Shown: piece after piece, positions 1-42,706 of the stretch
Layout: each line of letters begins with the position of its first letter
Position numbering within the stretch: the stretch's first letter is position 1
Origin: Natronospiraceae bacterium
Lineage (GTDB): Bacteria > Pseudomonadota > Gammaproteobacteria > Natronospirales > Natronospiraceae
Length of the DNA: 42,706 nucleotides
Assembly (NCBI GenBank): GCA_007133205.1
Contig: SLND01000027.1
Location: 1-42,706 of the forward strand
Direction of reading: 5' to 3'
Program-made: the position numbers and the translations under genes
Notes under the pieces: generated by a model
Seen by the model: only the letters and a program-made list of their open reading frames with translations
Databases searched by the model: none
Told to the model about the DNA's origin: nothing

Positions 1-1687
1 ACATAACCAGATTCCGGCATTCTCTCAGCACTTCGGCCAGGTAACCCGTAAAGCGCGCTGCCGCTGCCCCGTCAATCACCCGGTGGTCATAGGACAGGGA
101 CAGGGGCAGCATCAGGCGCGGCTCGAAGTCCTGACCATTCCATACCGGTTTCATCGCGGCCTTGGAGACACCGAGGATGGCCACTTCCGGCGCGTTGACA
201 ATGGGCGTGAAGGCGGTGCCGCCAATGCCGCCGAGACTGGACACGGTGAAGCAGGCACCCTGCATCTCCTTCTGCTGCAACTTGCCCTCGCGCGCCTTGC
301 CGGCAAGCTCACCCAGTTCCCTGGCCACATCGAAGACATTCTTCTGGTCCACGTCGCGAATCACCGGCACCACCAGGCCATGCGGGGTATCGGCGGCGAA
401 GCCAAGGTGGAAATACTTCTTGAGGATGAGATGCTCGCCGTCCGGATCCAGCGAGGCGTTGAAATCAGGGAATTCCTTCAGGGCATGGACACAGGCCTTC
501 ATGATGAAAGCCAGCGGCGTCATCTTGGTGCCCAGAGCCTCGGCGTCTGACTTCAGCGCCTTGCGCACCGCATCCATCCGGGTGATATCAGCCTCGTCAT
601 GCTGGGTGACATGGGGCGCATTGACCCAGCTTGCCTGCAAGCGTGGCCCGGAAATCTTCTTGATGCGACTGAGGGCCACGCGTTCGATCTCGCCGAATCT
701 GGAATGGTCGATCTCGGGCACCTGGGGCAAGCCGGCGCCACTGCCGCCACCACCACGCAGTTGGGTCTTGACCCACTGCTTGACGTCGTCCCTGGTAATG
801 CGGCCCTTGTAACCGGAACCACGTATACGGGCCAGATCCGCGCCGAGCTCGCGTGCAAAGCGGCGTACCGCCGGGGTGGCATGGGCCCGCGCGAAGCCCG
901 ATTCATCAATCGCGGGCAACTCGCCGCGATCCGCCGGCCTGGGGCTCGGGGCCGGGCGTCCGGAACTCTTTTCCGTGCCCTTGTCCGAACCTTTTTCCGG
1001 AGATTTCTCGGATTTGCCCCCACCCGTCGTCTTCTTTTCGTCAGGTGTTTCGTCCGCCACCTGGGCCAGCAGGGTCGCGACCACATCCCCCTCGGAAACC
1101 TTGTCACCGGTCCGGGTCTTGACCCCGGTCACCTTGCCGGCATGGGGCGCGGGCACGTCCATGGCGGCCTTGTCCGACTCCAGGGTGATCAGGCCCTGCT
1201 CGGCCTCCACTTCCTCGCCCTCGGATACCAGCACCTCGATCACTTCCACCGCATCGAAATCACCGATATCGGGAACCTTCACCTCGATTTCCCGGGTCTC
1301 CCCCGCCGGGGCCGCGTCGCTTGATTCCGACGCCTCCGTGGACTCGGCATCGGTAGACTCGGGATGGGCCGCCTCGGTCTCGCCAGCTTCGGTTGTTTCC
1401 GCCCCCGACGCCTCCTCCTCTTCGGAGGCATCATCCTCGTCGCCGGCCGCCGGCTCCAGCAGGGCAATCACCGTCCCCTCGCTGACCTTGTCGCCCGTGG
1501 CCACCTGGAGACCGGCAATCTTTCCCGGTTGCGGTGCCGGCACATCCATGGCGGCCTTGTCGGTCTCCAGGGTGATCAGACCCTGTTCCGCTTCCACCTG
1601 GTCCCCCACCGACACCAGCACATCAATGACCTCGACCTCATCGAAATCACCGATGTCCGGGACCTTGACTTGGATGTTGTCCGCCAT
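1..1687 (-). CDS. aceF: Pyruvate dehydrogenase E2, dihydrolipoamide acetyltransferase (3' edge of gene at window start)
   Basis: E2 core of the pyruvate dehydrogenase complex; it passes acetyl groups from E1 to CoA on swinging lipoyl arms. The reading frame is open from the ATG at 1687 to the window edge, 562 residues. Two lipoyl domains are visible, with lipoyl lysines in ETDKAAMDVP (K44) and ESDKAAMDVP (K173). A peripheral-subunit-binding domain follows (HATPAVRRFARELGADL), then the acetyltransferase domain with the active-site motif SYDHRVIDGA near the C-terminus. The last visible residues are NLVM and the next base is T. E. coli AceF ends in LVM, so the stop codon probably starts at base 1 and the gene is essentially complete. 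The linker after lipoyl domain 1 (about 78-132) is very acidic, and the linker after domain 2 is rich in Lys, Ser and Gly. The gene follows aceE after 180 bases that hold a heptamer-repeat element. No lpd is in view; it may lie beyond the edge. Confidence 0.95.
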   Translation of the reverse strand, partial: MADNIQVKVPDIGDFDEVEVIDVLVSVGDQVEAEQGLITLETDKAAMDVPAPQPGKIAGLQVATGDKVSEGTVIALLEPAAGDEDDASEEEEASGAETTEAGETEAAHPESTDAESTEASESSDAAPAGETREIEVKVPDIGDFDAVEVIEVLVSEGEEVEAEQGLITLESDKAAMDVPAPHAGKVTGVKTRTGDKVSEGDVVATLLAQVADETPDEKKTTGGGKSEKSPEKGSDKGTEKSSGRPAPSPRPADRGELPAIDESGFARAHATPAVRRFARELGADLARIRGSGYKGRITRDDVKQWVKTQLRGGGGSGAGLPQVPEIDHSRFGEIERVALSRIKKISGPRLQASWVNAPHVTQHDEADITRMDAVRKALKSDAEALGTKMTPLAFIMKACVHALKEFPDFNASLDPDGEHLILKKYFHLGFAADTPHGLVVPVIRDVDQKNVFDVARELGELAGKAREGKLQQKEMQGACFTVSSLGGIGGTAFTPIVNAPEVAILGVSKAAMKPVWNGQDFEPRLMLPLSLSYDHRVIDGAAAARFTGYLAEVLRECRNLVM

Positions 1688-1747
1688 GGGAAATCCTTCG
1701 TTCTGTTGTCTTGTTTGCCGGCCAGGTCGTGCAGATTGTTGGCTTTA

Positions 1748-1861
1748 GTGCACAGAGCACAGTTCACAGTGCACAGAAGGCCGAGTCGATTGTTGCTGCC
1801 GTGGTGTCAACGAGAAACTGCAATCACGATTTCTGTGCACTGCGCACTGTGCACTGCCCAC
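1748..1861. repeat. Inverted heptamer-repeat element, copy 1 (aceE-aceF spacer)
   Basis: The left arm (1748-1775) is four tandem 7-base units of consensus GTGCACA on the + strand. The right arm (1834-1861) is four units of the same consensus on the - strand. Both arms end inward with GTGCACAGAA, and 58 bases separate them, so the transcript could form a long hairpin. The right arm begins 6 bases beyond the aceE stop codon (TGA at 1870-1868). The left arm lies 60 bases upstream of the aceF start. Related arrays occur at 6290-6439 and 40135-40313. Confidence 0.85.
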
Positions 1862-1867
1862 TTCCCG

Positions 1868-4534
<2,667 letters not shown>

Positions 4535-4805
4535 TATGGTTCCTTGTGATCGGTGTCTGTCTGGGGATCGGTGCCCGCCGGGCAGGAATCGCACCCGGTT
4601 CACTTGCCCGTGGTGACCGCTCTGAGGCAGGCTGCAAGCGCCGGATCGGGCCACTTGCGCGACGGCCACCGAACCGCGAGCGCCGGTCCGGTGCATCCGC
4701 CAGTCGGGCGTCAACGGAATACCGGATTGTATGTGTATTCCGCGGGCCCTGAATTCAAACGCAGGATATCATCGTTTTTCACCCCGACGAGGTCAAGGAA
4801 CCCCG

Positions 4806-6293
4806 ATGCAACCTACCCTGCCGGATTTTCCGAAAATCACGATCAAACAGGATCCGCAGCTGCCCACGGAATCCGACCTGGAAGCATTCGATGCCGTGGT
4901 CTGTCTCCTTCCGGGCGAACCCGAAGCGCTGCCGGACAATCTGCCCTGGAAGGCATTTCTCGATGCCCGCATGGAACGCTTTCCCGACCGCAAACAGCCG
5001 GTCACCACCGGCCTGCCCGGTGGCGGGCATGGGGTCCTGGCGAGGATTGCCGAAGGTGTGGAATCCTTCGATGCCCTGAGCCGGGCAGGCAAGATCGTGG
5101 CCTCACTGCTTGAGACGCATCCGCGCCACATTGCCGTGCTGTCGTGCCTGAAGAGCAAACGGGATGCCGAATGCATGTCGGAAGCACTGCTTGCCGCGCT
5201 CCATGCCGCCATTTTCCGCATGCCCCGGATCGGCAAGGCACCACCGCGCCAACCAGCAGTGGAATCCCTGCATCTGCATGGCGATATCGGCGCACCGGAT
5301 ATTGCCCGGGTGGAAGCCACCGCCGAAGGCAACAACCTGGCGCGCTGGCTCACCCAATTGCCGGGCAATTACCTGACACCCGGTATCTATCGGGGCTTTG
5401 CGAACGCGCTCGCGGAACGCGAAGGCTGGAAGATGGATTTTCTCGACCGCAAACGCCTGGAGAAGCTGGGCGCGGGGGCCTTCCTGTCCGTGGTGGAAGC
5501 CAGTCCACGCGAGGATGCCGGTATCTGCCATCTTCGCTATCGCCCGCCGGGCGCCAGGGGAAAGCCCCTCGCCCTGGTGGGCAAGGGCATCTGTTTCGAT
5601 ACCGGCGGCACCAATCTCAAGAATGCCTCCGGCATGCTGGGCATGCATGGCGACATGGGGGGCTCGGCAGTGGCCCTGGGCACCCTGCTCGCCCTGACCC
5701 GACTCGGTTTCCCGGAACCGGTGGATTGCTGGCTGGCCCTGGCCGAGAACCACATCGGTGAACGCGCGGTCCGCTGCAATGACGTGGTCACGGCGGTGGA
5801 TGGCACCACCATCGAGATAATCAACACCGACGCCGAGGGCCGGATGGTCCTGGCCGATACCCTCGCCCTGGCGGGCCGGGAAGAAGCCCGGGCGATCCTG
5901 GATTTCGCGACCCTGACCGGGTCCTGTGTGGCCGCCCTGGGGCATCGCATGAGCGGCGGCCTCACCAATCGCCCGGACTGGAACCTGGCCCTGCTGGAAA
6001 CCGGACGGGACTGTGGCGAACGGGTCTGGCCGCTGCCCAACAGCGCCGACTACGACGAAGACCTGGAATCTCCGGTGGCCGACATCCGCCAATGTCGCCC
6101 CCCGGCGGAGGCCGACCACATCTACGCCGCCCGCTTTCTCAACCGCTTCGTTCCGGCCGAATGCGGCTGGGTGCACGTGGACATGTCTGCCGGAACACGG
6201 GAAGGGGGCCTCGCGCACATCCCCACCGACACCACCGGTTTCGGGGTACGCTTCGGGACGGCATGGATGCATCGCCTGCTGGAAAACCAGTGA
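4806..6293 (+). CDS. M17-family leucyl aminopeptidase
   Basis: Cytosolic metallo-aminopeptidase of family M17, 495 residues. It removes N-terminal residues using two metal ions. The C-terminal catalytic domain keeps the expected ligands and catalytic residues: K260 (VGKG), D265 (CFDTGG), K272 (TNLK), D283 (HGDMGG), and D342, E344, R346 in the family signature NTDAEGRMVLAD. Where canonical PepA has GGISLKP, this protein reads GGTNLKN, so it belongs to a divergent M17 subgroup rather than being a plain PepA, and I give no symbol. The ATG at 4806 is chosen because AAGGA lies just upstream; an in-frame ATG at 4731 has no such support. The stop codon (6291-6293) sits inside the first heptamer of a repeat element. 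Substrate range cannot be read from sequence. Confidence 0.9.
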   Translation: MQPTLPDFPKITIKQDPQLPTESDLEAFDAVVCLLPGEPEALPDNLPWKAFLDARMERFPDRKQPVTTGLPGGGHGVLARIAEGVESFDALSRAGKIVASLLETHPRHIAVLSCLKSKRDAECMSEALLAALHAAIFRMPRIGKAPPRQPAVESLHLHGDIGAPDIARVEATAEGNNLARWLTQLPGNYLTPGIYRGFANALAEREGWKMDFLDRKRLEKLGAGAFLSVVEASPREDAGICHLRYRPPGARGKPLALVGKGICFDTGGTNLKNASGMLGMHGDMGGSAVALGTLLALTRLGFPEPVDCWLALAENHIGERAVRCNDVVTAVDGTTIEIINTDAEGRMVLADTLALAGREEARAILDFATLTGSCVAALGHRMSGGLTNRPDWNLALLETGRDCGERVWPLPNSADYDEDLESPVADIRQCRPPAEADHIYAARFLNRFVPAECGWVHVDMSAGTREGGLAHIPTDTTGFGVRFGTAWMHRLLENQ

Positions 6294-6439
6294 ACAGTAA
6301 ACAGATGAAAGTGAACAGGCGGCCGTGCCAGCCGCCCGGCCGTCCGTTTCCTGATATTCACCCCCAGACCGGATGCCGGCAGTCTGCACGGCCAGTCCGA
6401 AGCGGCACGGCCTGGCTGTCTGCACGACCGGCTGTTCAC
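6290..6439. repeat. Inverted heptamer-repeat element, copy 2 (aminopeptidase-pyrC spacer)
   Basis: The left arm at 6290-6317 is four tandem 7-base units (GTGAACA, GTAAACA, GATGAAA, GTGAACA) on the + strand. A single clear unit, GTGAACA, lies on the - strand at 6439-6433. Both outer ends carry CCAGTGAACAG. The left outer end overlaps the aminopeptidase stop codon. The interior has a second inverted pair, GGCCGTGCC and GGCACGGCC. This copy is more decayed than those at 1748-1861 and 40135-40313. The rest of the 202-base spacer holds nothing else I can name. Confidence 0.7.
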
Positions 6440-6495
6440 TGGGAACCTTTCCTTAGTATCGGTACACTGTTCGCCGCATTTCCGTGGACGCTCCC

Positions 6496-7563
6496 ATGAA
6501 TCGTATCGAGATCATCCGCCCCGACGACTGGCATCTGCATGTGCGCGACGGTGATGTCCCGGACAGCGTGGTGCCTGATACCGCGCGCGTGTTCGCACGC
6601 GCCATCATCATGCCGAACCTGCAGCCGCCGGTAACCACCGTGCAGCAGGCAGCGGAGTATCGGGACCGCATCCGCGCGGCCACACCGCGCGGGACCGGCT
6701 TCGAACCCCTGATGACGCTCTATCTCACGGACCGGACGGACCCGGCGCTGATCCGCGAGGCGGCCGACAGCGGTTTCATCCATGCCTGCAAGCTCTATCC
6801 GGCCGGCGCGACGACCAATTCCGACGCCGGAGTCACGGATCTCGCGAACATCCATCCCGCCCTCGAGACCATGGCCGAGGTCGGATTGCCGCTGCTGGTA
6901 CACGGCGAAGTAACCCGTCCCGAAGTCGATTTCTTTGACCGGGAGAAGGTGTTCATCGACCAGGTGCTGACACCCGTGGTGGCACGCTTTCCCGGACTGA
7001 AGGTAGTGTTTGAACACATCACCACTCGTCAGGCGGTCGCCTTCGTGGACGACAGCGGACCGAACGTGGCTGCGACCATCACCGCCCATCACCTGCTTGA
7101 AAACCGCAATGCCCTGTTCCGGGGCGGACTGCGGCCGCATCACTTCTGTCTGCCCGTGCTCAAGCGGGAGGAAGACCGCGAGGCGCTGGTCGCTGCCGCC
7201 ACCAGTGGCTCTCCCCGATATTTCCTCGGCACGGACAGCGCGCCCCATCCGCGCGACGCCAAGGAAAGTGACTGCGGCTGCGCCGGCATTTATACCGCCC
7301 ATGCCGCGCTCGCCTTCTATGCCGAGGTATTCGAAGCCGCCGGCGCCCTGGACCGCCTGGAAGGATTCGCGTCCCTGCATGGCGCCGATTTCTACGGCCT
7401 GCCGAGGAACAGCGAGCGGATCAGCCTCGAACGCAAGGGCACACGGATTCCGGCCACGCTCCCGATTGGCAGCGAACGACTGGTGCCCTTCCGGGCCAAT
7501 GGTGAAACCGCCTGGACTGTCAGGGCGATCGGCGCCGGCGACCAGAAGGGTATGGGCTCATGA
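6496..7563 (+). CDS. pyrC: Dihydroorotase, class II
   Basis: Zinc amidohydrolase that cyclises carbamoyl-aspartate to dihydroorotate, step 3 of pyrimidine synthesis. It has 355 residues. Visible landmarks are the metal-binding [11 protein letters not shown] near the N-terminus, [28 protein letters not shown] (the carbamylated lysine region), [16 protein letters not shown], and [22 protein letters not shown] with the catalytic aspartate. These match the short E. coli-type PyrC rather than the long type I enzymes. The ATG at 6496 gives the usual N-terminus; a GTG at 6484 would add four residues and cannot be excluded because neither has a strong ribosome site. The stop overlaps the rnt start by four bases (ATGA), so the two are probably translationally coupled. 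Confidence 0.96.
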
Positions 7564-8243
7564 ACAACCGGAGCCGGACAAGCGAGCAGGAGAGCAAAGC
7601 CAGGCCAACCAGCCCGATGTCGAAACGCTTTCGGACCTTTCTCCCGGTCGTGGTGGACGTGGAAACCGGGGGTTTCAATCCGAACACGGATGCGCTGCTC
7701 GAGATTGCCGCGGTCCTGGTCCACATGGATGAGGCGGGGGAACTCCATCGCGGTGAGACCCACCGCTATCACGTCAAGCCCTTCCCCGGCGCCAATATCG
7801 AACAGGCGGCCCTGGATTTCACCGGGATCGATCCCGACCATCCGCTGCGTCCGGCCCTCGACGAGAGAGAGGCCCTGCGCCGGCTATTTCAGCCCGTGCG
7901 TGCGGAGGTCAAGGCCAGTGGCTGCACCCGAGCCATTCTGGTGGGACACAACAGCTGGTTCGATCTGCAGTTTCTCAATGCGGCGGTGGAACGCGCCGGC
8001 CTCAAGCGCAATCCCTTCCACCCCTTTTCCAGCTTCGACACCGCCACCCTCGGCGGGGTGGCCTATGGCCAGACCGTGCTGTCACGGGCGGCCGAGGCCG
8101 CCGGTCTGAGCTGGGATTCCAATGAAGCCCATTCAGCCGCCTACGATGCCGAGCAGACCGCCGAGCTGTTCTGCCGCATCGTCAATCAGTTCCAGCCGCT
8201 CTACCAGGCTTCCGGGACGAACAATCAGACCGGCTCTGATTGA
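7560..8243 (+). CDS. rnt: Ribonuclease T
   Basis: DEDD-family 3'-5' exoribonuclease that trims tRNA ends (end turnover) and matures the 3' ends of 5S/23S rRNA. It has 227 residues. All catalytic residues are present: D33 and E35 (VVDVETGGF), D135 (HNSWFD), H191 and D196 ([11 protein letters not shown]). They are offset by exactly ten from E. coli RNase T (D23, E25, D125, H181, D186). The start at 7560 overlaps the pyrC stop. An internal ATG at 7617 (MSKRF) would also leave the whole domain intact, so the first 19 residues are uncertain. The gene converges on grxD after 18 bases; rnt and grxD are also close neighbours in E. coli. Confidence 0.95.
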
Positions 8244-8261
8244 TCAGAATTTGAGGCCCCG

Positions 8262-8582
8262 TCAGGCCTTGCCGACCGCCTTCTCCAGCATTTCCTTGAG
8301 CTCGCCTGACTGATACATCTCCATCACGATGTCACAGCCGCCGACCAGTTCGCCGTCAATGTAGAGCTGGGGATAGGTCGGCCAGTTGGCGACTTCCTTG
8401 AGCCGTTCGCGCAGATCCTGGTCCTCGAGAATATTGACGTAGGCAAACTCGATCCCGAATTGCTTCAGGATCTGCGCCGTCTGGGCGGAAAACCCGCACT
8501 GCGGGAAATCAGGCGTTCCCTTCATGTACAGGAGCACATCATTGCCTTCGATCTGCTCCTTGATTGTTTCATCGATACTCAT
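8262..8582 (-). CDS. grxD: Monothiol glutaredoxin, CGFS type
   Basis: Grx4-type monothiol glutaredoxin, 106 residues, which binds and transfers [2Fe-2S] clusters with glutathione in the cytosol. The active-site motif is GTPDFPQCGFSAQT with the single cysteine of CGFS. The glutathione-binding stretch NWPTYPQLYIDGELVGGCDIV is also present. The length matches E. coli GrxD. The upstream lipoprotein gene on the same strand ends 12 bases before this start, so the two may be cotranscribed. Confidence 0.96.
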   Translation of the reverse strand: MSIDETIKEQIEGNDVLLYMKGTPDFPQCGFSAQTAQILKQFGIEFAYVNILEDQDLRERLKEVANWPTYPQLYIDGELVGGCDIVMEMYQSGELKEMLEKAVGKA

Positions 8583-8594
8583 TAGGTCATTCCC

Positions 8595-8999
8595 CTATTG
8601 TCCGCCGCCGGGCGGCGCCTCCTGCGGCTGTCCCGTGGGCGCCGCATCCTGTTCGTCGTCCCGGTCGGCACCCTGCACATTGAGCTCGGAGATCACCCGG
8701 GTAACGCCGGGGACCTGTTCCGCCCGCACCACCACCTCTCCGGCAGCAGCCGGAGTCGGCACGTCACCACTGAGAGTGACCACGCCGTCCTCGGTGTGCA
8801 CGCGCAGATTGTTGATACCGCGCACCGGTGCGTGACTGACTTCGGCACTCACCGCGCGGTTGATGGAGCGGTCATCTTCGGGATCCACTTCCGAGGGTCC
8901 AAAGGCGACACAGGCACCGAGCAGACTGACAAGCCAGAGCGCGAACAGCGCCCGGAGCAGACTGGAAAGTTTGTCTTTGAAGAACATGGAGTTCGACAT
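8595..8999 (-). CDS. BON-domain lipoprotein
   Basis: Predicted lipoprotein of 134 residues. A signal peptide (LLRALFALWLVSLLGAC) ends in a lipobox with the modified cysteine at C30. One BON domain follows (about 45-115), with the typical core INNLRVHTEDGVVTLSGDV and GVTRVISELNV. The tail is Gln/Pro/Gly-rich. BON domains bind membranes or phospholipids; E. coli OsmY and DolP (YraP) are relatives, but this protein has only one BON domain and I assign no specific role. The open frame continues upstream to 9188, but only the ATG at 8999 gives a proper signal peptide. This start lies 43 bases downstream of the hydantoinase-type gene stop on the same strand. Confidence 0.8.
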   Translation of the reverse strand: MSNSMFFKDKLSSLLRALFALWLVSLLGACVAFGPSEVDPEDDRSINRAVSAEVSHAPVRGINNLRVHTEDGVVTLSGDVPTPAAAGEVVVRAEQVPGVTRVISELNVQGADRDDEQDAAPTGQPQEAPPGGGQ

Positions 9000-9042
9000 T
9001 CCGGAACGGGAATCCGTCCGTTTGAGTGTGGGGCAAATCATA

Positions 9043-10584
9043 TCATGCCCCACCTTGCGCACCCCAACCGCCGCCACCGGGAGTTTCCAGACGCAGGACA
9101 TCCCCCGGGGCCGCGCGCAGGCGCGTCTTTCCGGGCAGTGGTCGGCCATTGAAGCGGTTCTCACCGCACAGGCCCGCTGCCCCTCCATTCAGGCCCCATG
9201 GCCCGTGACGACGCCGTTCACTGATCAGGCTGACCTCGGCAGGAGCAAGAAATTCGTATTCACGGATCACACCCCGCCCGCCAGGATGCTGTCCGGCCCC
9301 GCCCGATTCCGGCCGCAAGCCGTAGCGCCGGATCCGGAGTGGCCAGCTCATTTCCACCACCTCCACCGGCGTGTTCAGGGTGTTGGTCATGTGACTGTGT
9401 ACGGCGTCCAGTCCCGGCCCGCGAATGCTCGCACCCATGCCACCGCCCAGGGTTTCGTAATAGTCCCAGCGATGGCCGGCGCGTGAACCCATGGCGAGAT
9501 TGTTCATCGTGCCCTGACTGGCGGCCGCCATGCGCTCGGGAACGGCCCGGGCGAGCGCCCCCATCACCGCGTCCACGATGCGACTGCTGGTTTCCACATT
9601 GCCGGCGGCGACTGCCGCCGGTGAACGGGCATGCACCAGGGAACCGTGGGGTGCCTGCAACTCAATGCAGCGAAAGGCGCCGGCCGCGCCCGGCGTCTGG
9701 GAGGGCATGAGGCAGCGAAAGACATAGAAGACCGCGGCCGCGGTCACCGACAACGGACAGTTGATGTTGCCGCGCACCTGCCCGGCGGTACCGGCAAGAT
9801 CCACCCGGATATCGCCTCCGGCACATTCCACCGCCACCTTGATTGCCAGGTCTTCGGCACCAAAACCGTCGTCGTCCATGGTGTCAGTGAATTCGTAACG
9901 CCCGTCGGGTATCTCCCGCAGCGCCGAGCGGCCGAGGCGTTCGGCATAGGCATTCACCTCGGCCAGGGCCTGTTGCCAGGCGGATACGCCCATGGCATCG
10001 ACAAGCTCCGTGAGCTGGTCGATACCGGCCCGGTTGGCGGCCACCTGGGCGGCAAAGTCCGCCGCCACCAGTTCCGGCTGGTTCATGCGCCTGGTCACCG
10101 GTGCCAGGCGTTCCTCGTCGAGGCGCCCGCCGGTGCCTGCAAGCATGGGTGGAATCAGGACGCCTTCATCCTCCAGACGATCCGACAGGGGAAGGGAACC
10201 GGGACTCTGCGAACCGATATCGGAGTGATGAGCACGATTGGCCACGAAGCCCGCCAGGGCATTGCCGTGGAAGACGGGCATGACCACTGTCACGTCCGGG
10301 AGATGCGTTCCGCCGCGAAAGGGATCATTCAGAAGAACGATGTCGCCCGGTGCCCAGTCGCGGGTTTCCACGATATCCGCCATGGCGTAGGCCATGGATC
10401 CCAGATGCACCGGGATGTGGGCCGCCTGGGCGCAGAGGGCGCCGTCCGGGTCGAAGATGGCACAGGAGAAATCGAGGCGGTCGCGAATGTTGGGGGAAAA
10501 GGCCGCCCGGCGCAGCACCGCCCCCATCTGGTCGCAGACGGCATTGACGCGGTTCACGAATACGGCGAGCGCGACCGCGTCCAT
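9043..10584 (-). CDS. Hydantoinase B / 5-oxoprolinase B-type subunit (HyuB)
   Basis: Full-length HyuB-family protein of 513 residues. It has the family N-terminus ([31 protein letters not shown]), [42 protein letters not shown], the [11 protein letters not shown] block and the C-terminal [18 protein letters not shown]. HyuB usually works with HyuA in ATP-dependent opening of cyclic amides such as hydantoins or 5-oxoproline. No HyuA is encoded in this window, so either the partner is elsewhere or this subunit acts alone. The gene starts five bases after the stop of a small DUF1289 gene and is probably translated from the same message. The substrate cannot be determined from sequence. Confidence 0.9.
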
Positions 10585-10589
10585 GGCAT

Positions 10590-10814
10590 TCAGCCTTCTG
10601 CGGCCTCGGGATCACGGGAAGGCAGCTCACGAACCACCGCCCACTGCTCTTCCGGGGTCATGCGGCTCCATTCCTCGATTTCGTCCATGCTCCGGAAACA
10701 GCCCATGCAGTGGTCCTCGTCCACCGGATCCGGCGTACAGACGCCAATGCACGGAGATTCGGGCGGCTCGGTGGTTTCCTGCGGCTTGTTCGAATAACGG
10801 ACAGCGATACTCAT
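10590..10814 (-). CDS. DUF1289 family small cysteine protein
   Basis: A 74-residue protein of the DUF1289 family, with the signature [11 protein letters not shown], then [19 protein letters not shown]. Four cysteines (C22, C26, C36, C39) could bind zinc or an iron-sulfur cluster. Function is unknown; members are often annotated as putative Fe-S proteins. The ATG at 10814 gives the usual short family length; in-frame codons upstream (for example ATG 10856) would add residues of no recognisable kind. It leads directly into the HyuB gene with a five-base gap. Confidence 0.85.
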
Positions 10815-10888
10815 TGCATTCAGCCCTCGCGGCCCTCGATATGGGGCCTCGTTCATGGACGAAGTCATTATGGACGAAATCCGCCCGG

Positions 10889-10953
10889 CCACCCGAACCC
10901 GGGTGGCAGCGGGCAAAACTCTGGATACCACGGGCCCCGTCGCGGGGCTCGTG
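10889..10953. other. Two inverted repeats in a divergent spacer
   Basis: Between the DUF1289 gene (-) and the PF06181 gene (+) lie two compact dyads. The first is CCACCCG-AACC-CGGGTGG at 10889-10906. The second runs from 10929 to 10953, with 11-base arms that differ at one position and a three-base loop. Neither is followed by a T-tract in either direction, so they do not look like terminators. They could be operators or leader hairpins; no known regulator motif is recognised. Confidence 0.4.
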
Positions 10954-10956
10954 GGG

Positions 10957-10984
10957 TTGTATTATCCAGTTTCTCGCCTATGGT
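10957..10984 (+). promoter_or_regulatory. Possible sigma-70 promoter for the PF06181 membrane protein
   Basis: TTGTAT (10957-10962) and TATGGT (10979-10984) are separated by 16 bases, 56 bases upstream of the start codon at 11040. The match is moderate and was found by eye. Confidence 0.35.
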
Positions 10985-11039
10985 ATCCACCACCAGTGCA
11001 TCAATCCCCTCAACAAAACAATCATGGGAGGAACAGCGA

Positions 11040-11654
11040 ATGAACCCACTCAACTCCATCAAGGGCGTATGGATTCTCGGCATCATCCTGGCCATTGTCC
11101 TCGCCGTGGTGGTCAATCTCGAAGCCGGCATCGGCTGGCTGAACTTTGACCATGCGGAATTCTGGCGCTGGGCCCACGTGATCGCGGGCATCATCTGGAT
11201 CGGACTGCTCTATTACTTCAATTTCGTGCAGATTCCGGCGGTGGCTGAAGCCGGCTCGGATGCGGCGGCCATCAACAAGTATGTCGCCCCCCGCGCCCTG
11301 CTCTGGTTCCGCTGGGCCGCCGTGGCCACCTGGGTGACCGGTGCCATCTACCTGCTGATCCAGGGCTGGTTCCTGGGCGTGTTCACCTTCGGTTTCGCCG
11401 GTGAAGCCCCCTCCGGTTATGCGGTCCCCATGGGCATCGGTGTCTGGCTGGGCACGATCATGGCGATCAACGTCTGGGCGCTGATCTGGCCCAACCAGAA
11501 GAAGGTTCTGGGCATCGTGGAAGCCGGCGATGAGGCCAAGGCCCGCGCCAAGCACGTTGCCAAGATGGCCTCGCGCACCAACGTGGTCCTTTCCATTCCC
11601 ATGCTGCTGTTCATGGTTGCGGCGCGTGGCGGCTCCTCGGTCCTGGCATTCTGA
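11040..11654 (+). CDS. PF06181-type membrane protein (urate hydroxylase PuuD N-terminal-like)
   Basis: Inner-membrane protein of 204 residues with about five hydrophobic segments (roughly 10-27, 40-65, 88-110, 130-152, 183-200). The block [24 protein letters not shown] is typical of the membrane part of PuuD, a membrane-bound urate-oxidising protein whose longer members add a C-terminal cytochrome c. This protein stops after the membrane domain and has no CXXCH haem site, so a role in urate oxidation is not supported here. Conserved histidine in WAHVIAG could bind haem or metal; that is inference. The start is clear: GGGAGGAA lies about eight bases upstream of the ATG. It is a single-gene unit ended by a strong terminator. 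Confidence 0.75.
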
Positions 11655-11680
11655 AGCCTCGGATCGATTGTCCGTGCTCG

Positions 11681-11714
11681 AGAACGGCCCGCCCCCGGCG
11701 GGCCGTTCTTTTTT
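11681..11714 (+). terminator. Rho-independent terminator after the PF06181 gene
   Basis: A 13-base perfect stem (AGAACGGCCCGCC with its complement) closes on a CCC loop and runs into a T-tract, 27 bases after the stop codon. Confidence 0.92.
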
Positions 11715-11747
11715 GCCGCTGCGAAACTTGCCGCCGGTGACAACAGG

Positions 11748-11753
11748 TATAAT
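11748..11753 (+). promoter_or_regulatory. Likely -10 box for nadC
   Basis: A perfect TATAAT lies 36 bases upstream of the nadC ATG, between the preceding terminator and the gene. It is followed by a GC-rich stretch. No convincing -35 box is seen at 16-18 bases, so this rests on the -10 and position. Confidence 0.5.
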
Positions 11754-11788
11754 CGCCCGCCCCGACACCACTGAAGCAGCGGATAACG

Positions 11789-12616
11789 ATGCAACTGCCC
11801 GCGGACCTGGAAAGACAGGTTGATGCCGCCGTCACCGAGGATCTCGGGAACGGCGACCTGACCGCACAGCTGATTCCCGAATCACGCCGGGTGCGTGCCC
11901 ATATCCTCTCCCGGGAAGAGGCCGTGTTCTGCGGTGCCCCGTGGGCAGAGGCCGTCTTTCGCCGGATTTCGGCGGATGTCGAGTGCCGTTGGCTGGTGGG
12001 GGAAGGTGAAGCGGTGGCGGTTGACGGGCGACTGTGTGAACTGGAGGGCCCGGCGCGTGCCATTCTGACCGGCGAGCGAACGGCACTGAACTTCCTCCAG
12101 ACCCTGTCGGCGACCGCCACGCGTACCCGCGAATGCGCCGAGGCCGTGGCCGGCACCGGGGCCCGCATTCTGGATACCCGCAAGACCCTGCCCGGATTGC
12201 GCACGGCACAGAAGTACGCAGTGCGCTGCGGTGGTGGCAGCAATCACCGCACCGGCCTGTTCGACGGCATCCTGATCAAGGAAAATCATATTGCCGCCTG
12301 CGGCGGCATCGCCCCTGCGGTGGCGGCCGCCCGTGAACTGGGGGCGGATGCATTCATCGAGGTGGAAGTCGAGAATCTCGACGAGGTGCGTGAGGCGCTG
12401 ACCGCGAGGGCCGATTTTCTGCTGCTGGACAATTTTTCCCTCCCGGAGCTGCGTGCCGCGGTGCGAGAAAATGCCGGACGCGCCCGACTGGAGGCTTCCG
12501 GAGGCCTCTCACTGGCAGACCTGCGGGCGGTGGCGGAAACCGGGGTGGATTTCATCTCGATCGGTGCCCTGACCAAACACATCCGCGCGGTGGACCTGTC
12601 ACTGCGGGTCGAGTGA
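11789..12616 (+). CDS. nadC: Nicotinate-nucleotide pyrophosphorylase (quinolinate phosphoribosyltransferase)
   Basis: Converts quinolinate and PRPP to nicotinate mononucleotide in de novo NAD synthesis. It has 275 residues, within the family range. The N-terminal domain has AVTEDLGNGDLTAQLIP and ERTALNFLQTLSATATRT. The barrel domain has DTRKTLPGLRTAQKYAVRCG, the substrate-binding GGGSNHRTGLFDGILIKENH, EVEVENLDEV, LLLDNF, LEASGG and DFISIGALTKH. Nothing is missing. It stands alone here; nadA and nadB are not in the window. No clear terminator follows; the downstream spacer holds several short dyads without T-tracts. Confidence 0.97.
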   Translation: MQLPADLERQVDAAVTEDLGNGDLTAQLIPESRRVRAHILSREEAVFCGAPWAEAVFRRISADVECRWLVGEGEAVAVDGRLCELEGPARAILTGERTALNFLQTLSATATRTRECAEAVAGTGARILDTRKTLPGLRTAQKYAVRCGGGSNHRTGLFDGILIKENHIAACGGIAPAVAAARELGADAFIEVEVENLDEVREALTARADFLLLDNFSLPELRAAVRENAGRARLEASGGLSLADLRAVAETGVDFISIGALTKHIRAVDLSLRVE

Positions 12617-12710
12617 GCAAGCATTGCCACGCCGCAGGAAATGAGCTGCGGGCAGCATTGTCGGCAGGCAATGCAGACTGGCAAGGCGCGTGATATTCTG
12701 TCGCCACGAC

Positions 12711-12728
12711 TTCAAACACGCGTTTGAA
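12711..12728. promoter_or_regulatory. PsrA-like fatty-acid regulator operator upstream of fadE
   Basis: The 18-base dyad TTCAAAC-ACGC-GTTTGAA has perfect 7-base arms. It fits the published PsrA pattern (G/C)AAAC-N2-4-GTTTG(C/G) of gammaproteobacterial TetR-type fatty-acid repressors. It lies 56 bases upstream of the fadE ATG and just after a possible -10 box (TATTCT, 12694-12699). That is where a bound repressor would block initiation. The motif is seen directly; PsrA control is inference from the motif and the target gene. Confidence 0.7.
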
Positions 12729-12784
12729 TCCCGGGCCTGCAGGCCCGGAATCAGGAGACAACCACCAACCACGGAGGACCACCC

Positions 12785-15277
12785 ATGAGCGGTCTCGTAT
12801 GGTTCTGCGTCACTATCGCGCTGGCACTCGGGCTGGCCTATGTACGCGCCAGCCTGGTGACCTGGACAGCGGCCTTTGCCGTGCTGCTCGGCGCCAACTG
12901 GATCATTTCGGGCAGCCTGCCCTGGGTCTGGACGATCCTGTTCCTGGCCATTGCCATCCCCCTGAATGTGTTGCCGCTTCGCCGTGCACTGTTCAGCCGC
13001 AAGCTGCTGGCCTGGTTCCGGTCGGTCATGCCCCCCATTTCCCCGACCGAACGGGTAGCCCTGGATGCCGGCAATACCTGGTGGGATGCCGATCTGTTCT
13101 CCGGGCGGCCCGACTGGAACAAGATGCTGGCTTATCCCACACCCCAGCTGACCGACGAAGAGCAGGCATTCCTGGACGGGCCGGTGGAAGAACTCTGCCG
13201 GAAACTGGATGACTGGCAGATCACCCGCGAGCTGCGCGACCTGCCCCCCGAAATCTGGGACTTCCTGCGCGAACATCGATTCTTCGGGATGATCATTCCC
13301 AGGGAATACGGTGGGCATGGCTTCTCCGCTCTGGCCCACAGTGCCGTGGTCATGAAGGTGGCCAGTCGCAGTGTAAGCGCCGGGGTCACCGTGATGGTGC
13401 CCAACTCCCTCGGTCCCGGCGAGTTGCTGATGCATTACGGAACCGACGAGCAGAAGGACTACTACCTGCCCCGCCTGGCCCGGGGCGAGGAAGTGCCCTG
13501 CTTTGCCCTGACCGGCCCCCATGCCGGTTCCGACGCAGGCGCCATCCCCGACACCGGCATCGTCTGCAAGGGTAAACACAAGGGGCGTGAAGTACTCGGT
13601 TTCCGCTTGAACTGGGACAAGCGCTACATCACCCTCGGCCCGGTATCCACCCTGCTCGGGGTCGCGTTCAAGGCCTACGACCCGGATGGCCTGCTGGGTG
13701 ACCAGAAAGACCTGGGCGTGTCCCTCGCGCTGATCCCCACGGACACCCCTGGAGTGGAGATCGGAAACCGGCATGAGCCCCTGGATGCCGCCTTCCAGAA
13801 CGGCACCACCCGGGGCAAGGATGTCTTCATTCCGCTGGAATACCTGATCGGAGACCGCGAATACATCGGTGAAGGCTGGCGCATGCTCATGAACTGCCTC
13901 TCGGTGGGGCGCGCCATCTCCCTGCCCGCGCTCGGTACCGGTGCCGGCAAGCTCTGCAGCCGCACCACCGGCGCCTACGCCCGGGTGCGCAAGCAGTTCC
14001 GGACGCCGATCGGCAAATTCGAGGGCATCGAAGAGGCCATGACCCGGATTGCCGCCTATACCTATCGCATGGAGGCCATGCGACGGATGACCGCGGGCGC
14101 CCTGGACCTGGGCGAAAAGCCCTCGGTGCTTTCGGCCATTCTCAAGTATCACTGCACCGAAGGCATGCGGCAGGTGGTGAACGACGCGATGGACGTCCAT
14201 GCCGGTCGCGGGGTCATGCTCGGTCCGAGCAATTATCTCGCGCGCACCTACCAGTCCGTGCCCATCAGCATCACGGTCGAAGGCGCGAACATCCTCACCC
14301 GCAGCCTGATGATCTTTGGTCAGGGGGCAATCCGATGCCATCCCTACCTGCTGCGGGAAATGGAATGCGTCGGCATGGAAGGCGAAGACGCGGCGGTGGA
14401 AGAATTCGATCGGGCACTGTTCGCCCACATCGGCTTTACCACCAGCAACGCGGTGCGTGCCTTCATCACCGGATTGACCCGGGGCCTTTTCATTCGCAGT
14501 CCGGAGGCCGGCGAGGTCAGCCATTACTATCGCCACCTTTCCCGTCTGAGTTCCGCCTTCGCCTTCAGCGCCGACCTGACGCTGTTGCTCCTTGGCGGCG
14601 AACTCAAGCGCAAGGAAAAACTCTCCGCCCGATTCGGCGATGTCCTGAGCCATCTCTACATGGCCTCGGCGATGCTCAAGCAGTTCGAGGACCAGGGGCG
14701 TCCCGCTTCGGATCTGCCCATGCTCGAGTGGGCCTTGCAGGATTCCCTGTTCACCATCGAGGACCGACTGGCGGAGATCTACCGCAACTTTCCGTCACCG
14801 ATCCTCGGGACACTGGTCAAATGGCTGGTCCTGCCCACCGGGCGCAGTTTCCGCCGCCCCACGGATCGACTCGGCAAGCCGGTTGCCGAAATCCTGCTGA
14901 CGCCGTCCGCCGCGCGCGACCGGCTCACACGTGGCGTGTATACCAGCACCGACCCGGACGATCCGATCGGTTGCGTGGAATACGCCATGGAGCGGGTTCT
15001 GGCGGCCGACCCGCTCGAGGCCCGGCTTCAGAAGAAACTCAAGGTTCGACTCACCCCGAACAATCTGGAGGAAAACCTGAAGCGCGGCGTGGCCGAGGAC
15101 ATCATCTCGGAGCAGGAAGCGGATGTGATCCGGGAAGCCGCCCGGGCTTCTGAAAAGGCCATTGCGGTGGATGAATTTGCCCCCGAGGACGGGCCGCAGA
15201 CGAAGCCGGCAAGCCGCAAGAAGAAGGCCACAAAGAAGAAGAAAAAGACGGCTGCCAGGAGCGAAAGCACGACCTGA
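12785..15277 (+). CDS. fadE: Acyl-CoA dehydrogenase, FadE type
   Basis: First, FAD-dependent step of fatty-acid beta-oxidation. It has 830 residues (E. coli FadE is 814). The N-terminus has hydrophobic segments (about 3-70), as in E. coli FadE, then the acyl-CoA dehydrogenase domains: IIPREYGGHGFSALAHSAVV, CFALTGPHAGSDAGAIPD, NWDKRYITLGPVSTLLG, and VEGANILTRSLMIFGQGAIR. A C-terminal FadE-specific domain follows. The start has GGAGG seven bases upstream of the ATG. The last 25 or so residues are a Lys/Thr/Ser-rich tail with runs of KKK and KKKKK, which looks like an added disordered segment. A PsrA-like operator lies upstream, which fits induction by fatty acids. No other beta-oxidation genes are adjacent. 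Confidence 0.95.
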   Translation: MSGLVWFCVTIALALGLAYVRASLVTWTAAFAVLLGANWIISGSLPWVWTILFLAIAIPLNVLPLRRALFSRKLLAWFRSVMPPISPTERVALDAGNTWWDADLFSGRPDWNKMLAYPTPQLTDEEQAFLDGPVEELCRKLDDWQITRELRDLPPEIWDFLREHRFFGMIIPREYGGHGFSALAHSAVVMKVASRSVSAGVTVMVPNSLGPGELLMHYGTDEQKDYYLPRLARGEEVPCFALTGPHAGSDAGAIPDTGIVCKGKHKGREVLGFRLNWDKRYITLGPVSTLLGVAFKAYDPDGLLGDQKDLGVSLALIPTDTPGVEIGNRHEPLDAAFQNGTTRGKDVFIPLEYLIGDREYIGEGWRMLMNCLSVGRAISLPALGTGAGKLCSRTTGAYARVRKQFRTPIGKFEGIEEAMTRIAAYTYRMEAMRRMTAGALDLGEKPSVLSAILKYHCTEGMRQVVNDAMDVHAGRGVMLGPSNYLARTYQSVPISITVEGANILTRSLMIFGQGAIRCHPYLLREMECVGMEGEDAAVEEFDRALFAHIGFTTSNAVRAFITGLTRGLFIRSPEAGEVSHYYRHLSRLSSAFAFSADLTLLLLGGELKRKEKLSARFGDVLSHLYMASAMLKQFEDQGRPASDLPMLEWALQDSLFTIEDRLAEIYRNFPSPILGTLVKWLVLPTGRSFRRPTDRLGKPVAEILLTPSAARDRLTRGVYTSTDPDDPIGCVEYAMERVLAADPLEARLQKKLKVRLTPNNLEENLKRGVAEDIISEQEADVIREAARASEKAIAVDEFAPEDGPQTKPASRKKKATKKKKKTAARSESTT

Positions 15278-15310
15278 CCTCCATTCAGTCGAAAGCTGGC
15301 AGCACGCGTG

Positions 15311-15342
15311 AAAAGGCCCCGCATCCTGCGGGGCCTTTTTTT
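15311..15342 (+). terminator. Rho-independent terminator after fadE
   Basis: AAAAGGCCCCGC and its complement form a 12-base stem around ATCCT, followed by a T-tract. The A-run on the left means it could also work on the - strand, but the gene there (15379-18012) ends upstream of it in the convergent direction, so it may serve both. Confidence 0.9.
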
Positions 15343-15378
15343 GCTGCGCCCGTTCCCGGCGCCGGCAATCGGGCCGGT

Positions 15379-18012
15379 TCAGGACTTGCGTCGGGATGCC
15401 CGGGTGATCGCTGCGTGATTCCTCGCCAGCAGTGCCGGCACCTCCGTGGCAGGCACCGGCACACTGAAGAGAAAACCCTGCATCAGGCGACAGCCCGACT
15501 CCTGGAGGCGAAGATACTGCCCATCCGACTCCACGCCCTCGGCGACCACCGTCAGGTTTAACGCATGGGCCATCTGGACCACCGCCCGGGTGATTGCCTG
15601 GTTTTCGGTGGCATCTTCAAGCCCCCGAATGAATGAGCGGTCCAGTTTGAGGATATCCACCGGCAAGCGCTTGAGCTGTCCCAGCGAAGAACTTCCGGTG
15701 CCAAAATCATCAATCGCAACCCGTACGCCCTGTTTTCTCAGTGCCTCGAATACGGATGCAAATTCCCCCTGCCCCAACAGGACATCCGTTTCGGTAATTT
15801 CCACGATCAGGCGCTGAGGCGCGACACCGTGACGTTCCAGAGTCTCCAAAATCAGAGCTGGCAAGTCGCCCTGGCGAAAATGCAGCATGGAAAAGTTCAC
15901 GCTCATGCCGACCTCCGCCGTCGTTTCCCGATCCCATTCGGCCAGTTGCGCCACAGCCCGGTCCAGCACCCACTCCCCGATCGGAACCACAAGTCCGTTT
16001 TCTTCGGCCATGGGCACGAAATCCATGGGTGGAATCACGGAACCGTCTTCACGTTGCCAGCGGACCAGAGCCTCCAGGCCCTCGATCGCCCCGTCGTCCG
16101 CCCTCACGATGGGCTGGTAATGCAGAAGGAGATCATCCCGGGCAATCGCACGCCGCAGCTCACTGTCCAGGGATAATCGGTGTACGGCACGTTCGCGCAG
16201 CTCGGGAGTGAAAAAGGCGTATTGATTGCGTCCCGCCTGTTTTGCCGCATACATGGCCGCGTCGGCATTCTGGAGCAGGGTCTCCGCATCCATGGCATCA
16301 TCCGGATACACCGAAATGCCAATACTGCAGGTCAGAGTGATTTCGTGATTTTCAAGCTGGGTCGGTTCGGTAAGGGATTCCCTGATCCGGTCGGCAATGC
16401 CACGCAGCGTGTCAGTATGCTCCGGATTGTTCACGATGACGGTAAACTCGTCTCCAGCCAGGCGGGCGACCCAGTCGCCATAACGAGTGCTTTCCGCCAG
16501 GCGCTGGGCCATTTCCTGGAGCACGATGTCGCCGGCGTGATGTCCGAGGGAGTCGTTCACTGCCTTGAAGCGATCCAGGTCCACGAAAAGCAATCCAACC
16601 TTGGCATCCACCAGTGACGCTTCCTTGAGCGCCCGGTCCATGTATTCCTGGAAGGCATGACGGTTGGGCAGGCGGGTCAGGCTGTCCAGGGTGGCCATCT
16701 GGTGGAGACGCCGTTGTGCCGAGCGGCGATCCGCCGCCGCCAGGGCCAGGGAAATGAAATCCACCGCCGAACTGATGAAGCTTTCGTCCTCTTCGGTCCA
16801 GTGCCTGGTGTCGGAAGACTCGGCCATCACAAAGCCGCGCACCCGCCCTTCCCGACGGAAGGGCGCACCGAGAAATGAGCGGGTCTTTACCCGGGCGAAG
16901 TAATCCTGCCAGTAAACCCCCGCGTGAGGGTCGGCCTGAACGTCCACAACCGCAAGCGCCCTGGACTTTTCCATGGCATGCCGGCTGCGCTTGCCAAGGC
17001 GGATATCAAAAGCGAGTTCCGGGTTGAAATCCGTGTGCTCACCGGCAAGCAGCAATCGGCAGACAAAACGTTCCGCTTCCGGGTCCACATACCAGACCGT
17101 TGCCCGTTCCACATCGAGTCCGCGCATGATGCTTCGGGCCACACGCTCGAGGCTGTGCGCCATTTCGCCTTCGCTGATGACCGGCTCGCGGGCCAGATCC
17201 ATCAACAGGGCCTTGCGGTGCTGCATCTGAATTTCGCGCTGTCGCAGCTCCTCTTCAATTCTCCGGCGCTCTTCCACCTCCCGTCGCAGCGCGTCGGCGG
17301 CCGAGGCGGAAGTGTAGCGAGTACGAATCGCATCCTGCTGGTCCCGCCAGATTCGGAGCGAAGCAATCACGAGCAGGGCCACGGCCAGGGACACCAGTCC
17401 GGCCAGATACCATGTGATCGGCCCCGGATGGATCATGAGGGAGAGGAGCACCGGCCCCAGGATGAGCGCAAGCGAAAAGAGATATACCCACAAGACGGGC
17501 ACCAGCAGTGGCAGGGAGTAGCCGGCGGCAATCAGCATGACCAGGACCGTTACCGCAGTCCAGGCCGGGTCGGCAACCGAGACCACGTAAAACCCGACCC
17601 CGCCCCAGGACAGGGCCGACAGCGCGGTGGGCACGACAAAGGCAAACACCCAGAAGCGGGGATTCCGACGCCTGGGAGCGAACCAGCGAAAAGCCACGTA
17701 CAGGGCCAATCGCAGCAATTCCAGGGGAACGACCACCCAGACCCAGAGCCAGACATTGATGCCCGCTCCAGTGCTCAGCAAGGTAGCAATCAGGATCGCT
17801 GCCGGCAGGGTAATGAGATGGATGGGCAGGGAATAGTCGTACAGCCTGCGTACACTGTCGGAAAACACCCGCCATTCAATATGCACGGGGAGTCCATTCC
17901 CGTTTGCCTTGCCCGACTCCGACACAGCCGACACTCTCCCGAGAATAAGCCCCATTCGACGTTTGCCCGAAGCCGACGCCCGGATCCCCCCTCCCGGCGG
18001 CGCGCCTTCCAT
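15379..18012 (-). CDS. Membrane GAF-GGDEF-EAL cyclic-di-GMP protein
   Basis: A c-di-GMP turnover protein of 877 residues. Order: about six transmembrane segments (roughly 45-240), a short coiled coil (EVEERRRIEEELRQRE), a GAF-like sensor domain (about 290-440), GGDEF (about 445-615) and EAL (about 625-865). The GGDEF signature reads AGDEF (519-523), with a product-inhibition I-site R510-x-x-D513 five residues upstream. The EAL domain keeps E647-A-L, EITETD, DDFGTG (D768, D769), KLDRSFI and AEGVES, so phosphodiesterase activity is likely. Whether AGDEF still makes c-di-GMP or only binds GTP is open. The ATG at 18012 is chosen because GGAGG lies five bases upstream; a GTG at 18024 is an alternative. 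Neighbours give no hint of the process controlled. Confidence 0.92.
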   Translation of the reverse strand: MEGAPPGGGIRASASGKRRMGLILGRVSAVSESGKANGNGLPVHIEWRVFSDSVRRLYDYSLPIHLITLPAAILIATLLSTGAGINVWLWVWVVVPLELLRLALYVAFRWFAPRRRNPRFWVFAFVVPTALSALSWGGVGFYVVSVADPAWTAVTVLVMLIAAGYSLPLLVPVLWVYLFSLALILGPVLLSLMIHPGPITWYLAGLVSLAVALLVIASLRIWRDQQDAIRTRYTSASAADALRREVEERRRIEEELRQREIQMQHRKALLMDLAREPVISEGEMAHSLERVARSIMRGLDVERATVWYVDPEAERFVCRLLLAGEHTDFNPELAFDIRLGKRSRHAMEKSRALAVVDVQADPHAGVYWQDYFARVKTRSFLGAPFRREGRVRGFVMAESSDTRHWTEEDESFISSAVDFISLALAAADRRSAQRRLHQMATLDSLTRLPNRHAFQEYMDRALKEASLVDAKVGLLFVDLDRFKAVNDSLGHHAGDIVLQEMAQRLAESTRYGDWVARLAGDEFTVIVNNPEHTDTLRGIADRIRESLTEPTQLENHEITLTCSIGISVYPDDAMDAETLLQNADAAMYAAKQAGRNQYAFFTPELRERAVHRLSLDSELRRAIARDDLLLHYQPIVRADDGAIEGLEALVRWQREDGSVIPPMDFVPMAEENGLVVPIGEWVLDRAVAQLAEWDRETTAEVGMSVNFSMLHFRQGDLPALILETLERHGVAPQRLIVEITETDVLLGQGEFASVFEALRKQGVRVAIDDFGTGSSSLGQLKRLPVDILKLDRSFIRGLEDATENQAITRAVVQMAHALNLTVVAEGVESDGQYLRLQESGCRLMQGFLFSVPVPATEVPALLARNHAAITRASRRKS

Positions 18013-18233
18013 GGGCCCCTCCACCCGCGGACACTATCAGATTGCGCCTCACGGGGGCACTCCGTATCCCCCTGGGAACCTCTGACCAGACCATTTGCGC
18101 CTGCGGCCGACAGGATGCTTTCGCTCGCCAGGCGCCAATGGATTGGCCAGAGTCACCCTGAATTCTGCCGGGGACAGATCTGCTGTTACTGGGTTACCAT
18201 GCCAACAGGTATCACAGGTGCGGCGAGTTCGCC

Positions 18234-18602
18234 ATGAAATACATCCCCGCCATCCTTGCGAATCTGGCAGCTACTGTTCTTATGCTGTCTCTGGCCGCTT
18301 GCGGCGGTTTCGTCGATGACCGCCGGATTGCCGATCGCCAGGCGCATATCAAGCAGGCAAAGGAAGATGATCGCCGCTGCCGGGAACGGGGCTACGAATT
18401 CCCCGAGGATGCCTACGTCTCCTGCCGCAAGGCATTGCTGGATCGGCGCGAGGAACGCCAGCTGTATCGCTGGAGCCTGATCGAGGACGAACCCGACCCG
18501 CTCCCGGGCCGCGGGCCGCGGCTGACCACGGACCGGGGGGATTTCGAATGCCGGGAGCGCCAGTGGGAAGACACGGAATGGATTGACTGCCGGGTCCAAT
18601 GA
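18234..18602 (+). CDS. Small predicted lipoprotein, unknown function
   Basis: Predicted lipoprotein of 122 residues. The signal peptide is MKYIPAILANLAATVLMLSLAAC with lipidation at C23 (lipobox LAAC). The mature part is highly charged and carries four further cysteines (in DDRRCRERGYEF, AYVSCRKALL, GDFECRERQ and WIDCRV), which could form two disulfides in the periplasm. I recognise no domain. The stop is four bases from the end of the next gene, which runs toward it. Confidence 0.7.
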   Translation: MKYIPAILANLAATVLMLSLAACGGFVDDRRIADRQAHIKQAKEDDRRCRERGYEFPEDAYVSCRKALLDRREERQLYRWSLIEDEPDPLPGRGPRLTTDRGDFECRERQWEDTEWIDCRVQ

Positions 18603-18606
18603 CCCA

Positions 18607-19089
18607 TCAGCGGCGCTCTGACTCCCACCGGTCTATCGCTTCAGCAATTCCCGCACACGCCTTCTGCAAGCGCTCAAGGGCCGGCTCGTACTGTGAGCGC
18701 TGCAAGGCGTTCCAGGCCGCTGCAATGTCCTCGTCCGCCACGGAAAGCACCCGGTCCGCGTCCAGCATGCCGGCCGCCTGGTGAAGCGCGCCCAGACACT
18801 CATCCACTTCCTCGCGGGACAGTTCCGACTCGGTGAACACCAGTGCGCAGGCGCCCAGTCCGGCAGCTTCCAGGGCCGCTTCCCGGGAGTCCCATTCGTC
18901 CGCCGGCACCTCACGCCGATAATGACCGGCCAGGCTGCGCACCGTGTGCATCAGGGCCAGCATGGAAGCCATGTCATTGAAGAGATGGGGGTCTCCGCGC
19001 TCGGCGGCGGTTTCCGCCGCTGCCGCCAATGGCTGTGCCAGAAGCAGCCGGTACTCCTTTTCGGCGAGTCGAATTTCCGCCCCGTCCAT
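18607..19089 (-). CDS. Hypothetical protein coupled to the IMPACT-family gene
   Basis: A 160-residue, probably all-helical, acidic soluble protein with no recognised domain. Segments such as EIRLAEKEYRLLLAQPLAAAAETAAE and NDMASMLALMHTVRSLAGHYRR suggest a helical bundle. The ATG at 19089 is preferred because AGGA lies about seven bases upstream. A TTG at 19107 overlapping the upstream stop (TTGA) would add six residues. Either way it follows the IMPACT gene so closely that the two form one operon. Function cannot be assigned. Confidence 0.7.
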   Translation of the reverse strand: MDGAEIRLAEKEYRLLLAQPLAAAAETAAERGDPHLFNDMASMLALMHTVRSLAGHYRREVPADEWDSREAALEAAGLGACALVFTESELSREEVDECLGALHQAAGMLDADRVLSVADEDIAAAWNALQRSQYEPALERLQKACAGIAEAIDRWESERR

Positions 19090-19103
19090 CGTGTCTTCCT
19101 GCT

Positions 19104-19778
19104 TCAAGATTCCTCCTGATCCTCGCTTATCCAGGTCACCTCGATATTCCCGCTTGAGGCAGCGTTCAGGGTCTCCACGAATTCCTCCGCAAGCGATGCC
19201 TCCGGTTCGGCGTGCATCTCCACCCGCCGACCATAGACGGGGGCATCAAGCTTGATTCCGCGCTCGCCCGCCAGGTGCCGTACCCGGTTCTCGAATTCAA
19301 AATCGAAGCCGAGACGCAAGGGCCGCACCGGCTCCCGAACTTCCAGAGGCAGGCTGTCCAGGGCCTGGCGGACGGCGGTCGAGTAGGCCCGCACCAGGCC
19401 GCCGGCACCCAGTTTCACTCCACCGAAATAGCGGATCACCACCGCCACCACGTCACCAAGCGCATTGTGCTCGAGTACCCCGAGGATGGGCCGGCCCGCG
19501 GTACCCGCCGGCTCACCGTCGTCGCTGCTGCCCACCTCCGGCCCACTGCGTGGATTGCCGGCAATGAAGGCATGACAGACATGGCGCGCATCGGGGTAGT
19601 CCGCCGCACAGTCCGACACGAAACGCATCGCCTCGGCACGGGTTTCGGCGGGGCCAACAAGGGCGATGAAGCGGCTTTTCCTGACCACATGCTCGGCCAG
19701 GACGGAGTCGCTCGGACGCTTGTAAATGCTTCTTGTTTCCACCCGGATCCCCGTCTGCCTGCGCGGCGCATATTCCAT
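19104..19778 (-). CDS. IMPACT family protein (YigZ-like)
   Basis: YigZ/IMPACT (UPF0029) family protein, 224 residues, within the family's usual 200-220 range. The N-terminal domain has the family signature: KSRFIALVGPAET, then ARHVCHAFIAG, SSDDGEPAGTAGRPIL and VVIRYFGGVKLGAGGLVRAY. The C-terminal alpha/beta domain (about 140-210) is of the type found after the IMPACT domain in YigZ. The biochemical role in bacteria is not settled; eukaryotic IMPACT regulates GCN2. It diverges from thiI with a 110-base spacer and is followed directly by an unknown gene. Confidence 0.9.
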   Translation of the reverse strand: MEYAPRRQTGIRVETRSIYKRPSDSVLAEHVVRKSRFIALVGPAETRAEAMRFVSDCAADYPDARHVCHAFIAGNPRSGPEVGSSDDGEPAGTAGRPILGVLEHNALGDVVAVVIRYFGGVKLGAGGLVRAYSTAVRQALDSLPLEVREPVRPLRLGFDFEFENRVRHLAGERGIKLDAPVYGRRVEMHAEPEASLAEEFVETLNAASSGNIEVTWISEDQEES

Positions 19779-19888
19779 CGCATGTCATTTTATCAGGGTC
19801 GCCAATCCGCCCATGTTAGAATTGCCCGCTTTTCTCGCTTCCACGTGCCCGCTCCAGGCCGGGGTGGTGAGGAACAAGCCGACGGATC

Positions 19889-21250
19889 ATGACCAGCAAG
19901 CAGCAGACAAGCCGACAGCCCCTCATGGACCAGCGAGACAACCGGGATCAACGAGAAAACCGGGATCAGCGAGACAGCCGGGCATATGACCGAATCCTGG
20001 TCACCTATGCCGAACTCGCCCTGAAGGGGCGCAATCGGGCCGATTTCCGGCGGCGCCTGGTGGACAATCTTGTCTGGCGCCTGCGCGCCGAGGGACTGGA
20101 CTGGAAGGTCGGTTTTCGCCATGACCGGATTTACGTGGAGGTCCCCAGGGACTCCGCACAGGAATCACTGAATGTGGCCCTTGCGATGGTGACCGCCACA
20201 CCCGGCGTGGCGACCGTTTCCCGGGCGCGTTTCTTCCCGCGGAGCAACGAGCCGTGGCCGGCGCATCCGGATATGGGCGGCGTCGAAGAGGAAGTACTGG
20301 GTCTGGCGAGACAGCACTTTGGCCCGGGGCAAAGCTTCCGGGTCAAGGTGAAACGGGCCGACAAGCGTTTCCCCGGGCGCTCGAGTGATCTTGAACGTGA
20401 GCTCGGTGCGCTGATCCTGCGTGAAACCGGCTGGGAGAAGGTGAAACTGAAGGACCCGGACCGCAATTTCCAGGTCAGCATCTACCCGGAAGGCATCTAC
20501 GTGACTGCCGAGCGCCGGCGGGCCGTGGGTGGACTGCCGGTGGGCAGCGGCGGCCGGGTACTGACACTGCTGTCCGGAGGCCTCGACTCACCAGTGGCAG
20601 CCTGGATGATGGCCCGGCGCGGCTGCAGCATGGATTTCGTTCACTTCACGGCCACCCACCTGCAACTCAACGAGGCCGAGGACAACAAGGTGGCACAACT
20701 GGCCCGGATCCTGAGTCAGACCACCCTGCGCTCGCGGATCTACCTGCTGCCCTATACCCATTTCGATCTGGCCCTGCTGGGGAATCCGACCCCCTACAGC
20801 CTTGCCCTCTTCCGACGTTTCATTGCCCGCTGCGCGGAACGCCTGGCGGAAACCACGGGTGCCCGGGCCCTCGTCAACGGCGACAGCCTGGGCCAGGTGG
20901 CCTCCCAGACCCTGGACAACATGGTGAGCAATTCACGTGCGATCGACATGCCCCTCCTGCGTCCTCTGGTGGGCATGGACAAGAACGAGATCGTGGACAT
21001 GGCCCGACGAATCGGCACCTTTGATCTGTCCGTCGCGCCCTACAAGGATTGCTGCGCCCTGATCGACCGTGAACCGCGGACCCGCTCCCGCCACGAACAT
21101 CTCAGCCGGATCGAACAGGAAGCGCTGGGCGACTACGACGGCCTGATCGACGCGACGCTGGCGGATGCGGTCTGCCTGGAATTCGAATGTGGACAGCGGG
21201 TGGACGCCGACCGCCCCGATCCTCTCCGCAGGAAGGCCGCCGCCAGGTAA
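19889..21250 (+). CDS. thiI: tRNA 4-thiouridine synthetase ThiI, short type without rhodanese domain
   Basis: Makes 4-thiouridine at position 8 of tRNAs (U8 thiolation) using sulfur from a cysteine desulfurase. It has 453 residues: a ferredoxin-like/THUMP region (about 33-205) with the RNA-binding surface, then a PP-loop ATPase with SGGLDSPVAAW (S229-S234). The sequence resembles Bacillus ThiI: SQTLDNM, RPLVGMDKNEIV and PYKDCCALI all match that type. There is no C-terminal rhodanese domain, unlike E. coli ThiI (482 residues), so the sulfur relay through a rhodanese cysteine and its thiazole role are not encoded here. The first 32 residues precede the usual start and include a hexapeptide repeat (residues 14-31). 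The ATG at 19889 has a GAGGA motif rather far upstream, so the true start is uncertain. A possible -10 (TAGAAT) lies at 19817-19822. Confidence 0.93.
   Translation: MTSKQQTSRQPLMDQRDNRDQRENRDQRDSRAYDRILVTYAELALKGRNRADFRRRLVDNLVWRLRAEGLDWKVGFRHDRIYVEVPRDSAQESLNVALAMVTATPGVATVSRARFFPRSNEPWPAHPDMGGVEEEVLGLARQHFGPGQSFRVKVKRADKRFPGRSSDLERELGALILRETGWEKVKLKDPDRNFQVSIYPEGIYVTAERRRAVGGLPVGSGGRVLTLLSGGLDSPVAAWMMARRGCSMDFVHFTATHLQLNEAEDNKVAQLARILSQTTLRSRIYLLPYTHFDLALLGNPTPYSLALFRRFIARCAERLAETTGARALVNGDSLGQVASQTLDNMVSNSRAIDMPLLRPLVGMDKNEIVDMARRIGTFDLSVAPYKDCCALIDREPRTRSRHEHLSRIEQEALGDYDGLIDATLADAVCLEFECGQRVDADRPDPLRRKAAAR
19929..19982 (+). repeat. 18-base tandem repeat, three copies, in the thiI 5' region
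   Basis: Three consecutive 18-base units (19929-19946, 19947-19964, 19965-19982) share the core ending in CCGGG. In frame they encode DQRDNR, DQRENR and DQRDSR, a charged hexapeptide repeated three times just before the conserved ThiI N-terminus. Copy-number change would keep the reading frame. Confidence 0.85.
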
Positions 21251-21307
21251 ACCAGCACCGGAAAGCCAGGGCCCGGGCAATCCATCCCTGGAGCAGGCAC
21301 GGGGCAG

Positions 21308-22861
21308 CTACCCCGTTTCCGGCGACAGATCGAACAGCGGTTCCGGAGCGGCACAATCCTCGGGCAGCCCAAAAGCTTCGGGATCTTCAAGGAAGACCAC
21401 GACCGCATCTTCCGCGCAGGGCCGCCCGAATAACTGGCCATGACTGCCCCGCTCCACGCGCAACAACTTCCCCGCGGGAAAGCGTTCCAGCTGCTCCCCA
21501 GCCCACCGCGCCGGAGTGATCGGATCCATCTCGCCGGCCAGGAAGAAGGCCGGGAGCGTGGCACCGACGGGTGTCCGGGACAGGGCACCGGCATCACTGG
21601 CCGGCCAGGCACCCAGACAGGGATGCTTGCGCACGGACGCCGCCGGGAAGAGATGTTCCAGGCCAAGCTCGGCGGCCCGCCGGTCAAACCCGTCCAGATC
21701 CGGGTGCGGCGCCATTTCCTCGCAGATCGAGGCCCAATAGACGGGATCGGATTGGCCCCGGCCCAGTGCCGATTCCGCGGCCGGACGGACTGCTTCGGCA
21801 AAGACACGATAATCTCCCAGGGACGCATCAAGCAGTGCTCGCGGGATTCGACTCAGGCTGCTCTCGCGTACCTGGGCGGCAAAGATCAGGTCAAGAAGAC
21901 GCTTGCCGTCGATTTTCATCAGCACCGGCGGCTCGTCGGCCGGCAACACGAATAGGGTTTCCGGAGCGGCATCCAGGCGCCCCGCGAGCAGATCGAGGGT
22001 GGCCCTGCCCTCCGGCAGTGCCGTCCGACAGTCGTCTTCGAGCTGACAGTGGGAAAACAGGCGATCGATGGCATCCTGATAGAGATCCGGCAGGCTCATC
22101 ACGGGGTCGTGTTCCGGCGGGAATACGCCGTCGAAGACAGCCGCAGAAAAAGTCCAGGGCTGATGGCGCAGGAGCTGAAGCCCGACCCGGGAGCCATGCG
22201 ATACACCGAGCAGACGCGGCGTCTCCAGGTCGAGGGCCTCGACCAGTCCGAGGACATCGGCAACAGTCGTGCGGGTGGAAAAGGCTGTCGGTTCAATACC
22301 TGCTGCCACCAGCTCGCGATGGCAGTCCGCTAGCATCCGGGCACGCTCGCGCGCCTCGCTGAGCGGGTCCATGAGCTGCCCCACGATCCCGCGCCAGTAG
22401 AGACCGTAGCCCGGGCAACGCAAGGCGGGTTCAGCCTGCCCCGTACCCCGGGGATCGAATACCACCAGCCGCCCCGGCCAGCCGGTGGCCAGCATCCAGT
22501 TCCCCCAAAGATGGGCATCGCCGGGCGTGGTACCACCCGGTGCTCCCGGACCTCCGGGCAGAAACAGGGTAGCCGCCCCCTCCCACTCGCCATCACGAGC
22601 CAGGACCATGACCGGCAGGCTCGGCTCCACGCCCCCTGCATCCCCGGCATCCATGGCCGGGTGATACCGACCGCACTTGGCAGCCACACCTTCCGGCAGC
22701 TCGTGGCCGCAATCCTCCAGGGCCAGGGTGGCCCCGGTTTCCTCTTCCGGAACCTGATCCTGCGCCTCCTCGCGGGAACCGAGATTGACCCATAACAGGA
22801 TCAGGGCAATCACGGCCAGACCAAGCAGGCTCCAGCGGAAGCGATAGAACCATTCCATCAT
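21308..22861 (-). CDS. Membrane-anchored alpha/beta-hydrolase, S33 tripeptidyl-aminopeptidase type
   Basis: Predicted serine peptidase/hydrolase of 517 residues. One N-terminal membrane segment (about 9-26, WSLLGLAVIALILLWVNL) anchors it with the enzyme in the periplasm. The catalytic parts are LFLPGGPGAPGG (oxyanion region), VVFDPRGTGQAEP, the nucleophile in GVSHGS (S221), the acid in GEMDPITP (D446) and the base in GSHGQLF (H474). Cysteines scattered through the lid (for example SHCQLEDDCRTA and SICEEM) suggest disulfides, which fits the periplasm. This arrangement is typical of the tripeptidyl-aminopeptidase and proline-iminopeptidase relatives. The start could be 22861 or the next ATG at 22858. 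The gene ends convergently with thiI, 57 bases away. Confidence 0.82.
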   Translation of the reverse strand: MMEWFYRFRWSLLGLAVIALILLWVNLGSREEAQDQVPEEETGATLALEDCGHELPEGVAAKCGRYHPAMDAGDAGGVEPSLPVMVLARDGEWEGAATLFLPGGPGAPGGTTPGDAHLWGNWMLATGWPGRLVVFDPRGTGQAEPALRCPGYGLYWRGIVGQLMDPLSEARERARMLADCHRELVAAGIEPTAFSTRTTVADVLGLVEALDLETPRLLGVSHGSRVGLQLLRHQPWTFSAAVFDGVFPPEHDPVMSLPDLYQDAIDRLFSHCQLEDDCRTALPEGRATLDLLAGRLDAAPETLFVLPADEPPVLMKIDGKRLLDLIFAAQVRESSLSRIPRALLDASLGDYRVFAEAVRPAAESALGRGQSDPVYWASICEEMAPHPDLDGFDRRAAELGLEHLFPAASVRKHPCLGAWPASDAGALSRTPVGATLPAFFLAGEMDPITPARWAGEQLERFPAGKLLRVERGSHGQLFGRPCAEDAVVVFLEDPEAFGLPEDCAAPEPLFDLSPETG

Positions 22862-22988
22862 TGCCCTGCTCCCGCCTCAAAGACAGATCCCGTCATCGGT
22901 GACACCGCGCGCACCATCTGATTTGTCCTGCACCGGAGACTTCCGCAATTGAACAAGGGAAGATCGGAGGTTCCCTCCCCCGAAACGC

Positions 22989-23020
22989 AAAGGGGCCAGC
23001 CCATACCAGGGCGGCCCCTT
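22989..23020 (-). terminator. Terminator after tRNA-Thr
   Basis: Downstream of the tRNA on the - strand, AAGGGGCC-GCCC pairs with GGGC-T-GGCCCCTT across TGGTAT. It is followed by a short T-run (TTT). The stem starts about 9 bases after the CCA end. The weak T-tract keeps confidence moderate. Confidence 0.7.
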
Positions 23021-23028
23021 CGATCAGA

Positions 23029-23104
23029 TGGTGCCGGAAAGAGGACTTGAACCTCCGACCTTCGCATTACGAATGCGCTGCTCTACCAACTGAGCTATTC
23101 CGGC
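23029..23104 (-). tRNA. tRNA-Thr (anticodon CGT)
   Basis: A complete 76-base tRNA with encoded CCA. The acceptor arms GCCGGAA and TTCCGGC pair perfectly. The D-arm is GCTCAGTTGGTAGAGC. The anticodon stem-loop is GCGCA-TTCGTAA-TGCG(A), giving anticodon CGT, which reads ACG. The T-arm is GGAGG-TTCAAGT-CCTC(T). The body closely matches E. coli thrW, the tRNA-Thr(CGU). It stands alone, transcribed from its own promoter. Confidence 0.97.
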
Positions 23105-23114
23105 AAGGCGGCGA

Positions 23115-23144
23115 ATTATACCGTCCCGTCGGGAAGTCCGGCAA
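23115..23144 (-). promoter_or_regulatory. Sigma-70 promoter of tRNA-Thr
   Basis: On the - strand, TTGCCG (23144-23139) and a perfect TATAAT (23120-23115) are separated by 18 bases. The tRNA begins 10 bases after the -10 box. The stretch between them is GC-rich (TCGCCGCC), like the discriminators of stringently controlled stable-RNA promoters. Confidence 0.75.
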
Positions 23145-23225
23145 TCAATCGACCAGAGCCGCCAGGTCCGGTTCCCGATTTCGCTGGGGGTGATCATTCC
23201 AAAGCGCTCCCCACGCTGCGAGTGC

Positions 23226-24329
23226 TCAGGAACGGGATACCATGCGCCGCGAGGGCAGAAAGGGGGCCGGATCCAAATCCGGGGATTCGCCGCAGACCAG
23301 GTTTGCGGCCAGTCGCCCGCTGAGCGGCGCCAGCAATATGCCGTTCTGATAATGCCCGGTATTGAGGTAAAGGCCCGTGACCCCTTCCACCGGCCCGATG
23401 AAGGGCATGCCGTCAGGCGCCCCCGGGCGCAGACCCGCCCAGTGCGCTTCGATCGGAACTGTCGCCAGCCGCGGCAACATGCCTTCCGCTGCCGTAGCAA
23501 GCTCGTGTCGTCCCGAGTCCGTGGTATCGGCATCGAAGCCGCTTTCCTCCAGAGTGCTTCCGACGATCAGCTCACCGCCGGGGCGCGGAACCAGATAGCG
23601 ACGTCCGCAAAGCACCATGCGTTCCAATGTCACGGCACCTGCCGGGTACTGGATGATCTGGCCGCGAACCGGACGCACGGGCAGCGTCCGGCCCAGGGCT
23701 TCGAGCATGACAGCACTCCAGGCACCGCCCGCCACCACAACGTTCTCAGCCTCCATGTCACCATCGGTGGTAATCACGCCCGTGAGTCTCCCGCCCTTGT
23801 GACAAATGCCCTGAACCTCGATCGATTCATGCAATACGCCCAGGCCCGACAGTTCACGGCGCAGTGCCTCCATCAGATCCGCGGCATACACGTTGGCCAT
23901 GTCCGGAAACTGCAACGCACCCTCCGGTGCCTGAAGTTCCGGCTCCAGCTCAGCCACGGAGCCCGCCGTCAATTGACGGCAATGGAAGCCGTATTCCCGC
24001 GCCCAGTGTCGGGCGTGATCGAATGCCCCGTCATCCAGCAACAACAGGCCGGTGCGACGCAGACCGATGCGGCATCCGCCGGCTTCTTCCAGTTCCGCGA
24101 CCAGTTTCGGGTACTCGTCCAGCGCCCGGGCCGCAAGCTGGCGCAGCGGCCCCGGCAGCCGCCAGGGCTCCAGCGGGCAGAGGATGCCGCCCGCGGCGTA
24201 GGAGGCCTCGGCACCCGTCCGGCCACGATCGAGCACGGCCACACGACGACCGCGTCGGGCCAGTTCCCGGGCGGTCATCAGACCGATGATACCGCCACCG
24301 ATTACAAGCGTGTCGGACTGGGTCGTCAT
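23226..24329 (-). CDS. thiO: Glycine oxidase ThiO
   Basis: FAD-dependent amine oxidase that turns glycine into dehydroglycine for the thiazole ring of thiamine. It has 367 residues. The dinucleotide-binding motif VIGGGIIGLMTARELARRG is at the N-terminus, then EASYAAGGILCPLEPW, VVVAGGAWSAVML, RPVRGQIIQY, the DAO-family YLVPRPGGELIVGSTLEE, HWAGLRPGAPDGMPFIGP and TGHYQNGILLAP near the C-terminus. Position next to fimT and the ispH-lspA-ileS block matches Pseudomonas, where thiO and fimT are also neighbours. No other thiamine gene is nearby. Confidence 0.9.
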   Translation of the reverse strand: MTTQSDTLVIGGGIIGLMTARELARRGRRVAVLDRGRTGAEASYAAGGILCPLEPWRLPGPLRQLAARALDEYPKLVAELEEAGGCRIGLRRTGLLLLDDGAFDHARHWAREYGFHCRQLTAGSVAELEPELQAPEGALQFPDMANVYAADLMEALRRELSGLGVLHESIEVQGICHKGGRLTGVITTDGDMEAENVVVAGGAWSAVMLEALGRTLPVRPVRGQIIQYPAGAVTLERMVLCGRRYLVPRPGGELIVGSTLEESGFDADTTDSGRHELATAAEGMLPRLATVPIEAHWAGLRPGAPDGMPFIGPVEGVTGLYLNTGHYQNGILLAPLSGRLAANLVCGESPDLDPAPFLPSRRMVSRS

Positions 24330-24399
24330 TTGATGTCCCGCTGTTGCCGCCCTTCCGCCATGACCCTAGGCTCCCCGGAAAACGAAAAGGGGGGAAGTC

Positions 24400-24924
24400 A
24401 TGAATTATCAACGAGGTCTTACCCTGGTGGAACTCATGCTGGTGCTGGCCATCCTGGGCATTCTCATTGTTGCCGTCGGCCCATCCTTCGACAATGCCCA
24501 GGCCCAGGCGCAGTCGGACGCTGCCGCTCATCGCATCATGGCAAGCATTGCCATGGCGCGGCGGGAGTCACTGCGCCTGAATGTGCCGGTCAGTATCTGC
24601 CCGAGCACGGACGGGCAACAATGCAGCGACCGCCGTGAACACTGGTCCCGTGGCTGGCTCATCTACCGGCAGCTCGACTCCGGCGGCAGCCGGGCGCTGC
24701 GGGAGGAATCACAGATTCTGCGTTATGTGGCCGACCCCGCCCGGGGGCTGACCGCGAACCGCGATGTCTTCACCCTGCGAACGGACGGTCGCAGAAGCAC
24801 GAACGGCACTTTCATGTTCTGCGACGAGGCGGGCAAGCCCGAGCGCCGGGCGGTGGTGGTCAACGTGACCGGACGGGCCCGCAGTGTCGAGGATCTGGAT
24901 CATCTTCCGCCCAACCGCTGCTGA
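24400..24924 (+). CDS. fimT: GspH/FimT-type pseudopilin
   Basis: Type IV pilin-like protein of 174 residues. The prepilin leader is very short (MNYQRG) with the cleavage site G6-L7. It is followed by LTLVELMLVLAILGILIVAVG, the hydrophobic helix with the E5 equivalent at E11. The C-terminal domain is of the GspH/FimT type and has four cysteines (including SICPSTDGQQCSD and the C-terminal NRC). GGGGGGAAG before the ATG is a good ribosome site. In Pseudomonas the corresponding gene, next to thiO, is followed by fimU, pilV, pilW, pilX, pilY1 and pilE before ispH. Here ispH follows at once on the other strand, so fimT is alone. Confidence 0.85.
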   Translation: MNYQRGLTLVELMLVLAILGILIVAVGPSFDNAQAQAQSDAAAHRIMASIAMARRESLRLNVPVSICPSTDGQQCSDRREHWSRGWLIYRQLDSGGSRALREESQILRYVADPARGLTANRDVFTLRTDGRRSTNGTFMFCDEAGKPERRAVVVNVTGRARSVEDLDHLPPNRC

Positions 24925-24947
24925 AGGGGCCGACAAGGGGACCGTAT

Positions 24948-25919
24948 TCAACCCGAGGAGCTGGCTGCCTCCCGGCCGGGTCGGGTGCGGAGCAGTTTCG
25001 GCAGGGAGAAGGTGACCGTTTCGCTGCGCCCCGGTTTCTCCTCGGGGCCGGTGCCGCCCCACTCCTGGAGCCGTGCCACGACCCGGCCGACCAGGACCTC
25101 CGGCGCCGAGGCACCGGCGGTAATGCCGACGACACAATCCTCCCCGGCAAACCATTCCCGCCGAAGATCGTCCGGACCATCCACCAGCCAGGCCTCAGTC
25201 CCCTCGCGTTCCGCCATTTCCCGCAGGCGATTGCTGTTGGAACTGTTGGAGGAACCGACCACGAGCAGCACGTCGCACTCGGCCGCGAGCTCGCGGACCG
25301 CATCCTGACGGTTCTGGGTGGCGTAGCAGATATCTTCCTTGCGCGGTGAGGCAACCGCGGGAAAGCGCCGACGCACCGCCTCGATGATCCGGGCGGTATC
25401 GTCCATGGAAAGGGTGGTCTGGGTCACGAAGGCGATCCGTTCCGGATCCTGCACTTCCAGGCGATCCACGTCTTCCGGCACTTCCACCAGGTGAATCTGT
25501 CCGCCCCATCGGGTATCGAAACGGCCCATGGTGCCTTCCACTTCCGGGTGGCCGGCATGCCCGATCAGGATCACGTCCCGGCTTTCGCGGGCATAACGAT
25601 GGACTTCGAGGTGCACCTTGGTCACCAGGGGACAGGTCGCATCGAACACCTTGAGCCCCCGCCGCTCGGCCTCTTCCTCCACTGCCCGGGATACGCCATG
25701 GGCACTGAAGATGACGATGGCGTCATCGGGTACCGCGTCGAGCTCCTCGACGAACACCGCACCCATGCCCTTGAGGCGATCGACCACGTAGCGGTTATGG
25801 ACCACCTCGTGACGCACGTAGATGGGACGCCCGTAGAGTTCCAGGGCCCGTTCCACGATTTCGATGGCACGGTCCACGCCGGCACAGAATCCGCGCGGAT
25901 TGGCGAGTCTGATCTGCAT
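24948..25919 (-). CDS. ispH: 4-hydroxy-3-methylbut-2-enyl diphosphate reductase
   Basis: Last step of the MEP isoprenoid pathway; an iron-sulfur enzyme that makes IPP and DMAPP. It has 323 residues (E. coli 316). The three cluster cysteines are recognisable in [12 protein letters not shown] (C12), [12 protein letters not shown] and the [10 protein letters not shown]-preceding EDCVVGIT. The conserved catalytic Glu lies in [11 protein letters not shown]. The frame continues upstream to 26102, but the ATG at 25919 gives the normal N-terminus. It is the last gene of the murJ-ribF-ileS-lspA-ispH series. In many relatives fkpB lies between lspA and ispH; here the gap is only 80 bases. Confidence 0.96.
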
Positions 25920-25999
25920 TGGCTTCACGCTCGGGGACAGGATTCGCCCCCATTCTAACCCGGCGCCGGCGGTGGCGAAAAACCGCCGCGCCGGCGCGT

Positions 26000-26512
26000 T
26001 CAGCGCGCCGGGCGGCGCGCACCCCGCAGGCTGTCGATGATGATGATGATGGCCCCCACCGTGATCGCTGAATCGGCCACATTGAATGCCGGCCAGGACC
26101 ACTCGCCCCAGTAGACCTGGATGAAATCAATGACTTCGCCGTGGACCAGGCGATCGACCAGATTGCCGAGTGCACCGCCCAGGATCAGGACCAGACCGCA
26201 GGCGAGCCAGGCCTCACCGCGCCGCGGCAGATACCACAACCAGATCACGATGCCGATGCTGACCACCACCGCGACCAGGGAGAACAGCCAGCGCTGCCAG
26301 CCTCCCGCATCCGCCAGCAGGCTGAATGCAGCGCCGGGATTGGTCAGGTAGGTGATATTGAAGAAGGGCAGGACCGCAACCGTCTCGTGGGGATCCATGC
26401 TGAGCTGGAGCCAGATCTTGGTCGCCTGATCCAGGATCAGGATGACCGCGGCCAGTACCAGCCAGATCAGGGCCCCTGTCCCGACCGGTTTTTTCAGTTC
26501 GATCCCCAGCAT
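26000..26512 (-). CDS. lspA: Lipoprotein signal peptidase (signal peptidase II)
   Basis: Inner-membrane aspartic peptidase that removes signal peptides from prolipoproteins. It has 170 residues with four transmembrane helices. The catalytic aspartates are D120 in GNLVDRL and D147 in FNVADSAI, and the conserved [14 protein letters not shown] loop is present. It follows ileS by 21 bases on the same strand, the usual arrangement. The lipoproteins at 8999 and 18234 would be among its substrates. Confidence 0.97.
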
Positions 26513-26533
26513 GCTTCCCTCCTCGTTCCCGGC

Positions 26534-29347
26534 TCAGGCGTAGCGCCGTGCTTCACCTTCACCCTCCACATTGCTGACGCAACGGCCACAGATTTCGGGA
26601 TGGCGCTCATCTTCACCCACATCGGCACGACGATGCCAGCAGCGCACGCACTTGGCATGATCCGTCGGACGCGCAAGGATCCAGAGCCCTGCAACAGCTT
26701 CGGCGGCCTCGGCTTCGGCGGGCCGCTGATCGGCGGGATGGACACGGGCCTCACTGGTGATCAGGGCAAATCGCAATTCCCCCTCGAGGGCCTTGAGTGC
26801 CTCGGCCGTTCTGCCGTCGCAGTACAGGTCCACCTCGGCATCCAGCGAGGCGCCGATGCGGCTCTCATTGCGCAAGCGTTCCAGTACCGGAGTGATGCCC
26901 TGGCGCACGGAAATGACCATGTCCCAGTCCACATCCGCCGCGCTGACCTCCGGCAGGTCATACCAGGTTTCCAGCAACACCGACTCGCTGCGCTCACCGG
27001 GCATGTGCTGCCAGACCTCGTCACTGGTGAAAGCCAGAATCGGCGCCAGCCAGCGCACCATGGCCTCGGACACATGGTAGAGCGCCGTCTGGCAGGAGCG
27101 GCGTGCATGGGACTCGGTCTGGGTGGTGTACTGGCGATCCTTGATCACATCCAGATAGAAGCCACCCAGTTCGTTGATGCAGAAGTTGTGTACCCGCTGG
27201 TAGATGTGATGGAACTCGTAATCCTCATAGGCCCGGCGGATTTCTTCCTGGAGGCGGGCGGCACGATCCACCACCCAGCGGTCCAGGGCCAGCATCTCCT
27301 CCGGTTCCACCGCATCCCTTGCGGGATCGAAACCGACCATGTTGCCGAGCATGAAGCGCAGGGTATTGCGCATGCGCCGGTAGGAATCGGCGACCCGCTT
27401 GAGGATTTCATCGGAAACCGCGATTTCACCGCGATAATCACTGGCCGCCACCCACAGGCGCAATACGTCCGCGCCCATCTGATTGAACACTTTCTGGGGG
27501 GCCACCACGTTGCCGAGGGACTTCGACATCTTGCGGCCCTTTTCGTCCACGGTGAAACCGTGGGTCAGGACCCCGCGATAGGGCGCCCGATCGCGGATGG
27601 CGACCGAGGTCAGAAGCGAGGACTGGAACCAGCCACGGTGCTGATCCGAACCCTCGAGAAAGAGATCGGCCGGTGACTGGAGATCCGAATGGCGGTCCAG
27701 GACGCAGTAATGCACGACGCCGGAGTCGAACCATACGTCCAGGATGTCGGTGACCTTGTCGTAATCCCTCGCCTCCTCGCCCAGGAGCTCGGCCGGGTCG
27801 AGGTCAAACCAGGCATCAATGCCCTCCCGCTCGACCCGGCGGGCGACATCCTCGAGCATGGCCGGGGTTTCCGGATGCAGTTCGCCGGTCTCGCGGTGGA
27901 GAAAGAGTGCGATCGGCACACCCCAGCTGCGCTGGCGGGAAATGCACCAGTCTGGGCGATTCTCGACCATCGAGCGCATGCGCTCTTCGCCCCAGGCGGG
28001 AGTCCAGCGGACCTCGCCAATGGCCTTGAGTGCACCCGCGCGCATGCCGCCGGCATCCATGCCCACGAACCACTGGGGCGTCGCACGGAAGATGACCGGC
28101 GTCTTGTGACGCCAGCAGTGCGGATAACTGTGATCATGGGACTCGTGATGGAGGAGATTGCCCTGCTCGCGCAATACCTCCACCAGCTTCGGATTGGCCT
28201 TGAAGACATGCAGGCCACCCACGTAGCCGGTGTCCTCCAGAAAGCAGCCCCGCTCGTCCACTGCATGATCGAGCGGCAGGTCATAGGCCATGCCGACCGC
28301 GTGGTCTTCCTGACCATGGCCGGGCGCGGTGTGCACCGCCCCGGTACCACTTTCGGTGGTGACATGATCCCCCAGGGTCACCGGAACGGTCCGCTCGTAG
28401 AAGGGATGCGCCAGCTCCAGGCCTTCCAGTGAGCTGCCCGGCGCGGTCGCCAGGCGCTCACGCAGACTCACCCCCCAGCGTTCAATGACCGTATCGACCA
28501 TTTCCGTGGGCAGGACCACCCGCTCGATACCGTCCTCGCCGGAGATCTCGTACAGGCCGTATTCCAGTTCCGGACTCAGGGTGACCGCCCGGCTGGCCGG
28601 CAGCGTCCACGGGGTGGTGGTCCAGATGGGAATGGAGACCGGCACCTCTTCTCCGGTCTCGCTGATGCCAAAGGCCTGATAGAGGGAAGCGGCCTCCCTG
28701 AGCCGATAGCGAACATCCACCGCGGGCGAGCGGTGATCCTTGTATTCGACTTCCGCCTCGGCCATGGCCGAGCGGCAGTCCATGCACCAGTGGACCGGCT
28801 TGTAGCCCTTGTAGAGATGACCGCGGTCGATCATCACCGCGAAGGCACGGAGCTGGTCGGCCTCGTAGACCGGATCCATGGTGAGATAGGGCCGGTCCCA
28901 GTCACCCAGCACCCCGAGCCGCTTGAAATCCTCGCGCTGGCGATCGATCTGCTCGCGCGCGTAGTCACGGCAGGCCTGGCGGAATTCACGAGCCTCGATC
29001 CGATCCCCGACCTTGCCGACCTTTTCCTCCACCTTCAGCTCGATGGGCAGGCCATGGCAGTCCCAGCCCGGCACATAGGGCGCATCAAAGCCTTCCAGGG
29101 TGCGCGAGCGGATCACGATGTCCTTGAGAATCTTGTTGACCGCGTGCCCGATGTGAATGTCGCCATTGGCATAGGGCGGGCCGTCCGGCAGGACGAACTT
29201 CGGCCGCCCCCGGGAACCTTCGCGAATCTTGTGATAAAGACCCGTTTCCTCCCAGCGCGCCAGCATTTCCGGCTCGCGCCTGGCGAGATTGCCCCGCATG
29301 GGGAAGTCGGTCTTCGGCAGATTCAGCGTGTGCTTGTATTCGCTCAC
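26534..29347 (-). CDS. ileS: Isoleucyl-tRNA synthetase
   Basis: Class I synthetase charging tRNA-Ile, 937 residues (E. coli 938). It shows the HIGH motif in [16 protein letters not shown] in [13 protein letters not shown], an editing domain with [12 protein letters not shown] and the C-terminal zinc site [12 protein letters not shown]...CGRCVSNV. The start is a GTG at 29347, giving [19 protein letters not shown], which aligns with E. coli MSDYKSTLNLPETGFPMRG. This GTG overlaps the ribF stop as GTGA, so the two genes are translationally coupled. An upstream in-frame codon at 29404 is rejected because it falls within ribF and adds unrelated residues. Confidence 0.97.
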
Positions 29348-30324
29348 CCAATTACCCCTGAGGTTGTACTGACATCGTCGTCCACCGGGTTGGCGGCCAG
29401 CCACTCCCGGGCCTCGCGTGTGTCCTCGTGCATCTGCCGGGTGAGGCTGTCCGTATCGGGAAAGTGGATCTCCTCACGCAAGTGGCGATAGAGGAACACC
29501 TCGACATGTTTCCGGTAGATTCGCTTGTCAAAATCCAGCAGATGGGCCTCCAGCAGGCGTCGGCGACCCTCCACCGTCGGTCGCCGACCGAGACTCACCA
29601 CCGCATCCCGGCCCTGTTCACCCACGCCATGCACCCGGGCGACCCAGACGCCATCCCGGAGCGCAAGATTGTCCGGCACCACCAGGTTCGCCGTCGGGAA
29701 GCCCAGTTCGCGACCCAGTTTCTGCCCGTAACGGACGCGGCCACTGATCGCATACCGGTGGCCCAGCAATTCGCTTGCGCCATCCACATCCGCACGCTCG
29801 AGCTGTTCGCGGATGCGGGTACTGGACACCCGGCCGCCCGCGTGCGCCACCGTGGGCATCACATCAAGCTCGAAGCCGTGTCGCCGGGCCTCCACTGCCA
29901 GAGTCTTCACGTCACCGGCACGCCGGTGACCATAACGAAAATCGTCGCCCACCAGCAGATATTCAATACCCAGTCCGTCCACCAGCAATTCGCGCACGAA
30001 ATCCGGTGCCGGCATGGTGGCCAGATCCTGGTCGAAGCGCAGGTTGAGCACCTGATCCACTCCGGCCCCGGCAAGCAGGCGGCACTTGTCCCGGAAGGTA
30101 CACACCCGGCGGGGTGCCTCGTCACCGAGAAAGTAATCCACCGGTCTCGGCTCGAAGGTGACCACCGTCAACGGGCCACCCAGTTTCCGGGCCCGGTCGC
30201 CGGCGCGTGCCAGCATCGCCCGGTGCCCCCGGTGAACCCCGTCGAAATTGCCGATCGTGGCCGCCCCGCCGCGGGTGGCGCCCGCCAGCTGCTGGCGCGA
30301 ACGAATCAGATGCAAACCGAACAT
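29344..30324 (-). CDS. ribF: Bifunctional riboflavin kinase / FAD synthetase
   Basis: Makes FMN and then FAD from riboflavin, 326 residues. The N-terminal FAD synthetase domain has [30 protein letters not shown] and the [13 protein letters not shown] motif. The C-terminal flavokinase domain has [20 protein letters not shown], and [20 protein letters not shown]. The last four bases overlap the GTG start of ileS. It follows murJ after 72 bases. No FMN riboswitch is visible upstream. Confidence 0.96.
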
Positions 30325-30396
30325 TCCCGTGCCGGTGAGAAGGCGGCCGGGCCATGCCTTGACTCCGGAAATTGGCCGCCAAAACGGTGCATTATA

Positions 30397-31977
30397 TCAG
30401 CCGCCCTCCCGTGTCGCGTCCCCGACCAGCCAGACGTGATGCAGCCGGACTCCGAGCACGAACAATGTGGCGCCATAGACGAAGACGCCGGCCAGAATGC
30501 ACACGGCCAGATGGAGGATCCGATCCCAGGCCGTGGCATCCAGCCAGGCGGACAGCGGTCCGGCCAGCCAGAGCACCACCGCGGCCATGACCGCATTGGC
30601 AATCAGGCCGCGCAGCAAGAGCAAGCCCCAGCCGGGCCTCGGGGTATAGACCCTGTCCCGGCGCAACCAGCGATAGAGCAGTCCGGCATTGATGAGCGAG
30701 GACAGGGCGGTCGCCAGCGCCAGGCCCATGTGGGGTGCCACGAAATCGAGCAGCACCATCGGGACCACGAAGGCGAAATTGAGTGTGATGTTGGAGAGCA
30801 TGGCCACCACCCCGGCGCGCACCGGGGTAGTCGTGTCCTGGCGGGCGAAGAAACCGGGCGCGAGTACCTTGACCAGGCTGAAGCCAATCAGGCCAATGGC
30901 ATAGGCCATCAGACTGTAGCTGGCCATGGTCGTGTCCCGCGCATCGAATTCACCGTACTGGAAGAGCGTGGCCAGCATGGGAGCGGCAAGACAGAAAAGA
31001 CCCACCGCCGAGGGCACGACGATCAGCCAGGCCAGGCGCAGGGCCCAGTCCAGCATGTCCGAGAATCGCTCCGCCGCCCGGTTCGCCCACTCCTGGCTCA
31101 GGCCCGGGAGAATCACGATCCCGAGCGCCACCCCGAACAGCGCCAGGGGAAACTCCATCAGGCGGTCGGAAAAATACAGCCAGGACACACTGCCGGCCAT
31201 CAGGAAGGAGGCAATGATGGTATCGATCACCAGACTCACCTGGGCGACCGAAGAACCGAACAGGGCAGGCAACATCAGGCGGCCGATGCGCCGAACCCCC
31301 TCGTGGGCCAGATCCAGACGCGGGCGAGGCAACAGGCCCAGTCGGGCCAGAAAAGGAAGCTGGAACAGTAACTGGACCAGCCCCGCAACGAAGACCCCCA
31401 CCGCCAGCGCCATCGCCGGTTCCTCGAACCAGGGTGCCCACCAGACCGCGGCCGTGATCAGCACCACGTTCAGCAATACCGGCGTGAAAGCCGAAACCGC
31501 GAAGCGGCCATAGGTATGCAGGATGCCCTGGGCCAGGGACACCAGCGAGATGAACAGGATGTAGGGAAAGGTCCAGCGCAACATCTCGCTGGCCAATTCG
31601 TGACGCCCGTCGTCGGCGGAAAAGCCCGGGGCAAAGACCCAGATGAAGACCGGGGCCGCGAGCACGCCCAGCAGGGTCAGCAGGGCGAGCATCCCCGCCA
31701 TGGCGCCGGCGACCCGGTCCACCAGGGCCCGCACTTCGGCATGCTCGCGCTGGGTCCGGTATTCGCCGATGACCGGTACGAAGGCATGGGAGAATCCGCC
31801 CTCGGCGAACAGGCGGCGCATGAAATTGGGGATCTTGAAGGCGACGAAGAAGGCGTCCATGACCGGCCCGGCGCCAAACAGACGGGCCAGCACCACATCC
31901 CGGACGAAGCCCAGGACCCGCGAAAGCAGGGTCATGAAGGAAAACACGCCAGTGGCGCGGAAGAGCTGGCCGCTCAT
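30397..31977 (-). CDS. murJ: Lipid II flippase MurJ
   Basis: Integral membrane flippase of the MVF/MOP family that moves lipid II across the inner membrane for peptidoglycan synthesis. It has 526 residues and about 14 membrane segments. The N-terminus (TGVFSFMTLLSRVLGFVRDVVLARLFG) and the blocks FFVAFKIPNFMRRLFAEGGFSHAFVPV and YFSDRLMEFPLALFGVALG are typical. The ATG at 31977 has GGGAGG close upstream; the frame upstream of it is rejected. It is first in the murJ-ribF-ileS-lspA-ispH series and diverges from rpsT, as in Pseudomonas. Confidence 0.97.
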   Translation of the reverse strand: MSGQLFRATGVFSFMTLLSRVLGFVRDVVLARLFGAGPVMDAFFVAFKIPNFMRRLFAEGGFSHAFVPVIGEYRTQREHAEVRALVDRVAGAMAGMLALLTLLGVLAAPVFIWVFAPGFSADDGRHELASEMLRWTFPYILFISLVSLAQGILHTYGRFAVSAFTPVLLNVVLITAAVWWAPWFEEPAMALAVGVFVAGLVQLLFQLPFLARLGLLPRPRLDLAHEGVRRIGRLMLPALFGSSVAQVSLVIDTIIASFLMAGSVSWLYFSDRLMEFPLALFGVALGIVILPGLSQEWANRAAERFSDMLDWALRLAWLIVVPSAVGLFCLAAPMLATLFQYGEFDARDTTMASYSLMAYAIGLIGFSLVKVLAPGFFARQDTTTPVRAGVVAMLSNITLNFAFVVPMVLLDFVAPHMGLALATALSSLINAGLLYRWLRRDRVYTPRPGWGLLLLRGLIANAVMAAVVLWLAGPLSAWLDATAWDRILHLAVCILAGVFVYGATLFVLGVRLHHVWLVGDATREGG

Positions 31978-32096
31978 GAACCTCCCTTGGCTGGTAGAAC
32001 CCGGCTGCGGTTGACCTTGGCCGCGGTGGAACGATATCTGCCGGACCGCTGCCCTGCCCCTGCACCGCAACAATCGCCTGACACGGCTCCCTTATC

Positions 32097-32126
32097 TTGA
32101 CAAGAACCCGGAAAACACCGCATAGT
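32097..32126 (+). promoter_or_regulatory. Sigma-70 promoter of rpsT
   Basis: A perfect TTGACA (32097-32102) and CATAGT (32121-32126, four of six) are separated by 18 bases. Transcription would begin near 32133, giving a leader of about 66 bases before the UUG start. Confidence 0.7.
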
Positions 32127-32198
32127 ACGCGGCTTTCGGTGTATCTGTCACCGGCGACGGGATCCACCCGGCCGGAAAAACATTCTGGAGCGAGACCC

Positions 32199-32462
32199 TT
32201 GGCTAACTCGAAATCCGCAGAAAAACGCGCCCGTCAGTCGGAGCAACGTCGGCTTCACAACAAGGGCATGCGCACTGCCATGCGCACGGGGATCAAGAAC
32301 ACGCTGAAGGCGATCAAGGCCGGCGACAAGAAGCAGGCCGAGGAAGCCTTTCGCAAGGCCGTGCCCATGATCGACCGCATGGCCACCAAGGGCATCATCC
32401 ACGCCAACAAGGCGGCACGGCACAAGAGCCGGCTGAACGCGCGTCTGAAACAGATGAGCTGA
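32199..32462 (+). CDS. rpsT: 30S ribosomal protein S20
   Basis: Small-subunit ribosomal protein binding 16S rRNA, 87 residues, the same as E. coli. The sequence [21 protein letters not shown], then [12 protein letters not shown] and [18 protein letters not shown], is diagnostic. Translation starts at a TTG (UUG) with GGAG about eight bases upstream. E. coli rpsT also uses UUG, which is part of its translational autoregulation by S20. An apparent longer frame from 32097 is rejected because it runs through the promoter. A strong terminator follows. Confidence 0.97.
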
Positions 32463-32509
32463 AGTGGAAGACCTCCGGCAAGCCTAGGGCCGGAAAAATC
32501 ATCGCCATG

Positions 32510-32539
32510 AAAAAAGCCGCTCATTCGAGCGGCTTTTTT
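32510..32539. terminator. Bidirectional terminator between rpsT and purA
   Basis: A stem with 13-base arms (AAAAAAGCCGCTC and complement) closes on ATTC. It has an A-run on the left and a T-run on the right, so it can end both rpsT (+) and the purA operon (-). Confidence 0.93.
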
Positions 32540-32581
32540 GTTGGAAGCTCCGACTACCGTATTGGTGCCTGAAAACGCGAA

Positions 32582-32625
32582 AGGAGGAGATGGAGGTAGC
32601 TTTAGGAGGAGGTGGAGGTAGCTTT
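32582..32625. repeat. 22-base purine-rich tandem duplication
   Basis: Two adjacent 22-base units (32582-32603 and 32604-32625) differ at one base. Each holds AGGAGG, TGGAGG and ends TAGCTTT. They lie between the rpsT terminator and the purA stop, in the 3' untranslated region of the purA message on the opposite strand. No function is recognised. Confidence 0.85.
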
Positions 32626-32644
32626 CCGGGATCGCCGTAAATCC

Positions 32645-34009
<1,365 letters not shown>

Positions 34010-35200
34010 TCAGTCGATGGGGCGCAACCGCCATTCCCCCTGCTCGTGTACCAGTCGCCGGTCACAGGCATAATCTTCCGGCCTGCTCTGGTCCCCCGGC
34101 AGGGCTCGTACCACCCTTTCGCCATCACCGCGCAATTCTGCAATCCGCAGCTCCAGCGCGGGATCGTCATCGGCCGGGGCATGAATGCCTTCGCCGGTTC
34201 GCTTGTCGTTCGGTGCGGTCACATATTGAAGAAGACGCTTGAGGTCGGCACTGAAACCGGTGGCGGCCCGTGCCCGACCAAAGGCCTCGCCGATACCGTC
34301 GTAACGCCCGCCCCGTGCCAATGCCTGCCCGGCGCCCGGGGCAAAGGCCCCGAAGACCAGGCCGTTCTCGTAGTTATAGCTGTGCAGTTCGGCGAGATCG
34401 AAATGGAGATCCACCCAGGCATAGTCCCGGGCCACCGTATCCGCCACGGCCTCGATCCGGTCCAGGGCCGCCGCAACCTCCCCGCCATCCGTCACCAGGC
34501 GTTCGCGGGCCTCGGCCAGCACCTCCCGACCCCCATGCAGTTCAATAAGTGCCGCCAGGCGTTGCCGGTCGCGCGCGGACAGGTCCAGGGATGCGAGCAT
34601 GCGTCGAAATTCAGGCACCGCCTTGCGGCGCAGGATCTCGAACAACTCCCGTTCCGCGTTCTCATCCAGAGCCGCCTCGCCGGCAATGCTGCGATAGATG
34701 CCGACATGGCCCAGATCCAGCGTGAGTTCTTCCACCCCGGCACAGCGCAGGGTCTCCAGCATGAGAGCGACCACTTCGGCATCACTGGCCTCGCCCTCGT
34801 GGCCGAAGATCTCGGCGCCCACCTGAAGCGGACTGCGGGAGGTGGAGACACCTTCCGGCCGGGCGCGGAGCACTGAACCGAGATAACACAAGCGGGTCGG
34901 CACCTCCCGCTGCAGCACATGGGCGTCGATCCTGGCCGCCTGCGGTGTCATGTCCGCCCGAATACCCATCAGCCGCCCACTCATCTGGTCCATGATCTTG
35001 AAGGTCTGCAGTTCCAGGTCGTTGGCGACCCCGGTAAGCAGCGATTCGAGGAACTCGATGAATGGCGGAAACATGAGCTCATAGCCCCAGGACCAGTACA
35101 GGTCCAGGAGCCGGCGTCGCAGGGCATCCAGTCGCCAGGCGCGGGGCGGCAGAATTTCCTCGACACCCGCGGGCAAAAGCCATCGATCAGTGGAAGACAT
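34010..35200 (-). CDS. hisZ: ATP phosphoribosyltransferase regulatory subunit HisZ
   Basis: A catalytically inactive histidyl-tRNA-synthetase-like protein that partners the short form of HisG in histidine synthesis. It has 396 residues. It keeps the class II core (LPAGVEEILPPRAWRLDALRRRLLDLYWSWGYELMFPPFIEF, RADMTPQAARIDAHV, and ARGGRYDGIGEAFG) but lacks the C-terminal anticodon-binding domain of HisS. Its presence implies that this organism has a short HisG, outside the window. The ATG at 35200 gives the family N-terminus; the frame upstream to 35236 is not supported. Confidence 0.94.
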   Translation of the reverse strand: MSSTDRWLLPAGVEEILPPRAWRLDALRRRLLDLYWSWGYELMFPPFIEFLESLLTGVANDLELQTFKIMDQMSGRLMGIRADMTPQAARIDAHVLQREVPTRLCYLGSVLRARPEGVSTSRSPLQVGAEIFGHEGEASDAEVVALMLETLRCAGVEELTLDLGHVGIYRSIAGEAALDENAERELFEILRRKAVPEFRRMLASLDLSARDRQRLAALIELHGGREVLAEARERLVTDGGEVAAALDRIEAVADTVARDYAWVDLHFDLAELHSYNYENGLVFGAFAPGAGQALARGGRYDGIGEAFGRARAATGFSADLKRLLQYVTAPNDKRTGEGIHAPADDDPALELRIAELRGDGERVVRALPGDQSRPEDYACDRRLVHEQGEWRLRPID

Positions 35201-35256
35201 CACGCCTGTCCCGTTGCCGTATCCATCAGGCCCCATGGGCGGGGCTCACCCACACA

Positions 35257-35287
35257 AGCGCGCCGCCGGCCAGGCCGACGGCGCGCT
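35257..35287 (-). other. Large hairpin between hflC and hisZ
   Basis: A GC-rich inverted repeat has 15-base arms starting AGCGCGCCG that differ at one position, around a one-base centre. The physical loop must therefore open several pairs. It lies 25 bases past the hflC stop on the - strand. No T-tract follows, so it may be a processing or attenuating hairpin rather than a full terminator; hisZ and purA follow it. Confidence 0.5.
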
Positions 35288-35312
35288 ATGCAAAGCCTGA
35301 ACCAGATGTTTC

Positions 35313-36188
35313 CTAGTCTTCCTGAATCTGATCCTTGAAGTAATCGAAGAAGTCGCCGTCAGGTTCGATCACGAGAATGTCATGTTCGTGCTGACCGATG
35401 GAACGCTGGTAGGCGGTCATGCTTCGATAGAAGGAGAAGAATTCCTCATTCTGCTCGTAGGCTTCCGCATAGGTTCGCGCCGCCGTTGCATCCCCGTCAC
35501 CACGAATCTGTTCGGCATCCCGGTAGGCTTCCGCCAGGATCTCCTCGCGCTGACGATCGGCATCCGCTCGAATCCGCTCGGATTCCTCTTCACCTTCGGC
35601 ACGCAGTCGGGCAGCATCCCGGCGCCGCTCATTGGTCATCCGGTCGAATACCGATTCGGTGACACTGTCCGGAAGTTCGATCTGCTTGAGCCGGAAATCC
35701 ACGATGCTGATACCGAATTCCGCGGCCGCTTCCCGGCCCCGGTCCACCATCAGCTCCATGATCTCGGCACGTTCCGCCGAAATCACCTCCTGCACCATCC
35801 GGCTGGCGAATTCGTTCCGAATGCCGGCGCGGGCGATCTGCAGCAGGCGATCCCGTGCCTGGTCCATGTCACCCCCGGTGGCACGATAGAAGTCACCGGG
35901 ATTCTCGATCCGCCACTTGACGAAGAAGTCCACGATCACGTTCTTGCGCTCGGCGGTCAGGAAACGTTCGGGGCGGTGATCGAGGGTCACGATCCGTTGC
36001 TCGAACTTGCGTACCCGCTCGGCAATCGGCCACTTGAAGTGGAGCCCGGGTTCATAGTCATCGCTGACGATCTCGCCGAAACGCAGTTTGACCGCGTTTT
36101 CGCGCTCGTCCACCACGAACACGGACATGTAGCCCACCACGGCAATCAGTGCCAGCAGGACAATCAAAGGTGTAAGCCAGCGGTTCAT
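35313..36188 (-). CDS. hflC: HflC, FtsH-associated SPFH protein
   Basis: Partner of HflK in the periplasmic-side complex that surrounds and modulates the FtsH protease. It has 291 residues. An N-terminal membrane anchor (about 5-26, LTPLIVLLALIAVVGYMSVFVV) is followed by an SPFH/prohibitin domain (VDERENAVKLRFGEI...GLHFKWPIAERV) and a charged helical region (about 190-265). The start overlaps the hflK stop as ATGA, so the two are translationally coupled. Confidence 0.96.
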   Translation of the reverse strand: MNRWLTPLIVLLALIAVVGYMSVFVVDERENAVKLRFGEIVSDDYEPGLHFKWPIAERVRKFEQRIVTLDHRPERFLTAERKNVIVDFFVKWRIENPGDFYRATGGDMDQARDRLLQIARAGIRNEFASRMVQEVISAERAEIMELMVDRGREAAAEFGISIVDFRLKQIELPDSVTESVFDRMTNERRRDAARLRAEGEEESERIRADADRQREEILAEAYRDAEQIRGDGDATAARTYAEAYEQNEEFFSFYRSMTAYQRSIGQHEHDILVIEPDGDFFDYFKDQIQED

Positions 36189-37372
36189 CGGCGGCCTCCC
36201 CGGGTTCTAAGGTCCTGACGCAGACGGGGCTGCTCTTCGATCTCCGCACGACGATCCCGGTCGCTGTCCGCGCCGTTATCATCATCGGAGTCACTACCGG
36301 CGTGTCGCTTGAGCAGCTGGTCCACCGGCAGATAGATCATGTTGCCGGCACCGTCGCTTACATCCATCAGGACCTTCGGTGTACGCCCGAGCACTTCTTC
36401 CATGGTTTCCATGTAGAGCCGTTCACGGGTCACATCCGGTGCTGCCTCGTATTCAGCCAGCAACTGGGTGAAGCGTGAGGCATCACCCTCGGACTGATTG
36501 ACCACCCGGGCCCGGTAACCTTCGCCTTCCTCGATCCGGCGCGCGGCCGCACCACGGGCACGCGGTACCCGGTCATTGGCATATTGCTCGGCCTCGAGGA
36601 TCTTTCTCTCCCGGTCCTCGCGGGCGGTGATGGCATCTTCCACCGCCGGCTGGACCGGTTCCGGGAAGTTGGCGTCCTGGAGGTTCACCTGGGTGATCAC
36701 GATCCCGGCCTGATAACTATTGAGCGTCGTCTGCAGGGATTCAATCGTGGTCATCTCCAGAAAGGTGCGCCCGTCGCCGAGAATGATGAAGCCCAGGTTG
36801 TTGGTACCCACCACCTCACGGACCGCGCTCTCGGTGACTTCCCGAAGGGTCCGCTCCGGCTCCTCCACGTTGAACAGGTAGGCCTGGGGATCAGCGATAC
36901 GAAACTGCACGTTGACGTCGATATCAACGATGTTCTCGTCCTCGGTGAGCATCAGCGTGCTGTGGTTGTAGCGCCGAATCTCGTTGACGTTGACCCGGCT
37001 GACGGTCTCCACCGGCCAGGGGATATGCCAGTGCAGGCCCGGATCCTCGGTACGCTCGAAGGCGCCCAGACGCTGGACTACCCCACGCTCGGCGTCATCG
37101 ACCATGTAGAAGCCTGACAGCCCCCAGACCACCAGCAGCACAGCGACAATGGTTCCGACCAGCGCGGGGGTGGGCCCCTGCCCACCGGCGGCACCACGTC
37201 CGCCACCGCCGCCACTGCCACCACCAAAGGCGCTGGAAAGGCGTCGCTTCAGATTCCGAAAGACTTCATCCAGATCGGGGGGGCCGTCATTGCCGCCACC
37301 ACCCCCGCCCTGGCCGTTGCCCCCGCGGTTTCCCCACGGATCACGGCCCTTGCCGGGTTCATTCCATGCCAT
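36185..37372 (-). CDS. hflK: HflK, FtsH-associated SPFH protein
   Basis: Larger partner of HflC, 395 residues. The N-terminus is cytosolic and glycine-rich (several runs of four to six glycines in 10-65), as in E. coli HflK. One membrane helix (about 72-92, LVGTIVAVLLVVWGLSGFYMV) comes next, then the SPFH domain with AERGVVQRLGAFERTEDPGLHWHIPWPVE. The C-terminal tail is acidic and arginine-rich (GSDSDDDNGADSDRDR). It ends by overlapping hflC by four bases and follows hflX after 89 bases. Confidence 0.96.
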   Translation of the reverse strand: MAWNEPGKGRDPWGNRGGNGQGGGGGGNDGPPDLDEVFRNLKRRLSSAFGGGSGGGGGRGAAGGQGPTPALVGTIVAVLLVVWGLSGFYMVDDAERGVVQRLGAFERTEDPGLHWHIPWPVETVSRVNVNEIRRYNHSTLMLTEDENIVDIDVNVQFRIADPQAYLFNVEEPERTLREVTESAVREVVGTNNLGFIILGDGRTFLEMTTIESLQTTLNSYQAGIVITQVNLQDANFPEPVQPAVEDAITAREDRERKILEAEQYANDRVPRARGAAARRIEEGEGYRARVVNQSEGDASRFTQLLAEYEAAPDVTRERLYMETMEEVLGRTPKVLMDVSDGAGNMIYLPVDQLLKRHAGSDSDDDNGADSDRDRRAEIEEQPRLRQDLRTRGGRR

Positions 37373-37461
37373 TGACTGAAGACCTCAACTGTGGAGCCCG
37401 CTTGACCGGGCACAAGAACTCAATTCTACGGAGTCACCGGACATTCGCCAAGGGTCGATGC

Positions 37462-38766
37462 TCAACCCGCGGCAGTCACGGCCCGTGCCTCGGCTTCCCG
37501 GGGCTGGGGGAGCCCTTCCTGACTGGCCAGCTGCTGAAAAGTCGGCTCGGCCAGGCGCACGTACAACCAGCTTACCCCATTTTCATCGCTGTGTTCGGAC
37601 TGCACCGCATCCAGGGCGTAAAGACGGGCACGCAGACGCCCCTTGTCCGGTGCCAGCCCGATCCAGCCGGCCACTTCACTGCCCGCAAGACATTCCGCCA
37701 CTGCTTCACGCAAGAGCTCCAGTCCCCGCTCGTGGAGGGCCGAAACCCAGACGCGCAGGGGACGTCCATGGCCGTCACGCTCAATACGGGCTTCTCCGTC
37801 CACCAGGTCACACTTGTTGTAGACCAGAAGCTGCGGCACCTCGTTCGCTCCGATCTCCGTGAGCACCTCGTCCACGGTCGCGCAGTGCAGCTCCCGTTCG
37901 GGGTCGGAGGCATCCACCACGTGCAGGAGCAGATTCGCATCACGGCTTTCCTGCAGAGTGGAATGGAAGGCGGCCACCAGCTCGTGCGGCAGGTGGCGGA
38001 TGAAGCCTACCGTGTCGGCGAGTACCGCCTTGCCCACGCCCGGCAGAGCGATCCGCCGCAGGGTCGGATCGAGTGTCGCGAAAAGCTGATCGGCCTGCAG
38101 GACTTCGCCATCGGTCAGCTGATTGAACAGCGTGGACTTGCCGGCATTGGTATAGCCGACCAGCGAAATCGTGGTCACGGACTGGCGCTGGCGGTTGCGC
38201 CGCCCCTGGTCACGCTGGCGCCGGACCCGTTCAAGGCTGCGGGTGAGCTGCTTGATGCGCTGTCCGATCAGGCGCCGGTCCATTTCCAGCTGGGTTTCCC
38301 CCGGCCCGCGCAGACCGATACCGCCCTTCTGCCGCTCCAGGTGGGACCAGCCCCTGACCAGGCGCGTGGAGAGGTGACGCATCTGCGCCAGCTCCACCTG
38401 GAGCTTGCCCTCGTGGGAGCGGGCACGCTGGGCGAAGATATCCAGGATCAGGCCGGTTCGATCCAGCACCCGGCATTTGAGACGGGCTTCAAGATTCCGT
38501 TCCTGGCTCGGGGAAAGCTGGTGATTGACGATCACCAGGTCGGCGGACTGCGCGCTGACGACTTCGGCCAGGGTTTCCGTCTTGCCACTGCCGATGAAGA
38601 AACGCGGATCCGGGGACCGGCGCGAGGTAGTCACCGTCTCCACCACTTCGGCACCGGCGGAAGCGGCCAGTTCGCGGCACTCGGGCAGGGCATCACTGTC
38701 GGCGCCGGGACCGAAATCCACATGGACCAGCACGGCACGATTGCCTATCTGGGGGCGCTCAAACAT
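37462..38766 (-). CDS. hflX: GTPase HflX
   Basis: Ribosome-associated GTPase that splits or rescues stalled 70S ribosomes, 434 residues. The N-terminal HflX domain has RRSPDPRFFIGSGKTETLAEVV and the GGIGLRGPGETQLEMDRRLI block. The G domain shows GYTNAGKST (P-loop), DTVGFIRHLP (G3) and NKCD (G4). It lies between hfq and hflK, the order found in E. coli. Confidence 0.97.
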   Translation of the reverse strand: MFERPQIGNRAVLVHVDFGPGADSDALPECRELAASAGAEVVETVTTSRRSPDPRFFIGSGKTETLAEVVSAQSADLVIVNHQLSPSQERNLEARLKCRVLDRTGLILDIFAQRARSHEGKLQVELAQMRHLSTRLVRGWSHLERQKGGIGLRGPGETQLEMDRRLIGQRIKQLTRSLERVRRQRDQGRRNRQRQSVTTISLVGYTNAGKSTLFNQLTDGEVLQADQLFATLDPTLRRIALPGVGKAVLADTVGFIRHLPHELVAAFHSTLQESRDANLLLHVVDASDPERELHCATVDEVLTEIGANEVPQLLVYNKCDLVDGEARIERDGHGRPLRVWVSALHERGLELLREAVAECLAGSEVAGWIGLAPDKGRLRARLYALDAVQSEHSDENGVSWLYVRLAEPTFQQLASQEGLPQPREAEARAVTAAG

Positions 38767-38821
38767 TCAGACGACCGGGTGGGCGATCCGGACCGGCGCA
38801 CAGGGCCGGCCGTGAGGGGAA

Positions 38822-39055
38822 TCAGTTGTCGCTGTCTTCAGACGGAATTCGGACATTCTTCGCCGGTACGATCGTGGAGATGGCATGCTTGTATACCATC
38901 TGGTTGACACTGTTGCGCAGCAGGATCACGAACTGATCGAAGGAATCGATCTGCCCCTGCAGCTTGATCCCGTTGACCAGATAGATGGACACCGGAATCT
39001 TGTCCTTGCGCAGTGTATTGAGGAACGGCTCCTGTAGCGATTGCCCCTTCGCCAT
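38822..39055 (-). CDS. hfq: RNA chaperone Hfq
   Basis: Hexameric Sm-like RNA chaperone for sRNA-mRNA pairing, 77 residues. It has [38 protein letters not shown] (Sm1, proximal and distal faces) and the Sm2 segment [11 protein letters not shown] with the YKH motif. The C-terminal tail is short, unlike the long tail of E. coli (102 residues). GGAG lies six bases before the ATG. A promoter of its own within miaA is usual in relatives but was not identified here. Confidence 0.98.
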
Positions 39056-39165
39056 ATCCTGCTCCTGATTCTTTTTCTTTTGACCCGGCCAGCCGAAACT
39101 CGTTCGGCGCGACCCGCCTTTCAGGCCATTCCAATTCCCTTTTCCGAGCCCTCAATTGTAGCCTA

Positions 39166-40116
39166 TCACAGGCCGCCTTCCAGACGGTCCGCCAACAGGC
39201 TGCGAACCGTCCGGGCGGCGGGCTCGCAGTCGACCGCCACCGACAGCAGATCGTTCTCGCGCCGCAGCCAGGTAATCTGGCGTTTGGCGTACTGGCGCGT
39301 CGCCACGATCCCGCGCCGGACCGCCTCTGCGTAGTCGTATTCCCCGCCAAGATGGGCCCATAACTGCCGGTAACCCACCGCGCGCACCGAAGGCAGCCCG
39401 GGATGCAGATCCCCGCGCTCGAACAGGCGACGCACTTCGTCGAGAAAGCCCTGCTCCATCATGGCGTCAAATCTCTGCTCGATACGTGCATGCAGCCAGT
39501 GCCGCTGTCGGGGCAGCAGTCCGATCCGGATCGCATGCCAGGGCGGTGGTGTCTGCGAGGCCTCGCGCTGCAGCTCGCTGATCGGCCGCCCCGTCTGGGC
39601 GTGCACCTCCAGTGCACGCTGGATGCGCTGGGGATCATTCGGATGAATCCGTGCGGCCGCGTCCGGGTCCACCTCGGCGAGACGTGCATGGAGTGCCGGC
39701 CAGCCATGCAGTGCCGCCTCCTCTTCCAGGCGACGGCGAAGCCCCGGATTCGCCTCGGGCATCGGCGAGAGCCCTTCGAGCAGGGCCCGGAAATAGAGCA
39801 TGGTGCCCCCGACCAGCAGGGGAATCCGGTCGCGGGCGTGGATGTCCTCGATCAGGGCACGGGCATCCTCGGAAAAACGGGCGGCGGAGTAGCTTTCCGC
39901 CGGGTCCAGAAAATCCAGCAGGTGATGGGGGGCACGGGCCAGGGTCTCGGCATCCGGTTTCGCGGTACCGATATCCATTCCGCGATAGACCATGGCCGAA
40001 TCCACGCTGATGATCTCGAAGGGACCACGCTCGACCAGGTCCACTGCCACCTCGGTCTTTCCGGTGGCCGTCGGGCCCATGAGGCAGATGACCGGTTGGA
40101 AGCCGAAAGCGGTCAT
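39166..40116 (-). CDS. miaA: tRNA dimethylallyltransferase MiaA
   Basis: Adds a dimethylallyl group to A37 of tRNAs that read codons starting with U. It has 316 residues, as in E. coli. It has the P-loop GPTATGKT (14-21), [55 protein letters not shown] and [12 protein letters not shown]. The ATG at 40116 gives the standard N-terminus. The frame stays open upstream to 40161, but that stretch translates the heptamer-repeat arm at 40135-40169 and is rejected. No good ribosome site is seen before the ATG, which lies only 18 bases from the repeat element. Confidence 0.96.
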
Positions 40117-40134
40117 TGGGGCATAGGTATTGGA

Positions 40135-40313
40135 GTGCACAGTGGACAGCGCACAGTGCACAGAGAGCAGTGGGCCGTGCTATCGGATCGCTTGCACTGA
40201 CAGTCCACGGCAGACTGCCATTTGCGAACGAGACGCAGGGATTGCCTTTTCGAAGCGGCACATATCAGCGGCCGGCACGGCACGCTGTGTACTGTGTACT
40301 GTGTACTGTTCAC
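40135..40313. repeat. Inverted heptamer-repeat element, copy 3 (mutL-miaA spacer)
   Basis: The left arm at 40135-40169 is five tandem 7-base units around GTGCACA on the + strand. The right arm at 40286-40313 is three identical TGTGTAC units plus TGTTCAC, so on the - strand it reads one GTGAACA then three GTACACA. The arms face each other across 116 bases. The right arm begins 6 bases after the mutL stop, with a GGGAAG-type boundary like that at the aceE stop. The left arm is 18 bases upstream of miaA. Related to 1748-1861 and 6290-6439. Confidence 0.85.
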
Positions 40314-40319
40314 TTCCCT

Positions 40320-42185
40320 TCACCGCCCACGCAGAAACATCCGGTCCAGCTCTTCCATCGACAAGCGCACCCAGGTGGGACGTCCATGATTGCACTGGCC
40401 GCTGCGATCGGTGCGTTCCATGTCCCGGAGCAGGGCATTCATCTCCTCCACGCTGAGACGCCGGTTGGCGCGCACGGAGCCGTGGCAGGCCATGGTCGAC
40501 AGGACCTCGTCCACGCTGTCGGCAAGGCGACGGGTGCGCCCGTGAACGGCCAGGTCGGACAGCAGATCACGCACCAGGGTCTCGGGGTCGGCATTGCGAA
40601 GCTGGACCGGTACCTGCCGCAGGCGCAGTTGTTCCGGACCGGCACGGTCCAGTTCCAGCCCGAGTCGGGCGAATTCCTCGTGCGCCTCCTCGGCCAGGTC
40701 CGCTTCCCGAGTCGAAACCGCAAGCTCGAGCGGTACCAGCAGGGGCTGACTCATCACCCCCTCGCTGTCGAACTCGCGCTTCATCCGTTCATAGACGATG
40801 CGCTCGTGGGCCGCATGCATGTCCACCAGCACCAGGCCTTCGGCATTCTGGGCAAGTATGTAGACCCCGTGAAGCTGGGCGAGGGCGTAACCTAGGGGTG
40901 GCATGGTTTCCGTGTCGGTCTCTTCTGCGACCACCGGGCCGCGGTCTCCCGCCCGTGACGGCCAACCCGCGGGCCCAGGGCTCATAGCAGAAGGGCCCGT
41001 AGCATAAGGGCCGGCAGGCGAAGAACCCGCAGACGAGGAAGGCCCGGGCTCGGCCACACCCAATGGCATGCCCGACTGGACGGGGGCCGTGGTATTTGTC
41101 CCGTCAGGCGGTGGTGGGCTCGTAGCTGTCGAAGCGCCTGGCGTCTCGCCCGCCCGGGTATGGGCGAGTGCCTCGTGCAGGGTGCGGAACAGAAAATCAT
41201 GGACCAGGCGCTGTTCGCGGAAACGCACTTCATGCTTCTGGGGATGGGCATTCACATCCACCAGGGCCGGGTCCATCTCCAGGTGAAGCACATAGGCCGG
41301 ATGGCGCTGTCCATAGAGCACGTCGCCATAGGCCTGGCGCACGGCATGGGCCACGAGACGATCACGCACCATGCGGCCATTGACGAAAAAATGCTGCAGA
41401 TCTGCCTGGCTTCGGGAAAAATGCGGCTCCGCCACCCAGCCCCACAGGCTCAGCCCGGCCGACTCGTGCTCGACAAAGAGGCTGTTTTCAAGAAAGTCGC
41501 CGCCACAGAGCTCGGCCACCCGGCGGTCGAGGGCCTCGCGATCCCTGCCGGCGGGCAGGGCGAAGACCGGCTTGCCGTTATGCAGGAGCTTGAGCGAGAC
41601 ATCCGAACGACTGAGGCCGATACGGCGTACCACGGTTTCGAGATGACCGAATTCGGTCCGCTCGGTGCGCAGGAACTTGCGCCGCCCCGGGGTATTGAAG
41701 AAGAGATCACGCACCTCGACCGTGGTCCCCTCGGGATGGGCCGCGGGCTGTGGATCACTCCAGGCACCGCCACCGTCCCCGCTAATTTCACAGGCGTGTC
41801 CCGCATCCCGTGTACGGGAACGAATCCGGACCCGCGCCACCGAGCCGATGCTGGCCAGGGCCTCGCCGCGAAAACCGAGGGTGGCGACCCGTTCAAGATC
41901 CGCCATCTCGCTCAGCTTGCTGGTGGCGTGACTGTGCACCGCGAGGGGCAGGTCATCGGCGGCAATCCCGGCACCGTCATCGGTGATCCGGATCAGGCGC
42001 ACCCCGCCCTGCTCGACTTCGATGCTGATCCTGCGCGCACCGGCGTCCAGACTGTTTTCGAGCAGTTCCTTGACCACCGAGGCGGGCCGTTCCACCACCT
42101 CCCCCGCGGCGATCTGGTTGACGAGTTGTGGCGGCAGGCTGCGTATCCGCCCGGGTGCAGCCGCCTGGCTGCTGACACTGTTCAT
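40320..42185 (-). CDS. mutL: DNA mismatch repair protein MutL
   Basis: Mismatch-repair ATPase that couples MutS to strand incision, 621 residues. The N-terminal GHKL ATPase shows [25 protein letters not shown] and [11 protein letters not shown] Pro/Ser/Gly-rich linker spans about 345-430. The C-terminal domain carries D455-MHA-x-x-E461-xxxx-E466, the metal-binding endonuclease motif, plus ACHGSVR (C567, H568) and CNHGRP (C598, H600). MutL proteins of E. coli and other MutH users lack this motif, so this one is predicted to nick DNA itself, as shown for Pseudomonas MutL. The start is taken at 42185; upstream in-frame codons are not supported. Its neighbours (amidase before, miaA after) follow the E. 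coli order. Confidence 0.97.
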
Positions 42186-42284
42186 GGAATGGCCCGACAA
42201 GCTTGAAGACGGGCACAGGGTACCGTGGCGGGCAAGGGAGGTTAAGGAATCTCTGTACAAATCAGCGGCTGTCCAGCGATTCCT

Positions 42285-42706
42285 CTAACTGTCGGTGGGG
42301 ATCTCCAGGGTCTGCCCCGGGCGGATATTGTCGCCATTGATACCGTTTTCCTGGCGCAGGCGCTGAACGCTGACGTTGTACTTGTCGGCGATATGGCTGA
42401 GCGTCTCGCCGCTGGCGATGGTGTGCTCCCTGCTGCCTCCGGGCCGCTCACCATTGCGCACCATCTCGGCAACCCGGGTACCGGGAATGGGATTGTCCCA
42501 GAAATAGTCGCGGATTCCGCTGCGGATGGCGCCCGCGACCCGCGACTGGTAATCGGCCTGGTTCAGCAGCCGTTCCTCCTGCGGATTGGAAATGAAGGCC
42601 GCTTCCACCAGCAGGGAGGGGATGTCCGGCGCCTTGAGCACCGCGAAGCCGGCCTGCATCACCTCGGCCTTGTGCAGGCGGATCTCGCCGCGCATGTTGT
42701 CCACCA
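42285..42706 (-). CDS. N-acetylmuramoyl-L-alanine amidase, AmiB/AmiC type, C-terminal part
   Basis: Periplasmic zinc amidase that cleaves the septal peptidoglycan stem for daughter-cell separation. The gene enters from the right edge, and only the last 140 or so residues are visible. They include the end of the Amidase_3 domain ([21 protein letters not shown], then [19 protein letters not shown] with the conserved catalytic/zinc glutamate). A single LysM domain (about the last 45 residues, [26 protein letters not shown]) follows. Position upstream of mutL and the LysM tail point to AmiB, but I leave the symbol blank because the N-terminal AMIN region is not seen. The stop is TAG. Confidence 0.9.

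Follow-up and report, generated by a model that had tools for sequence, protein, structure and literature searches.

The mirrored heptamer arrays between aceE and aceF of a Natronospiraceae bacterium are probably (we put the chance at roughly two in three) the arms of a mobile element that belongs to the 23S rRNA intervening-sequence (IVS) class and is present here as a non-autonomous copy with an internal deletion; in this class the full form carries the gene for the intervening-sequence protein (IVP, PF05635, also known as 'S23' or 'four helix bundle'). The window, that is, the whole stretch of DNA analysed, comprises the 42,706 nucleotides of contig SLND01000027.1. The aceE-aceF element sits between protein genes and not in 23S rRNA, so it is an intergenic variant rather than an IVS in the strict sense. 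The function of IVP and the origin of intergenic heptamer repeats are two old puzzles that seem to belong to a single element; we did not find a link between IVP genes and mirrored repeats in the openly licensed literature.

Mirrored heptamer arrays in the window

The aceE-aceF spacer and its neighbours are laid out as follows, in window coordinates.

1 to 1687, minus strand: aceF, E2 acetyltransferase, the downstream gene (TIGR01348, 663 bits), which starts at 1687 and runs off the window
1747 to 1776, plus strand: aceF-side arm, AGTGCAC AGAGCAC AGTTCAC AGTGCAC AG
1777 to 1832, no strand assigned: truncated core of 56 bp between the arms (homology to the copy on contig C113 of the same genome)
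1833 to 1862, minus strand: aceE-side arm, AGTGGGC AGTGCAC AGTGCGC AGTGCAC AG in the minus-strand reading, 5 nt behind the aceE stop
1868 to 4570, minus strand: aceE, pyruvate dehydrogenase E1, homodimeric type, the upstream gene (TIGR00759, 1469 bits); the end is that of the translated frame and the stop codon is 1868-1870

As the original prediction held, four heptamers on each side face one another, and the inner ends of both arms read GTGCACAGAA. The gap is 56 bases, not the 58 given there, and the outer edge lies 5-6 bases past the aceE stop, in keeping with the 6 proposed. The 7-base spacing is exact, while the units are degenerate and not exact repeats. Chance is excluded for these arrays and the copies of the same type. 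Allowing up to three mismatches, GTGCACAGTGCACA matches the window 22 times (shuffles: mean 3.5, largest 10), and two facing period-7 pairs occur in the window against none in a control that was reversed without complementing. The arms pair, forming a long stem as the complementary ends of an IVS do, and the RNA of the element folds at -57.7 kcal/mol with a z score of -5.5, none of 200 shuffles being equally stable, which agrees with the strong hairpin originally predicted. With its tandem 7-bp units in intergenic DNA, the element also has the hallmark of the heptamer tandem repeats (STRR-like, GGGAATC, TAACTGA).

Copies had also been reported at 6290 and 40135, and both are genuine copies of this type.

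6289 to 6318, plus strand: second copy, left arm, AGTGAAC AGTAAAC AGATGAA AGTGAAC AG
6319 to 6430, no strand assigned: second copy, core, homologous to element cores of the related genomes G002 and G003 (E down to 6e-6)
6431 to 6447, minus strand: second copy, short right arm, CTGTTCACTGGGAAC, preceding pyrC (6496)
40134 to 40163, plus strand: third copy, miaA-side arm
40164 to 40284, no strand assigned: third copy, core, homologous to the copies on contigs C156 and C20 of the same genome (E 4e-6)
40285 to 40314, minus strand: third copy, mutL-side arm, AGTGAAC AGTACAC AGTACAC AGTACAC AG, 5-6 nt behind the mutL stop (40320)

The second copy (6289-6447) lies between an aminopeptidase gene, whose stop codon (TGA, 6291-6293) falls within the first unit of the left arm, and pyrC; the third (40134-40314) lies between mutL and miaA. 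Against shuffles, their folds have z scores of -4.3 and -4.0, respectively. Elsewhere in the window, at 32582-32625, a 22-bp unit (AGGAGGAGATGGAGGTAGCTTT) stands in two tandem copies that are 95% identical. Among known Rfam RNAs, only a tRNA in the window scored above its gathering score with covariance models.

A dispersed element behind stop codons

The arrays are not confined to the three sites of the window. In its genome (G000; 2.07 Mb, 83.8% complete, 194 contigs) the triple-heptamer pattern gave 35 matches at about 12 loci and none in a backward control, and this copy number, obtained from pattern searches and sequence stretches, is a lower bound; several matches lie at contig ends, so that the repeats break the assembly and copies are undercounted. 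For example, contigs C20, C106, C156, C164 and C113 end in heptamer arrays or at most about 20 bp away from them. Together with the common cores and empty sites described below, these loci uphold the predicted dispersed miniature element. No match to a known repeat family of the lineage was found in the openly licensed literature, which does hold an analogue in architecture from Xanthomonas (PMC4692102). Among 38 relatives, the arm family of the window occurs only in three of the same family. The sister genome G002 has 56 triple-heptamer matches, built from two kinds of unit (AGTGAAC and AGTTCCC).

An asymmetric core is common to the elements: in 181 of 666 pairs, the two cores match one another at E<1e-3, and shuffled cores gave no such pair. 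The aceE-aceF copy and the copy on C113 are 87% identical over 55 bp (E 4.5e-13; core, 0/2000 shuffles) and have in common the 27-bp stretch GGCCGAGTYGATTGTKBYTGCCGTGGT. The mutL-miaA and aminopeptidase-pyrC sites are short, empty spacers in G001-G003, and the mutL-miaA site is empty in G008 too. In G002 and G003, 70 of 76 arms terminate with a complete unit, flush with its 5' edge, and the base before is a purine in 49 of 60 cases; a direct repeat of at least 3 bp, as expected of a target-site duplication, was present at 0 of 30 insertions, and a search for palindromic extension of the flanks at insertions found none. Tabulated relative to stop codons, as the original prediction had proposed, the elements lie at a median distance of 3.5 nt, and the stop codon is often formed inside the first AGTGAAC units (at -5, -12 and -19 nt).

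Some loci have more elaborate structures. At G002:C1 312208-312494 and 320513-320830, facing 11-mer arrays lie outside facing 10-mer arrays as nested shells, and both sets of shells surround the GGCCGTGCC...GGCACGGCC core that is also found in AGTGAAC elements, so that arms look exchangeable around a core. At an orthologous site in two sister species (L065:9173-9423 and L079:2599-2891), the arms are near-identical while the core is opposite in orientation and different in content, a pair that we read as core flipping or exchange via the arms. Facing arrays of 6-bp units (TCGTTG/TCGTAA) occur, mostly between convergent genes, at G002:C1 108072, 134044, 136069, 286031, 307199, 318639 and 353330, two of these seven sites containing a second, inner heptamer array of the AGCTACG type.

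The aceE-aceF spacer in relatives and alternative explanations

Comparison of orthologous aceE-aceF spacers, also proposed originally, revealed that neither the sequence nor the presence of the element is conserved. Facing heptamers of unrelated sequence occupy the spacer in G001 (AGCTNCA), G003 (GAGCNNC) and G008 (GTGAGAC); G002 has a remnant, G005, G009 and G010 have a REP-like palindrome, and G004 and G007 have nothing. Similarly, at other element sites of G002 the counterpart in G001 is an AGCTNCA element, a REPIN or nothing, and the AGCTNCA and GTGAGAC families are each multicopy and lineage-specific. The element is not a conserved aceE/aceF regulator. (The aceE match of G001, at G001:C1:221539-224217, has one internal TGA, which may be an end effect, a sequencing error or a frame problem.) We therefore find it improbable that the arrays serve the pyruvate dehydrogenase operon as a conserved cis-regulatory hairpin, whether by protecting aceE mRNA or by setting the aceE:aceF ratio, even though the fold is strong and directly behind the aceE stop and some facing array is present in this spacer in several relatives. 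Hairpins this close to a stop may lower translation, as E. coli REP hairpins less than 16 nt from the stop do (Liang et al. 2015, as cited in PMC12306157). Yet the same element stands between unrelated genes and the arms do not covary, and the dedicated role in the aceE:aceF ratio that had been suggested is not supported. Similarity between the two arms within a locus does not exceed that between arms across loci (0.853 vs 0.861, p 0.79), giving no sign of locus-by-locus selection for pairing.

That last comparison also bears on the idea that the arrays grew in place by slippage and hairpin-templated correction, with no transposition. Such growth would suit the variable unit number, a period that is conserved where sequence is not, and the several families seen at one site; nevertheless, cores common to different loci, empty sites, identical unit-locked ends across loci and arms of one locus that mirror each other no better than random arms make it an unlikely origin. 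Short, extragenic, multicopy elements with inverted arms might instead be REPINs or ordinary MITEs mobilised by a RAYT or an IS transposase, and RAYTs are present in G001-G003. Those RAYTs, however, carry GTAGGAG/GTGGGAG REPs at their flanks and not heptamer arms, G000 has no RAYT, target duplications are missing, as they should not be in an IS-derived MITE, and REPINs are nested inside heptamer cores as separate elements; we regard this identity as very improbable. The original view that the arrays are neither a terminator nor a REP sequence agrees with these data, the aceE-aceF element having no GC stem with a T run and no link to a RAYT of the same genome. Integron attC sites were considered since copies in G002 cluster behind ORFs; by inspection, the arm consensus is without the GTTRRRY/RYYYAAC core.

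IVP genes within heptamer arms

The preferred assignment to the IVS/IVP class draws on G002, in which AGTGAAC arms enclose an IVP gene. The full-length form of the window's arm family thus contains the IVP gene that is absent from the aceE-aceF copy. Of the first 23 nt after the left arm of this element, 18 agree with short-element cores (0/2000 permutations with untrimmed cores; 6/200 shuffles with trimmed cores), and the short copies therefore look like internal deletions of an IVP-bearing element.

To look from the protein's side, 53 IVP genes were sampled by protein alone, regardless of repeats, from Pseudomonadota (29), relatives (11) and plasmids of cyanobacteria, Bacteroidota, Gemmatimonadota and Azospirillum (13). 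Tandem arrays of 7- or 8-base units lie beside 50 of them (27/29, 10/11 and 13/13). In these genomes, which are partly related and not independent, period-7 arrays flank the IVP gene on at least one side in 46 of 53 cases (26/29, 9/11 and 11/13), as compared to 36 of 662 control genes from two genomes of the window's family; genes were called simply as ORFs. Of periods other than 7 and 8, none was enriched around IVP genes except 14, which is two units; upstream of one IVP gene, L323, lies an array of hexamers. A strict score for complementarity between upstream and downstream sides was passed by 16/29, 5/11 and 6/13 loci, a low rate that we ascribe to arms with few, diverged units, and the period test is the stronger one. 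The arms vary freely (GTAGGCA, GAGTTCT, GTGCTGC, GTGAGGC, AAAGCTA and others) around a constant layout, and in most IVP elements their sequence is unrelated to that of the window's arms, a point against the IVS/IVP reading.

The same layout is present in one bona fide 23S IVS. In Azospirillum lipoferum plasmid AZO_p2 (locus L364; NC_016586, at about 14.4-14.7 kb), a 23S rRNA gene (Rfam LSU_rRNA_bacteria, E 5e-296) is split by an intervening sequence that encodes IVP and whose heptamer arms face each other (AGAGGACGGATGACAGAGGACGGAGGACAG...). The gene table of the plasmid has no entry at this locus. In three cyanobacterial plasmids (L355, L358 and L361), array-armed IVP elements stand in CRISPR-cas operons, in cas6/cas4 or cmr2/cmr3 gaps.

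Against the IVS/IVP reading, no IVP gene was found in G000 (83.8% complete) or G001 (97%), both of which are rich in arrays. The arrays may outlive IVP or not need it, and IVP, with a preference for hairpins, could merely travel along as a passenger or hitch-hiker. A search between distant arms for an autonomous transposase found only the IVP gene; that no mobilising enzyme or movement was seen also weighs against this reading. IVP has a solved relative (2gsc, XCC0516 of X. campestris) and gave a weak match, below the cut-off, to the bAvd profile; it is similar to Avd, which partners diversity-generating reverse transcriptases (PMC10053308).

A model for insertion, cleavage and spread

We propose that the full element would consist of facing arrays of 7-bp units (about four units a side, stem about 30 bp) around a gene for IVP, a four-helix-bundle protein, and that short copies would retain the arms and part of the core. 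The elements lie directly behind stop codons, with no target duplication, and at a given spot arms of unrelated sequence take one another's place. In RNA the arms would pair into a long duplex, which RNase III, by analogy with rRNA IVSs, should cut. A cut aceEF message would yield two working halves, aceE and aceF, translated separately, much as IVSs split 23S rRNA harmlessly. Both rRNA loops and the gap behind a stop codon tolerate a cut, from which we infer that RNase III splitting could make insertion nearly harmless. A local effect of the aceE-aceF element on its mRNA is likely, and it might extend to the aceE:aceF balance. IVP may participate in mobility; its likeness to Avd makes RNA-based spread attractive, though unproved. 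If the IVS/IVP reading holds, operon messages such as that of aceEF should be split in a way that depends on RNase III.

The link between IVP and heptamers also offers a test of the old idea, quoted in PMC4990558, of 23S IVSs as mobile elements with an ORF that serves their mobility. In Coxiella burnetii, an IVS with tandem heptamers before the S23p/IVP gene and terminal inverted repeats is excised by RNase III and has been called 'selfish' (PMC4990558). Like the present elements, 23S IVSs with S23p/IVP have complementary ends that form a long stem and an IVP gene in the full form, and their spread is thought to be horizontal; they sit in helices 9, 25 and 45, whereas the present elements follow the stop codons of protein genes, occur in large numbers and for the most part have no IVP gene.

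Similar architectures in other bacteria

A broader reading, to which we would give slightly less than even odds, is that facing short-period arrays, mostly heptamers, form one pan-bacterial class of selfish RNA-hairpin elements with IVP, here an Avd relative, as their protein, surviving where cuts in the transcript do no harm (rRNA loops, behind stop codons). It would take in the cyanobacterial repeats, Xanthomonas GGGAATC and the GTGAACA, AGCTGCA and GTGAGAC families, with 23S IVSs as a special case and not the type. The link between IVP and heptamers would allow annotation to treat 'four helix bundle' genes and many arrays in intergenic DNA as one kind of element.

Several known repeats are comparable. 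The Xanthomonas GGGAATC repeats (Rehm et al. 2015, PMC4692102) form intergenic arrays that lie about 28 nt from the 5' gene, each genome having about 70 convergent pairs; they resemble the present arrays in their intergenic heptamers and convergent pairs and differ in sequence. They were read as G-quadruplexes and said to be unlinked to mobile elements, with no mention of IVP (PMC4692102); X. campestris encodes the IVP protein XCC0516 (2gsc). The TAACTGA repeats of Beggiatoaceae (MacGregor 2015, PMC4679880) and cyanobacterial heptamer repeats likewise have period 7 and are intergenic, beside start or stop codons, although they were taken for direct repeats on one side only and for sites of regulators, the facing arm and IVP going unnoticed; the TAACTGA paper makes no mention of IVP (PMC4679880). 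REP/REPIN-RAYT systems (PMC3116915) are also short, extragenic, inverted and near stop codons; in contrast, they are palindromes without tandem units, are moved by RAYT, and in the present genomes are nested as separate elements. REPIN-like palindromes (GTGGGAGCGGCATTCCTGCCGCGA...) nested in heptamer elements occur at L065:5838-6130 and at L079:310-602 and 2599-2891. Similarly MITE-like and built on a tandem repeat, BrickBuilt of Porphyromonas gingivalis (PMC4596501) has a single 23-bp array at its centre and small inverted ends, and lies 49-591 nt from genes, unlike the two facing 7-bp arrays at stop codons described here.

A scan of 84,980 species genomes gave matches that, among those listed, include Cyanobacteria, Bacteroidota, Acidobacteria, Chloroflexi, Clostridia, Spirochaetes and others. 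Among the matches listed, a facing array within 250 bp was present on the inner side of 37 of 100 usable arrays and on the outer side of none, against a background of 22 in 1741 windows. Also among the matches listed, 59 of the 84 arrays that lie outside ORFs and have a called upstream gene follow its stop codon, at a median of 4 nt.

Follow-up and report, generated by a model that had tools for sequence, protein, structure and literature searches.

The spacer between mutL and miaA in a 42,706-nucleotide stretch of a Natronospiraceae genome (the window) is occupied by a copy of a non-autonomous, MITE-like mobile element, which carries no gene and is bounded by two inverted arrays of tandem heptamers. 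The best explanation, and probably the correct one, is a heptamer-ended mobile element tied to IVP, the '23S rRNA intervening-sequence protein'. Heptamer arrays beside IVP genes are a general feature found in several bacterial phyla.

The element between mutL and miaA

The preliminary description gave this sequence as the third heptamer element of the window, at 40135-40313 and 18 bases from miaA, with five units on one side and three identical plus one variant on the other. The element is real, although its exact edges are 40134 and 40314; the letters of the arrays agree with the unit count, two further elements are present in the window, and 18 nt separate the miaA ATG from the element edge (Table 1). 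That description did not cover the inverted layout of the whole element, the conservation of its 114-nt core or the link with IVP genes. The three CTGTGTA units of the right array are identical, unlike the units on the left, and may stem from recent tandem amplification, as had been suggested. TRF reported the left array at 40134-40163 (period 7, 4.3 copies, 82% matches) and the right array at 40285-40309 (period 7, 100% matches), and the heptamer pattern with up to three mismatches gave 6 matches in the window against 0.00 expected from shuffles.

Table 1. Features of the mutL-miaA region and further element copies, in window positions
Feature	Position	Strand	Remarks
Whole element, MITE-like	40134..40314	.	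181 bp; occupies the full mutL-miaA spacer
Left array	40134..40170	+	AGTGCAC AGTGGAC AGCGCAC AGTGCAC AGAGAGC + AG; five heptamers of AGTGNAC type
Core	40171..40284	+	114 nt; common to copies in own genome (G000), G002 and G003; alignment A2
Right array	40285..40314	-	inverted; + strand letters CTGTGTA x3, CTGTTCA, CT
miaA	39166..40116	-	PF01715; start ATG at 40116
mutL	40320..42260	-	PF08676, PF01119; stop codon 40320-40322
Second window copy	6289..6446 (about)	.	core of same type as 40134 copy, 6319-6431
Third window copy	1747..1862	.	same heptamers, different short core

The element sits where the miaA leader would be expected, as had been supposed, and the anticipated false extension of the MiaA start is found in the mechanical ORF 39166-40161, whose first codon is a GTG at 40161 within the left array. 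As a transcript the element has a strong predicted fold (z -3.27), a long hairpin built from the inverted arrays. No conserved RNA fold of the core was found (4 weak pairs), and the element has no Rfam match over the gathering score. No rRNA gene was found in the window (tRNA only), and an IVP gene is absent from the window copy.

In the own genome (G000; 2.07 Mb in 194 contigs) 32 pattern matches were grouped into 13 sites, with none for the reversed control. Four of these sites are located at contig ends (C20, C106, C156, C164), which indicates that the assembly breaks in these repeats. With a stricter pattern the heptamers were present in 4 of 95 genomes, namely the own genome and three others of the same family, and about 36 sites were counted in G002 among the matches listed for a looser pattern. 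Two of the window copies (40134 and 6289), other copies of the own genome and copies in G002 and G003 have a core of 113-115 nt in common (21 cores aligned), which is shared by two genera. The unit that multiplied consists of ends and core together and is not a slipped repeat alone.

Several variants of this anatomy were observed. Window 1747-1862 and L003:1496-1614 represent, by eye, a second core family (GGCCGAGTyGATTGT...) with common heptamer ends. A minimal copy at G000:C157:12664-12688 (L006:1501) consists of left and right heptamers fused without a core, and its TGA doubles, by eye, as the stop codon of the preceding gene. A REP-like palindromic repeat, GTGGGAGCGGCATTCCTGCCGCGA with its reverse complement, is nested in heptamer elements at L203:13869-14097, L203:14911-15139 and L036:1496-1724, and a related repeat, GTAGGAGCGAATTTATTCGCGA, occurs in several gaps of G001.

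MiaA was detected in 28 of the 30 relatives. The mutL and miaA genes of the three same-family genomes G001, G002 and G003 nearly touch or have a short spacer between them, and the element is absent, so the window copy probably entered this site after the split from them. The empty spacer bears out the earlier suggestion of an inserted element with related copies, and an ordinary conserved hairpin or attenuator is rejected by the empty sites together with the scattered copy family. Contig C3 of G002 is largely collinear with contig C1 of G001; of 16 G002 elements checked against G001, 14 could be placed, and at none of the 14 sites does G001 hold an intact copy of the G002 type (a degenerate one is present at 144039). 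At five placed sites the G001 gap is filled by a different heptamer element of AAGCTGC/AAGCTTC type. Within the collinear part of G001, with gaps paired by eye, four of seven paired AAGC-type elements are located in gaps that G002 also uses (p=0.0026, 139 gaps), a possible sign of hot spots. On G002:C3 itself 14 of 16 elements fall into two stretches of the 372-kb contig, 135-146 kb and 168-186 kb, a clustering compatible with local spread or with hot spots.

No target site duplication was recognised by eye, the flanks being too diverged. A common purine-rich boundary had been proposed from the aceE and mutL stops; over 69 element edges purine richness is present, weakly (50/69 at -1 and 48-49/69 at -4 to -6), and there is no fixed word. 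Another observation concerns stems at the outer edges. Seven of 68 edges tested adjoin a stem with a score of at least 10, compared with 0.17% of gene ends and 0.2% of random positions (L203:17204, L036:1496, L201:15263, L032:1364, L202:346, L203:12038 and L212:15882). In each case an inverted repeat of 10-21 bp, perfect or nearly so, terminates exactly at the outer element edge, and at the apparently orthologous gene ends L203:17204 with L036:1496 and L201:15263 with L032:1364 the arms differ between genomes and stay matched. Such stems may reflect target choice or may be a product of insertion; because none is present in the window and all seven are in G002 or G003, they were kept out of the mechanism described below.

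IVP genes between heptamer arrays

A search for a partner protein had been recommended, and it yielded a candidate in G002, where the ends AGTGAACAGTGAACAGTTCCCAGTGAACAG bound both gene-less copies and a 516-bp element with a single ORF. The product of this ORF is a four-helix-bundle protein of the IVP/S23 family (PF05635/TIGR02436). The ends of the window element match those of an element coding for IVP, which is not a known transposase. Two more G002 IVP genes are flanked by other words (GAGTTCT/GAGTGCT in one case, GAGGACT in the other), and the word GAGTGCT is found in this genome both at the IVP copy and in a gene-less inverted pair of 168 bp. The fourth G002 IVP gene (L059) and the G003 matches L055 (period 8) and L057 (a weak match) do not fit the heptamer pattern. 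Searches for IVP gave no match in the own genome (83.8% completeness) or in G001 (97%), and both genomes have heptamer elements. As a separate observation, at least three heptamer words exist in G002, and an inverted pair of AGGCGTA/AGGCGTT type accompanies two of its IVP elements (L054:1066-1211 and L058:1843-1933).

Beyond this family, PF05635 was detected in 56 of 274 genomes by a class-wide search, and 80 loci were collected from named genomes by means of alignment A1; they represent Proteobacteria, Verrucomicrobia, Bacteroidota, Planctomycetes, Firmicutes and others (several are Pseudoalteromonas loci, which belong to the same genus and are not independent). In this set, with periods from 4 to 12 treated alike, 47 of the 52 arrays found were of period 7. 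Such arrays occurred in the flanks of 35 of the 80 loci, in 12 of them on both sides, and 45 loci had none that reached the threshold applied. Segments flanking IVP contained an array in 47 of 158 cases against 14 of 303 for distal segments of the same loci (Fisher p=2e-13), and MiaA loci, used as a control, gave none in 96 segments. In an enlarged set (116 loci fetched, 115 retained after the weak match L057 was left out) a period-7 tandem array was present beside the gene at 59 of 115 loci. Ten further IVP loci, drawn from the 59 genomes matched, included five with arrays, all eight of these arrays being of period 7, with controls at 2/20.

Where arrays are present on both sides, the inverted match is better than the direct one in 21 of 22 cases. 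Of 81 heptamer units, 66 contain AG when read in the left sense (z 5.4 vs shuffled units). The two-sided elements measure 427-704 bp (18 loci measured), which leaves space for IVP alone. The heptamer word varies by element and the architecture is constant; of 20 IVP loci with heptamer flanks that were scanned, none is located in an rRNA gene. In genomes G210 and G074 the heptamer adjacent to IVP is found again at other places, and G210 has it in close inverted pairs as well; the reversed-pattern controls in G055 and G074 came out high and were uninformative. At G093:C548:7595-10662 an IVP gene is surrounded, within 3 kb, by several arrays of the word TAGGGAN. In the open-access literature no paper was found that describes IVP genes between heptamer arrays at sites other than rRNA.

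Related systems, proposed mechanism and alternatives

To our knowledge there is no agreed origin for intergenic heptamer repeats, of which the STRR of cyanobacteria are one kind. Others are, as given in parts of the respective articles, the TAACTGA repeats of Beggiatoaceae (PMC4679880) and the heptamers of Nostoc and of Xanthomonas (GGGAATC), which in two xanthomonads form 70 and 75 convergent pairs (PMC4692102). The elements described here are like all of these in placing tandem heptamers between genes, and like those of Xanthomonas in their many inverted pairs; in the same parts of the two articles the TAACTGA and GGGAATC repeats are treated as repeats or regulatory sites, with neither an IVP gene nor a shared-core element named.

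The closest parallel for the IVP elements is the intervening sequence (IVS) of 23S rRNA in Coxiella and Leptospira. In the portion of PMC4990558 that deals with Coxiella, the IVS encodes S23p, is preceded by tandem GACAGAT heptamers whose number is strain-dependent, and is called selfish; it carries complementary ends and is cleaved by RNase III. The protein family, complementary ends and heptamers are shared with the IVP elements, on that account of the IVS, and so is the size (about 0.4 kb for the IVS, 427-704 bp here). Unlike an IVS within an rRNA hairpin, the window copy is intergenic; it also codes for no IVP/S23p, the product of those IVSs that contain an ORF, and its G002 relative does code for it.

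The window element resembles MITEs in being short (181 bp) and non-coding, with inverted ends, many copies dispersed in intergenic DNA (13 sites) and empty sites in relatives; presence and absence at orthologous sites, by which MITEs are also judged, was found for the window copy and for the G002 copies. It differs from them in that its ends are tandem heptamer arrays of variable number instead of a fixed terminal inverted repeat, and no parent IS was found. In anatomy it is MITE-like, by location and coding it is not an rRNA IVS, and in its working it may unite both. It also resembles REP/REPIN-RAYT systems, whose elements are likewise small, palindromic and non-autonomous and occupy intergenic gaps. 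A RAYT-driven element was rejected, since the Y1_Tnp (RAYT) loci of G001, G002 and G003 have neither heptamer arrays nor AGTGAACAG ends and no Y1_Tnp gene was found in G000.

We know of no nuclease or transposase domain in IVP, and the chemistry of movement may consequently be performed by a host enzyme. Parts of the literature describe IVP as functionally uncharacterised (PMC11270868) and record it in cas loci (PMC3936711). The Xanthomonas protein XCC0516 (Xcc0516), of solved structure 2gsc, is an IVP relative (E=3.7e-36) and, according to the structural remarks in PMC4990558, a homopentamer of four-helix bundles; its closest homologue among 369 genomes has 55% identity, so none is close.

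It is proposed that IVP, ring-shaped if it follows this relative, would bind at the repeated sites that the heptamer arrays offer and bring the two ends of the element together. The IVP-bearing element, or a gene-less derivative served in trans, would then be inserted into intergenic gaps, in many cases close to other copies. The element of G002 type, of about 0.4-0.7 kb and with one gene, is the likely full-length partner of the window copy. Unit number would drift through slippage, and the heptamer word would stay specific to each element lineage. Once inserted, the element would fold through its inverted arrays into a long hairpin within the transcript of mutL and miaA, a probable substrate for RNase III by analogy with the rRNA IVS, and the insert would probably break translational coupling of mutL and miaA, genes that are nearly contiguous in relatives.

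A different role for the protein is somewhat unlikely: a selfish element might depend on host recombination or template switching for its movement and be served by IVP as a regulator, an RNA chaperone or an addiction-type factor, with the heptamers as RNA or DNA binding sites of the protein. The strong fold of the transcribed element would suit such a role, as would the likeness in sequence and structure, set out in a section of PMC10053308, between PF05635 and Avd, an accessory protein of diversity-generating retroelements. The remarks on Coxiella in PMC4990558 point the same way, S23p being seemingly not expressed although the IVS persists. Against this, the burst-like copy numbers and the empty sites require efficient movement, and none of these observations favours host recombination in particular. 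Avd differs from IVP in acting alongside a reverse transcriptase; a DGR-like partner of this kind was rejected, as RVT_1 was found in G001 only among the four genomes.

MITEs are generally served by IS transposases, and a conventional enzyme (for example a RAYT/Y1 enzyme, or that of an unrecognised IS) might likewise move the window element, the IVP genes being passengers. This is rather improbable: the failure to find IVP in G000 or G001 and the Y1_Tnp genes of G001, G002 and G003 speak for it, but the latter loci lack the ends in question, no such gene was found in G000, and inverted period-7 flanks with different words surround IVP genes in several phyla, a recurrence for which a passenger role is insufficient. 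Local tandem amplification or slippage in the spacer, with no mobile element at all, agrees with the three identical CTGTGTA units and with the frequency of heptamer arrays in intergenic DNA of some bacteria (portions of PMC4679880 and PMC4692102), but is very improbable in view of the paired inverted arrays around a core common to two genera and of the sharp empty sites.

Meaning of the association

For those annotating these genomes the insert between mutL and miaA is a warning about MiaA start calls, and the heptamer copies explain contig breaks in the source genome. More broadly, if tentatively, IVP may be the mobiliser of a whole class of tiny elements with lineage-specific words and without a known transposase, and the 23S rRNA IVSs, the STRR, TAACTGA and GGGAATC repeats and the heptamer-ended MITEs would all be its products. 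Such a system would transpose with no catalytic domain of a familiar type, and its ends would form a readable code that varies from lineage to lineage. If IVP does read heptamer arrays, the function of this protein and the origin of heptamer repeats would become one question.
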